This document shows, one piece after another, positions 1 to 64,000 of a stretch of 64,000 nt of DNA; the stretch's first letter is position 1; every line of letters begins with the position of its first letter. The notes beneath the pieces were generated by a model. The model worked only from the letters and a program-made list of their open reading frames with translations, was not told where the DNA came from and did not search any database. Location: positions 393,823 through 457,822 of the forward strand of contig NZ_CP110343.1 of NCBI RefSeq assembly GCF_034359305.1. Direction: 5' to 3'. Both the position numbers and the translations under genes were made by a program. The stretch is from Candidatus Fokinia cryptica. Its GTDB lineage: Bacteria > Pseudomonadota > Alphaproteobacteria > Rickettsiales > Midichloriaceae.

Positions 1-476
1 TAGCACCATGTAATATTTATGATATATGTAGTGAAGTGATGATTTTAGAGCAAAAAGCGAATGTAGATATTATGTATGAATTATGTTCAACCGAAGTAGC
101 GATATATGTAGATTGCGATAGAAATCAAATACATCAAGTAATGATAAATCTTTTGCAAAATGCTGCAAATGCTATCTGTAGTGCAGAAGGTACTATTATG
201 CAAAAACGTATTCGCATCTCAATTGCTAATGAGAATGGGTATGTTATAACGTCAGTGGAAGATACTGGAAGTGGGGTTTTATTTGATGAAATTGGTAATC
301 CAACTGCGAAGAGTAAAAAGGGTTTTGGGCTTGGGTTATCAATAGTAAGATCGATAATAGCAGAACATAATGGGATGTTTAATATTATGAATAATGCTAA
401 TGGTTGTGGTGCTATAGCAATTTTTAAGCTAATCTCTAGTAAAGCTGATGCATTTAGTGCGCATGATAGTCAGTAA
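1..476 (+). CDS. Sensor histidine kinase, C-terminal ATPase part (5' end outside window)
   Basis: This is the catalytic ATP-binding (HATPase_c) end of a two-component sensor kinase. The reading frame is open to the first base of the window, so the sensor and phosphoacceptor domains lie upstream and are not visible. Diagnostic boxes are present in order: the N box (NQIHQVMINLLQNAANAI), the G1 box (VEDTGSGV) and the G2 box (KGFGLGLSIVRSII), followed by the usual final strand. The spacing and the GLGLSIV form fit NtrY/NtrB-like or general hybrid kinases of Rickettsiales, but the subfamily cannot be fixed without the missing part. The tolA-like gene starts 2 bases after the stop codon, so the two genes are probably cotranscribed. 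Confidence 0.85.
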   Translation, partial: APCNIYDICSEVMILEQKANVDIMYELCSTEVAIYVDCDRNQIHQVMINLLQNAANAICSAEGTIMQKRIRISIANENGYVITSVEDTGSGVLFDEIGNPTAKSKKGFGLGLSIVRSIIAEHNGMFNIMNNANGCGAIAIFKLISSKADAFSAHDSQ

Positions 477-478
477 AT

Positions 479-1390
479 ATGAAGCGACAAATAGTAATCT
501 CTGTAATACTACATTGTATATGTATTGTAGTAGTTAGTTTCTTTTCTTTGTTGAAAATTAATGAAGAAAAACGAATTCAAAGTTCTTTGATGAAGATGAG
601 TATCGCACCGATGATTCCAATGCAAGAAGAACGAAGTAGTGCTCTAGTAGAATTTGACAAAGTATATCAAAGTGTTGAGGAACGTACTTTTAATAGCAGC
701 TCAAATTCAACAGAAAATATACAAATTGATGAACAAGCAAGAGAAGTAGTAAGTGAGAAAAAGCAACTAGTAGAGGAAAAAAAGCAATTAACAGAAGAGA
801 AAAAGCAATTAGTAGAGGAGAAAAAAGTAGAAAAACATAAAGTCAATATTAGTAAGAAAAATAAAGATTCACCAAAAAAGGAAAAGTTAAGTAGTAAAAA
901 TTCATCAAAAAAAGAGAAGTTAGGCAGTAAAAATTCACCAAAAAAAGAGAAGGTAGAGATTGCAAAAGAAGATAGAAAGAAAAAAAGTATAATTTCTAAA
1001 AAAGATGTAAAAAAGAATCAGAATAATAATGGACGGAAAAAAGAGAAAAATGTAAGTGAAGAGAGTGGTTTTGTTGGGGATGGCATATCAGATGAAGAGA
1101 AAAATGCCATTATCAGTCAAATTAGTGAGAATTGGTATTTAGATTATCATCACACTAAGGATGTAATGCGTGTAAAAGTTTATATTAAAGTTTCTAGAAA
1201 TGGGGACATATATGATATTAAAGTGGTAGAGCGTCATGGGATCGAAAGTAGTGCATATAGAAAATTTGTAAGCAATGCTATTTCAGCACTTGAAAACGCT
1301 TCTCCATTACGGAAGTTACCTTCGGTTAAAAAATATGATGAATGGAAGGAAATGGCAATTGAATTTGATTCTTCTGGTAATATTGGGTGA
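479..1390 (+). CDS. tolA: TolA-like envelope protein (TonB C-terminal fold)
   Basis: The protein resembles TolA, the inner-membrane-anchored, periplasm-spanning component of the Tol-Pal system used for outer-membrane constriction at division. It has a single N-terminal membrane anchor (about residues 4-25), a highly charged middle (about 70-190) and a C-terminal globular domain of about 100 residues. The middle is built from short repeats such as EEKKQLVEEKKQL and SKNSPKKEK, typical of the TolA helical rod. The end domain matches the TolA/TonB pattern: a Trp near its start, V.VYIKVSRNGDIYDIKVV, then SAYRKFVSNAISA and a Pro-Leu-x-x-Leu-Pro stretch. At 303 residues it is in the family range. 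No tolB or pal is adjacent. A GGTGA/TCACC hairpin (1386-1400) lies over the stop codon and could act as a weak terminator. Confidence 0.8.
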   Translation: MKRQIVISVILHCICIVVVSFFSLLKINEEKRIQSSLMKMSIAPMIPMQEERSSALVEFDKVYQSVEERTFNSSSNSTENIQIDEQAREVVSEKKQLVEEKKQLTEEKKQLVEEKKVEKHKVNISKKNKDSPKKEKLSSKNSSKKEKLGSKNSPKKEKVEIAKEDRKKKSIISKKDVKKNQNNNGRKKEKNVSEESGFVGDGISDEEKNAIISQISENWYLDYHHTKDVMRVKVYIKVSRNGDIYDIKVVERHGIESSAYRKFVSNAISALENASPLRKLPSVKKYDEWKEMAIEFDSSGNIG

Positions 1391-1728
1391 GGATATCACC
1401 TTATTGTAATAATATGAGTATCATGTATTGCTAATTAGGAGAATTAAAGAATGTATATGCGTTCACTTAGCCGTAACACCTATGATTATTGTAGTGCAAG
1501 TTTTGTAGCATTCATATTTTATTCTGTGTAGTTCACGATATTAGTATGAAAGTACTTTTCAGATGTCGAAATTTAAAAATAAGAACTTACGTAATTGCAC
1601 ATAATTATTATTAATATTTTAATTACCGTAGGAATGTATTGATTTCACGACGATTTTTCCAGGCAATTAAAAGCTATGTTATTATGTTAATATTACTTAA
1701 AGAGAAGAAAAGTATGAGATCTGTGGTT
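1391..1728. other. Intergenic region between convergent tolA and nupC
   Basis: There is no convincing gene here. A 26-codon frame at 1451-1531 has an AGGAGA about nine bases upstream of its ATG. It has no recognisable product and may be chance or the remnant of a gene that once followed tolA. The rest is AT-rich without visible structure. Confidence 0.4.
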
Positions 1729-2976
1729 TTACATACTAGCTAAGTTCAGCCAAAACGAAGCTAAAGAAGCCGTGCTAAGCGTACATAATATAGCTGCCAT
1801 CAATGCTTTCAATATGAATCCAGCTACTTCGTTTTTTCTATCTGGAAGGTAATTAGCATATATGACAACTATTAAGCTTGTGCTACCAATATTAGCGAAA
1901 TTAGAGCATGCATAAATGAGTATTAGTATTGTATTATGTGATATTACGTTACGATAAAGAAGCATATCATTGAATGCTAGAAGCTCATTTAATGCAATTT
2001 TAGTACCGATAATACTAGCAGCGATATGGCATTCAGATATTGGAATACCAAGAAGTAAAGCAATTGGTGTAAAAGCAAAACCTAGTATTTTCTGAATGCT
2101 AAGACTGTATCCTAATAGAGTTGAGAATGTATGAATAAGTTCATTAAGTAATGATATTAGTGCTACCATACCTATAATTATTGCAATTATTATAGCACAA
2201 GTTTTAGAGCCATCGATTATTCCATCTTGTATTACATCCATGATATTAGTATTACGGGTGCTTTTTATGTTTTGGGGTTTAAAAGTAAGATCGGCGTGAT
2301 ACGGCATCATCATTCTTCCGATTGTAATTACTGCAGGAGATGATATGACTATAGACGACAATATGTGTGTGATAGCATTTTCTACTACTGTGGAAAGTAT
2401 ACTGTCATATACTGTTATGATTGCTATTGAAGAAAATGCTAATCCAGCAGTACATACTGTGAAAAGTTCACCTTTAGATAATAATCCAAGATATGGCTTA
2501 TTTATCATAGCTGAAAAATTTTTATCGGTAAGCAAAGTAGCAGATATGCTCATCGATAATACTGTCGGTATTCTCATAATGCTTTTGTAGAAAACCGACA
2601 AAAATATCATGATTTTTTGTAATATACCTAAATGAAGCAGAATAGAGCAAAAGGTCGATACAACAATTAATGAAGGTAAGCCATGTAGTGCAAGTATAAA
2701 TCCAAGATTGTTCTTTTGTGGTTCGAGAGCTAATTCTCCGAATACAGTAGTTACACCAACATTAGTAGCTTTTGTAATTACCTCAAAACCATTATTTAGA
2801 AATTTAAAAAATGATATTATAACCGGAACCTTCAGTATTAAAAAAGATAAGACTACTTGTGCTACTATACCAAATGCGATAGTAGTAAATTTGATAGATT
2901 TCTTGTCAGAACTAAGAAAGAATGCACACGAATATATAAGAAAAAAAAGTACTAATGGTAGTAAAAGCTGATGCAT
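1729..2976 (-). CDS. nupC: Concentrative nucleoside transporter (NupC/CNT family)
   Basis: This is a multi-pass inner-membrane protein of 415 residues that resembles NupC, which imports nucleosides with a proton or sodium ion. The family architecture is visible: several N-terminal hydrophobic helices, the GLPSLIVVSTFCSILLHLGI region, then the two conserved re-entrant half-repeats. FTPIALLLGIPISECHIAASIIGTKIALNE matches the conserved core around the CNT motif (the stretch runs about residues 300-330). It starts 3 bases downstream of the uridine kinase stop on the same strand. That pairing makes functional sense: imported uridine or cytidine would be phosphorylated at once and trapped. Substrate specificity cannot be read from the sequence. 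Confidence 0.9.
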   Translation of the reverse strand: MHQLLLPLVLFFLIYSCAFFLSSDKKSIKFTTIAFGIVAQVVLSFLILKVPVIISFFKFLNNGFEVITKATNVGVTTVFGELALEPQKNNLGFILALHGLPSLIVVSTFCSILLHLGILQKIMIFLSVFYKSIMRIPTVLSMSISATLLTDKNFSAMINKPYLGLLSKGELFTVCTAGLAFSSIAIITVYDSILSTVVENAITHILSSIVISSPAVITIGRMMMPYHADLTFKPQNIKSTRNTNIMDVIQDGIIDGSKTCAIIIAIIIGMVALISLLNELIHTFSTLLGYSLSIQKILGFAFTPIALLLGIPISECHIAASIIGTKIALNELLAFNDMLLYRNVISHNTILILIYACSNFANIGSTSLIVVIYANYLPDRKNEVAGFILKALMAAILCTLSTASLASFWLNLASM

Positions 2977-2979
2977 AAT

Positions 2980-3648
2980 TTATAAGATTGAGGAATGTAG
3001 TGCCGTTGTTTCTAGATGATTATTCTTAGAAAGATTTAATATACTTTTTATTTTTTCCTCTATAATATTTACTGCAACTTCATTTTTTCCTCCATGAGGT
3101 ACTATGATATCGGCATGTATTTTAGAAGGTTGTACGTATTTCAAAAACATCGGCCTAGTGCTATCTTTATATTGTTGAATGGTACCTTCTGCAGTACGAC
3201 CACGTTCTTGAATGTCTCTTACTATCCTTCTAGAAAGGCATATATCAAGCGGAGTGTCTATATATATACTAATATCCAGTGTATTTCTTAATTTTTCATC
3301 ATGTAACAATAAGATACCTTCTACTACAAGGACAGAACAAGCGCAAATTAACTTAGTGAATGCGGAGCGAGTGCTTCTTACATAGTCGTATGTAGGAGCT
3401 TCAACTGAAGTACCGCATCTGAGTTGCATTATGTGATCAGCAAGCAGCTCATGCTCAAATGCAGCCGGCTGATCGTAGTTAGTTTTTTTTCTCTCTTCTA
3501 GGGAGAGGTGATCTTGAGAACGGTAATACATATCCTCAGATATTACACTCACATCGGAGGACTTGAAATTTCTAACGATAGTAGAGGCGAAAAGGCTCTT
3601 CCCGCTACCAGAAGCACCGGAAATTCCTATTACAACACATTTCTTCAT
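2980..3648 (-). CDS. udk: Uridine kinase
   Basis: Uridine kinase phosphorylates uridine (and cytidine) to the monophosphate in pyrimidine salvage. The P-loop GISGASGSGKS is close to the N-terminus, followed by the family's NYDQPAAFEHELL stretch, PTYDYVRSTR, the VVEGIL strand and the R.xRRIVRDIQERGR lid. I chose the ATG at 3648 because the protein then begins MKKCVVIGISG, as in other Udk proteins. A longer reading frame uses a TTG at 3699 and adds 17 residues unlike the family. The gene is upstream of nupC with 3 bases between them and probably shares its transcript. The last 15 or so residues are not conserved. Confidence 0.92.
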   Translation of the reverse strand: MKKCVVIGISGASGSGKSLFASTIVRNFKSSDVSVISEDMYYRSQDHLSLEERKKTNYDQPAAFEHELLADHIMQLRCGTSVEAPTYDYVRSTRSAFTKLICACSVLVVEGILLLHDEKLRNTLDISIYIDTPLDICLSRRIVRDIQERGRTAEGTIQQYKDSTRPMFLKYVQPSKIHADIIVPHGGKNEVAVNIIEEKIKSILNLSKNNHLETTALHSSIL

Positions 3649-3729
3649 GAGAGAGTAGAAGATTTTGGGGATTGTACCGGCTAGATGAAAGTGTGTCAAT
3701 AGTGAGGTATATTTCTCCGTAATGTGATT

Positions 3730-4665
3730 TTATAGTGTGCTACTTAAGTATTTCTCCGCATCTAATGCAGCTATACAGCCACTTCCTGCAGAAGTGATAG
3801 CTTGCCTATAAATTTTATCTTGTACATCTCCAGCCGCGAACACACCGCTTATGTTAGTAATAGAAGTACCTGCTTGTGTTTTAATGTAACCATCATTATC
3901 TAAATCAATTTGCCCTCGAAAAAGATCTGTATTAGGTTTGTGTCCGATTGCAATAAATACACCATTAATTGGAAGAGTAGAAATTGTACCAGCAACGGCA
4001 TTCTTGATATTGAGAGCTGTAACGGACTTAGGATTATCATCCCCTATTATCTCATCTACTACATGATTCCAAATAATATTTATTTTTGGATGATTTATAA
4101 CTCGTTGTTGCATCGTCATATCACCTCTGAATGCACCTCTTCTATGTATAAGAGTGACTTTAGATGCGTGATTACATAGGTATAGAGCTTCTTCTAATGC
4201 TGTATTCCCACCACCTACTACGGCTACTTCTTTTCCCCTATAGAAGAATCCGTCACATGTAGCACAGCCCGAAACTCCATATCCTCTAAATTTATTCTCA
4301 CTAGGTAAATTAAGCCATTTTGCTACTGCACCGGTAGCTATTATCAATGCATCTGTGTACATTTTAGAGTTATTTGCGGTTATAATTTCGAATGGAGAAG
4401 TCTTTAAATTAACCGATGTCGCTGTATCCTCTATTATTTTTACACCTACGTTTTTTGCATGTTCTTCCATTTGTTCCATTAACCATGAACCTTGTACGGG
4501 TTTAGGAAAGCCTGTGTAATTCTCCACATCAGTAGTTGTAGTGAGTTGTCCTCCTTTGGATGCTCCAGTGAGTAATATTGGTTCTAAGCATGCTCTTGCA
4601 GCGTATATTCCTGCTGTGTACCCAGCTGGACCAGAGCCAAGTATAAGAATTTTGCTTTTTATCAT
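3730..4665 (-). CDS. trxB: Thioredoxin reductase
   Basis: This FAD/NADPH enzyme reduces thioredoxin in the cytoplasm. It shows the N-terminal FAD-binding GSGPAGYTAGIYAAR, the redox-active pair in SGCATCDG (Cys134 and Cys137 with this start), the NADPH-binding VVGGGNTA, and the C-terminal FAD motif SGVFAAGDVQD. The 311-residue length is standard. The ATG at 4665 is preferred; a TTG nine bases further upstream is in frame but adds nothing recognisable. The gene is 81 bases upstream of the udk start on the same strand, so it may or may not belong to the udk-nupC transcript. Confidence 0.95.
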   Translation of the reverse strand: MIKSKILILGSGPAGYTAGIYAARACLEPILLTGASKGGQLTTTTDVENYTGFPKPVQGSWLMEQMEEHAKNVGVKIIEDTATSVNLKTSPFEIITANNSKMYTDALIIATGAVAKWLNLPSENKFRGYGVSGCATCDGFFYRGKEVAVVGGGNTALEEALYLCNHASKVTLIHRRGAFRGDMTMQQRVINHPKINIIWNHVVDEIIGDDNPKSVTALNIKNAVAGTISTLPINGVFIAIGHKPNTDLFRGQIDLDNDGYIKTQAGTSITNISGVFAAGDVQDKIYRQAITSAGSGCIAALDAEKYLSSTL

Positions 4666-4790
4666 ATCTATCAATGTTTAAGCGACGATTTACTATTCTA
4701 ATGCTAAACGAATTTTACGGAAAAAAACATATAAATCACTTTTAGAAAAAATGTAGATATCTATTTTGAATTGATGTGTGAATTTTTTAC

Positions 4791-4875
4791 GTTGTACTCG
4801 CGTAATATGTAGGTTAAAGCTTTTGAAAGTAACATTTTTAGGTTATACTCGCATCATAGTTAGGGTAAGTTTTTT
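4791..4875 (+). repeat. Imperfect direct repeat upstream of the aldolase gene
   Basis: Two related blocks of about 34 bases start at 4791 and 4842, 51 bases apart. They share TACTCGC followed eight bases later by TAGG.TAA and a T run. They sit immediately upstream of the aldolase start at 4885. The arrangement looks like a duplicated promoter or a pair of binding sites; which one cannot be decided from sequence. Confidence 0.45.
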
Positions 4876-4884
4876 TATATAAGC

Positions 4885-6066
4885 ATGACACATTCTCTAA
4901 GTGATATGATAAATCGCAATTATAAAGCAAGGAATGATGCTGTAAGAGATAATTTGTTAAAATTAGTCAATTGTGGTGTATGTAAAGATAAAAATGTCGT
5001 GATAATGGCAGTAGATCAAGGATTTGAACATGGCCCTCATAAGTCTTTTAGTAGTAATCCTGCCGCATATGATCCATCATATCATTTAAAGCTTGCAATT
5101 GAGTGTGGATTAAGTGCGATAGCAGCTCCATTAGGATTTATGGAGGTGCTTTATAACGATACAGAAGAGTATAAAAAGCTGCCAAAAATCCTAAAGCTAA
5201 ATTCGAATTGTTCTGCAATTTACCCAAACAAGCGCGAGCATGTTCAAGCGTTATTGAGTACTCCTCAGGATGCAGAGAGATTAGGATGTATTGGAGTTGG
5301 AATTACTATATATCCTGGTACGAGTAGTAATACCAAAATGATGGAATATGCATCACGAATGATAGCGGAGGCTCGGGGATTAGGATTGTTTTCTGTGGTG
5401 TGGTCTTATCCACGTGGAGATGGTGTATTGGGGAAAGAGCAAAGTGTCGATAATGTATCACATGCGGTGCAGATAGCATGCCATCTTGGTGCTGACATAG
5501 TGAAGGTGAAAGTCCCTAAAGCAGAATTTAGATTGCTTGATCTGGAGAAATACATTACACGAATTAGGGTGAAATTTCACGAGTATAACGTGGATGAAAG
5601 ATGTAGAATTGTCGCCGATAATGTTATTTCCGCAATCAAAGAGAAGCATATAGAGTGTAAAAATCGCGATGAGCTAAAAAAGTTTCCTGGTAAAGCTATC
5701 GGTAAAATTACAGCTATCATAGCACACTTTCCGGATTCCTTCTGCAAACAAGTGATAGAAATAATACATTCTATAGAAGTAGAAGAAGAGTTTTTACCAT
5801 ACGATGCTGATGCGATAAAGAAAGTCATGCAAGCTGCTTTTGACAGTAAGAGGATTGTGATATTTTCAGGTGGTGAGATAAAAGAAGAAAGTAGTGTAAT
5901 ACATGATGTAAAAGCTATAATAGCAGGAGGTGGTAATGGCTCCATAATAGGGAGAAATATTTTTCAAAGACCAAGAGATGAAGCGGTGGAGCTTTTAAAG
6001 CAAATTACAGATTTATATAGTGCTGAAGAAAAGCATAACGAAAGTAGTGAATGTGATGAAAAGTAG
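4885..6066 (+). CDS. fba: Fructose-bisphosphate aldolase, class I (DhnA/archaeal type)
   Basis: This Schiff-base aldolase cleaves or forms fructose 1,6-bisphosphate in lower glycolysis and gluconeogenesis. It belongs to the DhnA/archaeal-type class I family, not the zinc class II family: AVDQGFEHGP near residue 45, GLSAIAAPLGF near 75, a TIYPGTS loop near 140, and the strand GADIVKVKVP around 202-211 carrying the probable catalytic lysine (Lys207 or Lys209). A C-terminal GGGNGSIIGRNIFQRP binds the phosphate. At 393 residues it is longer than archaeal forms. Rickettsiales with truncated sugar metabolism often keep such an enzyme for gluconeogenesis. The gene stands alone, with a duplicated element upstream and decayed DNA downstream. 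Confidence 0.9.
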   Translation: MTHSLSDMINRNYKARNDAVRDNLLKLVNCGVCKDKNVVIMAVDQGFEHGPHKSFSSNPAAYDPSYHLKLAIECGLSAIAAPLGFMEVLYNDTEEYKKLPKILKLNSNCSAIYPNKREHVQALLSTPQDAERLGCIGVGITIYPGTSSNTKMMEYASRMIAEARGLGLFSVVWSYPRGDGVLGKEQSVDNVSHAVQIACHLGADIVKVKVPKAEFRLLDLEKYITRIRVKFHEYNVDERCRIVADNVISAIKEKHIECKNRDELKKFPGKAIGKITAIIAHFPDSFCKQVIEIIHSIEVEEEFLPYDADAIKKVMQAAFDSKRIVIFSGGEIKEESSVIHDVKAIIAGGGNGSIIGRNIFQRPRDEAVELLKQITDLYSAEEKHNESSECDEK

Positions 6067-7066
6067 GGTATGGAAAGATTTGTTGTTATTGTAGATTCAA
6101 TTTGTGGAATAGTTGTTTTAGAAAAGGAAGTTTTAGTATGTTTATTCTGATATAAGTAGGGATTGAAAATATTTGTATCAGGACGCGAGATATAAGTGTG
6201 ATAATAGATGGTGCTGCTCAAAATATTTACGTGAGGATAGCGAAGATCTAAGGGCGATAGAGATAAAATATCCCATGAGTGAAGACTCTTTTTGTATCAT
6301 GACTTTAGCTAGAGACTAAAGGGCGATAAATAAAATAGTGCAATAATGTTTATCTTATTTATAGCTTTCACTATACCTATGCTATCTTGTAATTGTGTGT
6401 TCCTACCATGAATTTACTTGAAAGTTACATCGAGAAAAAAAAAGAGCAATATCAGAACAACATCCTCGTTTTAAAATTTTTGAAGGTGGAAGCACGATAT
6501 TATATATGTAGTTTTTTTGTATCAACTTTGCTCCACACAATATATAGGATTACTACTCTAGAGTAGAAGGTACTCTTACAGAATTATCGAAATTACATAA
6601 TACAACACACAGCCAGTTGTTTGAGAATATCAAAAATAATTTTTTTAATAAGATAGCAATTGAATTAATCGAGAAAAGTTTTCCTAGTGGATTATAAAAT
6701 GCATGAGCATGTATGCTGTTTTAATGGAAAAAGAGACAAATTCCCTGTAATATGAGATATTGCTTCAATAGGAATGAGTCTTTTTTTGTATTTCACAAAG
6801 GGGATAGCATGTTTATTTTCTAAAGTAAAATCTCTCTTAGAAAACAAAAAAAAACATATAGTTAAATATTTATTGAATCTTCAATTGAGCATTACTACAG
6901 GTATAGTTGATTTGTACTAGGCTTCAATTGATTTTATCGAGCTTTCAATATAACTAGCAAGTAACATTCAAGTGCACGTAAAGAGCCTATGATAAGCTAA
7001 TGTCTAAACACATAGGGGAAAACATACCACTGCTTCCGCTGATATCAGAATCAGCCGAATTTTAGG
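6067..7066. other. One-kilobase region without intact genes
   Basis: Stops are frequent in every frame. The stretch holds a pair of similar 22-23 base sequences (6248-6270 and 6316-6337, sharing AGGGCGATA), the possible pseudogene at 6408-6697, and a short sequence at 6876-6906 that recurs at 13610-13640. It looks like a decaying former coding region of the kind common in Rickettsiales genomes. Confidence 0.5.
6408..6697 (+). pseudogene. Possible degraded coding remnant
   Basis: An ATG at 6408 opens a frame that runs into a nine-A tract. Shifting frame at that tract gives AISEQHPRFKIFEGGSTI, then, in the same frame after two stops, a clean 50-codon stretch ending KIAIELIEKSFPSGL. The amino-acid composition of these pieces is protein-like, but I do not recognise a family. 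The frame breaks and stops suggest an inactivated gene; chance cannot be excluded. Confidence 0.3.
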
Positions 7067-7108
7067 AAAAAACGAAAGCAGTGGGAGAGATGATTTTCAC
7101 TCCCCCAC
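7067..7108 (-). terminator. Rho-independent terminator of the groES-groEL operon
   Basis: Read on the minus strand, a nine-base-pair GC-rich stem (7100-7108 pairing with 7081-7089, one G-T wobble, ten-base loop) lies 14 bases after the groEL stop codon. It is followed by TGCTTTCG and a six-T run (7067-7072). Confidence 0.7.
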
Positions 7109-7122
7109 CACTCTATTTATTA

Positions 7123-8751
7123 CTAATACATATCATCTCCATAATGAGGTGCTGCACCTGCATTACCTTGAGCTTTTTTATCTTCTATTTTAGTAATAAT
7201 AGCGTTAGAAGCAAGTAACGTAGAAACTACAGAAACTACGTTCTTCAATACTTCTTCTGCAACACTAGCTGGGTCTAAAATACCATCTTTCCAAGCGTCT
7301 ACATATTGTCTTGTTAAGACGTTATATACCATATTTTTATCATTAGACTCTAAGAGTTTATGAATAATGATAGCTGATTCTTCACCACCATTTTCGATAA
7401 TAATTTTAGCGGGTCTAGAAAGAGCACGACTCAAAGCCTGTTTCCCTGCATTCTCTGCTTCTGTCAATCCAGTCATTTTCTCTAATTCTTTGCTTATCAT
7501 TAAGAGAAGCTTACCTCCACCAGGTACTACACCACCCTTGATTGCAGCTTTTACAGCATTTATAGCATCTTCAAATCTATCTTTGCGTTCTCCTGCTTCC
7601 GCTTCGCTTATACCTCCAACTCTGATAATAGCTACACCACCTTTAAGTTTAGCTAATCTCTCTCTAAGTTTTTCTTTATCATAGTCAGATTTAGATAATG
7701 CTATTTCTTCCTGAATAAGATTAGCTCTAGCTTCGATTTTAGATTGGAATTTTCCCTTATTTGCAACAATGGTTGTATCATTTGCTGTCACAAGAATTTT
7801 TTCTGCTGAGCCTAAATGTTCCATAGTAGCATCTTCTAATTTCATGTCTAGCTCTTCCGTGATTACTGTAGCTCCAGTAATTACTGCTATATCTTCCATC
7901 ACAGCTTTTCTTCTATCGCCAAAACCAGGTGCTTTTACTGGTACAACTTTTAAGCTACCTCTCATTTTGTTTACCAATAGCATAGTGATTACGTCATTAT
8001 CGAAATCCTCAGCAATGAGCATGAGCGGTTTACCAGATTTTGCGACTACATTTAAAATATTTACGAGATCGGTAGCGTTGCTAACTTTTTTATCAACAAG
8101 CAGAACTAACACATCAGAGTATTCTACTTCTCTTCCAGTTGTAATAAAATAAGGAGAGACGTATCCTCTATCGAATTGCATTCCGTGTTTTACTTCAAGG
8201 GTACTTTCCATACTCTTTGACTGTTCTACAATTACGACACCATCTTCTCCAACCTCTTGGTACGCATCTTTTACCAACTTACCAGCATCTTGATCGTTGT
8301 TTGCAGAAATTGTTGCTACGTGTACCACTTCATCAGAATTAAATTTGATGTCTTTCTTCATTTTGTGAACCACCTTTATAGCTTCTTCTTTTGCTTTTTG
8401 CATACCAGATATAATTTCGTTAAATGGTATACCAAATGCTCTCATTCTAAAGCATTCCTTCAATAATGCACCAGCAACAGCAATAGTAGTAGTAGTTCCG
8501 TCTCCAACTTTATCGTTAGTTTGAGAAGCAGCTTCTTGAACTACCTTTACTGCCATGCTTTCTACTTTATCTTCTGGATCTACTTCTTTTGCTACAGTTA
8601 CTCCGTCTTTTGTAACCTTAGGAGCTCCATATGAGCGTTCAATGATTACTACATTGCCTTTAGGCCCAAATGTAGTTTCGACTGCACTGACGAGTTTATC
8701 TACTCCGCTCAGTACTTTAGTTCCTATATCGAAAGATGTTTTAGTTGCCAT
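7123..8751 (-). CDS. groL: Chaperonin GroEL (60 kDa)
   Basis: This is the ATP-driven folding chamber subunit, which works with GroES in the cytoplasm. It is full length (542 residues) with the family landmarks: GPKGNVVIIERSYGAPKVTKDGVT near 32-53, the ATP-site motif VGDGTTTTIAVAG near 84, the apical domain, and AIKGGVVPGGG near 405. The C-terminal tail is AGAAPHYGDDMY and lacks the Gly-Gly-Met repeats found in most bacterial GroEL proteins. It follows groES by 44 bases on the same strand and ends at a good intrinsic terminator. A heat-shock-like promoter lies upstream of groES. Confidence 0.98.
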   Translation of the reverse strand: MATKTSFDIGTKVLSGVDKLVSAVETTFGPKGNVVIIERSYGAPKVTKDGVTVAKEVDPEDKVESMAVKVVQEAASQTNDKVGDGTTTTIAVAGALLKECFRMRAFGIPFNEIISGMQKAKEEAIKVVHKMKKDIKFNSDEVVHVATISANNDQDAGKLVKDAYQEVGEDGVVIVEQSKSMESTLEVKHGMQFDRGYVSPYFITTGREVEYSDVLVLLVDKKVSNATDLVNILNVVAKSGKPLMLIAEDFDNDVITMLLVNKMRGSLKVVPVKAPGFGDRRKAVMEDIAVITGATVITEELDMKLEDATMEHLGSAEKILVTANDTTIVANKGKFQSKIEARANLIQEEIALSKSDYDKEKLRERLAKLKGGVAIIRVGGISEAEAGERKDRFEDAINAVKAAIKGGVVPGGGKLLLMISKELEKMTGLTEAENAGKQALSRALSRPAKIIIENGGEESAIIIHKLLESNDKNMVYNVLTRQYVDAWKDGILDPASVAEEVLKNVVSVVSTLLASNAIITKIEDKKAQGNAGAAPHYGDDMY

Positions 8752-8795
8752 CGTACAAAATTAATGAGTTAATTAAATATAATTTTTATTAGTGA

Positions 8796-9092
8796 TTATT
8801 TCGAAATTTTAGCCAAAATATCACTTTCTGATAAAATTACCAATCCTGAATCCTTTTCTATTTCTGTACCAGCCCACTTCGTATATATTACTATATCACC
8901 AGCTTTTAGATCTATAGGAGAGGAAGGTTCGTTAGAGCCCTTATTTACAGCTTTTCCAACAGATATTACTTCACCTCTTGTAGGCTTCTCCTTCATATTA
9001 TCAGGAATGATGATGCCCTCTGATTTTTCTTCAGTAATTCTCTTAATTAGAATTTTACCGGAATAAGGCGTTATGTTCTCTTTCATATTCAT
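8796..9092 (-). CDS. groES: Co-chaperonin GroES (10 kDa)
   Basis: This is the heptameric lid of the GroEL chamber. It is 98 residues, the standard size, with ITPYSGKILIKRI at the start, a mobile-loop region (EKSEGIIIPDNMKEKPTRGEVISVG) and the closing AGDIVIYTKWAGTEI and SESDILAKI. It is the first gene of the groES-groEL pair. The start ATG at 9092 is followed two codons later by a second ATG, and either could be used. Confidence 0.97.
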   Translation of the reverse strand: MNMKENITPYSGKILIKRITEEKSEGIIIPDNMKEKPTRGEVISVGKAVNKGSNEPSSPIDLKAGDIVIYTKWAGTEIEKDSGLVILSESDILAKISK

Positions 9093-9121
9093 TTAATAGA
9101 AAATAAATCAAATTGAATTAT

Positions 9122-9156
9122 GTAGATATTGAAAACAATAGTTCGCAACTATCTAC
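9122..9156 (-). promoter_or_regulatory. Inverted repeat in the groES leader
   Basis: GTAGATA and TATCTAC flank a smaller palindrome, TAGTT-CGC-AACTA. It is not the CIRCE element (TTAGCACTC-N9-GAGTGCTAA). It may be an mRNA leader hairpin of groES or the end of the rpmG transcript. Confidence 0.4.
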
Positions 9157-9160
9157 AAGG

Positions 9161-9191
9161 ATATATAGTAATGATTTCACACCTTTCAAGG
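9161..9191 (-). promoter_or_regulatory. Probable heat-shock (RpoH-type) promoter of groES
   Basis: On the minus strand, CCTTGAAA (ending near 9184) is followed about 15 bases later by CTATATAT (9161-9168). CTTGAAA is the sigma-32 minus-35 consensus. The minus-10 is AT-rich rather than the classic CCCCATNT. It is about 70 bases upstream of the groES start. Confidence 0.5.
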
Positions 9192-9210
9192 GGAAAGTGA
9201 ATAGAATGGC

Positions 9211-9399
9211 TTAGCCACTCATTTTTTTCTCTTTGAAAAGTATATGCTTTCTGAGTACAGGATCATACTTTTTGCAGTCTAAACTATATAATGACTTTGA
9301 GTTTTTTTTCCGTATGTAGAAAAAACCTGTATCTCCAGTGCTAATTAATCTACAGAGCATACTTTTTTTGCTCTTTTTACCTTTTTTTTTCGCTGCCAT
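9211..9399 (-). CDS. rpmG: 50S ribosomal protein L33
   Basis: This is a small basic protein of the large ribosomal subunit. The 62 residues carry the family core RLISTGDTGFFYIRKKNS, LDCKKYDPVLRKHILFKE, with an unusually lysine-rich N-terminus (MAAKKKGKKSKKS). It lacks the four zinc-binding cysteines of the other L33 type, as usual in Proteobacteria. It stands upstream of groES on the same strand but is separated from it by the likely groES promoter. Confidence 0.93.
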   Translation of the reverse strand: MAAKKKGKKSKKSMLCRLISTGDTGFFYIRKKNSKSLYSLDCKKYDPVLRKHILFKEKKMSG

Positions 9400-9991
9400 A
9401 TTTACTAAGATAGATGAAACACGTACCGCAATTCTACTAATTTATATTAATATATCTAGACGATTTTATAGTGAATGCGATATTGATTGAAATTTTTTTG
9501 ATATCACTGAGAAATTACGAAATGTAGATAGCTATTATTTCTGGCAGTTTCTAGAGGGTTTAGTATCTGATAGAGGTGAATTTTATAATAAGTCAAATAC
9601 ATAGGCAATCAAAAGAATTGGCAAGGCACTTATCAGAAGATACAACGAAATACCGATAAGAATACACGAAAAAGCAAAGAGAAAAGGGGAGAAAATAAGA
9701 AAACCCACTAAAAAAAGAAAAAACATAGTTCGGAAGAAGATGTACAATTTTTTTACATAATCAATAGATTACGAGATTTTGTCGTTTTTTATTCTGATAA
9801 AAAAACATGCCATCTTACTACAGTAAGTTCCGAAATAAAAACAGTGTTTTTTTATATCAACTGAAATTTACACCAAGTTGGTACAATATTTTAATTAGCA
9901 GTATGTTGACTTACTTATTAGCCTTTTATATCCCTAAGGTAGTGAAGGGGCTAGATCATGAGTCTAGTTATAGAAATCAAATTATCTGCTA
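9400..9991. other. Intergenic region upstream of the uracil-DNA glycosylase gene
   Basis: No gene is supported. A 61-codon frame at 9807-9992 ends where the next gene's first possible ATG begins, but its sequence matches nothing I know. A short stem with a seven-base loop at 9951-9967 resembles an anticodon arm but has no tRNA around it. Confidence 0.4.
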
Positions 9992-10897
9992 ATGGCAAAC
10001 AATATACTACTTACAAAAGCGATGCTCGCTAGTATATGTATACAATTACATAAAATAGCTAATAATGCTATTAACACCAATTTTAGGTTTTTTGAGTTAG
10101 AATATGGGGAGAAAATGAGTGATATTATTTCGTCTTTTCAAAAATTAAGAGCAATGAATCACGAAAAAGTAGAAGGAGTTGTAAATAATCCCAAAGTTCC
10201 AGTTTCAAGCGATATGATAAAGGGTGAGATAAGTAAAAAAGTTGAAGACATAGCACCTGTTTCTAAAAATAAAGATAACGTAAATAATGAAATTCGAGAA
10301 TTACTTAAAGAAATCTCAACAGTTGAAGAATTAAGAGATATAGTTATGAAATTTGAGGGATGTAAACTGAAATCAGGAGCTAATAATACGGTTTTTGCAG
10401 ATGGCGAGCCTAGCTCTTCTATTATGATTGTAGGGGAGGCACCTGGGGAAAATGAGGATAAATACGGTATACCATTTTGCGGAGAAAGTGGAGCATTACT
10501 TGAACATATCTTCAAGAGTATGGGGCTTCAAAGGAAAGATATATATATTACAAATGCTATTTTTTATCGACCTCCTAGCAATAGAAAACCTACATCAGAA
10601 GAAATTGACATATGTCGTCCATTTGTACAAAAGCATATAGCGATAGTGAAGCCTAAGCTGTTGCTATTGATGGGAGCGACTGCGGCTGAATCAGTTTTGC
10701 ACTATAAAGGGGCTTTAACGCCAATACACGGAAAAGTAATACGATACGGCAAGATGCATAATGATTACATTGCCGACAATGACATGCAACTTAATGTGGT
10801 ACCATTATTTCATCCATCTTATATGCTTAGACAAGCTTTGTCTAAAAAAATTGTTTGGAATGCATTACTAAGAATAAAGCTTGAAATACTCAAGTAA
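9992..10897 (+). CDS. Uracil-DNA glycosylase, family 4
   Basis: This enzyme removes uracil from DNA as the first step of base-excision repair. The C-terminal 190 residues match the alphaproteobacterial family 4 type: KFEGCKLKSGANNTVFADG, the catalytic-site GEAPGENEDKYGIPFCGESGALL, YITNAIFYRPPSNRKPT, and the closing FHPSYMLRQ with the His-Pro-Ser motif. The first 110 or so residues are variable and unlike the family, so the true start is uncertain. ATG codons at 9992 and 10115 (MSDIISSFQKL) are both possible. The only family gene for uracil removal in this window, it stands alone between intergenic spacers. Confidence 0.88.
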   Translation: MANNILLTKAMLASICIQLHKIANNAINTNFRFFELEYGEKMSDIISSFQKLRAMNHEKVEGVVNNPKVPVSSDMIKGEISKKVEDIAPVSKNKDNVNNEIRELLKEISTVEELRDIVMKFEGCKLKSGANNTVFADGEPSSSIMIVGEAPGENEDKYGIPFCGESGALLEHIFKSMGLQRKDIYITNAIFYRPPSNRKPTSEEIDICRPFVQKHIAIVKPKLLLLMGATAAESVLHYKGALTPIHGKVIRYGKMHNDYIADNDMQLNVVPLFHPSYMLRQALSKKIVWNALLRIKLEILK

Positions 10898-10967
10898 CTT
10901 ATAATCTATATTATTTCTATTGATATTGAAAAAATGTTGATTTTTTGATGATATAAAGTGATGGTAA

Positions 10968-12263
10968 ATGAGTATACGTAATGTATTTATGATAAAGGAG
11001 AAGAATAAGATTTTTAAAAATATCGATCTTAAAGCGTCTATTGACATAAAATCCTCCATGTTACGAGGAGATTGGAATGGTGTGCAAGCTATTCTTACAA
11101 CTTCAGATCAAGTGATACAGATTGTTAAGGAATCGGAAATACGTGGTAGAGGTGGAGCAGGGTTTAGTACAGGTATAAAATGGTCGTTTATGCCACGTGA
11201 TGGTACTACATCATACGTCATAGTAAATGCAGATGAGAGCGAACCTGGAGCATGTAAGGATAAAGCAATCATACGATATGAGCCTCATAAAATTATAGAA
11301 GGAGCTTTAATTGCAGCATTTGCAGTACAAGCACGTATTGTGTACATATACGTTCGTGGAGAGTATGTGACGGAGGCTTCTATATTAGAGAATGCTATCA
11401 AAGAAGCAGAGCAATATGGATTATTAGGTAATAATCCAAAGCATAAATACAGTGTAAATATTTTTGTGCATCGTGGAGCAGGTGCGTATATTTGTGGAGA
11501 GGAAAGTGCTTTACTTAATAGTATAGAGGGAAGGAAAGGAATGCCTCGTATAAAGCCTCCTGCTTTTCCTGCAGTTTGTGGTTTATATGGTTGCCCAACA
11601 ATTGTAAATAATGTTGAGACTATTGCTTCTATCTCAACGATTATGAGAAGAGGTGCAAATTGGTATAAAAGTATGGGACGTTCAAATAATTATGGTACCA
11701 AGATATTTTCAATATCAGGCCATGTTTGTAATCCATGTAATGTTGAAGAGGAAATGTCAGTTCCATTAAAAACATTGATTAATGAGTATGCGGGAGGGGT
11801 GATAGGAGGATGGGATAATTTATTAGCGGTGATACCTGGCGGTTCTTCTACTCCGCTTTTGCACTATAGTGTATGTGATGATGTATTAATGGATTTTGAT
11901 GGCTTAAAAAGTGTTGGAAGTGCTCTGGGTACTGGAAGCATAATAGTGATGAATAAATCTGCAGATGTAATAGATGCAATAGCGAATATTTCACGTTTTT
12001 ATATGCATGAGTCATGCGGTCAATGTACTCCTTGTAGAGAGGGCACAGGATGGATGTATAGAATTATGCAAAGATTTGTATCTGGAAAAGCGCAATTACA
12101 CGAGATATATGAGTTATACGAAATTACTAAACAAATAGAAGGACGTACAATTTGTGCACTTGGTGATGCTGCTGCATGGCCAATACAAGGCTTGATAAAG
12201 AATTTTAAAGATGTTATAGAGAGTAGAATTAATGGAACTACTATTTCTGATAATAGAAAATAA
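10968..12263 (+). CDS. nuoF: NADH-quinone oxidoreductase subunit F (NADH/FMN-binding)
   Basis: NuoF accepts electrons from NADH in respiratory complex I, carrying FMN and an [4Fe-4S] cluster on the cytoplasmic arm. It has the NADH/FMN glycine-rich loops [14 protein letters not shown] and [14 protein letters not shown], plus [13 protein letters not shown]. The cluster ligands are in [14 protein letters not shown], with the fourth Cys in [13 protein letters not shown]. The length of 431 is normal. The stop codon overlaps the atpG start by one base (TAATG), an odd pairing of complex I with ATP synthase that reflects the scattered nuo and atp genes of Rickettsiales. The start at 10968 could also be the ATG seven codons later. 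Confidence 0.97.
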
Positions 12264-13249
12264 TGCCACAGCTAAAAGCTTTAAAAAATAGGATAAATGC
12301 AGTTATTTCTACGCATAAATTAACAAAAGCAATGCAGATTATTGCTGCTTCTAGATTTCAAAAACTGAAGAATATGGTATTTCATTCTGCTGATTATTTA
12401 TCTTATTTTCATGAAATTATAAATGATATTATTGCATCAGATGGTAGTAATTATACTAATCTTACTATGAAGAAGTTATACAGAAATGATGAGCTAGTTA
12501 CTTCAAATACCGCAGTGATAGTTCTTTTTTCAGCAGAAAAGGGATTATGTGGAAAATTTGATAGTATTGTGATGAAGAAGTTAAAATCTGTATGTTGTGA
12601 TATAGAGCAGTCAACGGGAGTTGATACTATAAGAATAGTCTGTTTTAATAAGAGAATTATTGAAAACGCAAAACGTATAGGTGGAGAGAGATTGAAGAAT
12701 ACGAAAATTGAGTATGTTTTGCATAATGTTGACGTAATGAAGGGGTTTGAAATTTTTAGAAATGATATAAATGTCTGCTGCACAAAGTTCTGTGCTGATG
12801 CTAAATTTTTGTACGTAATGTATCCTGCTTTCATTACTACCATTTTGCAGTTACCGTGCTTGATAAAATTATTCCCTTTAATCGATCAAGATAAAGAAAA
12901 ATTTAAGCAGGGCGTGTTTAATTTTCTTGATGAAAGTACTGATCATACCTTATATGGTAGAGTGAGAAGGAATAATAGTACAGAGAGGAAAGTCTTTACA
13001 TTAGAGCCGTCGTCTAGTGTTGAGGTATTGCAAATAACAATACCGTCTTACTTTGTAGCTTTATTTTATAATACGGCTCTGGAAGTATACATAGGGGAAA
13101 ATGCTTCAAGGATGATTATGATGGATGCAGCTAATAGGAATGCAGAAAAGATCCAAAAGAATTTGTGCATCCAGTATAACAAACATCGTCAATCTGCGAT
13201 TACGCAAGAGATAATAGAGTTGGCTTCTTCTAGAAGTGTGCTTAATTAA
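12263..13249 (+). CDS. atpG: ATP synthase gamma subunit
   Basis: This is the central rotor shaft of F1-ATPase. The N-terminal helix [31 protein letters not shown] is the family signature (the run covers residues 1-31), and the C-terminal helix ASRMIMMDAANRNAEKI with the final ITQEIIELAS packs against it. At 328 residues it is longer than the usual 290 or so. The extra residues lie in the Rossmann domain, around residues 52-75 and 225-255. Start and stop codons overlap with nuoF, implying translational coupling. A terminator-like hairpin lies about 100 bases downstream, inside a tandem repeat. Confidence 0.95.
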   Translation: MPQLKALKNRINAVISTHKLTKAMQIIAASRFQKLKNMVFHSADYLSYFHEIINDIIASDGSNYTNLTMKKLYRNDELVTSNTAVIVLFSAEKGLCGKFDSIVMKKLKSVCCDIEQSTGVDTIRIVCFNKRIIENAKRIGGERLKNTKIEYVLHNVDVMKGFEIFRNDINVCCTKFCADAKFLYVMYPAFITTILQLPCLIKLFPLIDQDKEKFKQGVFNFLDESTDHTLYGRVRRNNSTERKVFTLEPSSSVEVLQITIPSYFVALFYNTALEVYIGENASRMIMMDAANRNAEKIQKNLCIQYNKHRQSAITQEIIELASSRSVLN

Positions 13250-13336
13250 ATCAATTAGATAGTAATTTCAAGAATGTTTAATTTATTATAAATATACAGA
13301 ATAAAAATTAGAAATTCACTATAGAAGCTAATTATA

Positions 13337-13478
13337 TAAAAATTCATGCATTATAGGCTATCAATAGCCTGATAACATTTTTCAAAAAAAAAGCATAAAA
13401 ACTTATATAAGAATCATGGGTTGTAGCCCATCAATAGCTTGATAATATTTTTTTAAAAAAAAAGCATAAAAACTTATA
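13337..13478. repeat. Imperfect 70-bp tandem repeat, two copies
   Basis: Copy 1 is about 13337-13408 and copy 2 about 13407-13478. They share ATCAATAGC.TGATAA, a T run, nine A residues and GCATAAAAACTTATAT at a 70-base offset. Each copy carries its own short hairpin, and the stems have changed between copies while staying paired (GGCTA/TAGCC in one, ATGGG/CCCAT in the other). Confidence 0.7.
13351..13382 (+). terminator. Probable terminator after atpG
   Basis: GGCTA-TCAA-TAGCC, extended by flanking TTAT and ATAA pairs, is followed by ACA and five T. A second, similar unit at 13416-13454 (ATGGG/CCCAT with a seven-T run) may back it up. Confidence 0.5.
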
Positions 13479-13645
13479 TCCTTCAGTACTCTAGTGGAAC
13501 ACTGTAAAAACTTATAGCAATATGTCTAAGATTATAATATCGAACTAATTCATAATTAAATTCTAGTCTTTTCAGAAAAATGCAATTAATTAGAAAACAC
13601 TAAAAATTAAATCTTCAATTGGGTATTACTCTAGGTTTAGAAATT

Positions 13646-15307
13646 CTATGCCTTTAACTTCAATCCTGTAGCAATAGCCCATCCAGAGTTTCCTTTAACT
13701 CCACTTCTTGGGTCACATGACAAGGCGAAATGATCACATGATAAATAGCCAGAGATAGAGCTTAGAATTTTTCTCTCATATGCGAAAGAAAGAAACTCAC
13801 TTCTATTACCGTCTCCAAAATTTTCCGCAGGTACTCCAGTTAATATCTGGTATATTTGCTGCTGTCTTAAGCCATTTGCATTTCCATAGAGATATGTCAA
13901 ACTTACTCCGTTTTTATCACCGGTATAAGAAGCGCCAGCTGAAATATAGTATCCAGAAGTTGATGAGATTTTCCCCACGTCTTTATATGTACCTTCGTAT
14001 GATTTCTTTTTATTATCAGACAAGAAACTTACTTTAGCAGATGTAAAATCTCCAGTAGAACCATAATTGCCGTATCCGAGAGCTAACGCATATTTTTCCC
14101 GGTACTTTATTAACCCACCTATGGCAACAGCATTACCTCCTTTTCTACGTAATTCTATACTCGTCATTCTAATTTTTAAGGAACCTTCCGTAGCATCAAT
14201 TCCCATTTTTTCTACATCACATACAGTATCAAATTGACCAGTAAATTCTCCAACTAAAGATGCTTCAAGAATAATATCAGAGTTAACTTGAGCAGTGAAT
14301 TTCCCACCATATCCAATTACATTTTTAAAACCATTTAAACTACCACCAGATATGGATGTTATATTAGAAAGAGTTCCCTTAACTTGCGTATCGGGAGTAA
14401 AGGAAGCACCAATAATTGCTGAAAAATCTGGAAATTCAAGCTCTTTCGTCACTGATATTTTATTTGCCTTCGGTGCTATATTCGCAGGACCAGGAAGCGA
14501 AGCAGAGTCGACGAAAGGTTGTAGGGTAAATATCGCCTTTGGTGTTTCACCTTCAACATATATACCTTCTTTATCGTACTTATGATCATATGGAGCTATA
14601 GCAGGATACTGAATATAAAACGGCAAATCTCCGCTTAATCCCATTCCGCCTTTTGCTAAATTATCACCAGATATTAGTAGAGTATTTTGAACACCAACGG
14701 TACTTCCTGCCTTTATCTTTATTTTATGTTTTATCGATTCACAGTATACATATGCTTCTCCTGCAGTCATGATATTACCACCAGATGTTGGTTTTGATAC
14801 GTTTGCATATAATGAAAGATTTCCACCGTACTTCAGTCCTTGACTTAAAGTACTTACATCTACTATTACGTTATTGAAGTTTACCAATCCGTTAAAACTA
14901 CCCCATCTAGATGGATTACCAGGATTCATTATATTATAGGGGTATACAGCTTTAAAGAGTTCAGTCTTGTTCTTGAATTTGTACTTTTCTTGTAATGCAT
15001 CTGCACTTTTAAAGACATCGTTATTCATTACGGCACCATACTGAAGGTTGAGCAATGGCTTTACGAGGATTTTTACTTCGTCTTTCACTACAGTAACTTC
15101 TCCCTGCACGAGAGAGTTCACTTTACTCTGTATAGAGGTGTCATCCGGCGTATTACTCGAACCTAACTCAGTAGATAGGGGGACACTATCTTTCTGTACT
15201 TGTTGTTGTACGGATGGTGTCGCGTGAGGTGCTGCATCACTAACTACTGTATCAGAAAAAACGTAAAAGATAGCAGTCACTATCACTAAGGATATGCTTT
15301 TTTTCAT
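13646..15307 (-). CDS. Porin-like outer-membrane beta-barrel protein
   Basis: This is a secreted, probably outer-membrane protein. The N-terminus is a signal peptide (MKKSISLVIVTAIFYVFSD, with cleavage likely after SDAA). The mature part is rich in Gly, Ser, Tyr and alternating hydrophobic residues, as in amphipathic beta strands. The final third has porin-like strand pairs (YREKYALALGYGNYG, GYYISAGASYTGDKNGVSLTYLYG), and the end GWAIATGLKLKA is a weak closing strand without the usual terminal Phe. Two Cys pairs are possible. It most resembles general alphaproteobacterial porins, but I cannot name a family. I prefer the ATG at 15307 to the TTG two codons upstream. A near-consensus promoter just upstream suggests strong expression. 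Confidence 0.75.
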   Translation of the reverse strand: MKKSISLVIVTAIFYVFSDTVVSDAAPHATPSVQQQVQKDSVPLSTELGSSNTPDDTSIQSKVNSLVQGEVTVVKDEVKILVKPLLNLQYGAVMNNDVFKSADALQEKYKFKNKTELFKAVYPYNIMNPGNPSRWGSFNGLVNFNNVIVDVSTLSQGLKYGGNLSLYANVSKPTSGGNIMTAGEAYVYCESIKHKIKIKAGSTVGVQNTLLISGDNLAKGGMGLSGDLPFYIQYPAIAPYDHKYDKEGIYVEGETPKAIFTLQPFVDSASLPGPANIAPKANKISVTKELEFPDFSAIIGASFTPDTQVKGTLSNITSISGGSLNGFKNVIGYGGKFTAQVNSDIILEASLVGEFTGQFDTVCDVEKMGIDATEGSLKIRMTSIELRRKGGNAVAIGGLIKYREKYALALGYGNYGSTGDFTSAKVSFLSDNKKKSYEGTYKDVGKISSTSGYYISAGASYTGDKNGVSLTYLYGNANGLRQQQIYQILTGVPAENFGDGNRSEFLSFAYERKILSSISGYLSCDHFALSCDPRSGVKGNSGWAIATGLKLKA

Positions 15308-15329
15308 TTTCAAAGTATAATTTCATGCG

Positions 15330-15357
15330 ATTATGAGTAATATGAAATGAATGTCAA
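15330..15357 (-). promoter_or_regulatory. Strong sigma-70 promoter of the porin-like gene
   Basis: On the minus strand TTGACA (15352-15357) is followed after 16 bases by CATAAT (15330-15335). These match the sigma-70 consensus at 6/6 and 5/6. Predicted transcription would start about 15 bases before the ATG, giving a very short leader with no Shine-Dalgarno site. Confidence 0.7.
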
Positions 15358-15389
15358 GACTTTTTTAAAAATTATATATTGCTTAAAAC

Positions 15390-15884
15390 TCATTCTATTT
15401 CCGAAATACAAGACAGAGCGATTGCTATTGCATCACTCTGATCTGTTGTGATTTTTAGAGAAATCTCCTCTATTTTAATATTGAGATGCAAGCATACGTA
15501 TTGTATTACAGTTTCTTTATCGGCGTTGCCGTTTCCAGTAATCCTTTTTTTGATAGTTTTAGCTTGATATTCTTTGATACTTATTCCGTATTCACAGCAT
15601 GCTAGTATTGCAGCTGTTCTTGTTTGAGCTAATCTTATAGAAGTTTTTGCGTTCTTATTTACGTACGTATTTTCTATTGCGGCGAAGTCTATTGACGAAT
15701 ATTTTATAACTTCCTTGAGTTGTGCAAATATATTGTATAATCTTTCTGCATCGTCTTGAAGGTTGGAGCTCTGTATGATTCCAGATGTAACGTGATGAAT
15801 GTTGCAATTCTGTTTGTCTTTCGCAAGGATAGCCCATCCAGTAGAGCGTAGCCCTGGATCTATTCCAATAACATGATAAGTCAT
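15390..15884 (-). CDS. ruvC: Holliday junction endonuclease RuvC
   Basis: RuvC resolves Holliday junctions during recombinational repair. The RNase H-like fold shows its acidic residues in order: Asp in VIGIDPGLRSTGW near the N-terminus, Glu in AAIENTYVNKNAKTSIRL, and the final pair in TDQSDAIAIAL. With the ATG at 15884 the protein has 164 residues, the family norm. A longer frame to 15938 would add 18 hydrophobic residues not seen in RuvC and would overlap the divergent rlmB gene. The two genes start almost back to back, so their promoters must overlap the other gene's coding sequence. No ruvA or ruvB is nearby. Confidence 0.93.
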   Translation of the reverse strand: MTYHVIGIDPGLRSTGWAILAKDKQNCNIHHVTSGIIQSSNLQDDAERLYNIFAQLKEVIKYSSIDFAAIENTYVNKNAKTSIRLAQTRTAAILACCEYGISIKEYQAKTIKKRITGNGNADKETVIQYVCLHLNIKIEEISLKITTDQSDAIAIALSCISEIE

Positions 15885-15887
15885 CTT

Positions 15888-16724
15888 ATGATGAAAAAAA
15901 AAGGTAAGCACAATGCATATTGGATATATGGTAAACATTCAGTAGTTGCCGCTATGCATAATCCTGCTCGCGAGAAAAAAATGCTTGTTATGACTAAATA
16001 TGCAACAAGATTCCTACACGAAACTAGTACTACCTTCAATAATATACCACATACTATAGTAGAGACTGTGCAAGAATTTCGTTTTGTCACCGGCATGCGT
16101 GGTGATGTTGTGCATCAGGGGATTGCTCTGCGTTCTGTCCCACTAAAGCAAATGTGTTTAGAGGAATTTTTAGAGATGAAATCTAAGAATAACAAAGCAT
16201 TTTCGGTGATATTGCTGGATAAAGTAACAGATCCTTACAATATTGGAGCTATCATTAGATCTTGTGCTGCTTTTGGTGTTAGTGCTGTAATCACTACGAG
16301 AATTGATTCTCCTGATGAAATGCCGATAATTTTAAAAGTTTCGTGTGGTGGTTTTGAAAAGGTTTCATACATTAAAGTTAGTAATTTAGTGCAGGCTATT
16401 AACACCTTAAAAATGTTCGGTTTTATCGTAGTAGGATTAAGTTCTAATGGAGAAAAAGAGATAGATGCTATATATAGAGATATTGCTACGATAGGGATGA
16501 TGGATAATGTAGCTTTAGTATTTGGAAATGAAGAGGTGGGAATGAGGGTATCTACCGAGAAAAGTTGCAATTTTATAGCGAAAATCGGAATGAATGAAGA
16601 ATTAAATATGCCAAGTATTAACGTATCGAATGCAGGTGCAATAGTATTATATACCTCATGGCTATATAGACAAAAGCATGCTATAAATGTGCTAGAGTGT
16701 AGAGAGGAAACATATTGTAAGTGA
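15888..16724 (+). CDS. rlmB: 23S rRNA (guanosine-2'-O)-methyltransferase, TrmH/SpoU family
   Basis: This SPOUT-class enzyme methylates a ribose 2'-OH of 23S rRNA (RlmB type). It has the substrate-binding N-terminal domain (YWIYGKHSVVAAMHNP) and the three SpoU motifs in the C-terminal knot: LDKVTDPYNIGAIIRSCAAFG, VALVFGNEEVGM and LNMPSINVSNAGAIVLY. The length, about 279 residues, is slightly above the usual 245-260. Candidate starts are the ATG codons at 15873, 15888 and 15891; I chose 15888, which does not overlap ruvC. Assignment to RlmB rather than another TrmH-family member rests on the N-terminal domain and is likely but not certain. Confidence 0.87.
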   Translation: MMKKKGKHNAYWIYGKHSVVAAMHNPAREKKMLVMTKYATRFLHETSTTFNNIPHTIVETVQEFRFVTGMRGDVVHQGIALRSVPLKQMCLEEFLEMKSKNNKAFSVILLDKVTDPYNIGAIIRSCAAFGVSAVITTRIDSPDEMPIILKVSCGGFEKVSYIKVSNLVQAINTLKMFGFIVVGLSSNGEKEIDAIYRDIATIGMMDNVALVFGNEEVGMRVSTEKSCNFIAKIGMNEELNMPSINVSNAGAIVLYTSWLYRQKHAINVLECREETYCK

Positions 16725-16746
16725 AAGCTTATCGCTGTTCAGCACG

Positions 16747-17382
16747 CTACTGTTCAGCATTCATGGCGTTAATAAAATTGTAGATGGTATAAAGATTTCT
16801 AGCTCTTTTGTTTCTCTCTGCATTCAGTACACTTTTTACTGCGTGTAGTGTACTATCCATGTTATCGTTGAATATTACATAGTCATACTTATCATGATGA
16901 GAAATTTCTTCTTTGAAGGCTTTAAATCTTTCTGCTATTTCAATGCTACTTCCTCCTCTCTTAGTTAACCTATCTAGTACTTCAGCCTTATTTGGTGGTA
17001 GTAGAAATACTCCAACTACGCTCTCGGGAAGTGCTGATTTTAGTGCCATATATCCCTGTACGTCAGTATCAGAAATTATATCTTTACCGCTCATTATTTG
17101 TTCTTCTATCTGAGTCTTTGATGTACCATATAAGTTATCGAATACTTCGGTACACTCTAATAATTGTCCTTTGTCTCTTAGTTGTTCCATGTATTCTCTA
17201 GTTACGAAATGATAACTCTCTCCGTCAATTTCATTTACTCTTTTCTTTCTCGTAGTAAACGATACTGAAAATTTCAAATTATCAACCGTTTTAGCTAGCA
17301 TTGTAGATATTGTTGTCTTTCCAGTACCAGAAGGACCTGAAATTACCATTACAACTCCAGTTTTTTTATTTTGTTCTTTCAT
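16747..17382 (-). CDS. gmk: Guanylate kinase
   Basis: Guanylate kinase converts GMP to GDP in the cytoplasm. The P-loop is SGPSGTGKTT. The GMP-binding segment SFTTRKKRVNEIDGESYHFV is canonical (Ser, Arg, Glu and Tyr ligands), and the lid region VLDRLTKRGG and the FNDNMDSTLHAV stretch complete the fold. At 211 residues it is complete. It lies 8 bases downstream of glmM on the same strand and is probably cotranscribed. The gene downstream, rlmB, converges on it. Confidence 0.97.
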   Translation of the reverse strand: MKEQNKKTGVVMVISGPSGTGKTTISTMLAKTVDNLKFSVSFTTRKKRVNEIDGESYHFVTREYMEQLRDKGQLLECTEVFDNLYGTSKTQIEEQIMSGKDIISDTDVQGYMALKSALPESVVGVFLLPPNKAEVLDRLTKRGGSSIEIAERFKAFKEEISHHDKYDYVIFNDNMDSTLHAVKSVLNAERNKRARNLYTIYNFINAMNAEQ

Positions 17383-17390
17383 AATTCCTT

Positions 17391-18764
17391 TTATCTATTG
17401 CTCAATATATTAACTAATGTATTCATGATATTTTTCATCTTGTTCGTATCTTGACCTTCTATCATTATTCTTACTACATCTTCTGTCCCAGAACTACGTA
17501 CAATTATTCTATAATCTTTATTTTGCTCTATTATTTCCTGTATTACTCTCTGTATATCTTGAGAATCTAGAGGATTGACGTTTTCATGATATTTCAAATT
17601 AAAGGTAAGTTGCGGATAAAGAGAAAACTTTACAAGCATTTTACTCGCCACTGTTTGTTGTTCTTGTAGTGCTGAGAGAAGATACATGGAAGCAATAATA
17701 GCATCACTACTTTGAGATGAATTTCTAATCATTATATGCCCAGAAATCTCTCCACCTACAAGGGCTTTATTTTCCACCATAGTCCTCATTACTGCACCAT
17801 CTCCAACGTCTGAATATATTATATTAAAATCTCGAGATTTCATATAATTGCTAAATGCGGCATTGCATAATTTAGTGATTACAATATTACGTGGAATAGT
17901 TGTAACATCTTTGTATATATAATCAGCTACACATGCTATTAGATATTCGCCAGATGTAATATTGCCATTTTCATCACATACTACCAGTCGATCACCGTCT
18001 CCATCGAACGCAAATCCTATATCAGCACCTGTACTTTTTACTTTTTCTTGTAGTAATGTCGTACATAAAGCACCACAATCTTTATTAATATTTAGTCCAT
18101 TCGGTTCAACTCCTATTGAAATTACTTCTGCTCCAAGCTCTTTAAATACCGTGGGAGCAACTTTATATGTTGCACCATTTGCACAATCTACCACAATTTT
18201 CCTCCCATCTAAGGTCAGATGTTTAGAAAATACGCTTTTTACGTATTCTATATAGCGTCCATGCACGTCATCTATCCTCGAGACTTTTCCTATATCATAT
18301 GAGGTAGCAAGGTTATGTAACATGAGGGTTTGATCAATCACAATAGTCTTTAATACTTCTTGTACTTCATGATAGATCTTTATTCCATTTCTATCAAAGA
18401 TTTTTATCCCATTATCATCGTAATTATTATGAGACGCAGTTATCATAATACCTACATCGCATCTCATAGAGCGTACAAGGTATGAAATTGCCGGTGTTGG
18501 TATGGGACCAACAAGTTTAACATGTACTCCAACAGAAGTAAAACCAGCCGTGATAGCACTTTCAAGCATATAACATGAAAGTCTAGTATCTTTTCCTATT
18601 ATAACTTTATAAACATGCTGTTGAGGTACTTTTTCATACTTCTTCAGATATATCCCAATAGCCTGTCCCAGTCTTAGAGCCACATCAGAGTTCATTATCT
18701 TCCCATTTGCAAGGCCTCTAATACCATCAGTACCAAAATTGAAATTCTGAGAAAAAGGATGCAT
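17391..18764 (-). CDS. glmM: Phosphoglucosamine mutase
   Basis: GlmM converts glucosamine 6-phosphate to glucosamine 1-phosphate, the route to UDP-GlcNAc for peptidoglycan and lipid A. Its four-domain phosphohexomutase structure is visible: NFGTDGIRG at the start, the phosphoserine loop MITASHNNYDDNGIKIF near residue 105, the Mg-binding AFDGDGDRLVV near 243, sugar-binding GGEISGHI near 330, and the phosphate loop IVRSSGTEDVVRI near 420. The length of 457 is normal. Keeping this enzyme hints that some cell-wall precursor synthesis survives, although no other murein gene is in the window. Confidence 0.95.
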   Translation of the reverse strand: MHPFSQNFNFGTDGIRGLANGKIMNSDVALRLGQAIGIYLKKYEKVPQQHVYKVIIGKDTRLSCYMLESAITAGFTSVGVHVKLVGPIPTPAISYLVRSMRCDVGIMITASHNNYDDNGIKIFDRNGIKIYHEVQEVLKTIVIDQTLMLHNLATSYDIGKVSRIDDVHGRYIEYVKSVFSKHLTLDGRKIVVDCANGATYKVAPTVFKELGAEVISIGVEPNGLNINKDCGALCTTLLQEKVKSTGADIGFAFDGDGDRLVVCDENGNITSGEYLIACVADYIYKDVTTIPRNIVITKLCNAAFSNYMKSRDFNIIYSDVGDGAVMRTMVENKALVGGEISGHIMIRNSSQSSDAIIASMYLLSALQEQQTVASKMLVKFSLYPQLTFNLKYHENVNPLDSQDIQRVIQEIIEQNKDYRIIVRSSGTEDVVRIMIEGQDTNKMKNIMNTLVNILSNR

Positions 18765-18836
18765 GAATATTAGTGTGATTAGTAAAAGACATTATCTTAT
18801 ATGCTATATATAAATCAAAAAATCCACATAATTTCA

Positions 18837-20333
18837 CTACTCATATTTTCGTATAAATTTATCTAACAATAAAACTCCAAACCCTGTACCTCCACTTGTT
18901 CCAAAGTGTGCTGGATGTTTAGACATAGACACACCTGCAATATCTATGTGTGCCCAGCTATAATCTTTATCTTTAATAAATCTATATAAAAATTGAGCTG
19001 CTGTTGTGCTTCCAGCTCCTCTACCACTTCCTACATTTTTCATATCTGCTATTGTCGAGTTGATTTGTTCATCATATTCACTTGCAATCGGAAGTCTCCA
19101 TAATAACTCTCCTGTTTCATATCCTGCAGATATGAGATTTTGAGCTAATTCGTCGTTATTACAGAATAAACCAGCATATATATCTCCAAGAGCAATTGTT
19201 ATAGCTCCTGTCAAGGTTGCTAAATCAATAATTCTCGTTATGTTGTGGTAGTTTTCTTGGAGATACCATAGGGCATCAGCCAATATTAACCTACCTTCAG
19301 CGTCAGTGTTATCAATTTCTATAGTTTGGCCAGACATAGATGAAACTACATCACCTGGTCTTTGTGCTGTTCCGGAAGGCATATTTTCAACTAACGGTAT
19401 AACTGCTACTACGTTAATTTTAGCGTTTCGTTTAGCGACAGAGTACATAGTACCTATTACTGTTGCTGCCCCTCCCATATCACCTTTCATATCTCCCATA
19501 TTTTGAGATGGTTTTATACTAATTCCTCCGCTATCAAAAGTAACTCCTTTACCTACCAAGCCAATATTAGTATTGCTACCACCATTCCATTCCATTACGA
19601 GCAAGCGCGATTCTCTACTACTTCCTTGAGCTACACCGAGCAGAGCATTCATTTTTAATGCCCGCATCTCATTTTCTTTAAGTACTTTGATTGTTAACCC
19701 ATTGATAGAAGAGCATTTATCTTGCACTACATTAATAAATTCTTCTGGAGAAAGCACATTTGCAGGTTCATTTACGAGATCGCGAGTCAGGAAAACTCCA
19801 TTCACTAGATGGTGATAGTGCTCATCAAAATGTTTTTGTAATATAGCATGAAGCTCGGAATGTACTGCACATTCTATGAAAGAATTGGTATGCTCTTGGA
19901 GTTTGTTTATAAAATACTTTGAAAAGGAGTAATTTTTTAGTTGCATTCCAAGTATTATAGAGGTGGTTTCATCCTCTTTCATAAAATCAGGCATATGAAA
20001 CGCTATCTTCTCTTCTTTAAGAGCATTAATGCGATTTGTGATAGTGGAGCCAATTTGAGAGTAGAGGCAAAATTTGGAAGATCTTGCCATGTTTTTTCTG
20101 TGAGTATCGTCTGTACCTATCAATAGTATCTTTTTTCCATCGATAATAAAGAAAAGAGATTGTTTAGTTTTACCCGAGAAATGCTTTGTTATTCTAGCAT
20201 TAGAAGAGATTTTTAGTAGTAAATCTCTTTCTATATTAGAGTAGCCTTGGAGAGATATCGTACTATCTACAAGAAGTACATTTACTTTATCATCAGATAA
20301 AGATGAAGCCTGTGAAGAGAATTGAATTTTCAT
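18837..20333 (-). CDS. pepA: Leucyl (cytosol) aminopeptidase, M17 family
   Basis: PepA is a dimetal hexameric aminopeptidase that recycles peptides in the cytoplasm. In PepA of other bacteria it also binds DNA in plasmid and phage recombination. The C-terminal catalytic domain has the metal and active-site segments VGKGVTFDSGGISIKP, MKGDMGGAA and the M17 signature NTDAEGRLILADAL. The N-terminal domain is less conserved, as usual. At 498 residues it is complete. It is monocistronic as far as can be seen, with 72 bases before glmM and 106 after mipZ. Confidence 0.95.
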   Translation of the reverse strand: MKIQFSSQASSLSDDKVNVLLVDSTISLQGYSNIERDLLLKISSNARITKHFSGKTKQSLFFIIDGKKILLIGTDDTHRKNMARSSKFCLYSQIGSTITNRINALKEEKIAFHMPDFMKEDETTSIILGMQLKNYSFSKYFINKLQEHTNSFIECAVHSELHAILQKHFDEHYHHLVNGVFLTRDLVNEPANVLSPEEFINVVQDKCSSINGLTIKVLKENEMRALKMNALLGVAQGSSRESRLLVMEWNGGSNTNIGLVGKGVTFDSGGISIKPSQNMGDMKGDMGGAATVIGTMYSVAKRNAKINVVAVIPLVENMPSGTAQRPGDVVSSMSGQTIEIDNTDAEGRLILADALWYLQENYHNITRIIDLATLTGAITIALGDIYAGLFCNNDELAQNLISAGYETGELLWRLPIASEYDEQINSTIADMKNVGSGRGAGSTTAAQFLYRFIKDKDYSWAHIDIAGVSMSKHPAHFGTSGGTGFGVLLLDKFIRKYE

Positions 20334-20439
20334 CGCCTATGAAGAAACTTTGATAAGCGTAGTTTAGAATGTAATCAATAGTGTTGCAAGTCCAAGGTTT
20401 TGAGTGATGCTATATTTGGAAAAAGTGAAGTTAAAATTT

Positions 20440-21297
20440 TTATTTCTTTAGATCAATTTCTAATTCTTTTGCCAATTCTAATATTTCTAACTTTGCAGCA
20501 ATAGCAGACGTAGATAGTCTAGATTTTACTAATGGCACGTCAGAATCTAGTATGCACAACCCCATATTGAATAGTTCTTTAAAAATGTTTCTATTTCCAA
20601 AGCCGGAAATGTTTTTAAATCCAAGTTTTTTAGAGAGTTGATAGAGTATCATCTCTGTGTTTTTGCTATTAACTGTATCTGCATTACCAACTCTATTACG
20701 CATTACGTACCAACGAGGTGGATGACCACATTTTGCAGTTTTTCGTATTTTTTGCTCAAAAAGCATTACTGCATATGGACCTGGAGATACCGATTCATAT
20801 GAATCTCCTATTTTAGATAATAGTTCTATGTCTATTATACTATCGTTAATAGGAGTGACGATTATATCAGCTAATGAATGAGCAGCTCTACTAAGCGATA
20901 TGCTTCCCCCTGGTGAATCTATTATTACGTAATCGTAACCTTCACGTTCTTTTATTATATGTTTCTCCAAGCACTCCTCTAGTTCTTCCATGCTTCCGTT
21001 TTGATGTATTGCTATCTTTGCAATATCTCCGCCTTCTGTCGTTTCTATGTCTTTTCTATATTTACTGAAAGATTTATCTATAAAGCATATATGACTTGGT
21101 ATTTGTATATTTAATCCAAGTTTATTTTTCTGAATTGTTCTATTTTCTATATATCCAGTGAAGGATTGTTGATAGCTGTCTAAATCAACACTAACTACTT
21201 TAAATCCAACACTGCAAAGTAAGATAGAAAGATGTATGGCTGCTGTTGTTTTTCCTGCACCACCTTTTTCATTTCCGAATAATATTACACGAGGCAC
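20440..21297 (-). CDS. mipZ: MipZ-like division-plane positioning ATPase
   Basis: MipZ is an alphaproteobacterial ParA/MinD-type ATPase that places the FtsZ ring. The deviant Walker A motif is GNEKGGAGKTTAAIHLS, with SVDLDSYQQSFTGYIENR close behind (Walker A' region) and DYVIIDSPGGS as Walker B. The YVMRNRVGNADT stretch is typical of MipZ rather than Soj. I place the start at the GTG at 21297, which overlaps the nuoN stop by one base (TAGTG) and gives 286 residues with a family-like N-terminus (VPRVILFGNEKGG). A longer frame to 21381 lies wholly inside nuoN. The second ParA-family gene at 42.6 kb is a separate chromosome-partition protein. Confidence 0.88.
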   Translation of the reverse strand: MPRVILFGNEKGGAGKTTAAIHLSILLCSVGFKVVSVDLDSYQQSFTGYIENRTIQKNKLGLNIQIPSHICFIDKSFSKYRKDIETTEGGDIAKIAIHQNGSMEELEECLEKHIIKEREGYDYVIIDSPGGSISLSRAAHSLADIIVTPINDSIIDIELLSKIGDSYESVSPGPYAVMLFEQKIRKTAKCGHPPRWYVMRNRVGNADTVNSKNTEMILYQLSKKLGFKNISGFGNRNIFKELFNMGLCILDSDVPLVKSRLSTSAIAAKLEILELAKELEIDLKK

Positions 21298-22796
21298 TAT
21301 AGAGGGAGATATTTTTCCATATCGAACGTACCTGAAAAGATATACATCAGATTCATCAAAACAAAAAGTGCAATAACACAAAAACGAAAATCGATAGTAA
21401 AATGTTTGTGTTGTTTTGTGCTTGGGACGTGTATAGAAAATTCTCTAGCAAGAGCGTATTCAACTGATACTGAGTGTTTTAATCCTGCTAATGTTTTCAT
21501 TACTTCTGAAAAGAATAGTGATGAAATTATTCTAAACGGATAAAATGCAGCTACCACTGTTGATAAAAATACCATACACAAAGCTGTATAATAAGACTGC
21601 TGTATTAATAGCTCAAAAATATTAAGTTTTATGAAGAATCCAGCAAGTGGTGGAATTCCAGCTACGGATAGCATAAGTACACAGGATAAGAATTGATGAT
21701 AACCTGAGTGTGAAGAGAAAGCTTTAACGCTGTCAATACTTAAGAAATACTTGTTGTTGTCAGTTGATATCGATTCAAGTTTTGATAGCAAGTACATTGT
21801 CGGTATGTGTATAAGTATAACATAGGTATTTGCGTATATTATTGAAGCACTTTCTCCAAATGGAATAGAGATTGCTATTAGTATGAATCCTGTTTGATGT
21901 ATTGAGCTATATCCGAATATTCTTTTTATATTAGATTGTTGTAAATTCACTACAGCAGACCAAAAAGTTGCGAATACTCCAAGCCATAGCATTATTTGGC
22001 ATATGTGTTCCGAATTCGGAAAAGCCTTCAAAATTCTGATCATCATTATACATATCGGAACTTTCAGTATACCGAGTAAATATATTGAATGTTCCATTTT
22101 TGTACTCTGCAATACATCTGGTACCCAGAAATGCAGTGGAGGTACTCCTAGCTTAAAGCATCCATATATTAATAATATTGTAAATCCAGCATTCTCCAAA
22201 GTAGAAATTGGTAGATTTAAGTGAGAAATATTTTCTATATGTTGTATAGAATGAATGTACATGCTCACATTGCCGTGCGAGAGATATATTAGAGCGACAC
22301 CAAGTAGAAATAATATCCCTATACAATTATCGAAGATAAAATATTTTATAGCAGCTTCTAACTCAAATTTATTTTTTGAGTGAGCTAAGAGTATTTGAGC
22401 TATTAGGGAAAGTACTACAAAACAAAGATATATTATGATTAAATCTTGTGCAGTTGTAATAATAAGTGCGCAAATAGTTCCTAATATCATTAAAAATGGA
22501 GTTTCCCAGTGTGTATCCTTACTAACTACTTCTTTGAAATATGAATATAATGATAACATGAGAGCACTAAAAGTAATTATGATGCATGATTTTCTTGCGA
22601 CTTCAAACATCATAAAATCCTTTTCACTTCGTATTGTTTGATTCATAAAGGATGAAAGTTGATAGTAGATGTCAAAAACATCGAAATAACATAGTATGAG
22701 AAATGTTAGTACTAGTGTGTAGGAGCTTATAATTCCGAAATTACTCCAAAAGTGTTGCATTTTACGCTCACTTAGATATGTAAAGTCTTTGTACAT
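21297..22796 (-). CDS. nuoN: NADH-quinone oxidoreductase subunit N (divergent)
   Basis: NuoN is an antiporter-like proton-pumping subunit of complex I in the inner membrane. About 14 hydrophobic helices are visible in 499 residues. Alignment by eye with E. coli NuoN is clear: AAIKYFIF, CFKLGVPPLHFWVPDVLQS (carrying the essential channel lysine), a second lysine in LLGILKVPICIMMIRI, NIKRIFGYSSIHQTGF and SVAGIPPLAGF. However, the helix-5 segment reads YLCFVVLSL where the family has GIELISL or similar, so the conserved glutamate is a valine. Translation may start at the ATG twelve codons in (MQHFWSNFG). The gene is coupled to mipZ downstream. No other nuo gene adjoins it. Confidence 0.85.
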   Translation of the reverse strand: MYKDFTYLSERKMQHFWSNFGIISSYTLVLTFLILCYFDVFDIYYQLSSFMNQTIRSEKDFMMFEVARKSCIIITFSALMLSLYSYFKEVVSKDTHWETPFLMILGTICALIITTAQDLIIIYLCFVVLSLIAQILLAHSKNKFELEAAIKYFIFDNCIGILFLLGVALIYLSHGNVSMYIHSIQHIENISHLNLPISTLENAGFTILLIYGCFKLGVPPLHFWVPDVLQSTKMEHSIYLLGILKVPICIMMIRILKAFPNSEHICQIMLWLGVFATFWSAVVNLQQSNIKRIFGYSSIHQTGFILIAISIPFGESASIIYANTYVILIHIPTMYLLSKLESISTDNNKYFLSIDSVKAFSSHSGYHQFLSCVLMLSVAGIPPLAGFFIKLNIFELLIQQSYYTALCMVFLSTVVAAFYPFRIISSLFFSEVMKTLAGLKHSVSVEYALAREFSIHVPSTKQHKHFTIDFRFCVIALFVLMNLMYIFSGTFDMEKYLPL

Positions 22797-22937
22797 CTTG
22801 ATCGTGCAGTTATATATGTATAGAATCTAGCATTGAGACTTCAGAGTAGTATCTGTTACGCTAAAAATCAAATTGCAAGGCATAGTGCTAGTGTTTTTTG
22901 ATATAAAAAAATTCTAGAGAATAAATTTTATCAAATT

Positions 22938-23603
22938 ATGTTCAATATGAAAATTCATGAGGAGGGTAGGTCGTTTATTGCAATATGCTTAGCCTGTGTT
23001 CTTGTAAGTTTTTTCATATCGTCACTATCAGTTGTATTTTTTATCATTCTTACCGTAGCTGTAGTTTCTTTTTTTCGTGATCCAGATAGGATTTCGCCTC
23101 CTATAGACAATGTAATATTAAGTCCCGCAGATGGAGTAATTCTTAGCATTGATCATAATGTTGCTCTTCCAAAAGAAATTATAAGTGACAAGGCAATAGA
23201 ATTAGAAAATTCAAAATTCACTAAAGTTAGCATATTTTTGAGTGTTTTTAATGTGCATGTAAATAGAAATGCTGTTAGTGGTGTTGTAGTGGATACTTAT
23301 TATAATTCCGGAAAATTTTTTAACGCATCGCTGGATAAAGCAAGTGAGTTCAATGAGAGACAGCTTATCTTAGTGCGTACTGATGAAGATAAGTACGTAT
23401 GCTTTGTTCAGATTGCTGGTCTTATTGCTAGGAGAATAGTTTGTAACCTTAGTAAAGGTGCAAAAGTGAGAGCTGGTGAAAGGTTTGGAATTATAAGATT
23501 CGGAAGTAGAATGGATATATATGTGCCTTCTGATTATGTTATGAAGGTATACCTAGGTCAAACTATGATAGGAGGAGAGACGATAGTTGCCACTCAAGCA
23601 TAG
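22938..23603 (+). CDS. psd: Phosphatidylserine decarboxylase proenzyme
   Basis: Psd makes phosphatidylethanolamine from phosphatidylserine at the inner membrane. It is the short alphaproteobacterial type (221 residues) with two N-terminal membrane segments (about residues 13-45), FFRDPDR, the LSPADGVIL motif, and FNVHVNRNAVSG. The autocleavage site Gly-Ser lies in IIRFGSRMDIYVP near the C-terminus, which generates the pyruvoyl group. It is transcribed alone on the plus strand and converges on the AlkD-like gene. The usual partner pssA is not adjacent here, although psd and pssA often form a pair in related genomes. Confidence 0.95.
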   Translation: MFNMKIHEEGRSFIAICLACVLVSFFISSLSVVFFIILTVAVVSFFRDPDRISPPIDNVILSPADGVILSIDHNVALPKEIISDKAIELENSKFTKVSIFLSVFNVHVNRNAVSGVVVDTYYNSGKFFNASLDKASEFNERQLILVRTDEDKYVCFVQIAGLIARRIVCNLSKGAKVRAGERFGIIRFGSRMDIYVPSDYVMKVYLGQTMIGGETIVATQA

Positions 23604-23609
23604 ATAACG

Positions 23610-24308
23610 CTATTTCCTCATGTAAAAGGCTTTTTCTGTACTATCAAATTTCTCTATTGCATACCTTAGCATTGTTCTTGGCATGTGAATTGTGTGAATA
23701 TTGAGAAATTTTATCAAAGCATCTTTTTCCTTTTTTCCAGCTTCACGCAACATCCACCCAACTCCTTTATGAAGAAGTTTATGCTCATCATTAAGTAGTA
23801 ATTCTGCAATTTGAAAAGTACATTTTAAATCATTTTTCCTGATAAAGTATAATGTTGCTACAATTGCAATTCTACGTTCCCACCAATAATGTGATTGTGC
23901 TAAGGTAAATAAAATAGTCCGATTCTTATCGTATAAGTAATGTCCTACTATGAGTGGAGCAGATAAATCTATAAGATTCCAATTGTTAATATGTTGTAAA
24001 TTTCTCATGTAGAAGTGATATAATTCATCCTTTATATGCTCCACAGATTTTTGAAATTGCTTTATTAAAACTAGTAGAGCGAATGTTCTTTCTTCATTTA
24101 TTTTAGAGGATAGAAAAAATTGTATATCACTAATACTAATTTCACTAAATATTGTCGCGATTTTCCTTAAATTTGGTACTGAGATACCAATAAATTGATC
24201 ATACTCAGCGTACTCTCCAGTTTCTGTTTTAAATCCAAAAGATGCTGCTGTTGAAGTTCTTGTAATGTTATTATGGAGAGAGTTTCTTATCTCTTGTATT
24301 ACATTCAT
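23610..24308 (-). CDS. AlkD-like DNA alkylation repair protein (HEAT-like)
   Basis: This is a DNA glycosylase of the ALK/HEAT-repeat superfamily that excises alkylated purines. The 232 residues are all helical in appearance. Landmarks are QFIGISVPNLRKIA, the NNWNLIDLSAP helix (the family has W followed by catalytic Asp here), WWERRIAIVATLYFIR and LHKGVGWMLREAGKK. These match AlkD, whose Trp and Asp residues stack on the lesion. It ends 6 bases from the psd stop, in convergent orientation. Some family members are structural rather than enzymatic, so activity is inferred from the retained Trp and Asp. Confidence 0.87.
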   Translation of the reverse strand: MNVIQEIRNSLHNNITRTSTAASFGFKTETGEYAEYDQFIGISVPNLRKIATIFSEISISDIQFFLSSKINEERTFALLVLIKQFQKSVEHIKDELYHFYMRNLQHINNWNLIDLSAPLIVGHYLYDKNRTILFTLAQSHYWWERRIAIVATLYFIRKNDLKCTFQIAELLLNDEHKLLHKGVGWMLREAGKKEKDALIKFLNIHTIHMPRTMLRYAIEKFDSTEKAFYMRK

Positions 24309-24539
24309 AATTATAGTGAGTAATGTTTAATCTTTGGATATGTTACGTTTTTTTTCAGTAGAAAGGATAATGTTTAATCATAGTTATAAGAGTATTATTT
24401 CTTTAAATTTCTCAACTAGTATTTTATACCTACACATATCTATAAATATAATAAAACATCAAAAATGTGCTTAAAAGAAGCGATTAGTAAAGAATAAATG
24501 AAAAATATGACTAGATATGGAGTATAGTAGTACTGCTCT

Positions 24540-25442
24540 TTAATGATTGATAATTTCTAAAATTTTTTTTGAAATAATGGTACTTATGTCTAATACCCTA
24601 AAGTATTTTGGTAATTTCATATGAGTAATTGTTGATGTTGTAGTGATTTCATGCATTGTTGCTGTCTTGTGTAGTGCAAAAAAAGTATTTTGAGAAAGCA
24701 CGGCATGAGTAACCATCGCTCTTATGGTTTTAGCTTTATACTTCATCAAAATGTTTGCAACATTCGTTATAGTCCATCCTGTGTCTATAATATCGTCTAT
24801 AATTATGCAATTTCTACCAGATATTATCATCTTGTCGGATTGTTTGAGGAATGTTCCGATGTTTCGCTTTTTATTCATTACAATGTGTTCACAATGCAGT
24901 AATTTTGCAATTTCTTGACACCTCTTAGCTCCTCCACTATCTGGCGAGATGAGCAATGGATTATCAATATCATTACTACATGATGCAAATAAATTTGTCG
25001 TATTAATGTTATGAAATTCTATATCAAATGCTTCTTTTGCTGACTTAGAGTGAATATCTATGGCTAATAAACATTCAATTCCGCTAGCTTTGATGATTTT
25101 AGCAATTGCATTAATTGATGGTATAGTTTGATTTTGATAATCTTGCTTATCTTGTCGACAATATGCGAGATAAGGAGTTACGGCGATTATTTTAGAAGCT
25201 CCTACGTTTTGAGTAGCATTAGCTAAAAGTAGTAATTCCATAACGTTGTCGTTTACATGTTGATGTATAGAATGCACTATAATTGCTTTGCTATTATATA
25301 ATTGTGTATGTAGTTGAACGGAAAGTTCTCCATCGGGAAAACGTTGTACTGTAGCTTGGATGTATTCCGCATTTTGATGAAGCGCTATTTTTTGTGCAAG
25401 TTTTTGTGAATTTGTACCAGCTATAATCTTCAACTTTGTCAT
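24540..25442 (-). CDS. prs: Ribose-phosphate pyrophosphokinase
   Basis: Prs makes PRPP from ribose 5-phosphate and ATP for nucleotide, His and NAD synthesis. The family features are present: the N-terminal KIIAGTNSQKLA, the FPDGELSVQL strand, the ATP-binding VTPYLAYCRQDK, DIHS, and the PRPP loop IIIDDIIDTGWTIT near residue 215. At 300 residues it is about a dozen shorter than the usual enzyme, and the flexible loop (RNIGTFLKQSDK) is atypical. It sits alone between noncoding stretches. Since the genome imports nucleotides, Prs may serve mainly salvage. Confidence 0.93.
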   Translation of the reverse strand: MTKLKIIAGTNSQKLAQKIALHQNAEYIQATVQRFPDGELSVQLHTQLYNSKAIIVHSIHQHVNDNVMELLLLANATQNVGASKIIAVTPYLAYCRQDKQDYQNQTIPSINAIAKIIKASGIECLLAIDIHSKSAKEAFDIEFHNINTTNLFASCSNDIDNPLLISPDSGGAKRCQEIAKLLHCEHIVMNKKRNIGTFLKQSDKMIISGRNCIIIDDIIDTGWTITNVANILMKYKAKTIRAMVTHAVLSQNTFFALHKTATMHEITTTSTITHMKLPKYFRVLDISTIISKKILEIINH

Positions 25443-25779
25443 ATAATTTTTTGCTCCGTACTATATCATTACCTCAAACTACATATCAATACGATTTGTG
25501 TAGTTTACTTGTAAAATTCTGAAAGCTTCGTTATTGATAGCGCTTTCATTATCGGTATTTTCTGATGCAATCTCTTTCCGCTTTTTTTTAATATTGCTCC
25601 CAATATTATGTTTCGTAAATTTCACTGATTTTGCTTTTAATCTTATTATGTAGTTTGTGAGCTAAAGCAGATGATTAACCACCTTTTGATAATATGATAA
25701 TACGTCTGCAAGTTTATATTACTGCTACACTTATCGTAATGTTCTCTTATTTTCTAAGTCTATTTTAAAGTTTTTATAT
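25443..25779. other. Intergenic region between prs and the EVE-domain gene
   Basis: I see no gene, tRNA, strong hairpin or repeat in this AT-rich stretch. Both neighbours are on the minus strand, so it should contain the prs promoter, which I could not pick out. Confidence 0.4.
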
Positions 25780-26223
25780 TTATACTGCGATATCTTGTAT
25801 AAAAGACTCATTCAGCATTTCTTTAGCAATAATTTTAAAAGATTCCTTGTCAATTTCCAAAAAACCGTAACGAAAAACCACGCCCCATGCATTTTTATTC
25901 TTTATAAATGGTAGGGAATTGATAAGAGGTCTAATATCAACATGTCTTCCATTAAAGTATTCTACATTACGTTTATATGGTTGAAATCCTTCGGACATAT
26001 TAAGTTGATATGGTGCGTTATCTATAATTGTACCAATTGCAGTAAATTTTTGATAAATTTTACTTTCATGCATCACTACCTTAGAGGAGTAGTATATTAT
26101 AAAATCACCTAATTTTAGTCTTTTTGCAGGAGCTAGCTTCCCATGGCAGAATTGACATATTCCATGTTTTACACCATTTTCTACATGCTCTTTTGATGCT
26201 ACTCCTATCCAAAATCTAGGCAT
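25780..26223 (-). CDS. EVE-domain protein (UPF0310)
   Basis: This small protein consists of a single EVE domain, a PUA-like fold that binds modified bases in RNA or DNA. The start FWIGVASKEHVENGVKHGICQF, then LKLGDFIIYYSSK, the aromatic-rich FQPYKRNVEYF, and KNKNAWGVVFRYGFLEID follow the UPF0310 pattern. The 147-residue length is exactly one domain. Stand-alone EVE proteins have been linked in other genomes to modified-base recognition and to RNA modification. There is no restriction gene nearby to argue for a defence role here. It is divergent from bioB, with 385 bases between. Confidence 0.83.
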   Translation of the reverse strand: MPRFWIGVASKEHVENGVKHGICQFCHGKLAPAKRLKLGDFIIYYSSKVVMHESKIYQKFTAIGTIIDNAPYQLNMSEGFQPYKRNVEYFNGRHVDIRPLINSLPFIKNKNAWGVVFRYGFLEIDKESFKIIAKEMLNESFIQDIAV

Positions 26224-26608
26224 GTAATACGTGTAAAACAGTGAAGAAATATCACATGTATAATATCTAAAAATTCTATTGTAAAATCTTTGATTAAGAA
26301 ATCTTAATCAGCAATAAATTTTCCATTTAAAAAAAAAGTTTTTCGCTTGTATAAATCTATATTGTTATTGCTATAAGTAGAATAATATATTTGAGATATT
26401 AACTTATTCTTCATCTTCCTTTATCACTTACAAAAGTTCCTTTGTGAAGAGTGGTCTACTGCTTAGTAGTATTTTATCAACTTTCTTCAAATACCCTTTG
26501 TGAACTGAGATTTTATAATTTACTGATGTGTTATAAGTACGTACCGTAATACATTGCAATATTATCTATTTCAGTGTACACATAACGGAAAATAAATGTG
26601 CTACGGCA
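26224..26608. other. Divergent intergenic region between the EVE gene and bioB
   Basis: This region must carry the promoters of both genes. The only clear structure is the near-perfect palindrome at 26291-26310. No BirA-type (TTGTAAACC/GGTTTACAA) or BioR-type (TTATMKATAA) operator was seen. Confidence 0.45.
26291..26310. promoter_or_regulatory. Palindrome upstream of bioB, possible operator
   Basis: TGATTAAGA and TCTTAATCA are exact nine-base arms around an AA centre. The site lies about 70 bases from the EVE-gene start and about 300 bases from bioB. With no T run after it, it looks more like a protein-binding site than a terminator. Confidence 0.35.
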
Positions 26609-27565
26609 ATGGAAAAAAAATGGGCTTTTGAGGAAGCGAAAGTACTCTTTGAGCTTCCATTTAATCAGCTTGTTTATGATGCTCAGACTGTACATAGACA
26701 GCATTTTCTCCCTAATACTATCCAAATTAGCACACTTTTGAGTATAAAAACGGGAGGCTGTACTGAGGATTGTAAGTATTGTCCACAGTCGATGCATCAT
26801 AATACGGGAGTGGAGAAAGGATCTTTATTAGGACTGGATGAAGTGATGGAAGAGGCAAAAGAGGCTAGAAAAAAAGGAGCGAGTAGATTTTGTATGGGAG
26901 CTGCTTGGAGAAGTTTGCGAGATAAAGATATGCCTTCAATCTGCGAAATGATAAGAGAGGTAAAGAAATTAGGATTAGAAGTTTGTATGACGTTAGGTTT
27001 GTTGAAGGAAGAGCAAGCGGTGAAATTAAAAGAAGCTGGATTAGACTTTTATAATCATAATATCGATACATCCGAAGAGTTTTATAGCAAAGTAATTACA
27101 ACGAGAAATTTTCAAAGTAGGTTGGATACTATTGAATGCGTACGTAAAGCTGGTATAAAAGTCTGTTGTGGTGGCATCATAGGAATGGGCGAAACAAATA
27201 ATGATCGTATAAAGATGCTAGTTGTATTAGCGAATTTAGATGAGCCTCCAGAATCTATACCTATAAATAAGTTAATAAGAATTTCGGGTACTCCATTAGC
27301 TGAGCAAGAAGACGTAGATCCATTCGATTTTGTAAGAATAGTAGCTCTTGCTAGGATTATGATACCTAAGTCGTATGTGAGGTTATCTGCTGGTCGTGAG
27401 CAAATGTCGGATGAGATGCAGGCTTTATGTTTTTTAGCAGGTGCCAATTCCATTTTTTACGGTGAGAAGCTTCTAACTGCAGAAAATCCTACAATGCAAA
27501 AAGATAATGCTTTATTAAAGCGTTTAGGTCTTCGAGGAGAAGTATGTGATAAATCACTTCATTAA
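26609..27565 (+). CDS. bioB: Biotin synthase
   Basis: BioB is the radical-SAM enzyme that inserts sulfur into dethiobiotin, the last step of biotin synthesis. The [4Fe-4S]-SAM motif is [13 protein letters not shown] near residue 50. The ligands of the sacrificial [2Fe-2S] cluster can be placed in [16 protein letters not shown] and [12 protein letters not shown], with the Arg in [11 protein letters not shown]. At 318 residues it is complete. Unusually, it is separated from the rest of the pathway: it is on the plus strand and converges on bioA, with only about 125 bases between the two stop codons. Confidence 0.97.
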
Positions 27566-27691
27566 TTTTAAATTACAGTTACTGAATTGTATTTCCATTT
27601 TTTGCATAGTTTTTTTCACTCAAAATTATCTAGCTTATTATATCTTTATAGAACAAGAATCACGATCTTTTAAAAAATTTAGTTGTGTAGA

Positions 27692-28987
27692 TTACTCTAG
27701 AGAATTGATAATCTCAGCAATCTTATCATATGCATTTTCTAATTCTTCCCGTGATACACAATATGGAGGTAATAAATAAATAGTATTTGAAAGTGGTCTT
27801 AGCAACAGTCCTTCATCAAGAAATCTTGCTTTCATTATGGTCATTAAATTCTTTGCTTTTATGTCAAAAGCGCAAATTGTACCTATGATTCTAAACTTTT
27901 CTATTAGTTTGCATTTCTCTTTTAGAAATTTTATACCAGTATGATGTACGCTATTAATATTTTGAATTGCTGTTTTGCATTCACGTTTCATCAGTAAGTT
28001 AAATGAGGCAATTGCTGCACTACATGCTAAAGGATTTGCAGTATACGAATGACCATGAGCAAATGCAGTATTAAAATCATCTCCTAAAAATGCCGCATAT
28101 ATATCATCATTAGTAATTGTTAAAGCTAATGGAAGAAAACCTCCGGTAATGCCTTTTGAAAGACATAAAAAATCTGGCACAATACCAGAAAGCTGATCAA
28201 GTGCAAAATAAGTTCCTGTTCTACCAAATCCTGTCATAACTTCATCAAAGATTACCAGTATATTATTTTGACGTATTAGTTTTATGATATTTTGTAAAAA
28301 TTCTGTGCGACATATCCTCATTCCTTTAGCTCCTTGAATTAATGGCTCTAAAATGATAGCTGCAATTTTTCCTTGATATTGTGTCAAATATTCTTGAAGT
28401 ACTTTTATAGCTTTTCTTTCTTTTACTTCAATTTCCAGATCTCCATCCCATGTATCGGCGTATGGTATTGCAAGTACTTTGAAAAATAGCTCTTTAAATT
28501 GTGTGTTGAATCCGGATTCCATTCCAACAGACATCGCTCCAAATGTATCTCCGTGATATCCACCTTCAAAGCTCAGAAATATACTTTTTCCCTTATATCC
28601 TAAATTATGCCAGTATTGATAAGCCATTTTAATAGCTACTTCAACGGCTGTAGAGCCGTTATCTGAAAAAAAGAATTTCGTAAGCTTTGGCGGTAATATT
28701 GTGCGTAAGGCTTTACATAAATTAATAGCTGCTTCATGAGTGAAACCAGCAAAAATTACATGTTCTAAGGTTTTTGCTTGTTCATATATACTATTGGCTA
28801 TTTCTATATTGCAATGTCCATGGATATTAACCCACCAACTTGAAATTAGATCTAAGTAAGCTTTATTGTTCTGATCGTAAATGTATGATCCAGAAGCTTT
28901 TTTGATATCAATTACATTTGGTGCTGTTTTCTCTTGTGTAAATGGATGCCATATCATTCTTTTGTCGAGATTAGAAAGTGTTGTCAT
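27692..28987 (-). CDS. bioA: Adenosylmethionine-8-amino-7-oxononanoate aminotransferase
   Basis: BioA is a PLP enzyme that turns KAPA into DAPA, usually with S-adenosylmethionine as amino donor. The start RMIWHPFTQ and SSWWVNIHGHCN are BioA-specific. IIFDEVMTGFGRTG-like motif (here VIFDEVMTGFGRTG) binds PLP, and the Schiff-base lysine is in LCLSKGITGGFLPLA. The 431-residue length is normal. It is the last gene of the minus-strand bio operon. Its start overlaps the bioD stop by 4 bases (ATGA). No internal damage is visible. Confidence 0.96.
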   Translation of the reverse strand: MTTLSNLDKRMIWHPFTQEKTAPNVIDIKKASGSYIYDQNNKAYLDLISSWWVNIHGHCNIEIANSIYEQAKTLEHVIFAGFTHEAAINLCKALRTILPPKLTKFFFSDNGSTAVEVAIKMAYQYWHNLGYKGKSIFLSFEGGYHGDTFGAMSVGMESGFNTQFKELFFKVLAIPYADTWDGDLEIEVKERKAIKVLQEYLTQYQGKIAAIILEPLIQGAKGMRICRTEFLQNIIKLIRQNNILVIFDEVMTGFGRTGTYFALDQLSGIVPDFLCLSKGITGGFLPLALTITNDDIYAAFLGDDFNTAFAHGHSYTANPLACSAAIASFNLLMKRECKTAIQNINSVHHTGIKFLKEKCKLIEKFRIIGTICAFDIKAKNLMTIMKARFLDEGLLLRPLSNTIYLLPPYCVSREELENAYDKIAEIINSLE

Positions 28988-29598
28988 CTGCCTTTTAAAA
29001 CTTGTATAAATTTTTCTGGAAGTAGAATACTTTTTAGAACATCGTAATCGATTTTATTTAGATAAGGAAATTCTGCTACTACTTGGACTTTACCGTAAAA
29101 TTCTATAGCTTCCTTGCTTTGATTATTATCTTGACCATTCATGATAACTCCTAGAATTTCAATATTTCTCATTCTTAATGCTTCTATACTAAGTAAAGTA
29201 TGATTAATAGTTCCGAGTTTTGTATGAGTAACTAAAATAACAGGAATATTCAGCATTTTTATAAGATCAATAATAAAACATTTATCGTTAATCGGTACGA
29301 GCAATCCTCCTGCGCCTTCAACGATTAAATGTTCTTCTTGTGGCAATCTTATTTTATCGATATCAATATTCTTATTTTCAATTTTAGCAGCTAAATGAGG
29401 TGATAGAGCTTCTTTATATACAAAACTTTCTCGATTTATTTTAGTTCTAGATAAATTTTTTACTTCTATAGAGTCCGTACCTTCACTTGTGCCGGTTTGT
29501 ATCGGTTTAAAATATGTAGCTTTAGTATGTACTGCAAGCCAAGATGATATTACTGTTTTTCCTACACTAGTATCTGTACCGCATATGAATACCTTCAT
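28984..29598 (-). CDS. bioD: Dethiobiotin synthetase
   Basis: BioD closes the ureido ring of dethiobiotin using ATP and CO2. The P-loop is at the very start, FICGTDTSVGKTVISSWLA. FKPIQTGT (substrate and metal binding), HLIVEGAGGLLVPI and TKLGTINHTLLSIEALR follow in the usual order. At 204 residues it is slightly shorter than E. coli BioD. It lies between bioC (2-base gap) and bioA (4-base overlap) in the operon. Confidence 0.95.
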   Translation of the reverse strand: MKVFICGTDTSVGKTVISSWLAVHTKATYFKPIQTGTSEGTDSIEVKNLSRTKINRESFVYKEALSPHLAAKIENKNIDIDKIRLPQEEHLIVEGAGGLLVPINDKCFIIDLIKMLNIPVILVTHTKLGTINHTLLSIEALRMRNIEILGVIMNGQDNNQSKEAIEFYGKVQVVAEFPYLNKIDYDVLKSILLPEKFIQVLKGR

Positions 29599-29600
29599 CT

Positions 29601-30350
29601 TTATATCTTTTTAAAAATTCCAAAAAATATCCTATAAGACACCGTAAAAGGGTTAATTTGTTCACGTATTAGTTTTTTTAATGCATGTAGAGGTATTTGT
29701 CTACGTGATGTTGATGCTCCTAATGTTTTGAGATAATTTATAAATAATGATGATGTTTCAAATTTCATAGTGCTATTCATAGTCCAGTACTGAAAATGAT
29801 GTTGATTTTTAATTATATTACAATGTTTAGCTAGCTCTACTTCTGTAGGATAGTGTTGAAGTGTGACATCTGCATATATATTTATAATATCTTGCCATTC
29901 TTGAAATGTTCCATCTAATAATGTGGTAAATGCAAATATTTGAGAGCTTTTGGAGTGGAGTACTTGAATCACTCCTAATAAGTCTTCTACCCATTGTATT
30001 GCAAGATTGCTTATTATTAGGTCATAAGTATCGATATTTAATTCTTCTACATTCCCTTGTATAAAAGTAAAATTTGAATTTTGAATAAATTTCAGTTTGC
30101 ACACATTTAGCATTTCTTCAGCAATATCGTTTAGCGTATAATGGCTTTTAGGATATATTTGCATTAATAATTCTGCTACATATCCAGTTCCGGTTCCCAA
30201 ATCTAAAATAGTTTTTGGAGCGAGAGTGTGGATTTTTATTAATTTTTTAACTAGAGAATTTGCTGCTTTTCGTTGAACAGTAGCGACTGAGTCATACGTT
30301 TTACTAGCTCTGTTAAAGCATCTTCGTACTTTACTTGATAGAGCTGTCAT
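29601..30350 (-). CDS. bioC: Malonyl-ACP O-methyltransferase
   Basis: BioC methylates malonyl-ACP, disguising it so that the fatty-acid machinery builds pimeloyl-ACP methyl ester. The N-terminal region SSKVRRCFNRASKTYDSVATVQRKAA is the BioC-type lead-in (the run spans residues 5-30). The SAM-binding motif ILDLGTGTGYVAELL follows, then ISNLAIQWVEDL as in other BioC proteins. Length is 249. Its start overlaps the bioH stop by 20 bases, consistent with translational coupling. Together with bioH it gives the cell its own pimeloyl source. Confidence 0.93.
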   Translation of the reverse strand: MTALSSKVRRCFNRASKTYDSVATVQRKAANSLVKKLIKIHTLAPKTILDLGTGTGYVAELLMQIYPKSHYTLNDIAEEMLNVCKLKFIQNSNFTFIQGNVEELNIDTYDLIISNLAIQWVEDLLGVIQVLHSKSSQIFAFTTLLDGTFQEWQDIINIYADVTLQHYPTEVELAKHCNIIKNQHHFQYWTMNSTMKFETSSLFINYLKTLGASTSRRQIPLHALKKLIREQINPFTVSYRIFFGIFKKI

Positions 30351-30981
30351 CTAGAAATTTCATAATTTTCTCATAAACAAATAACGGTTCAGCCAGTCCA
30401 AGTATATGTCCACCATGGTTTATTATTTCTAACTTAGCATTAAAATTACTAAAATTATCTTTTACAATCTGTGGTGGTACTATCATATCATCGTTCGACG
30501 ATAGAACAAGTATTGGGATAGATGGTAGTATTATGATATTTCGAAGTAGATTGAGTTCAGATTGCATGAGATTGAAGTTCAAATCTTCTTTACGAAAACC
30601 TTTAGTAAAGGATGAAATTCCACATTTTCTATAGAAAATATTCAACGCATCTAGAGGATTTATCATAAATTTTCTTTCTAAAATTTCTAATTCTACTTCT
30701 CTTTTTTTTCGTAATATTGGATTGAATCCTAAAAAATTTCTAAAACCATTTAAGATGATGATGTATTCAAAATTTTTGTGTAATTCTACTAATTTCAATA
30801 ACCCTAATGAATGTCCTATACCTATGACTTTCTGCTCGTGAAATATTTTTGGATATAAAGGTTTTTTAAAATATCCTAAATCTATGAATGTACACTTTTC
30901 CCTAGCGAAATATGGAGATAAGTTATCCCAAAAACTCACATCAAATCCAAAACCATGGCAAAAGATAAAATGTCGGTTCAT
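30331..30981 (-). CDS. bioH: Pimeloyl-ACP methyl ester esterase, BioH-like
   Basis: This alpha/beta hydrolase would remove the methyl ester from pimeloyl-ACP and so end the BioC-primed cycle. The nucleophile elbow is GIGHSLG (Ser58), the acid is Asp165 in SSNDDMIVP, and the base is His192 in NHGGHILG. The oxyanion segment is HGFGFDVSFW near residue 9. At 216 residues it is short (E. coli BioH has 256), with a small cap domain. Position in the operon, rather than detailed similarity, supports BioH over other hydrolases; isozymes such as BioG or BioJ remain possible. It overlaps bioF by 4 bases and bioC by 20. Confidence 0.85.
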   Translation of the reverse strand: MNRHFIFCHGFGFDVSFWDNLSPYFAREKCTFIDLGYFKKPLYPKIFHEQKVIGIGHSLGLLKLVELHKNFEYIIILNGFRNFLGFNPILRKKREVELEILERKFMINPLDALNIFYRKCGISSFTKGFRKEDLNFNLMQSELNLLRNIIILPSIPILVLSSNDDMIVPPQIVKDNFSNFNAKLEIINHGGHILGLAEPLFVYEKIMKFLDDSSIK

Positions 30982-32123
30982 GATATTACTATTTTTAAAC
31001 AGTTCACCAATCTTTCAACATCTTGTAATTGATGTTTTGATGTGAGTGCTATTCTTAAGCGAGAGGAATTATAAGGTACCGTAGGTGGTCTGATACCTGA
31101 TACTATTATTTTTTGTTTTAGGAGTTCATCTTGAATTTGTAAGCAGATTTTTTCTCCTTTGAGAATAATAGGGATAATGTGAGTTGTAGATGCTCCAGTA
31201 TCAAATCCATATTCTTTAAGTTTTGCACGTAATATATTTCCTAGATTTTGTAAATGAGAACGTTCATTTTGCAAAGATTTTATCATTTTCCATGCTATTA
31301 GAGCAGCTCCAATAACATGTGGGGAAGGTGCGGTAGAATATACAAATCCCGTTGCTTTATTTATAAGAAAATCAATTATCACTTTATGGCTTGCGATATA
31401 ACCTCCGCTACATCCTATTGCTTTGCTAAACGTCCCCATTACTACATGAGGGATATGGTCTAGTTGGATTGTAGTAGAAAAACCATATCCGTTTTTGCCA
31501 AAAATTCCAGTTGCATGTGCTTCGTCTAAATATAAAAAAGCTTTATATTTCGTTGCAATTTCTACTATTTCTTTAAGGGGTGCTATATCACCATCCATCC
31601 CAAAAATAGTCTCTGTTACGATAAATTTTGGCCTAAGATCTTCTTTATAATTTTCTAAAAGTGATTCTAAATGTTGAATGTCACAATGATGATATCTACA
31701 TAATTCTGCTTTACTTAAAAAAACTGCTTGATAAAGGCTAGAATGATTTAATTTATCAAAAAATACTAGTGCTTTTGCTTGTAGAACTTTTTCATCTAGT
31801 AAGCTAGATAATGCAGTGACATTTGCTTGAAAGCCAGAGCTAAAAAGCAAACTAGATTCTGTATTTTTATCTTTTGCTATAATTTCTTCAAACTCCTCAT
31901 ATAGAGGTAAATTACCAGATAGTAATCTTGAGCCAGTTGAACCTACACCATATTTTTGAGCACTAGTGATAGCTGCATTTATAACTTCATTATTCTTACT
32001 TAAATTGAGATAGTCGTTTGTTGAAAAATCCAGAAAATTTATGTTTCTTTCTTGTGTGTTTAACGTTCTATGCTTATTATTATCATGCAGAGTTAATAAA
32101 TGTTCTTTATATAGTTTATACAT
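30978..32123 (-). CDS. bioF: 8-amino-7-oxononanoate synthase
   Basis: BioF condenses pimeloyl-ACP with alanine to KAPA using PLP. It has DFSTNDYLNLSKN near the start, VGSTGSRLLSGNLPLYEEFE, FVTETIFGMDGDIAPL, LYLDEAHATGIFG, and the Schiff-base lysine in MGTFSKAIGCSGGYIA. It is complete at 381 residues. As the first gene of the operon (transcribed bioF-bioH-bioC-bioD-bioA), its upstream region at 32124-32202 should hold the promoter. That is only 79 bases after the decayed photolyase gene on the same strand. Confidence 0.95.
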   Translation of the reverse strand: MYKLYKEHLLTLHDNNKHRTLNTQERNINFLDFSTNDYLNLSKNNEVINAAITSAQKYGVGSTGSRLLSGNLPLYEEFEEIIAKDKNTESSLLFSSGFQANVTALSSLLDEKVLQAKALVFFDKLNHSSLYQAVFLSKAELCRYHHCDIQHLESLLENYKEDLRPKFIVTETIFGMDGDIAPLKEIVEIATKYKAFLYLDEAHATGIFGKNGYGFSTTIQLDHIPHVVMGTFSKAIGCSGGYIASHKVIIDFLINKATGFVYSTAPSPHVIGAALIAWKMIKSLQNERSHLQNLGNILRAKLKEYGFDTGASTTHIIPIILKGEKICLQIQDELLKQKIIVSGIRPPTVPYNSSRLRIALTSKHQLQDVERLVNCLKIVIS

Positions 32124-32202
32124 TTTTACTGTGTGGAGTTCTGAACTAAATTATAGAATAACTTTTATAGAGTAAAATGATAAAATAGGTAATTCTAAAT
32201 AA

Positions 32203-33260
32203 TTATGTTATGAAATATATCGCTATTAGCTTTGAGATAAGAGGTAATGTTATTTGAGCGGAAAAATAATTCAAGTTACCGTATTTAGGCATTTTGAGCC
32301 AATAAATACCTCGTACGTATTCCCTCCAATCAAGGATTTGACAAATAAAACCTTCTACTGCATTAAGAAGTGCTTTGCCATTTTTATAAGAATTATCTGC
32401 AAGCTGACATATTTCCAACGGCAATAAAAGACCTACGTTGAGATAAGATGATAATAATGAATGATTAAGAAATGCTTCTCCCTTCATCATTGCATCTTGA
32501 TATCTCCGAAGCTAGGAAGGATGCGATTTCTATAAAATCATACAGTTCAATCATAGCTTGTTCACGTGTTACAGCGTAATGAAAGGGCTCTAAAATACCA
32601 AAATGAGAAGAAAATTTTTCTTGTACCATTTGTAATACTTCTTTCAGGATAATAGATTTTTTTATGACTAATACGTCGAGGAGAGGTAAGATTTTTTATA
32701 GGTGGTTTCCGATTTTCCTTATCATAGTTCCACTTTCCACCAATTGGGAAATCTTTTGATTTCATCAATATTTGATATTTTTTTCGCATTTCGCAGTAAA
32801 AATATTCCATTCTTAACTGCTTTTTTCCTTGAGTCCAAAGTTTAAATTCTTGAATAGAGCAGAGAAAACGATTGTCGGTACGAACTTGTATAGGAATTTT
32901 AAGTAATTTCCTCAATTCTTCAATCATGACTTTCATTCGATATTCGCTTGATTCGGTGAAGATAATACGCTGCTCTATGGCAAAGGTTTGTACTATACGT
33001 ATAATTTCACTGCTTAATGTGTTTGTATTGGAAGAATTTGTTAGTTTTGTGTAATGAACTCGATGCCCACTTAACTCAAGTTCAGCTGCAAAATACCGCA
33101 TTGAAGCAAAAAGAAAAGCAATTTTTTTAGGATGGTGTTTTACATAAGTTGCTTCCTCCATCACTTCACATAAAAAAATAATGTCATTTTCTTCTACATC
33201 AGCTAATGAAGGGATGGAGTGAGATAGTTGATCTGAAAAAATGAAGCAAAGATTTTTCAT
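32203..33260 (-). pseudogene. Cryptochrome/photolyase-family protein, frameshifted and truncated
   Basis: This is the remnant of a deoxyribodipyrimidine photolyase-related protein (the group that includes bacterial (6-4) photolyases with an iron-sulfur cluster). The first 200 codons from 33260 are intact (FIFSDQLSHSIPSL, ESSEYRMKVMIEEL, FPIGGKWNYDKENRKP). At a run of seven T (32657-32663) the frame is lost; the next frame continues EKFSSHFGILEPFHYAVTRE. Near 32503-32515 it shifts again and gives YQDAMMKGE, NHSLLSSYLNVGLLLP and FICQILDWREYVRGIYWLKM. It then stops early at 32203, missing the C-terminal cluster region. Two frameshifts plus truncation make it non-functional. Confidence 0.88.
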
Positions 33261-33902
33261 CTTTTATTTATTAAGCTTCTGCAATTTATGTCTCATAGTA
33301 TTGAATTGGTTTTACGTTGTCATCTTAAAGTAAAGAACATTTCTCCTGATAGTTTGTACTCGTAGAATGTTGAGTTTAATAGATAATGCAATATTCAAGT
33401 TTTTGAAGAAAAGTGGCATAGGAAGATACTTTTTTCTGTAATATTACGTGCAGAGTGTTTTGCATAAAATTCTTCAATATTGTTGTGTAGTGGGATGTTT
33501 ATTTTTCGTGATAAGTACTTCATATGTGTTGAAATCTTCCTGCATCACAATAAAAATCCGTTTTCCTGAAGATTATGAAGTTTTCTTATTGCTCAATATT
33601 ATGTTTGTAGTTATTATAACTGTTGCATTTGCAAGCTTTTTATAATGTCAGGGTGTAAGAAATTGATTCTTTGATAGAACTTTCTTGAAGGACTGCATAT
33701 GAAATATTTTTGGAAAATTACTATGGAAAAGATTATTATTGAGTTTAATGAAGCTTTAAAGCTCGCAGGAGAAGATGAAAAGTATTTACCGATGTAAATT
33801 TTCTCCGCTTAAGGATGCTTAAAACCTCAGATGTCATCACGATGATGGATTTCTCCTAAGCTAAAAAATTGAATAAAACATTTATAAGGCCCATGATTGT
33901 AG
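33261..33902. other. Region between the photolyase pseudogene and the CADD gene
   Basis: Apart from the possible 65-codon membrane ORF, there is only a 32-codon frame near 33700-33797 (ending EDEKYLPM) of unknown value. It looks like decaying DNA, in keeping with the pseudogene beside it. Confidence 0.4.
33448..33645 (+). CDS. Hypothetical small membrane protein
   Basis: This is a 65-codon frame with a GTG start. It encodes two hydrophobic stretches (about residues 9-28 and 46-64) separated by a short charged loop, and so could be a small two-helix membrane protein. I recognise no family, and there is no Shine-Dalgarno site. In AT-rich DNA hydrophobic frames arise easily by chance, so this is a weak call. 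Confidence 0.2.
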   Translation: MQSVLHKILQYCCVVGCLFFVISTSYVLKSSCITIKIRFPEDYEVFLLLNIMFVVIITVAFASFL

Positions 33903-34559
33903 TCAATTCATCATGTACGTAGCACTTATTCCATCTAAAAAACGCCACAGTAATTTAGCACCTTCAATCGCACCTTCATGAACTCGTTGTTGACTTTTTT
34001 CATCAAGTTTGCATATCAGATTAGTAAGTTGTTCTGTATGCCATTCATCAGCTTTTTCATGAACAGTAAAAAATTCAAGAGTGCCTGAATCATTGATATT
34101 ATAGTGATTCTTTAATCCCTCAATCTTTGATTTTGCAACAGCAGGAGTTTGCCTTTCGTATGCATAAAGAGCCCCGAGTCCTGTCTCATAGTCAGCTTTT
34201 ACTAATTCAAAAAATCCATCAACTAACTCTTTTGTAGTTCCTAACTGCGGTGTTATACTAATGCTTCTCGAGTTGCATAGACCATTAAGGAACCTCAACC
34301 ATAGTTCTGGGTGGTTATTTTCTCCTCTTTCTTCATCGATCAGATTGTCTAATAGTACTTGTCTATCTTGAATATCGTTACATAGAGTATGAATTTGGCT
34401 GATATACCGCGGAAATGCAGCTACATGATGATAGTACTCTTGAGCATACAGTACTAAGGTTTCGGTTGTTAGCTTACCGTGATTCCACGATTGATAAAAG
34501 GGATGCTGCAGCAAAAACCAAACTTCTAAATTTTTGTTAAGATACTCTATGAATTTCAT
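33903..34559 (-). CDS. CADD-family protein, probable self-sacrificing p-aminobenzoate synthase
   Basis: This is a haem-oxygenase-fold (TENA/PqqC-like) protein of the CADD family, named after Chlamydia trachomatis CT610. CADD there supplies p-aminobenzoate for folate from its own tyrosine, using a dimetal site. The residues that matter in C. trachomatis are Tyr27, Glu81, His88, Glu142, Lys152, His174, Asp178 and His181. By eye they align here with Tyr22 (HPFYQSW), Glu76 and His83 (DEERGENNHPELW), Glu135 and Lys145 (AYERQTPAVAKSK), and His167, Asp171 and His174 (VHEKADEWH). The length of 218 is close to the family's. It lies alone in an accessory stretch. Function is inferred from the conserved residues. 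Confidence 0.85.
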   Translation of the reverse strand: MKFIEYLNKNLEVWFLLQHPFYQSWNHGKLTTETLVLYAQEYYHHVAAFPRYISQIHTLCNDIQDRQVLLDNLIDEERGENNHPELWLRFLNGLCNSRSISITPQLGTTKELVDGFFELVKADYETGLGALYAYERQTPAVAKSKIEGLKNHYNINDSGTLEFFTVHEKADEWHTEQLTNLICKLDEKSQQRVHEGAIEGAKLLWRFLDGISATYMMN

Positions 34560-35023
34560 ACAATTCTTTTAGGATTTCTAATGGGCGGATTATGTAATTT
34601 TTTGTTATCTGTGTCAATAAGGTTACTGTGCATGGAGCCGCAATCTATAATGCATTTCTTGCTAAAGGTGAGCTTTATAAATATTTGTAAGATACTTAAT
34701 AACTTTTTATGAGATGAACAAAGAGCGGAGATAGTATGAGAAAATAAAATTGTCTAAATTATAACATTATTTATTATGTAGTGTGTAAAGATTGATGATG
34801 ATACTATTAATTGTTGCGAATAGCTTTATAACGAGAGATATTGAGTGATATGTTTATGGGAAAAATTTCGGCAAGGAAAAATTTGCAAAAAATTTAGTGA
34901 ATAGACAACTAAATTGTCGGTTACCATAGAGTTATGATCGTGATACCGAAAAAAGCACTTATAACTTTGAAGTTATAACGAATGATAAGACGATGCATTC
35001 AAACGTGTTTCATAAAAAAATAA
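34560..35023. other. Divergent intergenic region upstream of the GNAT gene
   Basis: No coding frame is supported. The notable structure is the palindrome at 34959-34978. A weaker TCGGT...ACCGA pair flanks 34917-34949. Confidence 0.4.
34959..34978. promoter_or_regulatory. Palindrome upstream of the GNAT gene, possible operator
   Basis: TTATAACTT and AAGTTATAA are exact nine-base arms around TG, 46 bases before the GNAT start codon. Without a following T run it is more likely an operator than a terminator. Confidence 0.35.
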
Positions 35024-35818
35024 ATGAATTTAATTAATAATCAACTTAAAATAATAGAGCAAAATCATCTTGGTCATTTTGCATATCTTCCAAAAATGCT
35101 AGGATTTGATGTGCATCAAGCTGATGGAGTGACTGTAATTAATTGTGGATTAGGAACAAGTATGTTCAATATTGCATATGGAGCTCCTAATGATTGCACT
35201 ACTGCTATTGATCAAATAAAGCAAAAATATAAAGAGCAGCCATTTGCGTGGTGGATACAACCAAGCAAGCATAACCAAAGCACAACAAAAGCTTTAATTC
35301 AAAAAGGATTTATTATCGAAGCGATTGAACATGCTATGATTTGCGATCTCAGTAGTGTTGTTAGCTTTGTACAGAAAACAGATTTAGTGATAAAAGTTGT
35401 AACGCAGATCTCTTTGCTACAAGACTTTATGAGCGTATTAGAATCTTATGACCCTCATATATCTGCATTTTACGGACGTATGAATGATGAGTTATTGGAT
35501 GCAGATGAGAAACTTGTCGTTGGGTATGCGTACGGTAAGCCGGTGACCATAGGAATTTTATTTCTTTCCGAAACTAGTGCAGGGGTTTTCACTCTTATTA
35601 CGAGCAGAAATTTCAGAAGAATGGGTTACGGTAGCGATATGGTGTTATTCCTGATGAAGTTTGCAAAAGATAATGGTTGTAGTTCAGTTACTTTGTCAGC
35701 TTCAGGTGACTCCGGCTATAGCATTTACGAATGCTTTAATTTTTGTAAAGTAGGGAGATTTGAATGCTTTGAGTATAAAGGAGAGCAAATAATAAATCGA
35801 GAAACATCTGATTTTTAG
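35024..35818 (+). CDS. GNAT-family N-acetyltransferase
   Basis: This protein probably transfers an acetyl group from acetyl-CoA to an unknown amine. The second half carries the GNAT core: VVGYAYGKPVTIGILFLS as the central strands, then TSRNFRRMGYGSDMVLFLMKFAKDNG, which contains the CoA-binding R-x-x-G-x-G/A loop (RRMGYGS), and a last strand with YECFNFCKVGRFECF. The first 120 residues form a separate region of the two-domain GNAT type. The substrate is unknown. It lies in the accessory region and has no operon partner. Confidence 0.8.
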   Translation: MNLINNQLKIIEQNHLGHFAYLPKMLGFDVHQADGVTVINCGLGTSMFNIAYGAPNDCTTAIDQIKQKYKEQPFAWWIQPSKHNQSTTKALIQKGFIIEAIEHAMICDLSSVVSFVQKTDLVIKVVTQISLLQDFMSVLESYDPHISAFYGRMNDELLDADEKLVVGYAYGKPVTIGILFLSETSAGVFTLITSRNFRRMGYGSDMVLFLMKFAKDNGCSSVTLSASGDSGYSIYECFNFCKVGRFECFEYKGEQIINRETSDF

Positions 35819-36074
35819 GAGAACTGGAGTATGATTTTTGCAGCATTTATATAGAATCATTATTGGATATACCAAGCTTATCGTAAGGATAATTTAAAAT
35901 CTCAATTCATAGAAGCGATACATTATTAAGTAGTAAATTTCAGTATTTTTAATGGTAAAATTATTACTTCGATATACTTTCAAGAGAGATAGCATTTTAT
36001 GAAAAAGCCCGGATAAATAGTTAATTTTGAGATGCTATACTAAAAATTTTATTTTAAAGAATTTTTTTATAGCT

Positions 36075-36521
36075 TCAGAAATTAATATAGTATGGAATTT
36101 CGATTATTGCTTCATTTTCTCTACTTTCTTCATATTCTGGAACGTATTCTATATGTGATGCACTTTTATCTGAATTCAGATAAATTACGATTCTTTTTGC
36201 GATATCTACTCTAAAAAGGGTTGCACCATTTGCTGCAATATCTTGTAAAATTTCTAAGTAATGCGTTCTTTCAGTGACGTGCTTGATGATAGCATTTTTT
36301 ATACCATTACTATTAAAATGATTGCTTTCTTTGATTGGGCTATAGCCATCTAAATTTTCCGCTGTAAAATTTCTAAATATGCCATTAAATTCAGCTTTAT
36401 ATGAGCTTATAAAATGCACTTCATAATTCTGTAATCCTTCAGCTTTTAATGCTTCAAAAATTTTAAGGTACGGTGATTGATTTATCATTCCATCTTTTAA
36501 TATATTTTTTATTATATTCAT
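36075..36521 (-). CDS. DUF1398-like protein
   Basis: This is a 148-residue cytoplasmic protein without signal or membrane segments. The pattern of an N-terminal helical region, ALKAEGLQNYEVHFISS, then IIKHVTERTHYLEIL and GATLFRVDIAKRIVIYLNS (aromatic strand near the end) resembles DUF1398, a family of unknown function typified by E. coli YbcV, a phage-like protein. The match is by pattern only. It is alone, on the minus strand, next to a long noncoding stretch and a tRNA gene. Confidence 0.5.
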   Translation of the reverse strand: MNIIKNILKDGMINQSPYLKIFEALKAEGLQNYEVHFISSYKAEFNGIFRNFTAENLDGYSPIKESNHFNSNGIKNAIIKHVTERTHYLEILQDIAANGATLFRVDIAKRIVIYLNSDKSASHIEYVPEYEESRENEAIIEIPYYINF

Positions 36522-36994
36522 AACTATCGTGTAATTTCTGTTATTAATTGCTCTAATTAATAATTGGGATTTTTATAAGAGCTTATACGTATAGAACGCA
36601 TTTATCTTTTCTCTAATTGTGAGAAGTATCTAAAGAAATCAGACTATTTTCTCGCGAATAAGTCTCTGTTTCTATATGAAACATTTCTCAACTAATTGAA
36701 CAGGTATCCTTATATGATTTTTAAAGTATTTGAATTACTCATTTTATTATTCATTCTGTACAAATTACAGCAGCGATTATAGCTATCTTACCAGTAGTTG
36801 GCTCAGTCAAACTCATTTCGAATATTATTCTCTAATACATTTTTTCTGACTACAAAAAATACTGCCTTATATAAATTGCTGTCGCAAGCTCTGAAATGAT
36901 GTGAGGTTTTACGTATTAATGAATTAATCATAATATCTGTGATTTCTTGCAATAATACTTACCTATGATATGAGAAAGAGTATCTCTAAAACAT
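36522..36994. other. Intergenic region before tRNA-Ser
   Basis: This AT-rich stretch has no supportable gene, hairpin or repeat. Stops occur in all frames. Confidence 0.4.
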
Positions 36995-37084
36995 TGGCGG
37001 AGAAAGAGGGATTCGAACCCTCGATACGGTCACCCGTATACTTTCTTAGCAGGAAAGCGCCTTAGACCACTCGGCCATTTCTCC
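36995..37084 (-). tRNA. tRNA-Ser (anticodon GCU)
   Basis: The cloverleaf is complete on the minus strand. A seven-pair acceptor stem (GGAGAAA with TTTCTCC), a D-arm, an anticodon loop with GCT in TTTCCTGCTAAGAAA, a long variable arm (GTATACGGGTGACCGTAT) typical of class II serine tRNAs, and a T-arm with GGTTCGAATCC are all visible. The discriminator is G, and the CCA end is encoded (36995-36997). It reads AGC and AGU serine codons. Confidence 0.97.
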
Positions 37085-37094
37085 ATTACAGCAT

Positions 37095-37123
37095 ATAATC
37101 AGTGATCAGCAGTAAAAAAGCAA
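37095..37123 (-). promoter_or_regulatory. Promoter of tRNA-Ser
   Basis: On the minus strand TTGCTT (37118-37123) and GATTAT (37095-37100) are separated by 17 bases and end ten bases before the tRNA. Confidence 0.5.
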
Positions 37124-37214
37124 TAACTTTAATCTCAAAAAGAAAATTGAAAAATAGTAAAAATACGTAATACTTCTATGTGACATTTTTCTTTCTTATG
37201 AAGAAGTATTTTTC

Positions 37215-37628
37215 TTATACAGCGAAAGATTCCCCACATCCGCATTTTGCTTTTGCATTTGGATTTAGAAATGCAAATCCACTTCTAATTTTCTCATCTT
37301 TGTAATCGAGAGTTGTACCTATTATGTATAATATGGCTTTTTTATCTATTAATAATGCGATATCCCCAAATTTAACCGTTTCGTACATATCAGATTCAAA
37401 ATACACGTAGTCGAAAGTATATGAAAGACCTGTACATCCTCCTTTTTTCACTCCTATAGCGAGCCCTATAGCATCAGGTTTGCTTGATAGTAAAAGGCGT
37501 ATTTTATTAGTAGCACTATCTGTAACATTAATGATAGATTTCTGTCTTTCTGTACTTAAGAGAGAATCATCATTTTTTTCCATCTCAGAATTAGAGATGG
37601 CGTTTTTTAAACAGCAAGAAGTTTTCAT
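37215..37628 (-). CDS. Iron-sulfur cluster assembly A-type carrier (IscA/ErpA family)
   Basis: This small A-type carrier delivers iron-sulfur clusters to target enzymes. The three conserved cysteines are present: one in VKKGGCTGLSY and two in AKCGCGESF near the C-terminus. The family core begins at about residue 33 (INVTDSATNKIRLLL). The first 30 residues, with two Cys (MKTSCC), are an extension not found in most members, so a later start is possible. IscA and ErpA cannot be told apart safely here. It is not next to other isc genes. Confidence 0.9.
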   Translation of the reverse strand: MKTSCCLKNAISNSEMEKNDDSLLSTERQKSIINVTDSATNKIRLLLSSKPDAIGLAIGVKKGGCTGLSYTFDYVYFESDMYETVKFGDIALLIDKKAILYIIGTTLDYKDEKIRSGFAFLNPNAKAKCGCGESFAV

Positions 37629-37816
37629 ATTACACTTTAAATGTATAACGTAAACATAATACCAGATAAGAATATTGAAACAAATAATATTGGTATGTAT
37701 TCGAGTAGCATACTGAGTTATCCAACACGAATTCTACACTATATATTTTATAGAGAAATATCTGAAAAAAACTTTATCTAAGAAAGTCATAAAAAAGATA
37801 TCTTTTCTACAATTTT

Positions 37817-39760
37817 TCAGTACGTAGCATAATTTTTTATATCGTATTTTTTACGCAAGTGTGTCAAATATTCATAATATATCACTGAGTCATGTATATG
37901 TTTGATTTTACTGTAAAGTTCATTTGTTTGTATGATACTATACGCCTTAGTTGATGGATATTTTATATTTTCCAAGCTTGCAAAGCATATTTCATCTTCT
38001 GAACATAAACTAAGTTTAGTTATTGGCTCTGGTATAGATAAGTGTTGCAAATTCTCAATTATAGTGCTGCTAACATTAGATTGATTACCTAATTTATCTA
38101 TTATTATTTTATGTTTAGTGATGTGATCTCGAATATCACTTTTTTGTAAGCATTTTGAATGAAGTTTTTGTATTGTACTATTGCCATTATTTAGTTCTTT
38201 ATTGTGGTAGAGATTTGAGATGCTACTTCCTATACAATCATGAAAAGGAGAAAAATTTTCAATACCTAATGCGATTTTTTTATATTTTTGTATTATTTTA
38301 TTTGCTATCCCTTTAATTTCATCAAAAGAAAGATGTTTGGATGGTATAATATTGGAAACTCGAATGACGTATATTGTTCTATGTTCATCATCGTGGATGA
38401 TTTCCACAACATCGGTCACTTTATTATTTTTTAGTTGGAATGCTGCATCAGCAATTTCTTGCTCTAATATTGATTGATGTGATTTCGAAGAATTAAAGTT
38501 TTTTACTTCCATTTGTACTACTCCCTCAACAATTTTATTTGGTGCCTTTTGGGTTAAAATATCAAACTTGATTGGTATATTATATTTCTGGGAAATAGAT
38601 GATAAATCAGAAAATTGCACATCTCTCAATTCTTCAGATATTTTATCAATTGCTTCTAATTGTTTATTTTTGCGTATTATTTCAGTTATTTTTGCACTAA
38701 CAGTAGGTGTATTCACGTCTTCATATTGAGTTTTGTATATTTTCTGAATAAGGAAGATATGCCATCCAATAGGAGTGGAAAACGGCCCTACGTATTCCTT
38801 AATATCTGAAGAAAAAAGCTTTTCTGTTAACGTTGGGTATTGTTCAAATGTCTCTTTTTTTATTTTTTCAAGCAAAGGTGCAGTTTCATGTAATAAGTGC
38901 ATAGCATATTTTTTTCTTAGTTCTGCAGTGGATATCCCTGGTTTAAGACGTATATCTTCGTATGCTTTGATTGCACTATCATAATCTTTAAAAACTATCT
39001 GCTCAACATCTCTCTTTTCTGGAATGAAAAACATTTCTTTATTCTTACTGTAAAATGATTCTATTTCAGAATGTGTTACTCTTGCCGTAGGTATTTCAGA
39101 TGATTCTATCAATACGTATTCCACTTTTCTTCTTTCCGGTATATTAGTGTCAACTTTCATTTCATCAATAAATTTCGCTATCTCTTCTTCTGTTACTTTA
39201 ATTTCTGGGACTTTATATTTGTACAATGCTATTGTTTTTGTATTTATTAACGCTGGGGTTATCATATCGACAGTTTCTTGCGGTACTATTGTATACTCAA
39301 AAAAACGTAAAAGCTGTTTTTTTAGTATTTCATTTTTCATTTTACTAATAAATTTTTCCTCTGGGATATTATGCTCTTTTAGAGCTTCTTTATACTTTAA
39401 CGCATTAAATTTCCCATCTTTAGTAAACTCTTTAATCTTACTAAGTTCTTTTTTTAGCATTTTATCAGAAACGGCAAGTCCGATTTTATTTGCTTCCTCA
39501 GAAAGCATCGTTTCTTCTATTAGTGTTTTTACCGCTATTGCTCTTACGGTTTCTGAAGAATATCCAATCATTTTATCTTCAAGTTTATGCATCGTGATTT
39601 TGATATCTTGTTCGGTAATTACAGAGTTACCTACTTTGATTGTAGTGCTTTTACTGCTTTTTAAGTGACTTATTACCAAATCTCCCGCACACATGGAAAT
39701 TACTCCGAGTAAAAGAAAAATTTGTAATATCGACTTGTTAGAGATACGCTTAAACATCAT
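37817..39760 (-). CDS. PpiD-like periplasmic chaperone / peptidyl-prolyl isomerase
   Basis: This membrane-anchored periplasmic folding factor resembles PpiD and SurA. An N-terminal signal-anchor (about residues 10-30) is followed by a SurA-N-like helical domain (VGNSVITEQDIKITMHKL to the paired helices ending near 180). A parvulin-type rotamase domain follows around residues 225-345 (KRDVEQIVFKDYDSAIKAYED to PFSTPIGWHIFLIQKIY). A second, more degenerate part makes up the rest. Length 647 is normal for PpiD. The rotamase domain retains the Trp-His end signature. It is divergent from the symporter gene, with about 90 bases between. Confidence 0.8.
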   Translation of the reverse strand: MMFKRISNKSILQIFLLLGVISMCAGDLVISHLKSSKSTTIKVGNSVITEQDIKITMHKLEDKMIGYSSETVRAIAVKTLIEETMLSEEANKIGLAVSDKMLKKELSKIKEFTKDGKFNALKYKEALKEHNIPEEKFISKMKNEILKKQLLRFFEYTIVPQETVDMITPALINTKTIALYKYKVPEIKVTEEEIAKFIDEMKVDTNIPERRKVEYVLIESSEIPTARVTHSEIESFYSKNKEMFFIPEKRDVEQIVFKDYDSAIKAYEDIRLKPGISTAELRKKYAMHLLHETAPLLEKIKKETFEQYPTLTEKLFSSDIKEYVGPFSTPIGWHIFLIQKIYKTQYEDVNTPTVSAKITEIIRKNKQLEAIDKISEELRDVQFSDLSSISQKYNIPIKFDILTQKAPNKIVEGVVQMEVKNFNSSKSHQSILEQEIADAAFQLKNNKVTDVVEIIHDDEHRTIYVIRVSNIIPSKHLSFDEIKGIANKIIQKYKKIALGIENFSPFHDCIGSSISNLYHNKELNNGNSTIQKLHSKCLQKSDIRDHITKHKIIIDKLGNQSNVSSTIIENLQHLSIPEPITKLSLCSEDEICFASLENIKYPSTKAYSIIQTNELYSKIKHIHDSVIYYEYLTHLRKKYDIKNYATY

Positions 39761-39851
39761 TTTACTGCTACCGTTATGTATGGTACTAGTTTTATATTTT
39801 CAATCTGGTTTCGTCTAGCTTAGTCTTAAGTGAACCTTTACATTAATCGAT

Positions 39852-41075
39852 ATGCAACTTTGGAAAAAATCGATAATTGGTATGATAACTGGGATATTAT
39901 GCGGGATATTCTTTCGTTATCATAATTATGAATATTATTCGTTCATGCTCAATTGTATAGAGGTGTTTTCAACTCTTTATACTAATGCTCTGAAGATGAT
40001 TATTATTCCAGTGGTATTCTTTGCTGTATTATTTGGAATTGTTAATACCTCTGATATACAGCAATTTAGGAAAGTAGGATTAAAAGCTGTAGTAGTATGT
40101 GTTATAAGTGCAATTATCTCTTCCGGAATTGGACTTAGTCTTGGCATCATGATGAAGCCAGGAAATGGAGTAAAAATCCAATTTGAAGAAGAGAATATAT
40201 CACGGAGTGGATTAGGAGATTTTATTGGAAACATTATACCTTCTAATCCGTTTCAAGCAATGTGTGTTGGAAATACGTTACAAGTTGTAGTATTTGCATT
40301 TTTTATAGGAATTGGCATCTTGTCTACCCCTCATAGAGATAATTCTAAAAAGTTTGTGATTGCTATAGCTCAGATTTTTTTCAAAGTCATGGAAATTGTA
40401 ATGAATTTCGCTCCGTATGGAGTTTTTGCTATCCTTTCATGTATGGTTGCAAAGCACGGATGTGATGTTTTGCATGGTCTCGGGAAGTTATCAGTGGTGA
40501 TATTAATAGGATTATGTACGCAGTACATTATATTCTTGCTTATTATGTGGTTGATCAAAGTTAATCCATTTCGTTTTCAGAATAAGTTATTTGAAATTCA
40601 AATGTTGGCATTTTCAACATCATCGTCCAAAGCATGCATAGTAAAAGCAATACATGTATTACAACATAAATTAGGAGTTTCAGGTAAGATTGCTAATTTT
40701 GTATTACCACTAAGTACTTCTATAAATATGTCAGCTATTTCAATTAGTTTGAGTATTAGTGCATTATTTTTTGCTCAGGCTTTAGACATAACTATCTCTA
40801 TAATGGATTATTTTATAATAGTACTTACATCCACTCTTGGAGCGATAGGTGGTGCTGGCATACCTAGCGGTACCCTTGTAATGATGAGTTTAGTATTATC
40901 ATCTGTAGGAATTCCTGTGAGCATGATCCCGCTTCTTATGGGATTTGACAGAGTGCTTGATATGTGTAGAACTGTAATTAATATAACTGGAGATATCGTA
41001 CTTACGTTAGTAGTTGCGAAGATCGAAGGTGAACTAGATCTATTTAAGTGCAATAAAAATGAAAAAGCAAACTGA
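39852..41075 (+). CDS. Dicarboxylate/amino acid:cation symporter (DAACS family)
   Basis: This is an inner-membrane transporter of the glutamate/dicarboxylate type (GltP, DctA, GltT), with eight helices and two re-entrant hairpins. The serine-rich hairpin AFSTSSSKACIV, the unwound-helix region LPLSTSINMSAISIS and the GIPSGTLVMMSLVLSSVG hairpin are in the family order. DRVLDMCRTVINITGD closes the substrate site with the Asp and Asn that bind substrate. It probably supplies the intracellular cell with glutamate, aspartate or succinate-type acids; the exact substrate is not clear. The last 17 bases overlap dnaB, so the two are likely cotranscribed. Confidence 0.92.
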   Translation: MQLWKKSIIGMITGILCGIFFRYHNYEYYSFMLNCIEVFSTLYTNALKMIIIPVVFFAVLFGIVNTSDIQQFRKVGLKAVVVCVISAIISSGIGLSLGIMMKPGNGVKIQFEEENISRSGLGDFIGNIIPSNPFQAMCVGNTLQVVVFAFFIGIGILSTPHRDNSKKFVIAIAQIFFKVMEIVMNFAPYGVFAILSCMVAKHGCDVLHGLGKLSVVILIGLCTQYIIFLLIMWLIKVNPFRFQNKLFEIQMLAFSTSSSKACIVKAIHVLQHKLGVSGKIANFVLPLSTSINMSAISISLSISALFFAQALDITISIMDYFIIVLTSTLGAIGGAGIPSGTLVMMSLVLSSVGIPVSMIPLLMGFDRVLDMCRTVINITGDIVLTLVVAKIEGELDLFKCNKNEKAN

Positions 41076-42471
41076 AGTCCCGCATAGTGTAGAGTTGGAA
41101 ATAGAAGTATTAGCGAGGATTTTCATTAATAATAATGAGATGGATACTATATCTGAGCTTATATCGGAAAAATACTTCTATATAACGGTGCATAGTAGAA
41201 TATATGAGTTGATGATCCAATTGTATGGAAAAGGCTTACCAATATCGCTATCTACTATTAAAGGTTATATTGCTCGAGAATTTACAGATATTAATGTCAC
41301 CGAATATCTAGGTGAGTTGATATCATTTGCATCTCCTTTCAGCAGTATGGAAAAGTTATGTTTCGCACTGCGTGAGTTATATCTAAAAAGAGAAGTAATA
41401 AAACTTAGCGAGAGATCTATAAGTAATTGTTATGATGACGATCTTAAGCTTACTGCTTCTGCTTGCATAGAGAAAATGGAAAGTGAGCTTTTTAATGTTG
41501 CTATTAGTTCTGGAGAACAAAGAACACTACAGCATTTGAGTCAAGTTACGAGGAAAAATATAAAAAACCTTGATGCTGCGATTAATAGTGGTAAGTCAAT
41601 TAGTGGTACTACTACTGGATTTTATGATATGGATCATCTTACGGGAGGATTACATCCATCAGATTTGATAGTGATAGCTGCACGACCATCTATGGGAAAA
41701 ACTGCATTTGCATTGAAAATAGCGTATAACGTAGCTAAGCACTATCATGATGAAAAGATAGAGCAATCTGTAGCCATCTTCTCACTTGAAATGTCCGCGG
41801 AGCAACTTGGCTCTCGTCTTATATCAATGACTACTGGAATAGATGGGCATAGATTACGTAACGGAATGATAGATAAAAAAAAAGAGCTTCCACAGATCAA
41901 TGAAAAGATTTCTGAAATTGCTGCTTTACCCATTCTTATCGATGATACAGCAGCAATGACAATAGCTTCAATTAGAGCGAAATCTCGTAGAATTAAGAGA
42001 ACTCACAATGTTGGGCTGATAGTTGTAGATTATCTTCAATTAGCTAGAGCATCAAATACAAATAGCAATACAAACAGAGTCCAAGAAATTGGAGAGATAT
42101 CTCAAGGATTAAAAGCTATAGCAAAAGAATTATCTGTTCCTGTAATAGCGTTATCACAGCTATCAAGAGCTGTAGAATCTAGGGATGACAGAAGACCTAT
42201 GTTACAAGATCTACGTGATAGTGGAAATATAGAACAGGATGCTGATATAGTGTGCTTTATATATAGAGAATCATACTATTTGAATAGAGCTATAGAGCAA
42301 AATGACGGATTAAGTGCTTCTGAAAGAGGAGATTTAGTGAATAAACGTAATATGGTTGGTAATACTGCTGAAATACTGATAGCGAAACAAAGAAATGGAC
42401 CCATCGGAACGTTCTGCACTATTTTTGAAGGGAATACTACAAATTTTCTTAATATGGAAAGAAGAGATTAG
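41059..42471 (+). CDS. dnaB: Replicative DNA helicase DnaB
   Basis: DnaB is the hexameric helicase that unwinds DNA at the replication fork. The N-terminal DnaG-interacting domain (PHSVELEIEVLARIFINNN) and the C-terminal RecA-like domain (Walker A AARPSMGKTAFALKIA, the VIVDYLQLARA Walker B, and SQLSRAVESRDDRRPMLQDLRDSG) are both intact. No intein is present. At 470 residues it is normal length. Its start lies inside the last codons of the upstream symporter, an odd pairing. It converges on parA across 152 bases. Confidence 0.96.
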   Translation: MKKQTEVPHSVELEIEVLARIFINNNEMDTISELISEKYFYITVHSRIYELMIQLYGKGLPISLSTIKGYIAREFTDINVTEYLGELISFASPFSSMEKLCFALRELYLKREVIKLSERSISNCYDDDLKLTASACIEKMESELFNVAISSGEQRTLQHLSQVTRKNIKNLDAAINSGKSISGTTTGFYDMDHLTGGLHPSDLIVIAARPSMGKTAFALKIAYNVAKHYHDEKIEQSVAIFSLEMSAEQLGSRLISMTTGIDGHRLRNGMIDKKKELPQINEKISEIAALPILIDDTAAMTIASIRAKSRRIKRTHNVGLIVVDYLQLARASNTNSNTNRVQEIGEISQGLKAIAKELSVPVIALSQLSRAVESRDDRRPMLQDLRDSGNIEQDADIVCFIYRESYYLNRAIEQNDGLSASERGDLVNKRNMVGNTAEILIAKQRNGPIGTFCTIFEGNTTNFLNMERRD

Positions 42472-42623
42472 TAGTACACGCATGATAAATATGATGCTAT
42501 TCTTTTTAGAAAGTGATTTTTCAGTATTATTAGCACGTTTCGATAGTTGAAATTTATGACTTATATGAAAACCTACGAGAGGTGTTGTAATTGTTAGCTG
42601 CTTAAAGGATGTTACCTCGAGTA

Positions 42624-43397
42624 TTATGTCTTAATGTTTTGCTTTCCTAGAAATTCTTCTGCAAGCATCATATATGAAACTGAACCAGTACATTTAGAAT
42701 CATATATAATTGCAGGTTTTCCATGAGATGGTGCTTCTGAAAGTCTCACATTTCTAGGGATTAATGTACGATATACGGTATTTCCTAATTCATTTCTTAC
42801 CTCTTTCACTATTTCGTGACAAACATTATTCCTTTTATCAAACATTGTAATTACTATACCTTCTATTTTTATCCCTGCATTAATGGTATTTTGAACCAAT
42901 TTTATAGTATTTAAAATATATGCCAAACCTTCCATTGGTAGGAATTCACATTGTAGAGGTATGATTACGCTATTTGCACAAGCAAATGCGTTTAGCGTTA
43001 AAATACCAATTGATGGAGGGCAATCTATAAAGATAAAATCGTAGCGTGGTAGTAGCTCTTTTATTGCTGTTTTTAGAATAAGCTCAGGCATCGCAACTTT
43101 TAGTAGCTCTTTTTCTGCTACTGCTAACTGAATAGTAGATGTAATAATTTCCATATTGTCTATATCAGCACTAACTGGAACTACAGAAGGGCTGACTTTA
43201 TTCATTAATACTTCACATAAAGTATAGGTTCTTTTGGTATTTTCTATGCCAAAACTTGTACTTAAATTGCCTTGTGGATCACTATCTATCAGTAATACTC
43301 TATGACCTATTACAGAAAGAGCCGTTGCTAAATTAACAACAGTTGTAGTTTTTCCAACACCTCCTTTTTGGTTTGCAACAGCTATCACTTTAGCCAT
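42624..43397 (-). CDS. parA: Chromosome-partitioning ATPase ParA (Soj)
   Basis: ParA drives origin segregation together with ParB. It starts MAKVIAVANQKGGVGKTTTVVNLAT, a standard deviant Walker A, with VLLIDSDPQGNLSTSFG and YDFIFIDCPPSIGILTLNAF close behind. The ATG at 43397 is chosen over a GTG four codons upstream (43409) on family alignment. Length 257 is standard. parB is not visible nearby, and the usual gidA/gidB neighbours are missing. This is a different protein from the mipZ product at 20-21 kb. Confidence 0.95.
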   Translation of the reverse strand: MAKVIAVANQKGGVGKTTTVVNLATALSVIGHRVLLIDSDPQGNLSTSFGIENTKRTYTLCEVLMNKVSPSVVPVSADIDNMEIITSTIQLAVAEKELLKVAMPELILKTAIKELLPRYDFIFIDCPPSIGILTLNAFACANSVIIPLQCEFLPMEGLAYILNTIKLVQNTINAGIKIEGIVITMFDKRNNVCHEIVKEVRNELGNTVYRTLIPRNVRLSEAPSHGKPAIIYDSKCTGSVSYMMLAEEFLGKQNIKT

Positions 43398-43528
43398 AAT
43401 TAGTACCACAAGTGTATAGATGAAATATTGTGACGAATTGTAATCATGAAATATTAAAAAATCTATTCCTGTGAGTTTAATGATGTGATATCTGATAGAA
43501 AAATTATGAATGAAGTAATTATAGAAAA

Positions 43529-44263
43529 TTAAGTATGAAAGAATTTTTGTACCGCTTCGTTATTACTGTTGTTACATTCATCAATTGTACCACTCCACCG
43601 AATTTTACCCTCTTTTATTATAATAATATTATCTGCGACTGTTTTTGTATAATGTATGTCATGCGAAACGCTTACTACAGTATATTTCATCTTATGATGT
43701 AGTTCGTGAATTAGGACAGCAATTTTTTCCGATGTTTCTATGTCTAATCCTGATGTAGGCTCATCTAACATCAGAAGTGTAGATTGTGTTGCAATTGCTC
43801 GTGCAATTCCTATTCTTTTCTGCATTCCGCCAGAAGACTGTTTACTATTAGTAAAAGCTAACTCCGGAGGAAGCTCAACCATCTTCAGAAGCGTTTTAGC
43901 ATTCTCTATCAGCTCCTCATCTTCTTTTGTTTCGTTGATAAATTCATTAAACATAATGTCTTGCCATACAAGCAACGAGTCGAATGATGCATTTAATTGA
44001 AACGAAAATCCTATCTTAGAAATTGGGGAAGGCCGTTCAGATATGTGGAAAGCTCCAACTTCATACTTTCCTATTACTACGGACGATCCCGCATCTGCTA
44101 TTAAGAGGCCGCTCATACACTTTAGAAGAACGGATTTTCCACTCCCAGATGCTCCTAGTATCACCGTAGAAGTGCCAGATCGTATGTCGAGAGATATATT
44201 CGACAAAACTGTAGTATTACCAAAACTCTTTGATAAATTTCCTACATGTATCGAAAGACCCAC
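43529..44263 (-). CDS. mlaF: ABC transporter ATP-binding protein MlaF-like
   Basis: This is the ATPase of the Mla system, which moves phospholipids between outer and inner membranes. It has the Walker A LGASGSGKSVLLK, the ABC signature SGGMQKRIGIARAIA, the Walker B LLMLDEPTSGLD and the H-loop SVSHD. The SGGMQ-type signature and KIGFSFQLNASFDSLLVWQDIMF are typical of MlaF rather than drug exporters. The permease mlaE and the substrate-binding mlaD are not adjacent here. It starts 11 bases after the rpmH stop, so it is probably on the same transcript. Confidence 0.85.
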   Translation of the reverse strand: MGLSIHVGNLSKSFGNTTVLSNISLDIRSGTSTVILGASGSGKSVLLKCMSGLLIADAGSSVVIGKYEVGAFHISERPSPISKIGFSFQLNASFDSLLVWQDIMFNEFINETKEDEELIENAKTLLKMVELPPELAFTNSKQSSGGMQKRIGIARAIATQSTLLMLDEPTSGLDIETSEKIAVLIHELHHKMKYTVVSVSHDIHYTKTVADNIIIIKEGKIRWSGTIDECNNSNNEAVQKFFHT

Positions 44264-44274
44264 GTCAAGTGCGA

Positions 44275-44415
44275 TTAAGCTGAAAGTACATATCGTCCCT
44301 TCGCACGTCTATTTTTTATCACAGAACGCCCACCCACTGTTGCCATTCTTGCTCTAAACCCGTGCCTCCTCTTTCTTACTATCGTACTAGGCTGGTAAGT
44401 TCTTTTAGTAGCCAT
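44275..44415 (-). CDS. rpmH: 50S ribosomal protein L34
   Basis: L34 is the smallest large-subunit ribosomal protein. On the minus strand the ATG at 44415 opens a 46-codon frame ending TAA at 44275-44277. It reads [20 protein letters not shown], then [20 protein letters not shown] and RYVLSA, which is the L34 sequence from end to end. It is too short to stand out by length. The usual neighbours rnpA, yidC and dnaA are absent; mlaF follows 11 bases downstream instead. Confidence 0.95.
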
Positions 44416-44524
44416 TTTCAAGAAGAAAAATATCTAACACATCTATGGTAAATGAAAAAAAACTACTATACAAGCAATTAAACGCAAGTACTGATAATAA
44501 AGTGGTAATTTAGGAGCAGCATGT

Positions 44525-45958
44525 TCATGATGTTATTGCAATGTTTTTAGGATATAGTGCAAGTATATGGTATGAATTCTTTAAAAACATCATTCCATTT
44601 TGAAAGATAGGAGCTTCATGAAATGAAGGGAAAAGAGATTCCGTAGAAAGTAAATTTCCTGTAAGCATATCAAATGTAAGGCATGAGTCACTACTATCTC
44701 TAAGTACTACTCGATTCCCTGCAATTACTGGATGGCTATATATAGTATCGGAACTAAAAGTATCTTTTATTCTAGCTATAATGGATTTAGGTGCTTCCTT
44801 TTCATGCTTTAGAGTATATTTCCACTGAATGGAACCATCGCACAACTTGATCGCTAATAATGTAGTATTAGCATTAATAAAATACCCTAGATCTCCTGCT
44901 CCAACGATCGATGTGGTTGGATGATAAAACTTTCTCCATAGTACATCTGATCGTTCAACATCATAATATTCAACAGTACCATCTTTTTTTGCTACTATAT
45001 ATCCTGTTTTATATTGAAGAATGCTTTGTGTGTACTCATTATATCTCGTGGAAATAATTGCAGAGTCTTGAGAAAAAAATTCAGTAGCAGGGGAATATAT
45101 AGTCGATATATTGAACGTTTTATCTTTTTCTGTTTGGGTGATATTGATTTTATATATTTTTATCCCTCCATTTAAAGGGGTTTGCACAGCAATCAATGCA
45201 CTACTCTTAGTTAGTGGTGTTACGATGATATTGTTGTTATATATCTCTTTTATGATTGTTCCTTCTTCTTTAGGGATTGCTAACAACATTTTTCCATTAT
45301 TTTTATCGAATAGTACCACTTCACTATTGATAGATGCAGTAATTACAAAATCATCAAAAAACTGAGGGGTGGTGATTAGTGGGTTATGGTATGTACTATA
45401 CCAAAGAGTAGTGCCTTTTTTGGCATCCGTCTTCATAATACTACCGAATGTGTCAGTAGAATATATTGCATTTTCAGACTCATTATATGATATAGATGCT
45501 CCTACATATGTATGATATCCTATTTGTAGGATCTGTTTACTACTTTTTTGTTTATTCTTTTTTAGAAAGGTTTCATTATTCCATATCATATTACCGTTAA
45601 GTGAGTAGCATGTGAGACTGCCATGCATATCCATTACTACAATATTTTGAGAATTAGTAATGATGGGAGTGCTATTGTTAGAATATGCAATGTTAGATAA
45701 GCATTTAAATTTTCTTGCAATATAGTTTGCATTCCATTCGAATTTAGCATTTATGTTAATAGTTTGACGATAAATTGAAGTTTGAGGTGGATAGTCTAAA
45801 ATATTACATGTGTTGCTTGTGTTAATAATTCCATATGGAGAAAATACCTCAATTTTCTCTCCTTGAATCGTTTTTTTGCGACCTTCCATCAAATTTTCGA
45901 TAGAGCTACATCCTACTACTAAAAGGACTGATAACAATAAAATACTAATTTTTCTCAT
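44525..45958 (-). CDS. bamB: BamB-like outer-membrane assembly lipoprotein (PQQ-like propeller)
   Basis: BamB is the lipoprotein beta-propeller of the machine that inserts outer-membrane proteins. The N-terminus is a lipoprotein signal with lipobox LVVGC (Cys17). The rest is a repeat of PQQ-like blades: VVMDMHGSLTCYSLNGNMIWN, IYSTDTFGSIMKTDAKKGTTLWY, VVLFDKNNGKMLLAI, YIVAKKDGTVEYYDVERSDVLWR, LLAIKLCDGSIQWKYTL and LRDSSDSCLTFDMLTGNLL. At 477 residues it is larger than E. coli BamB (392). It is divergent from dsbB. The porin-like protein elsewhere in the window would be a client. Confidence 0.85.
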   Translation of the reverse strand: MRKISILLLSVLLVVGCSSIENLMEGRKKTIQGEKIEVFSPYGIINTSNTCNILDYPPQTSIYRQTININAKFEWNANYIARKFKCLSNIAYSNNSTPIITNSQNIVVMDMHGSLTCYSLNGNMIWNNETFLKKNKQKSSKQILQIGYHTYVGASISYNESENAIYSTDTFGSIMKTDAKKGTTLWYSTYHNPLITTPQFFDDFVITASINSEVVLFDKNNGKMLLAIPKEEGTIIKEIYNNNIIVTPLTKSSALIAVQTPLNGGIKIYKINITQTEKDKTFNISTIYSPATEFFSQDSAIISTRYNEYTQSILQYKTGYIVAKKDGTVEYYDVERSDVLWRKFYHPTTSIVGAGDLGYFINANTTLLAIKLCDGSIQWKYTLKHEKEAPKSIIARIKDTFSSDTIYSHPVIAGNRVVLRDSSDSCLTFDMLTGNLLSTESLFPSFHEAPIFQNGMMFLKNSYHILALYPKNIAITS

Positions 45959-45987
45959 TATATTGTATACTCGATAAGGTTGAGTAT

Positions 45988-46602
45988 GTGAAAATTACAT
46001 ACTGCAGCCAATGTTATTCATATAATAGTAGAAATCTAGTTATTGTGAGAGCAAGTATCATAAGAAATGCATTTATATGCCATATTTATAGCATTTTAAA
46101 TAGTAGGTTGATATTCATTTTAGCTTGGAGCATGCCTATTGTGTTTGCTATATGTGCTGAAAAATTCTTGCATATAGCACCATGTGCATTATGTTTGAAA
46201 GTGCGAAAAATATATTATTTTGGAGCAAGTGTAGGAATTTTTAGTGTTATTCTTGAAAATAAAATTAAGAAGTGGAAAGTTCTCTATAAGCTAGTACATT
46301 TTATTCCAGTAGTAGTCGCCGCTTCGGTAGTAGCGGTGAGTTTTGTGCATTTTACAATAGAAAATGATATACAAAGCTTTCAATTCCTAACAAAATACCA
46401 ACTCTTTCAATGTTCTTTAGATGCGGGATATGAGTTTCAAAGTGAAAAAGAATGGATGGAATTCATACAAGGACGACATTTTATAAGTTGTGCCAAAAAG
46501 AATATGATTCTTGGTATATCATTTGTTACCTTAAGTTTTGCATATTCAATACTTCTTATTTCATATAGTATTACTAGAATGCTAGTTAGATGGTACAAAT
46601 AG
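45988..46602 (+). CDS. dsbB: Disulfide bond formation protein B (DsbB-like)
   Basis: DsbB re-oxidises the periplasmic thiol oxidase DsbA and passes electrons to quinone. It has several transmembrane helices and the CXXC pair in APCALCLKVRK near residue 55-63, with a second Cys pair in the periplasmic loop (FQCSLDAGYEF and HFISCAKKN) as in DsbB. The region HFTIENDIQSF lies between. The N-terminal 30 residues hold two extra Cys (CSQCYSY) and may not be translated. It is followed after one base by recO on the same strand. Confidence 0.85.
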   Translation: MKITYCSQCYSYNSRNLVIVRASIIRNAFICHIYSILNSRLIFILAWSMPIVFAICAEKFLHIAPCALCLKVRKIYYFGASVGIFSVILENKIKKWKVLYKLVHFIPVVVAASVVAVSFVHFTIENDIQSFQFLTKYQLFQCSLDAGYEFQSEKEWMEFIQGRHFISCAKKNMILGISFVTLSFAYSILLISYSITRMLVRWYK

Positions 46603-46603
46603 A

Positions 46604-47275
46604 ATGCAGGAGGATATCGGATTTGTACTAGGTATTTCTAGTATTGGTGAGCATTCTCTTTTGTTGGATGTTTTTTTTAGAAAAAATGGACGTGTGGTAG
46701 GAATATCTGATTCCGTTACCGTTGCTTTTTATAGAGCTATGAAAGGCTCTCTTATAGAAATTAAACTTTATAGTACTTTATCGAGTAATAGTAAACTAAG
46801 TAAATTCTACATTCAAAATTCAAAGTCTATTTTTGGGTTAAGTCACTATTCTTGCTGCTTTCAAGTAGTTCTTGAAATGCTAGATGTAGTACTAGTACAG
46901 AAGATGGAAGCTGTGTTATTATGGGCATGTATTCAATGGATATACAGGTGTATAAATGACGATACTATTACTTTTGATAATATGATAAAACTCCACATAA
47001 TATTTGAAATTGAGTTAATGAATTTTCTAGGAGAAATGGATATATTCAACTTTATAAGCGAACGGTTAGTACGAGAATATCAAAGTGCTTCATCCTACAA
47101 TTATGAGTTATTAAATTCGCACAGTATATATTCTACTGCTCTTTCTAAGGAAGATTATGTTGCCGTTACATCATTTACAGATACAGCTCTTCAAAGGTAT
47201 GATAAAAGTGTTAAAAATATCAGAAAAAGCCTTATTCTTATGAAAGAGTCTGTCAAAAAATTGATTGATACTTGA
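46604..47275 (+). CDS. recO: DNA repair protein RecO-like
   Basis: RecO helps RecR load RecA at single-stranded gaps. The N-terminal OB-fold start DIGFVLGISSIGEHSLLLDVFFRKNGRVVG closely follows the RecO pattern (run covers residues 4-33), and KGSLIEIKLYSTLSSNSKLSKF matches the next strands. The C-terminal helical half is weakly conserved, and the usual zinc-binding cysteines cannot be made out. The length of 223 fits. The call rests mainly on the first 80 residues. It begins one base after dsbB and is followed by secE-nusG. Confidence 0.68.
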   Translation: MQEDIGFVLGISSIGEHSLLLDVFFRKNGRVVGISDSVTVAFYRAMKGSLIEIKLYSTLSSNSKLSKFYIQNSKSIFGLSHYSCCFQVVLEMLDVVLVQKMEAVLLWACIQWIYRCINDDTITFDNMIKLHIIFEIELMNFLGEMDIFNFISERLVREYQSASSYNYELLNSHSIYSTALSKEDYVAVTSFTDTALQRYDKSVKNIRKSLILMKESVKKLIDT

Positions 47276-47325
47276 TGGATTTTATAATACCATTTCTGTG
47301 GAAATACTAGTCTAGCTTTTAATAA

Positions 47326-47514
47326 ATGATATCACAGATTCAGAAATTTTTTAGAGAAGTAAATAATGAACGCTTCAAAGTTAATTGGCCAAGTCCAAAA
47401 GATTCCTTTTTTGCACTTCTTGGGATCTTTGCTTTTGCATTAATGATGGGGTTATTTCTATTAGTTCTCGATTTCGTATCGTATAGTGCAATAAAAGCAT
47501 TCCTAAATGTTTAA
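47326..47514 (+). CDS. secE: Preprotein translocase subunit SecE
   Basis: SecE clamps the SecY channel in the inner membrane. It is the short, single-helix form (62 residues): an amphipathic region IQKFFREVNNERFKVNWPSPKDS, then one membrane helix of about 25 residues (ALLGIFAFALMMGLFLLVLDF). The conserved V.WPS/T core is present. It precedes nusG by 12 bases, the standard arrangement. Confidence 0.93.
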   Translation: MISQIQKFFREVNNERFKVNWPSPKDSFFALLGIFAFALMMGLFLLVLDFVSYSAIKAFLNV

Positions 47515-47526
47515 TTTTAGAGGAGT

Positions 47527-48060
47527 ATGAGTGAAAATAGTATGTGGTATGTAGTATATGTAATACCAGGAAAAGAGCAGTACTTTATAGATGCTCTCCA
47601 GAAGAAGAAGGAGAAAGCAGCGTCGTTCTATGTGCTAGATATTGTTTCACCTATTGAAAAAGTTTCGGTATCGAAGAACAATAGGAAAAAGGAAATAGTA
47701 AAAAGAGCTCTTCCCGGATATGTTTTTCTTAAGATACATAAGATATCTGATGAATTAATAAAATTCCTTAGAGATACTAATCATGTTGCGGGTTTTTTAG
47801 GAGGTTCTTCTCCATCTCCAATTACTGAAGAAGAAGTTCAAGCAATGTTGAGTTCTGTCAAAAGCAAGCGTGAGATGCTTGATGCGATACCAGAGTTTTG
47901 TATTGGTGATAGTGTTAGTATTGTAGAAGGTGCTTTTGAGGGTTTTTTAGGTATAATACAATCCGTAGATAAAGAAAAATCTACTCTTGGAGTAACATTA
48001 TCAATATTTGGCAGGGAAAATCTAGTGTCTGTTGGTTTTATGCAAGCCAAGAAGAGATGA
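47527..48060 (+). CDS. nusG: Transcription termination/antitermination protein NusG
   Basis: NusG couples RNA polymerase to Rho and ribosomes. It has the NGN domain (WYVVYVIPGKEQYFIDAL, RALPGYVFLKI, and the ending VAGFLGGSSPSPIT) and the C-terminal KOW domain (IGDSVSIVEGAFEGFLGIIQSVDKEKSTL). At 177 residues it is normal. An AGAGGAG sits only one base before the ATG at 47527, which is unusually close, so initiation may rely on something else or use a later codon. The ribosomal protein genes rplK and rplA that normally follow are absent. Confidence 0.96.
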   Translation: MSENSMWYVVYVIPGKEQYFIDALQKKKEKAASFYVLDIVSPIEKVSVSKNNRKKEIVKRALPGYVFLKIHKISDELIKFLRDTNHVAGFLGGSSPSPITEEEVQAMLSSVKSKREMLDAIPEFCIGDSVSIVEGAFEGFLGIIQSVDKEKSTLGVTLSIFGRENLVSVGFMQAKKR

Positions 48061-48382
48061 GTTGCATTGTAATACGTAAAAGTTACTTATAAAGGGGAGG
48101 GATCTTATTTTGATGGATAGAAGATACGCATAGCAGTTTTTTTAAATAATTGTTTTTGGAGAGCTTTTGTGGACAAGCAATATTAATAAAGCCAAAGCGA
48201 GATAAAGTACTATTTTATAGCTGCTGACTTCTTACTATGAAAAAGCGTTCCTCTCGATAGTTAGCTTAAATTTTCCTAAAATACTAATAACACCTATCAG
48301 AAAATTAATGTTGTAATGATGAATTGTTACTTTTTTGATTATACTTCAGCTGGATGAGTAGTGTTATTTTTTCAAAACTTAA
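48061..48382. other. Convergent intergenic region between nusG and ileS
   Basis: This stretch has no gene and no strong stem. It contains the ends of two convergent transcripts, but I could not pick out a terminator with a T run. Confidence 0.4.
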
Positions 48383-51300
48383 TTATTGTATTTTATGTAT
48401 TACTATTTGTATATTTGCCGTATTTATATCACCATTAAGAGATAGTATATCAATTTCAAATTTACTATTTGTAATACTAGAAGTAATTGAGGAAATTTCT
48501 ATCTTAGTTGCAAGAGTAGTTGTGAGTATATACTCGTTAAAGCGTGTAATAATACTACTTATTTTAGTTTTTTGACTACCTTCTGGTACAAGTATATCAA
48601 TTATTACTTTTTGTGTAATTTCAAGATTTTGCTCTTTTCTAGATTGTTGTATAAAACGTATCAAATCTCTTGCGATACCCTCATCAATTAGTTCTTGAGA
48701 TAATGATGTGTCTAATATCACTACTCCATCAGATAGTACTTTTGCAACATTTCTATACTCTTCTTTAATTTCTAAAATTTTCTGAAATTCATCTTTATTA
48801 AGTATGATATCACCTATAATTAAGTTACCCCCATCATAATAAAATTTTTTATTTCTGAAATCAGATAATATCTGCTTTACATATTGAGGTTTTGTCCTTC
48901 CAAGGATCGGTAAATTAAGTTTAAAAGTCCAATTAGCATATTCTTCAATTTTCGTTTTATCTGTATTAATCCATTCTTTCACATTAATTTCATCTAATAT
49001 GATCTCTCTCATTTCATCGCTAAAGTTAAAATCTGATACTCCAATAAAAGTCACGCACTTCAAAGGTTGCCTAATTCTAATTTTTTGATCATTTCTTATA
49101 GCAAGTGCATTGTTACATGCTAATCTTACCCTTTCCATATTATCTATAAATGAAGTAGATATCTCAAATTGAGATAGCTCAGGATATTCTTCTAAGTGTA
49201 TGCTTTTTTTACAGCTTTTGCTAACTTCTGCTAATCCTAGATAAATTGCTTCGGACAAGGTTGGCATGAGAGGAGCCAGTATTTTGCTAAGAGTGAGTAA
49301 AACAGTGTACAATGTATCAAATGCTTCTTCTTTTTGTTTATTACGTTCATTTTGCCAAAATATATGTCTGGATCTTCTAATATACCAATTATTTAATATT
49401 TCTAAGAAAGATACTATTTCTTGTATGCATGTAGCTGTGTCATAATTTTCCATTGCATTTTTTATAGTTGTCCATGTTTTGAGCAATTTCTGTAATATGT
49501 AATGATTTAATAAAGAGTGAGCTGTATAGATATCATGAGGTACCAACTTGTCAATCTTGAGATAAAGTATTAAAAAGTTGTACGCACTCCACAACGGTTT
49601 AGTAATACTTTTAACTATATTTATTGCACCAGTAACATCAGAATCTATGATGATATCTTCGCCTTTTGTTGCTTGTGAGGATAGCATGAATAATCTTACT
49701 GCGTCAGAACCTAGCTTTTCCAATGTTTTAAGTGGATCTGGAAAATTCTGCAGTCTTTTAGATAGTTTCTTACCATCTGTGCCGAGTACTACGCCGTGAG
49801 CTATGCAATTTTTAAAAGGAATTTTATTAAATAATGCTGTTGCTAAAACAAGCATTGTATAAAACCATCCTCTAGTTTGAGCGGCGTATTCTACTACAAA
49901 TTCTGCTGTAAAATTAGAAATTACACTACTTTCTCCGAAAGGATATCCGTATTGAGCGAATGGCATTGCACCACTTTCAAACCAGCAATCAAAAACTTCT
50001 TTTACACGTACTAATCGTGATTTTTGAGTGGGATCTGATGGATTAATCTTCGTTAAATTATCAATAAATGGTCTATGTAAGTCTGTTACTTTCACCCCAA
50101 AACTATTTTCAATTTCCTCAATTGAGCCATAAACTTCAATATGAGGGTATTTAGGATCATCACTTTCCCACACTGGTATAGGGCAGCCCCAATAGCGAGT
50201 TCTTGAAATTGACCAATCTCGAGCATTTTCAAGCCATTTACCAAAAAGACCATTTTGTATATGAGAAGGATTCCACTTAATAAGTTGATTCAATTTTAGC
50301 ATTTTATCCTTAATTTGCGTGACGGCAAGGTACCATGACGGTACGGCTCGATATATTAATGGAGTATCAGTACGCCAGCAATGAGGATAGCTATGGAAGT
50401 ATTGTTCCGTTTTTAGCCAAGCATTTTTTATTTTTAATGCGTTTATAATATCATTTTCAGTATCGAATACCTGTCGTCCTATATAATCTGTTACTGGAAA
50501 CGTAAACCTACAACTATCGTCTACTGGGCATATCGACTCTACATTATGAGATTTTGCTAAGTTATGATCGTCTTCACCAAATCCTGGTGCTATATGTACT
50601 ATTCCTGTACCATTTTCAATTGTTACAAAATCACCATGCACAACTCTAAAAGCATTTGGTTCATCGGAAAAATATTGAAATATTGGTTGATATTGAGTGC
50701 CGATTAAATTTTTTCCTAATACTGTATGTATTATATTATCTCCTATTTCTTCTACATACTTTGGCAATAATGATTCTGATATTATGAATATAGAATTTTT
50801 ATACTCAACTATTGAGTATGGAATATTTTGATTGATGGCTAATAAAAGATTAGATGTGAGAGTCCATGGAGTAGTTGTCCAAGCTAGTAGTGTTATTTTT
50901 TTATTTTTTCCTATCAAGGAAAAAAGATAGTCAGATTGTTTTACTTCGAAAAGTACTGTAACTGCTTTACTCTCTTTCTCTCTATATGAGTTATCTAAAC
51001 GTGTTTCGAAATCAGAAATAGGAGTTTCGCATTTCCAAGAATATGGCATTATCCTCGAAGCTTTGTATATTAGACCATCTGTGTAAAGCTTTTTAAAACA
51101 CCATATTACGCTTTGCATATAGCTGATATCCATAGTTTTATACTCTTCATTCTCTTTCAACCATCGTGCAGATTTATGAAAGTACTTGAGCCATTCATCA
51201 GTGTATTTTAAAACGCTTTTGCTACAATGAGAATTAAATTCTTGTATACCTAAATCCTCTATCTGAGCCTTTCCTACAATATTTAATTCTTTTTCAGCTT

Positions 51301-51634
51301 CAAGCTCTGCTGGTAAGCCGTGACAATCCCAACCTAGTTTGAACATCACTCTTTTACCGAGCATCGTATGATATCTTACGAAACAATCTTTGATATATGA
51401 GGTTAATATATGTCCCCAGTGTGGCATTCCATTTGCGAATGGAGGACCATCATGAAAAGATATATCGTGTTTGCCTTTGTTCAGTACAAGAGAGTTTATT
51501 TTGTTCTCTTGCCAATATTTTTGAATTTGTCTCTCGATTTCAGAAAAATCATTACATAACGATAAGTTTGAAAATTTGATAGTATTATCTGAATGAATAG
51601 TATTGAAGTTACTATCTGAAGTGGAACTTCTCAT
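48383..51634 (-). CDS. ileS: Isoleucyl-tRNA synthetase, eukaryotic-like type
   Basis: IleS charges tRNA-Ile. The class I signatures are FANGMPHWGHILTSYIKDC (HIGH-type motif HWGH) and GKKLSKRLQNFPDP (KMSKS-type motif). The tryptophan-zipped AWTTTPWTLTSN opens the editing domain, and EYAAQTRGWFYTMLVL follows later. The KLSKR form with NFPDP, and the 1083-residue size, put it in the IleRS2 group, the eukaryotic-like type that also occurs in Rickettsiales and is known elsewhere for mupirocin tolerance. The C-terminal zinc finger of bacterial IleRS1 is absent, as expected. It is complete and single-copy in the window. Confidence 0.96.
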   Translation of the reverse strand: MRSSTSDSNFNTIHSDNTIKFSNLSLCNDFSEIERQIQKYWQENKINSLVLNKGKHDISFHDGPPFANGMPHWGHILTSYIKDCFVRYHTMLGKRVMFKLGWDCHGLPAELEAEKELNIVGKAQIEDLGIQEFNSHCSKSVLKYTDEWLKYFHKSARWLKENEEYKTMDISYMQSVIWCFKKLYTDGLIYKASRIMPYSWKCETPISDFETRLDNSYREKESKAVTVLFEVKQSDYLFSLIGKNKKITLLAWTTTPWTLTSNLLLAINQNIPYSIVEYKNSIFIISESLLPKYVEEIGDNIIHTVLGKNLIGTQYQPIFQYFSDEPNAFRVVHGDFVTIENGTGIVHIAPGFGEDDHNLAKSHNVESICPVDDSCRFTFPVTDYIGRQVFDTENDIINALKIKNAWLKTEQYFHSYPHCWRTDTPLIYRAVPSWYLAVTQIKDKMLKLNQLIKWNPSHIQNGLFGKWLENARDWSISRTRYWGCPIPVWESDDPKYPHIEVYGSIEEIENSFGVKVTDLHRPFIDNLTKINPSDPTQKSRLVRVKEVFDCWFESGAMPFAQYGYPFGESSVISNFTAEFVVEYAAQTRGWFYTMLVLATALFNKIPFKNCIAHGVVLGTDGKKLSKRLQNFPDPLKTLEKLGSDAVRLFMLSSQATKGEDIIIDSDVTGAINIVKSITKPLWSAYNFLILYLKIDKLVPHDIYTAHSLLNHYILQKLLKTWTTIKNAMENYDTATCIQEIVSFLEILNNWYIRRSRHIFWQNERNKQKEEAFDTLYTVLLTLSKILAPLMPTLSEAIYLGLAEVSKSCKKSIHLEEYPELSQFEISTSFIDNMERVRLACNNALAIRNDQKIRIRQPLKCVTFIGVSDFNFSDEMREIILDEINVKEWINTDKTKIEEYANWTFKLNLPILGRTKPQYVKQILSDFRNKKFYYDGGNLIIGDIILNKDEFQKILEIKEEYRNVAKVLSDGVVILDTSLSQELIDEGIARDLIRFIQQSRKEQNLEITQKVIIDILVPEGSQKTKISSIITRFNEYILTTTLATKIEISSITSSITNSKFEIDILSLNGDINTANIQIVIHKIQ

Positions 51635-51750
51635 CTGTATATTTTAAGATGCATTTTATAGCGAAAGCGATTGTACTGCATAGAGTAAAAATCATCAATA
51701 AAAGTATATTCAGCTCAAAGTTATGAATTATTTTTTGTTTGGAAAATGAC

Positions 51751-51797
51751 AAAAAAACTATGTGTCACTCGCTATTCTTTCTAGCAAGTGGCACATA
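51751..51797 (-). terminator. Strong rho-independent terminator of the histidine-repeat gene
   Basis: On the minus strand a 16-pair stem (51782-51797 with 51759-51774, one wobble and one mismatch, seven-base loop) is followed by G and seven T (51751-51757). It begins 40 bases after the stop codon of the histidine-repeat gene and is the strongest hairpin I saw in the window. Confidence 0.85.
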
Positions 51798-51836
51798 TAT
51801 CTTCAGTTATAAAATTTTACTTTCAGTTGTAAAATT

Positions 51837-53234
51837 CTATTGTCCATGACATTGTTTATCATTAGATTTACAATAGTATTGTTGTAATTTCTCTAATTCT
51901 TCTCTCCACTTTTTCAATACGTGTTCAGCACTATCAGAGTGTAAGCCAGCGATAGTAGTAGCATTTGTATGGGCATTTTGTAGCATATCCTGTATAATAT
52001 TTACGAAATGATAATATGGTTTTGTTGTGCAATGATCTTGATTGATATTTGTATTGCATTTACTTATAAAACTTTTGATATGTTCGCACATTGTTGACAT
52101 TGCATCATGGTATTTTTTTGTTGCCTTCAACATATAGTCTGGAGTATTCCATTTTTCCATGAATTCCGAATAATCATTAGCTGAAGAAGTTGTATTATCT
52201 TCTGTTTTTTTATGTAGAGCGTGAGCCAAGTGAGGATGATTATGAACAAAGTGAGCCACATGAGATGCTAAATGCGGATGTTGATGCATAAAATGAGCCA
52301 AGTGAGGATGATTATGAACAAAGTGAGCCACATGAGATGCTAAATGCGGATGTTGATGCATAAAATGAGCCAAGTGAGGATGATTATGGGCAAAATGAGC
52401 CACATGAGACGCTAAATGTGGATGTTGATGCATAAAATGAGCCAAGTGAGGATGATTATGAGCAAAATGAGCCACATGAGACGCTAAATGTGGATGTTGA
52501 TGCATAAAATGAGCCAAGTGAGGATGATTATGAGCAAAATGAGCCACATGAGACGCTAAATGTGGATGTTGATGCATAAAATGAGCCAAGTGAGGATGAT
52601 TATGAGCAAAATGAGCCACATGAGACGCTAAATGTGGATGTTGATGCATAAAATGAGCCAAGTGAGGATGATTATGGGCAAAATGAGCCACATGAGACGC
52701 TAAATGTGGATGTTGGTACATAAAATGAGCCAAGTGAGGATGATTATGAGCAAAATGAGCCACATGAGCCGCTAAATGTGGATGTTGATGCATAAAATGA
52801 GCCAAGTGAGGATGATTATGAGCAAAATGAGCCACATGAGACGCTAAATGCGGATGTTGGTGCATAAAATGAGCCAAGTGAGGATGATTATGAGCAAAGT
52901 GAGCCACATGAGACGCTAAATGTGGATGTTGATACATAAAATGAGCCAAGTGAGGGTGATTATGAGCAAAATGAGCCACATGAGATGCTAAATGTGGATG
53001 TTGATGCATAAAATGAGCCAAGTGAGGGTGATTATGAACGAAGTGAGCCGCATGAGCCGCTAAATGCGGATGCTGATACATAAAATGAGCCAAGTGAGGG
53101 TGATTATGAGCAAAGTGAGCCGCATGAGCCGCTAAATGTGGATGTTGATGCATAAAATGAGCCAAGTGAGGGTGATTATGTAGGAAATTCGTTAAATGCG
53201 GATGTGATTCTATATAATTATGTGAATAAGACAT
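51837..53234 (-). CDS. Histidine-rich protein with thirteen 24-residue repeats
   Basis: I do not recognise this protein. After a 20-residue lead (MSYSHNYIES...), residues 21-332 are 13 consecutive units of exactly 24 residues, consensus HPHLAHFMHQHPHLASHV then AHFAHN. Nine of 24 positions are His. Variation is limited to a few positions (His/Tyr at 9, Ser/Ala at 16, Val/Ala at 18, Ala/Val at 22). A 14th unit breaks off after HPHLAHALHK. The C-terminal 120 residues are ordinary, helical and hydrophilic with five Cys (near 383, 393, 402, 455 and 462). There is no signal peptide or membrane segment. The gene has its own likely promoter and terminator. Possible roles are metal binding, surface or secreted interaction, or a structural fibre; none is shown. 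Confidence 0.85.
   Translation of the reverse strand: MSYSHNYIESHPHLTNFLHNHPHLAHFMHQHPHLAAHAAHFAHNHPHLAHFMYQHPHLAAHAAHFVHNHPHLAHFMHQHPHLASHVAHFAHNHPHLAHFMYQHPHLASHVAHFAHNHPHLAHFMHQHPHLASHVAHFAHNHPHLAHFMHQHPHLAAHVAHFAHNHPHLAHFMYQHPHLASHVAHFAHNHPHLAHFMHQHPHLASHVAHFAHNHPHLAHFMHQHPHLASHVAHFAHNHPHLAHFMHQHPHLASHVAHFAHNHPHLAHFMHQHPHLASHVAHFAHNHPHLAHFMHQHPHLASHVAHFVHNHPHLAHFMHQHPHLASHVAHFVHNHPHLAHALHKKTEDNTTSSANDYSEFMEKWNTPDYMLKATKKYHDAMSTMCEHIKSFISKCNTNINQDHCTTKPYYHFVNIIQDMLQNAHTNATTIAGLHSDSAEHVLKKWREELEKLQQYYCKSNDKQCHGQ
52239..53174 (-). repeat. Tandem coding repeat, 13 copies of 72 bp
   Basis: The 936-base array inside the histidine-rich gene is in perfect frame, with no spacer. Copies 12 and 13 (52239-52382) are almost identical to each other, copies 8-11 are nearly identical, and copies at the 5' end of the gene differ more (for example GCC for the Ala codons in units 1-2). 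Confidence 0.95.
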
Positions 53235-53926
53235 AATATTGTATTGATTTGATTAATAATATATTACTATCTTAATATCATTTTTATATAAGAGCAAGGA
53301 AAAATATAATAAATTATTTATCTCTCAATTAAGAAAGCATTGAATTTACGTTTTATGACATCATAATTTAATGGAAGTGCATTAAAATTAGAGAGGAGAC
53401 ATATTTTTTTTGATTTTTTAAGATAAATATGAAGAAGTGTAACGTGACGATGTTACTGCATAAATCGCTAAATTAAGTTTTTCTATTCTTTAATTTTTAA
53501 TTAAGTAGTATATACTTTCTTACTACGTTAAATCTATTTTATTATTTTTAATTTCATTCTTTTCCGTAACTTTTAAAAGTCAAAAATAAGATGAATTTAT
53601 CATATATTGACTATGCAGTAATCTTTAAAATTGAAAGTTCAATAATAAGTAATTTTTATAAACTAAACTATTGAAAAATGAGTGAATATAGCACTGAAAG
53701 ATACATGTTATCCTTATGAAAAAGTTACCATGTTATGCAATATATAATTAGATGATGTAATTTTGGTTCTGAAAATTTTCTATTATTTTCCATTATTATG
53801 TAACGTTCATTTTCAGAAGTAACAAACAACCATATGGATACTATAAATAAGCTTCATTGAATAATTAAGATCTTACGAGAATATAGAGCTTAAAAGAATG
53901 TGCAACAACTTTTGAGGTAGCCTACA
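53235..53926. other. Noncoding region between the histidine-repeat gene and the nucleotide carrier
   Basis: About 690 AT-rich bases without a supportable frame. The right-hand part lies just downstream of the carrier gene on the minus strand. The left end carries the probable promoter of the histidine-repeat gene. Confidence 0.5.
53269..53297 (-). promoter_or_regulatory. Possible promoter of the histidine-repeat gene
   Basis: On the minus strand TTGCTC (53292-53297) and TAAGAT (53269-53274) are 17 bases apart, with about 30 bases to the ATG. The same TTGCTY minus-35 form occurs before tRNA-Ser. Confidence 0.4.
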
Positions 53927-55429
53927 TCAAGTTATAATCTTGTTTTCTTTTATTGATACAGAATATTTAGCACCCATTCCATATGCAATAAATATCCATG
54001 CAGCACATACTATAGAAATAAATATATCGTTGCACAGTAATACTAAGAACATTCCTACTTTAGTAGCAACATTTGAACTAAAGTAATTGAATGCATTGGT
54101 GATAGCCTTTGCTCCTTTTATCGCAAATGCATCAAGAACAAATTTGGATTTTAATTGTATATCGCGTGAAGTGATGATATATAAGCTTTCTCTGATGGGG
54201 GTATTTAAGCTATAACTTAAAGCATGCAGTATAACATATGCATATATGATAAAGTGGGTATTAAATATATAAAATCCAAGTAGTATTGCTGTTACTAATG
54301 GCATTATTAGTAAAGCTTTTGCTGTTCCTAATGTCCTCATTACACCATTTGTGAGAAATACAGAAAGCAAGAATCCTACAAAATGCATATATAAAATTTG
54401 AATATAAGAGCTACCTGCTATCTGGCTAACAGAATTTATAGAGCCTGCACTTTTGAGTTTTGCACTCGAACTGACAAGTAGTATCACTCTTTGAAAGCTT
54501 ATAAATTCTGTTATTAACTCTAAGCAGAAAATTAGTCCAAATATTCCCAATACATATCTATTTTGCAAAATAAGTCTTAGTCCTAAAAAAATACCCGTCT
54601 TGGAAATTTTCTCTGAAAGTATAGATGCTCCAAGATAGCCTTCAAATACGCTTCTCTTAAAAAGCTTAGTTGCTAACGATAATGTGAGCAGTGCAACGAA
54701 AAGCATTGTAATTGCACACGTTATGACGAGTTTTATCTTTTGTATATCGGTTGTACATCCGAGTGCTGTATCAAAGAACCCTTTCATAATGCAGTGAGCT
54801 AGATATACCGATACAATCCCTCCAATTTTGGAACAAGATACTATGAATCCATATATTCTTTCTGAGCTTTTAGGGCTATTGATAGAATTCACAAAAGCCC
54901 AAAATGTACTCACCAGAAATACCATATATCCTTCGGAAAACATAAAAAATGTCCAAGATGCAGCTTTCTCTCCTAACGTAAGAAATGGCAACGATTCCGC
55001 ATTTATTTTATCGAATGGTACAACGAACAAAAGGAATAATCCAAGGAAGATCCACATACATATGTATAGCTTTAAAAGTGATATTCTCCTCACTCTATCA
55101 GCAAGATAAGCATCTATGAAAATCCACGGAAACAACAATCCCAATGTTATAAGCTTTGCGACAGGTACATTACTCACTCCTACTAATGCTGAAAATACGA
55201 TATTTTGTAATTCATGCACAACAGAGTAGGAGCCTATTAGCATCGCAAACAGAAAACCGCTTAAGAGTAGCTTCTTCACTTCCATTGCATCAAGAGAAAA
55301 GAATCGTGTAAAAATACTCTTAAAATCGAAATTATGCATAATAGTATATTGCTTTTTCGGAATAGCTACCAAAAACTTATTAAAATTCTTAATCGCAGAT
55401 GAAAATAGCTTTATTAAGAAGTTCTTCAT
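53927..55429 (-). CDS. tlc: NTT/Tlc-family nucleotide (ATP/ADP-type) carrier
   Basis: This 12-helix inner-membrane carrier belongs to the family that lets Rickettsiales and Chlamydiae import host ATP or other nucleotides. The 500 residues show the family's helix pattern, with an N-terminal extension of about 45 residues before KKLLLSGFLFAMLIGSYSVVHELQN. The central and C-terminal parts keep the family feel (SEGYMVFLVSTFWAFVNSINSPKSSERIYGFI, IITSRDIQLKSKFVLDAFAIKGAKA). In the first helix, canonical members have Arg-Asp-x-Lys-Asp; here the stretch reads HELQN, so the transport-critical lysine seems replaced by Gln. Substrate may therefore differ from ATP/ADP. It is single copy in this window. 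Confidence 0.85.
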   Translation of the reverse strand: MKNFLIKLFSSAIKNFNKFLVAIPKKQYTIMHNFDFKSIFTRFFSLDAMEVKKLLLSGFLFAMLIGSYSVVHELQNIVFSALVGVSNVPVAKLITLGLLFPWIFIDAYLADRVRRISLLKLYICMWIFLGLFLLFVVPFDKINAESLPFLTLGEKAASWTFFMFSEGYMVFLVSTFWAFVNSINSPKSSERIYGFIVSCSKIGGIVSVYLAHCIMKGFFDTALGCTTDIQKIKLVITCAITMLFVALLTLSLATKLFKRSVFEGYLGASILSEKISKTGIFLGLRLILQNRYVLGIFGLIFCLELITEFISFQRVILLVSSSAKLKSAGSINSVSQIAGSSYIQILYMHFVGFLLSVFLTNGVMRTLGTAKALLIMPLVTAILLGFYIFNTHFIIYAYVILHALSYSLNTPIRESLYIITSRDIQLKSKFVLDAFAIKGAKAITNAFNYFSSNVATKVGMFLVLLCNDIFISIVCAAWIFIAYGMGAKYSVSIKENKIIT

Positions 55430-55824
55430 ATGTTTTGAGTGGAATGTATCATAATTTTGTTATCAGTCAAGTATAATTGCTATATTAGTTGTAATGAAAT
55501 TTGGTGATGTATTTTATTCTTATGTTGTTACCTGAATGAGGTTAATGCTTTTTTGTGCGATATAAAAAATTCATATTAATTGTAAATAAAGAAAAATTGA
55601 GATTTTAGCTTTTATAAAAGTAAATTAAATTGCAATAAAAGATTATCAATTAAAGGAAAAAATATAACCTAAAATCATCTATATTACTGATGAAGACCAT
55701 ATCTATTCTACATAGTTACAAGTTACCAGATGTATGAGAAGTAAAGCTCTCAGTATGAAGTTTTTGGATTGTAGAAAGAGATTACTGAAGAATGTGAAAA
55801 GTGAATGATTGTATTGTTCTGTAT
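55430..55824. other. Intergenic region between ftsK and the nucleotide carrier
   Basis: No gene, repeat or strong stem-loop was found. Both flanking genes are on the minus strand, so this should contain the carrier promoter near 55430-55500. Confidence 0.4.
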
Positions 55825-58047
55825 TTAATTCTTTCCTATAACTTCTCTTTTTCCAGAATGATTTGGAGGAGTTACTATGCCTTCTTTTTCCATTCTTTCA
55901 ACTATGCTTGCTGCTTTATTATATCCTATTCTGAAAAATCTTTGAACATAACTGATACTTACACGATTTTCTCTAATTACCATTCGTACCGCTTCATGGT
56001 ATAATTTTTCATCTTCATTTTGAGTACTTTCATTAAAATTGCGAGAAAAAGTACTATAATTTTGAAAATAATTGTTTTGGCTGGTGATGTTTTCTATTTT
56101 TGTGTTGCTATTGATATCGTGAGTTTCCTCCTTTGTATAATAGCTTGGTCTCCCTATACTACGAAGAAAATCTGCAACTTTTTCTACATCTTTATCACTT
56201 ACAAATGGAGCATGAATGCGACTTGCTTTTTTTCCTGGTATTACATATAGCATATCTCCTTTTCCTAACAGTTGTTCGGCTCCGTTCTCTCCTATAATAG
56301 TTCTACTATCTATTTTAGAAGCTACTTGAAAACTTATTCTAGTTGGAAAATTAGCTTTTATAATTCCCGTTACTACATCTACAGAAGGTCTTTGAGTTGC
56401 CATTATTATGTGCATTCCTGATGCACGAGCCATTTGAGCTAAGCGTTGTATACACTCTTCCACATCCTTACCCGCAACTAGCATGAGATCTGCCATTTCA
56501 TCCACTATTATAACAATATATGGTATTTTTTCTTTTTTGAATGAAACTTTCTCAAAAATAGGATTTTTACTTTCTTCGTCAAATCCAACTTGCATATGCT
56601 TTACTATTTCATCTGAATCAGTGCAATCTATCATACTGTTGTATGCTGCTATATTCCTAACGCTCAAAATGGACATCATTCTATATCTTCTTTCCATTTC
56701 GTTCACTGCCCATCTTAATGCTTCTACTGCTGCTCTAGGATCTGTTACAACTGGCATAGCTAAATGAGGAATATCTCTGTACACGGAAAGTTCGAGCATT
56801 TTCGGATCTATCATAATAAATTTACATTCTTCTGGCGTATATTTATAAAGGATAGAAAGTATCATATTATTTACAGCTACTGATTTTCCAGAACCTGTAG
56901 TTCCCGCCATCAATAGATGTGGCATTGCCGCTAAATCTGCTACATGAGGAGAGCCTGAGATAGTTTGCCCAAGAATGAGAGGTATTTTAGCCTCTGTATG
57001 AGTATAGCTATAGTGTGCTAGTAGCGCTCTCAGTGATACAAGATCGCGTATTTTATTTGGTAGTTCTATACCTAATGCATTATTTTCCGATATTATAGAA
57101 ATTCTTGCAGATTCACATTTCATAGATCTAGCTATGTCTTCAGCTAATCCTATAACTCTTGAAGCCTTTGTTCCTGCAGATGGCTCAAATTCATACAACG
57201 TGACGAGAGGCCCTTTTGCTTTAGATACTATTTTCCCATGAATACCGAAATCTTGTAAAACATTCATTAAATCATCTGATCGATCTTCGTCATCTGAGTT
57301 TCTATATGAATTATCTTCCAAAATGGCAAGGGGTGGTATCTTATTAAAATTTATTTTATCCTTTTGCTTTTGAGAAAATTCAATTTTCATATTGCTAAAT
57401 GCAACTTTTTTAGATTGTTCATTTTTTTTAGGTGAAAAATCTTCTTTCTCTTTTACGCATAAAGATAACAGGTACTTCAGTATTGTTAAAAATCTTATTC
57501 GTATAGAAAAAGCTATGAATAAGATGATTGTACTAAGTAGGAAAGAAGCTAATCCTACTACATGGAACTGGAATGTACTCCCTAAAAGATGTAATAGATA
57601 AAATCCAAGATATCCCCCATTGTAATATCTTGCGTTCATCTTATATTCGACGGCAGAGCTTTCAATTGCAGGAAATAGAGCTACTTTTTCAAAAGCATAT
57701 GTTATAAAAATGCATATAAATGGTATTAAAATGAATAATGCGGAGAAGTTATAATCTTTAACTGTAGCATTATTATCAGATAACTTTCTTATGCAATGAG
57801 CGAAGAAAAATAGAGGTATAACAAACGAAGATACACCAAATACTTGAAAGAAGAATTCAAACACTGAAGTGATTGCGAGGTTTACATAAGTGACAGTTAT
57901 GTGTTCTTGCTGGTTGTTTGACGATATATAAAAAAAAGACTCATGCTCATGTATCCAGAAATCGATCCCAAATACTGTGATGCATACAGTTAAAATTAAA
58001 AATCCGTATACTGTGAGCTTGTTCGTAAAGTTCATGATGGTATTCAC
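55825..58047 (-). CDS. ftsK: DNA translocase FtsK
   Basis: FtsK pumps chromosome DNA through the division septum. The N-terminal region has four membrane helices (within the first 200 residues). After a short linker comes the motor: AGTTGSGKSVAVNNMILSIL (Walker A), YIVIIVDEMADLMLVAGKDVEECIQRLAQMARASGMH (Walker B and sensor), and the C-terminal winged-helix gamma domain (EAVRMVIRENRVSISYVQRFFRIGYNKAASIVERMEKEGIV). At 740 residues the linker is short, as in SpoIIIE-type or reduced genomes. The start at 58047 faces ppa divergently, with 91 bases between. Confidence 0.96.
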   Translation of the reverse strand: MNTIMNFTNKLTVYGFLILTVCITVFGIDFWIHEHESFFYISSNNQQEHITVTYVNLAITSVFEFFFQVFGVSSFVIPLFFFAHCIRKLSDNNATVKDYNFSALFILIPFICIFITYAFEKVALFPAIESSAVEYKMNARYYNGGYLGFYLLHLLGSTFQFHVVGLASFLLSTIILFIAFSIRIRFLTILKYLLSLCVKEKEDFSPKKNEQSKKVAFSNMKIEFSQKQKDKINFNKIPPLAILEDNSYRNSDDEDRSDDLMNVLQDFGIHGKIVSKAKGPLVTLYEFEPSAGTKASRVIGLAEDIARSMKCESARISIISENNALGIELPNKIRDLVSLRALLAHYSYTHTEAKIPLILGQTISGSPHVADLAAMPHLLMAGTTGSGKSVAVNNMILSILYKYTPEECKFIMIDPKMLELSVYRDIPHLAMPVVTDPRAAVEALRWAVNEMERRYRMMSILSVRNIAAYNSMIDCTDSDEIVKHMQVGFDEESKNPIFEKVSFKKEKIPYIVIIVDEMADLMLVAGKDVEECIQRLAQMARASGMHIIMATQRPSVDVVTGIIKANFPTRISFQVASKIDSRTIIGENGAEQLLGKGDMLYVIPGKKASRIHAPFVSDKDVEKVADFLRSIGRPSYYTKEETHDINSNTKIENITSQNNYFQNYSTFSRNFNESTQNEDEKLYHEAVRMVIRENRVSISYVQRFFRIGYNKAASIVERMEKEGIVTPPNHSGKREVIGKN

Positions 58048-58138
58048 TTTCTTGAATTCAGCTATTGCATGTAGTGTTTACTTGATTAAATTGTAAGTAG
58101 CAACAGTGTAATAATAACACAGTAAATTAAAAAGTCTT

Positions 58139-58654
58139 ATGAGTAGTGTAAAAGCGTTCGATATCATGATTGAAATCGAACAGGGAAGTAACCTTAAGTG
58201 CGAATTTGATCCTAATTTTAGGTGTTTAAGGTTAGATAGAATACTGCCTACCAGCATGATATTTCCAGTATCTTATGGCTTTTTTGTAGGGGTAAAGGGA
58301 GAGGACGGTGATCCATTAGATGCTTTACTGATATCTTCTTCTAATGTTTTTAGTGGTGTAATTGTTAGTGCAAGAGTAATAGGAGTAATGCGTATGGAAG
58401 ATGAAAAGGGAAGTGATGATAAGATATTACTGGTACCTTTAAAAAGTTCTGATAAAATGATGGCTCACATTGATTCTTATCTATCTCTTAATGCTGACTT
58501 GCTAAAACAGATAGAACACTTCTTTGCACACTACAAAGATATGGAAAAAGAGGACGGAAAGTGGGTTAAAATTCTAGGATGGGGTAGTTCTGATGAGGCG
58601 CATCATATTATCGAAAGTTGTTTACGAAAGTATGGTGTACAAAAATTTGTATAA
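58139..58654 (+). CDS. ppa: Inorganic pyrophosphatase
   Basis: Ppa hydrolyses pyrophosphate released in biosynthesis. The family I soluble type is clear: the signature DGDPLDALLISS (D-x-D-P-x-D) near residue 58, FDPNFRCLRLDRILPTSMIFPVSYGF, and the C-terminal IEHFFAHYKDMEKEDGKWVKILGWG. At 171 residues it is complete. It is separated from prfB by 16 bases on the same strand and so likely shares its transcript. Confidence 0.96.
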   Translation: MSSVKAFDIMIEIEQGSNLKCEFDPNFRCLRLDRILPTSMIFPVSYGFFVGVKGEDGDPLDALLISSSNVFSGVIVSARVIGVMRMEDEKGSDDKILLVPLKSSDKMMAHIDSYLSLNADLLKQIEHFFAHYKDMEKEDGKWVKILGWGSSDEAHHIIESCLRKYGVQKFV

Positions 58655-58670
58655 TTTTAGATGATTTGTA

Positions 58671-59781
58671 ATGTCTTTAGAAGTTGTAAGTGCAAAAAGA
58701 TTGCAGGAATTAATAGCAGAGTCGATAGGTGTGATACAGAGGTTTCTTTGAAGTAAATAATGTTATAAAGGAGTTGGAACAACTCGATAATAAAATACAA
58801 TCTCAAGATTTATGGAGTGATGCTAAAGTAGCTTCTTCGTTATTGAAAAGGCGGAGTGTTCTCAGCGAGTATGTGAATAATTATAAAAGCATAGTAGACG
58901 AGTTTCAGGTACTAGTTGAGCTTGCTAATGAATCTGGTGAAGATGAAGTGGATACAAAAATTTATGAAGAACTGCATAGGATACAAAAATTTGCTCGTGA
59001 TATAGAAATTGCTACTTTATTTAGAGAGGAGCAGGACTACGGTAGCTGCATACTAGAGCTGCATTCTGGAGCAGGTGGTACAGAAAGTGATGATTGGGCG
59101 GAAATGTTATTAAGGATGTATTCAAGATGGGCAGAAAATAAACATTATTCTATTACAGTCTCTTACATGTTGCATGGAGAGGAAGCTGGAATAAAGTCTG
59201 CAACATTGAAAATAGAAGGTAAGATGGTTTATGGTTTGCTTAAGACGGAGAGTGGTATTCATAGATTAGTAAGAATTTCCCCTTTTAATAAGGAGAGAAA
59301 AAGACATACTAGTTTTGCTAGTGTTAGCGTAGTGCCTTTAGTTGACGATGATTTTAGCATAGATATCAATGAATCTGACTTGCGGATCGATACTTATAGA
59401 TCATCCGGAGCAGGGGGGCAACATGTCAATACAACAGATAGTGCTGTTAGAGTAGTGCATATTCCAAGTGGAATTACGGTGCAATGTCAAAATAATAGAT
59501 CTCAGCATAAAAATAAGGAAGAGTGTATGCGAATGTTAAGATCTAAATTATATGCATTAGAACTCAAACGTAGAAATGAAGCAAAGAGTAATATGGAAGG
59601 AGAAAAGTTGCAGATAGGTTGGGGTTCACAAATACGTTCTTATGTTCTACATCCATATCAGATGGTTAAGGATTTGAGAACTAACTATAGTGAAGGGAAT
59701 GCACAGAAAGTGCTTGATGGTGATATAGATGATTTCATAAAGCACACTTTACGCTACACACTTTCTAATGAAGAAGGATGA
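58671..59781 (+). CDS. prfB: Peptide chain release factor 2, with programmed +1 frameshift
   Basis: RF2 ends translation at UAA and UGA. The coding sequence is join(58671..58748, 58750..59781): 26 codons in the first frame end at CTT followed by TGA at 58749-58751, and reading continues +1 as CTT then GAA GTA AAT. An AGAGG lies three bases before the slippery CTT, as at the classic site. The whole protein is 369 residues, the usual length. The main part has the SPF tripeptide (RISPFNKERKRH) and the GGQ loop (SSGAGGQHVNTTDS). The frameshift autoregulates RF2 in other bacteria: low RF2 favours shifting. It follows ppa by 16 bases. Confidence 0.95.
58740..58752 (+). promoter_or_regulatory. RF2 programmed frameshift site
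   Basis: The run AGAGG (58738-58742), TTT, CTT, TGA (58749-58751) is the RF2 recoding signal: an internal Shine-Dalgarno-like sequence, slippery CTT and the poorly decoded UGA followed by A. Confidence 0.9.
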
Positions 59782-59865
59782 AGGAAATGGAACGCGATAA
59801 TAGTCAATTATAAAGTAATAGGATGGGAATGCTAATATTTTACTAAAAAAGAGAAGGCGTTCGTA

Positions 59866-60426
59866 TCATTTGATTTTCTTACCGTTTATTTCAGCTATCG
59901 ACTCTCTCATTTCATCTGCGTCGTTGATGATTGTATAATGTCTAGAGGAAAGACCAGAATCATCTAGCTCGCACAGTCCTATACTTTCTCCTTGCATGAC
60001 TATACCTTTCCAAAAATTCTCATAATTCAGTAAAAAAAGCGGTTTTGAGTGCAAGCCTAGCTTTTTAGCTACTACAATCTCAAAAAACTCGTCCAAAGTA
60101 CCGTATCCTCCCGGAAGAGTAAGAAATGCGTCTGATTTTTCTATCATTAAGTGTTTTCTCGAAAAGAGACAAGGAGTCAAAATCGATTCTGAGACGCCAG
60201 TATGTCTTTCGGATTCTATAAGAGATATTTCTGGAAAAATCCCTATTACTCTACCACCAAGGCTAAGAGCTGTATCTGCAAGAATTCCCATGAGCCCTTT
60301 GTTACCACCACCATAAATTATAGTGATATCAAGCTCGCAAAGGTGTTTGGCAACTTGAATTGCCAAATTCGTAAAATTTTGTGTTCCATTCTTTGCTCCA
60401 CAAAAAACTCCTATACTTTTTATCAT
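59866..60426 (-). CDS. LOG-family nucleoside 5'-monophosphate phosphoribohydrolase
   Basis: Lonely-Guy type enzymes split nucleoside monophosphates (including cytokinin ribotides) into base and ribose 5-phosphate. The two diagnostic motifs are there: SRKHLMIEKSDAFLTLPGGYGTLDEF (the Arg-Lys and the PGGxGTxxE signature within residues about 82-112) and YGGGNKGLMG near 40. The ATG at 60426 gives 186 residues starting MIKSIGVFCGAKNG, as the family does. A longer frame upstream to 60582 overlaps the next gene and has no family match. Real substrate unknown; many bacterial copies have no hormone role. Confidence 0.88.
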   Translation of the reverse strand: MIKSIGVFCGAKNGTQNFTNLAIQVAKHLCELDITIIYGGGNKGLMGILADTALSLGGRVIGIFPEISLIESERHTGVSESILTPCLFSRKHLMIEKSDAFLTLPGGYGTLDEFFEIVVAKKLGLHSKPLFLLNYENFWKGIVMQGESIGLCELDDSGLSSRHYTIINDADEMRESIAEINGKKIK

Positions 60427-60535
60427 GCTTATATGAATTGAAAGATACTTTTGTGAATTGTATTCTGTGCAACAGAAAAGTGCAACAAAATGTATGGTAG
60501 CGGTGGTAATATAGTTGCGAAATATTAAATAAATA

Positions 60536-61216
60536 TTATAAAAATCCCATTGTCTTAAGTTCCTGAAGCAACTCGCTTTCATTGTACATTATAGGGACAT
60601 TCATTTCCTTTATCTTTTCTAAATATTCACTTCTTTTAGCATGACATCCTCCAACAAATGCTAATACTGGTATTTTAGCAGCAAGAGCTGCACTGATACC
60701 TGGAACACTATCTTCTATGACGACGCAGTATTGTGGTGCTGTATTACATTGCTCCACAGCATGCAAAAACAAATCTGGAAAAGGCTTAGGTCTGCCAACA
60801 TCATTTGCTGTAAAGATTTTATTTTTATCAAAAAATTCACTCTGCTCTGTCTTTTTTAATATTTTCTCAATTATATTTGAATTATTATTAGAGGCAATGC
60901 ATTTTTTAGTATTTTTCTGATGCAGTGCTTTTATTACATTTAATATCAGTGGTTGCGCTTCTTCAGTTACTGCTTTATTCATTTCATTTAGCCATTCTTT
61001 TGTAAAATGTTCTGGTAATGATAATCCATGCTCCTCTAATAAAACTATTACGCTTTGAAAATGTTGTCCGAAAAGGCTACCTAATATCTGCCTTGCTTGG
61101 GCATTTTTTATATCATCAAAAGGAAGGTTTTCAAGTTTTTGTTGATTGATTTTGGCTACTACTATCTCGCTATTAACTATCACTCCGTCAAAATCAAATA
61201 TTACTACTTTATTCAT
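60536..61216 (-). CDS. HAD-superfamily hydrolase (phosphatase/mutase-like)
   Basis: This is a sugar-phosphatase-type HAD hydrolase. Motif I is VVIFDFDGVIVNSE with the nucleophile Asp at position 8 and the acid Asp at 10. Motif II is CIASNNNS, motif III the Lys in GRPKPFPDLFL, and motif IV VVIEDSVPGISAA. The helical cap of about 70 residues after motif I resembles beta-phosphoglucomutase and phosphoglycolate phosphatase. At 226 residues it is complete. The substrate cannot be assigned. It ends 109 bases before the LOG gene on the same strand. Confidence 0.88.
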   Translation of the reverse strand: MNKVVIFDFDGVIVNSEIVVAKINQQKLENLPFDDIKNAQARQILGSLFGQHFQSVIVLLEEHGLSLPEHFTKEWLNEMNKAVTEEAQPLILNVIKALHQKNTKKCIASNNNSNIIEKILKKTEQSEFFDKNKIFTANDVGRPKPFPDLFLHAVEQCNTAPQYCVVIEDSVPGISAALAAKIPVLAFVGGCHAKRSEYLEKIKEMNVPIMYNESELLQELKTMGFL

Positions 61217-61375
61217 TTTATCTTTATAATTTGTAATAACCTTTAATTGTCTTTTGCTATTTTCATAATGTCAAGATATAAATTAATACTAATTTGATAT
61301 CTGAGAGATAACTAAATTGAGTATATGATTTTTACATTGCATATGTTATACTCCACTAAAATTAATTCTTAAACC

Positions 61376-61933
61376 GTGAATCCGGTATACGTTTTCGATT
61401 GCATAGCAGTATTCGTTATAGTAGTTTCTGTATTTGCTGGGTGGAGTCGTGGCTTTATAGCTTCTGCCTTAAGTTTTGCAGGATGGTTTTTATCAATATT
61501 TTTAACTTATATAGGTTATCCATTTATTGAGCCATTTTTAAGAGAAAGGTTTCATTCTGATGTAGTAGTGTTTGCGATAGGTTATGTTGGGACGCTTTTT
61601 GGGTTATTGGTAGTTATAGGGCTGTTTAATTTATTCGTGGTTAGTGCCTTAAAGCCTATTGTAGGAAATATACTTGACAAGTCATTAGGATTAGTATTTG
61701 GAATTGGGCGAGGGATAGCTATATGTATGGTTGGATTAATTATGGTGTACGCTGTATATGCTGCCTATTCGAAGAAAGAATATCATATAGCTAAAGGGGA
61801 GATGTCAGAATTTCTTAATATAAGTAATGTCTTTTTTATAGTAGATAAATCACATGATATAGTGTTTTTCATGATGCCGAATCAGATGGCTGACGATATA
61901 TTAAAAATTGGAGTTCAAAAAGATGATATATAA
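61376..61933 (+). CDS. cvpA: CvpA-family inner-membrane protein
   Basis: CvpA-like proteins are small four-helix membrane proteins needed for colicin V export in E. coli; their general role is unclear. Four hydrophobic segments are visible. DCIAVFVIVVSVFAGWSRGFIASALSFAGWFLS is the typical start (the run covers about residues 9-42), and later the LDKSLGLVFGIGRGIAICMV region matches family members with its Gly-Arg-Gly. The start codon is a GTG, with an in-frame stop two codons upstream. The last 11 bases overlap smpB. Confidence 0.83.
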   Translation: MNPVYVFDCIAVFVIVVSVFAGWSRGFIASALSFAGWFLSIFLTYIGYPFIEPFLRERFHSDVVVFAIGYVGTLFGLLVVIGLFNLFVVSALKPIVGNILDKSLGLVFGIGRGIAICMVGLIMVYAVYAAYSKKEYHIAKGEMSEFLNISNVFFIVDKSHDIVFFMMPNQMADDILKIGVQKDDI

Positions 61934-62372
61934 GTTCAACATATCTAGAAATAGAAAAGCGTATCACGATTATGTTGTAGATGGAACTTATGAAGCTGGT
62001 ATAGTGTTACGCGGCAGTGAGGTAAAATCATTGCGTAAAAATAAGACTTCACTGAGTGAGTCATATGGTGGACTGATAAAAGGAGAATTGTTCTTGTTGA
62101 ATCTATATATACCTCAGTATGAGTGTTCAACCGCTTTCTTAGTAGATTCCAGACGACCAAAAAAACTATTACTGCATAAGAGAGAAATTAATCGCATTAT
62201 AGGTAAAATGAAAAAAAATCACATTACCGTTATACCGTTAGAAATGTATTTAGACAAGAAAAGCTTAGTAAAGGTCACGATAGGGATATGTAAGGGAAAA
62301 ACGAATTACGATAAAAGAGAATCTATAAAAAAACGAGATATCGAGAGGGAGATGAGGAGAAATCCAGAATAG
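61923..62372 (+). CDS. smpB: SsrA-binding protein SmpB
   Basis: SmpB brings tmRNA to stalled ribosomes. The core is clear: FNISRNRKAYHDYVVDGTYEAGIVLRGSEVKSLR (about residues 5-38), ESYGGLIKGELFLLNLYIPQYE, LLLHKREINRIIGK and KVTIGICKGKTNYDKRESIKKRD. I chose the ATG at 61923 (MIYKFNIS), which overlaps cvpA by 11 bases; a TTG five codons upstream is also in frame. At 149 residues it is normal. The tmRNA gene itself was not found in the window. Confidence 0.95.
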   Translation: MIYKFNISRNRKAYHDYVVDGTYEAGIVLRGSEVKSLRKNKTSLSESYGGLIKGELFLLNLYIPQYECSTAFLVDSRRPKKLLLHKREINRIIGKMKKNHITVIPLEMYLDKKSLVKVTIGICKGKTNYDKRESIKKRDIEREMRRNPE

Positions 62373-62520
62373 AACTAAGTAATAATGTTTATTAATAAAT
62401 TTGCTAATAATTTTTTATTATACTTTATTTAAAAGTCATTTCTTTACAAAAATATTATAGTGTCTTATATTTCGTTTTTTTACCAAAGATAATAAATTTT
62501 ATATTTATAATATTATTTTA

Positions 62521-63282
62521 TTAATAAAATATTTCTTTAAGATATAACCCATGAGATGGTGCCATTACGTGGCATTCTTTTCTCGATTTATCTTCTAAAA
62601 TGGTGGCTAATTTTTTTATATCCCATTTTCCACTTCCTATACAAAATAATCCTCCTACTAGTAGCCTTACCTGATTGTGTAGAAAAGATTTTGCTCCAAA
62701 TTCTATATTAATGATTTTACCTAGAGGGAATTTGGGTTCAGAAATATTGATGTAATCAATAGTCTTTACTGGTGACTTTGCCTGACATTTTGGAGAGCGG
62801 AATGCTGTAAAATCATGTGTACCTATAAATATGGTAGTAGCCTCTTTCATTGCTGGTATATTTAATTCTAGATTGAAAATATGCCATACCTTATCATGAA
62901 ATAGAGTAGTAGGAGCATTGCGATTTAGTATATTATATGAGTATATGCGTTGTTTGGCAGAGAATCTTGCATCAAAAGTACGTTCGACGTTTTCTATATC
63001 AAGTATAACTATGCCGGTATCTTTCAGAAAATGATTGAAAGTTGTACAAATTTTCTTGGATTCTAAGAGTATATCAGTATCAAAATGTGCTACTTGATTA
63101 AGAGCGTGTACTCCACTATCGGTACGTCCAGCGACAAATAGTGATATATTTTTATGAAGAATAGTAGAGAAAATTTCTTCTAATTTCTGTTGTACGCTGA
63201 TGCCATGATGAAATGGCTGTTTTTGCCATCCTATGAATCTGGAACCGTCATATTCCAACCTTACCTTATATCTATATAGCAT
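62521..63282 (-). CDS. truA: tRNA pseudouridine(38-40) synthase TruA
   Basis: TruA modifies uridines 38-40 in the anticodon arm. The fold starts RYKVRLEYDGSRFIGWQKQP, and the catalytic Asp lies in AGRTDSGVHALNQVAHFDT near residue 52. The later motifs FMAHNQVR-type HNQVRLLVGGL and the final strand VMAPSHGLYLKEIFY complete the family pattern. At 253 residues it is full length. It is convergent with smpB, with about 148 AT-rich bases between. Confidence 0.95.
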   Translation of the reverse strand: MLYRYKVRLEYDGSRFIGWQKQPFHHGISVQQKLEEIFSTILHKNISLFVAGRTDSGVHALNQVAHFDTDILLESKKICTTFNHFLKDTGIVILDIENVERTFDARFSAKQRIYSYNILNRNAPTTLFHDKVWHIFNLELNIPAMKEATTIFIGTHDFTAFRSPKCQAKSPVKTIDYINISEPKFPLGKIINIEFGAKSFLHNQVRLLVGGLFCIGSGKWDIKKLATILEDKSRKECHVMAPSHGLYLKEIFY

Positions 63283-64000
63283 ATGTATTGTAGAGATATT
63301 TTTAGAGATCTAATTTTAAGTATGAATATATATACTTTTTGCTTATTTTTTTATATAAATTTTTAGTGTTTTTCTTTATAAATAGAAAGATCGTGTCGTT
63401 CATATATGAATATCTGTCAAAATAGATAAGATAAAAAAATCATTAAATATGAGAAGATTTTTTGATTGCTATTCGATGGAGTCAATTATTTTATAGAGCG
63501 AAAATGTGTCCTTTCTACTTTATGATTAATAATATTATTATTTATACTTAGTATTTATCTAAATAACAGATAAACAAGTTGATAAAAAATTGTGATATCC
63601 TAATTTAATCTTACTATTTATTGAAGGAGAACACGGATAGCTGTATTTCCTCGGAATTTTGTTGATATTGCACCGTATTTTAATATCTCATAAAGCTTCT
63701 TTGCAATAGCGAAATGTCTAAGCTTAGTGAATTGACTGGTCGATTAGAGAACGTTGAAGAATGAAAAAAAAGAGCATAGATAAAACGATAGATTTTCCTT
63801 TTACGTTATCAGTCCACCTCAAAAGTAAGAAAATTATTGAGAGTATTGCTTGTGATAGAGAGTTTTATAGTGCAATCTTTTATGCTTACTAACAAAGAAA
63901 AAAATAGTAAAAGTAAAATTTCCATACCAAAACTTGTATATATTTATTTTATAGGAATTACACGCATATTACCATTACCTGAGATGAGGACATATACATC
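63283..64000. other. Right-end noncoding region
   Basis: I could not find a supported gene. Two small frames meet here, 63714-63764 (16 codons) and 63761-63892 (43 codons, starting MKKKSIDKTIDFPFTL), overlapping by a few bases. They may be the remnant of a larger gene but match nothing I know. The region upstream of the divergent truA start should hold its promoter. Confidence 0.4.

What the first reader, a model, noticed from the sequence alone, without database searches (positions are those of the whole stretch)
51837..53234. Histidine-rich protein of 13 identical-length 24-residue repeats with no recognised family
The protein is dominated by 13 units of exactly 24 residues, 9 of them His in the consensus (37%). 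I know no Rickettsiales family with this unit. It lacks a signal peptide and sits between ileS and the nucleotide carrier as its own transcription unit. A His density like this points to metal (Zn, Ni or Cu) binding, pH-dependent assembly, or an effector acting in the host. Of everything in the window, it is the best candidate for something undescribed.
Basis: partly seen in the sequence, partly recalled or inferred. Interest (0 to 1): 0.8.

Follow-up and report, generated by a model that had tools for sequence, protein, structure and literature searches.

The report
Histidine-laddered helical repeat protein
A bacterium with a very small genome carries a protein predicted to be a chain of about 28 short helices whose polar side is mostly histidine, so that metal ions or acidity could switch it; no close relative was found, and its job is still to be shown.

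Summary
ORF 51837-53234(-), 465 aa, holds 13 units of exactly 24 residues without indels, 9 His in the consensus, plus half units at both ends. Differences between units are mostly silent (pN/pS 0.125), and a terminator-like hairpin follows the gene. Each unit splits into 10- and 14-residue halves, each opened by His-Pro and predicted helical. Residues 11-342 hold 121 His, one Lys and no Asp, Glu or Arg; other polar residues are few (mainly one Asn, one Gln, one Ser per unit). 91 of 93 His between the His-Pro motifs have an i±3/4 His partner. Close relatives: none in 53 relatives beyond the own genome. In 306 genomes of the order there were two other hits, one low-complexity, one an Asn-Pro repeat protein (L061) with the same 10/14 spacing. 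L061 matches ubiquilin/XPC-binding (STI1-like) Pfam models; ours does not. Best reading: an X-Pro short-helix repeat whose polar surface became mostly histidine, a multivalent metal (or proton) binder; fold predicted, function untested. Rivals: acid-triggered membrane-active protein, coat of polyhydroxybutyrate granules (PhaC present, no recognisable phasin; homology test not significant), STI1-like groove, dispensable repeat.

The parts
51837..53234 (-). the gene: 465-aa histidine-rich repeat protein
   Evidence: the ORF listing and translate; one copy in the window's own genome
53145..53204 (-). start of the array, residues 11-30: two 10-residue halves in tandem (HPHLTNFLHN, HPHLAHFMHQ; the second lies in the first full unit)
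   Evidence: HP spacings 10, 10, 14, 10, 14 ...
52245..53180 (-). 13 complete 24-residue units (residues 19-330), each with a 10-residue and a 14-residue half opened by His-Pro
   Evidence: model: alternating 9- and 13-residue helices
52212..52244 (-). partial last unit HNHPHLAHALH (residues 331-341)
51840..52211 (-). C-terminal region, residues 342-465: predicted helical at low confidence, 5 Cys (383, 393, 402, 455, 462), no homologue found
51751..51797 (-). terminator-like hairpin followed by seven U, about 40 bases after the stop codon
   Evidence: strand folding -19.7 kcal/mol, z -6.37, 0 of 200 shuffles as good; not listed by the pattern scan

Best explanation
A lineage-specific, non-enzymatic repeat protein. 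Its array is a chain of about 28 short amphipathic helices of 10 and 14 residues, each started by His-Pro, the same helix-length code as an Asn-Pro repeat protein of the STI1-like kind, with most polar positions turned into histidine. The hydrophobic residues (Leu, Phe, Val, Met, Ala) pack the helices; the His ladders (i, i+3/i+4, i+7) bind transition-metal ions, most likely zinc, at many sites, with protonation below about pH 6.5 as the release switch. The protein thus acts as a metal buffer or store, or as a metal-dependent assembler, inside the bacterium; the C-terminal region is a second part, perhaps for oligomerisation or docking. Shown here: the repeat, the excess of silent differences, residue pattern and 10/14 spacing. 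Predicted: the helices. Inferred: metal binding, the ion, the location and the cellular role.
For: 121 His, 0 Asp/Glu/Arg, 1 Lys among residues 11-342; other polar residues there are 15 Asn, 13 Gln, 10 Ser, 3 Tyr, 1 Thr. 8 of the 9 consensus His columns are invariant in 13 of 13 units; column 11 is His in 10, Tyr in 3. 91 of 93 His in the segments between His-Pro motifs have a His at i±3 or i±4; 0 of 121 His is followed by His. pN/pS 0.125. Alternating 9/13-residue helices in the model, block pLDDT 81-93 for residues 41-300. Same 10/14 code in L061; the real column order beats permuted orders: 0 of 2000 reach it, 0 of 2000 with His masked, 6 of 2000 with His and Pro masked.
Against: No metal-related neighbour was recognised: the flanks are a class I tRNA synthetase and a protein without a Pfam match. 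No inventory of metal transporters or metalloenzymes of the genome was made. The array lacks His-His pairs, unlike Hpn-type proteins (recalled). The structure rests on one single-sequence prediction (best model mean pLDDT 73.0, the other four 62.0 to 46.7). Plain helix packing would also conserve the pattern, and units that copy one another are not independent. Foldseek finds no fold match at E<=0.001.
Confidence: 0.38

Rival explanations
1. Acid-triggered membrane-active protein: exported without a signal peptide (for example by a type IV system), nearly neutral at pH 7.4 and strongly cationic below pH 6, when the amphipathic helices insert into or disturb an acidic host membrane, much as histidine-rich amphipathic designer peptides of the LAH4 kind do.
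For: Computed net charge of residues 1-333: +2.6 at pH 7.4, +57 at pH 6, +107 at pH 5; apart from one Lys the array's charge can come only from His. The 14-residue helix is amphipathic beyond its shuffles (1.1% as high). In LAH4-type peptides the His positions define a hydrophilic angle of the helix (start of the abstract of PMC8160934, listing). Ca. Fokinia solitaria, a Midichloriaceae member, lies naked in the cytoplasm and is quite often seen in autolysosomes (one section read, PMC4701390); that the window's organism belongs to that family is my inference, and that it behaves so is not known.
Against: No export signal identified and none tested; whether the genome has a type IV secretion system was not searched; the 10-residue helix is not significantly amphipathic (10.2% of shuffles as high); the His-Pro kinks break the helices; LAH4 peptides carry Lys ends (recalled), this array has one Lys.
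Confidence: 0.17
2. Coat protein of polyhydroxybutyrate granules, standing in for a lost phasin: the C-terminal helices or the amphipathic array bind the granule.
For: The window's genome has an intact-looking PhaC (E 1.8e-41, frame of 612 aa; over the Pfam cut-off) but no Phasin_2 match at E<=10. In 23 family genomes all 7 with a phasin over the cut-off also have PhaC. The C-terminal region scores 5.4 bits against an HMM of 33 phasins of the order plus L105; 4 of 705 background windows, 1 of 132 helix-rich ones and 74 of 5000 shuffles reach that. Two longer phasin-domain proteins of the order have Lys/Ala-rich N-terminal tails (L133, L137), a precedent for a low-complexity N-terminus.
Against: Not significant: with the family-only HMM 165 of 5000 shuffles, 10 of 705 windows and 3 of 132 helix-rich ones reach the score; with the long phasins 824 of 5000 shuffles do; the top background window is a PRPP-synthetase-like ORF (by eye); hhalign P 0.42. 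A Cys-spacing resemblance to L105 was not backed up: a search with L105 did not return this gene at E<=1, and L105's genome (83% complete) has no PhaC match. G014 also has PhaC without a phasin match and lacks this gene.
Confidence: 0.12
3. STI1-like client-binding repeat: the X-Pro-turned helices form a hydrophobic groove for greasy segments, with His giving pH or metal control.
For: L061, with the same 10/14 spacing, matches XPC-binding (E 3.5e-22) and UBQLN1 (E 8.6e-19), both over their Pfam cut-offs. In STI1, six helices with about 90-degree turns, some at conserved prolines, make a Met-rich hydrophobic groove (passages of PMC13083928).
Against: The protein itself matches no STI1-type model at E<=1; repeat E-values are inflated (L061 also 'matches' a WD40 chain at 6.6e-11, and a KKPAA repeat at 4.1e-6). 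The Foldseek and VIA-align rows hold no STI1 chain, which does not exclude it.
Confidence: 0.1
4. A recently expanded, lineage-specific repeat with a merely structural role or none (surface layer, filler, or drift by slippage).
For: Found only in this genome among 53 relatives; units nearly identical (95% matches), as recent duplication gives.
Against: pN/pS 0.125 and 8 of 9 invariant His columns in a reduced 815,586-base genome.
Confidence: 0.15

Closest known systems
Asn-Pro repeat protein of another genome of the same order (G075, L061:1213-2682 -)
   Same: Helix-opening motifs (NP and five variants chosen by eye) 10 or 14 residues apart in 31 of 32 gaps, the other 24; often Leu at +2 after Pro, as here (by eye)
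   Different: Polar positions are Asn, Gln, Glu, Lys, Arg rather than His; 10 and 14 do not strictly alternate; ends differently; E 1.9e-14 is inflated by repetition, so descent is not shown
STI1 / XPC-binding domains (ubiquilin, Rad23)
   Same: Short helices turned at X-Pro; L061 matches PF09280 and PF23195
   Different: Ours has no match at E<=1 and is a long regular array; in the Rad23B stretch printed the X-Pro spacings are not 10/14 (counted by eye)
Hpn and Hpn-like histidine-rich nickel proteins of Helicobacter
   Same: High His content and, for those, nickel binding (titles and abstract starts, listing)
   Different: Here no adjacent His at all (0 of 121), His spaced for helices, 465 aa. 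Hpn's own sequence was not fetched; its small size and His runs are recalled
LAH4-type histidine-rich amphipathic peptides
   Same: His placed on the polar side of an amphipathic helix (start of the abstract of PMC8160934)
   Different: Designed short peptides; here about 28 short helices broken by His-Pro
Phasins (Phasin_2, PF09361)
   Same: Helical C-terminal region of similar length (predicted, low confidence); PhaC in the genome
   Different: No significant sequence match
Verrucomicrobiota protein with tandem HPDLAVFLPT (L059)
   Same: A 10-residue His-Pro-opened repeat HPxLAxFxxx
   Different: One His per unit, no 14-residue half, another phylum; likely convergent (inference)

Membership tests
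STI1 / XPC-binding (PF09280, PF23195) | match to the family's profile | tested here: not met
   Pfam scan of the whole protein at E<=1 lists HTH_6, DUF4172 and UEV only
STI1 / XPC-binding (PF09280, PF23195) | X-Pro-turned short helices | tested here: met
   HP every 10 or 14 residues, helices between them in the model only
STI1 / XPC-binding (PF09280, PF23195) | helical-hand fold with hydrophobic groove | tested here: inconclusive
   1 Foldseek row and 6 VIA-align rows, designed proteins
Phasin (PF09361) | match to the phasin profile | tested here: not met
   0 matches in the own genome at E<=10; session HMMs of 7 and 33 phasins, each plus L105: 4.9 and 5.4 bits, reached by 165 and 74 of 5000 shuffles
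Phasin (PF09361) | PHA synthase in the genome | tested here: met
   PhaC_N E 1.8e-41
Phasin (PF09361) | binds PHA granules | not testable with these tools
   needs an experiment
Histidine-rich metal-binding proteins (Hpn type) | high His content | tested here: met
   121 of 332 residues in the array
Histidine-rich metal-binding proteins (Hpn type) | runs of adjacent His | tested here: not met
   0 of 121 His followed by His; that Hpn has such runs is recalled
Histidine-rich metal-binding proteins (Hpn type) | metal binding shown | not testable with these tools
   needs ITC or ICP-MS
RpiR-type regulator (HTH_6, PF01418) | one contiguous HTH_6 domain | tested here: not met
   49.8 bits in all (cut-off 28.3) but 0 stretches pass E<=1 on their own; the best, residues 200-231, lies inside the array

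The most novel reading that the evidence does not exclude
A natural short-helix repeat in which most of the polar surface has been converted to histidine, leaving about 330 residues with no acidic residue and, besides His, one basic one: a protein-scale switch whose charge and metal load depend almost wholly on His, used by a minimal endosymbiont to sense or buffer metal or acidity (possibly on PHB granules or in the host).
Probability: 0.2. Interest if true: 0.75.

Novelty: new variant of a known kind. Interest (0 to 1): 0.5.

Why it matters
If true, it would be a natural helical repeat whose charge is set almost wholly by one ionisable residue type, useful for understanding metal and pH sensing and as a template for designed metal-binding repeats. 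It is also a lineage-specific gene apparently kept under selection in an 815,586-base genome, where little is spared.

Tried and rejected
Close relatives: none credible by protein search in phages, plasmids, viral contigs (1 pattern match, none confirmed, C-terminal region: 2, none confirmed), genome contigs (8 pattern matches, none confirmed), 53 relatives (1 of 53, the own genome) and 306 genomes of the order (3 of 306: own, L061, L062; the long minus-strand frame of L062 is a leucine/serine/proline-rich repeat). Metagenome contigs were not open. C-terminal region alone: 7 of 53 genomes at E<=0.1 including the own; best other one E 0.006, 16.6 bits, 65 residues of a 627-aa frame; the six others were not followed up.

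HP-spacing patterns: 35 viral stretches, read in one frame each as His-Pro-rich low complexity or frames with stops; 15 genome contigs stretches with the looser HPxLAxFxxxHPxLA pattern: L059 is a real 10-residue HP repeat, L054 has 10-residue HPSLAA-type repeats in one frame, L060 two copies of a 10-residue HP unit, the other 12 look like chance by eye.

Positional counterpart upstream of ileS in family genomes: 23 loci (one the window's own; L075 and L078 gave no upstream frame; several contigs end early), frames of 50 or more codons, first 110 residues read by eye: no His-rich gene seen.

Phasin homology: not significant. Cys-spacing resemblance to L105: not confirmed. Rfam in 51600-54000: nothing at E<=0.5. 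Fold search of the C-terminal model (residues 335-465, mean pLDDT 50.1): 160 matches at E<=10, 0 at E<=0.001; the 50 rows shown are mixed, mostly helical proteins. Weak C-terminal matches in NCBIfam (best E 0.006) and PHROGs (best E 0.009) lie far below the NCBIfam cut-offs or have no known function.

Literature (open-licence library only): 0 papers with 'histidine-rich', 'tandem repeat' and 'Rickettsiales'; 13 papers with three of four terms, the 10 listed have 0 occurrences of 'histidine-rich'; 1 paper, on a nudibranch; 1 paper, on SAR11, for phasin + Rickettsiales + polyhydroxybutyrate. The Fokinia genome paper and a Midichloriaceae review are not held. The genome search has no searches left, so secretion systems and metal genes of the genome were not looked for.

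Full report
What is there. The window holds, at 51837-53234 on the minus strand, an ORF of 465 codons from ATG. Its array has 13 complete units of exactly 24 residues, consensus HNHPHLAHFMHQHPHLASHVAHFA, 9 His of 24; in the DNA the period is 72 with 95% matches and no indel. The gene is single copy in its own genome of 815,586 bases (the two other rows are the opposite strand of the same place, with 13 and 11 stops). A hairpin of -19.7 kcal/mol (z -6.37, 0 of 200 shuffles as good) followed by seven U lies about 40 bases after the stop codon; the simple scan did not list it. Upstream lie 692 bases without an ATG frame of 100 or more codons. No Rfam match in 51600-54000 at E<=0.5.

It looks selected. 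Among the 13 units silent differences outnumber replacements per site: pS 0.197, pN 0.025, ratio 0.125. Eight of the nine His columns are invariant in 13 of 13 units; column 11 is His in 10 and Tyr in 3. Units may have copied one another, so they are not independent and the ratio is a guide, not a test.

The architecture. The unit is bipartite: HPHLAHFMHQ (10) and HPHLASHVAHFAHN (14); the second looks like the first with four residues, about one helical turn, put in. The HP spacings run 10, 10, 14, 10, 14 .... AlphaFold2 on the single sequence gives helices of 9 and 13 residues between the His-Pro positions throughout the array; block pLDDT is 81-93 for residues 41-300 and lower at the ends (52-79 before, 59-73 for residues 301-340); mean 73.0 for the best model, 62.0 to 46.7 for the other four. 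Foldseek has no match at E<=0.001 in PDB or BFVD; the six VIA-align rows are designed proteins with Z up to 7.4, which the tool warns may mean only a common arrangement.

The chemistry. Residues 11-342 hold 121 His, one Lys and no Asp, Glu or Arg; the other polar residues are 15 Asn, 13 Gln, 10 Ser, 3 Tyr and 1 Thr, i.e. mainly the Asn and Gln just before the His-Pro turns and the Ser of column 18. The computed net charge of residues 1-333 goes from +2.6 at pH 7.4 to +57 at pH 6 and +107 at pH 5. In the segments between His-Pro motifs 91 of 93 His have a His at i±3 or i±4; no His is followed by another (0 of 121). The 14-residue helix is amphipathic beyond its own shuffles (1.1% reach it); the 10-residue helix is not (10.2%). 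So the array is, if the model is right, a row of short helices with a hydrophobic side and a mainly histidine side. Helical i/i+4 His pairs are textbook sites for Zn, Ni and Cu (recalled).

Relatives. None by descent that can be shown. The protein search hit 1 of 53 relatives, its own genome, and 3 of 306 genomes of the order: itself, L061 and L062. The long minus-strand frame of L062 is low-complexity. L061 is an Asn-Pro repeat protein of 489 aa in genome G075. Its helix-opening motifs (NP and five variants that I chose by eye) lie 10 or 14 residues apart in 31 of 32 gaps; the other gap is 24. Against L061 the real unit order was reached by 0 of 2000 column permutations, 0 of 2000 with His masked, 6 of 2000 with His and Pro masked, 0 of 2000 with Pro held in place, 2 of 2000 with Pro held and His masked. 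A reciprocal search with L061 over 343 genomes of the order returned 4 genomes: L061 itself, this gene at 1.3e-8, a KKPAA repeat at 4.1e-6, and G220 with a frame holding 11 stops at 8.5e-10 and an overlapping open frame of 238 aa at 4.6e-7 that I did not read. Such E-values must therefore not be trusted. L061 itself matches XPC-binding (3.5e-22) and UBQLN1 (8.6e-19) over their cut-offs, the STI1-like kind, in which prolines sit at turns between helices that form a hydrophobic groove (passages of PMC13083928). Our protein matches neither at E<=1. I therefore say that it is built like an X-Pro short-helix repeat, not that it is a member of STI1. A pure 10-residue HPDLAVFLPT repeat in a Verrucomicrobiota contig (L059) shows that a 10-residue form arises elsewhere too.

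An automated trap. Pfam HTH_6 scores 49.8 bits, above its cut-off of 28.3, which a pipeline could print as an RpiR-type regulator; no stretch passes on its own and the best one lies inside the array. I treat it as a sum over repeats.

The C-terminal region (342-465) is predicted helical with poor confidence (residues 335-465 alone: mean pLDDT 50.1) and has 5 Cys. It looked phasin-like to the eye, so this was tested. The genome has PhaC and no Phasin_2 match at E<=10. In 23 family genomes 7 have a phasin over the cut-off and all 7 have PhaC; PhaC without such a phasin occurs in G000 (own), G014, G013 (67% complete), G003 (match in two pieces) and G017 (a stop inside). Phasin HMMs made here score the region at 4.9 bits (7 family phasins plus L105), 5.4 bits (33 phasins of the order plus L105) and 0.6 bits (4 long ones): 165, 74 and 824 of 5000 shuffles reach that, and 10 and 4 of 705 windows of other proteins for the first two; hhalign P 0.42. 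The idea remains open, not supported.

How it most likely works. Shown: repeat, excess of silent change, residue pattern, 10/14 spacing. Predicted: helices. Inferred: that having His at most polar positions is the point of the protein, hence metal binding with proton-driven release; zinc is my guess as the commonest such ion. Acid-triggered membrane action, a granule coat, a client-binding groove and a merely structural repeat are the rivals, with the probabilities given. No context gene decides among them; the neighbours scanned include a class I tRNA synthetase (ileS), SecE, NusG and FtsK, housekeeping genes.

Novelty. No description was found in the searches made, which cover open-licence papers only. 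The parts, His-rich metal binding and X-Pro helical repeats, are known kinds; their union in one array without acidic residues I have not met. I file it as a new variant of a known kind, interest 0.5.

Noticed in passing
L094:4682-6520 (-) (own genome, G000:C1 about 686.7-688.5 kb): An intact-looking PHA synthase (PhaC, 612 aa, GYCLGG box by eye) is kept in an 815,586-base genome that has no recognisable Phasin_2 protein.
   Followed up: partly
   Followed up: partly
L061:1213-2682 (-): A 489-aa Asn-Pro repeat protein in a genome of the same order matches the XPC-binding and UBQLN1 Pfam models over their cut-offs; a bacterial STI1-like array worth its own study.
   Followed up: partly
L133, L137: Longer phasin-domain proteins with Lys/Ala-rich N-terminal tails in genomes of the same order, in the manner of PhaF (recalled).
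   Followed up: no
window 6067-7122 and 8752-9991: Two stretches over 1 kb without an ATG frame of 100 codons, the longest gaps in a window that is 80% coding by that measure.
   Followed up: no
window 13332-13479: Tandem 71-base repeat of 2.1 copies, 85% matches.
   Followed up: no
L054: One frame of a Desulfobacteraceae contig holds tandem 10-residue repeats of the HPSLAALGF kind.
   Followed up: no
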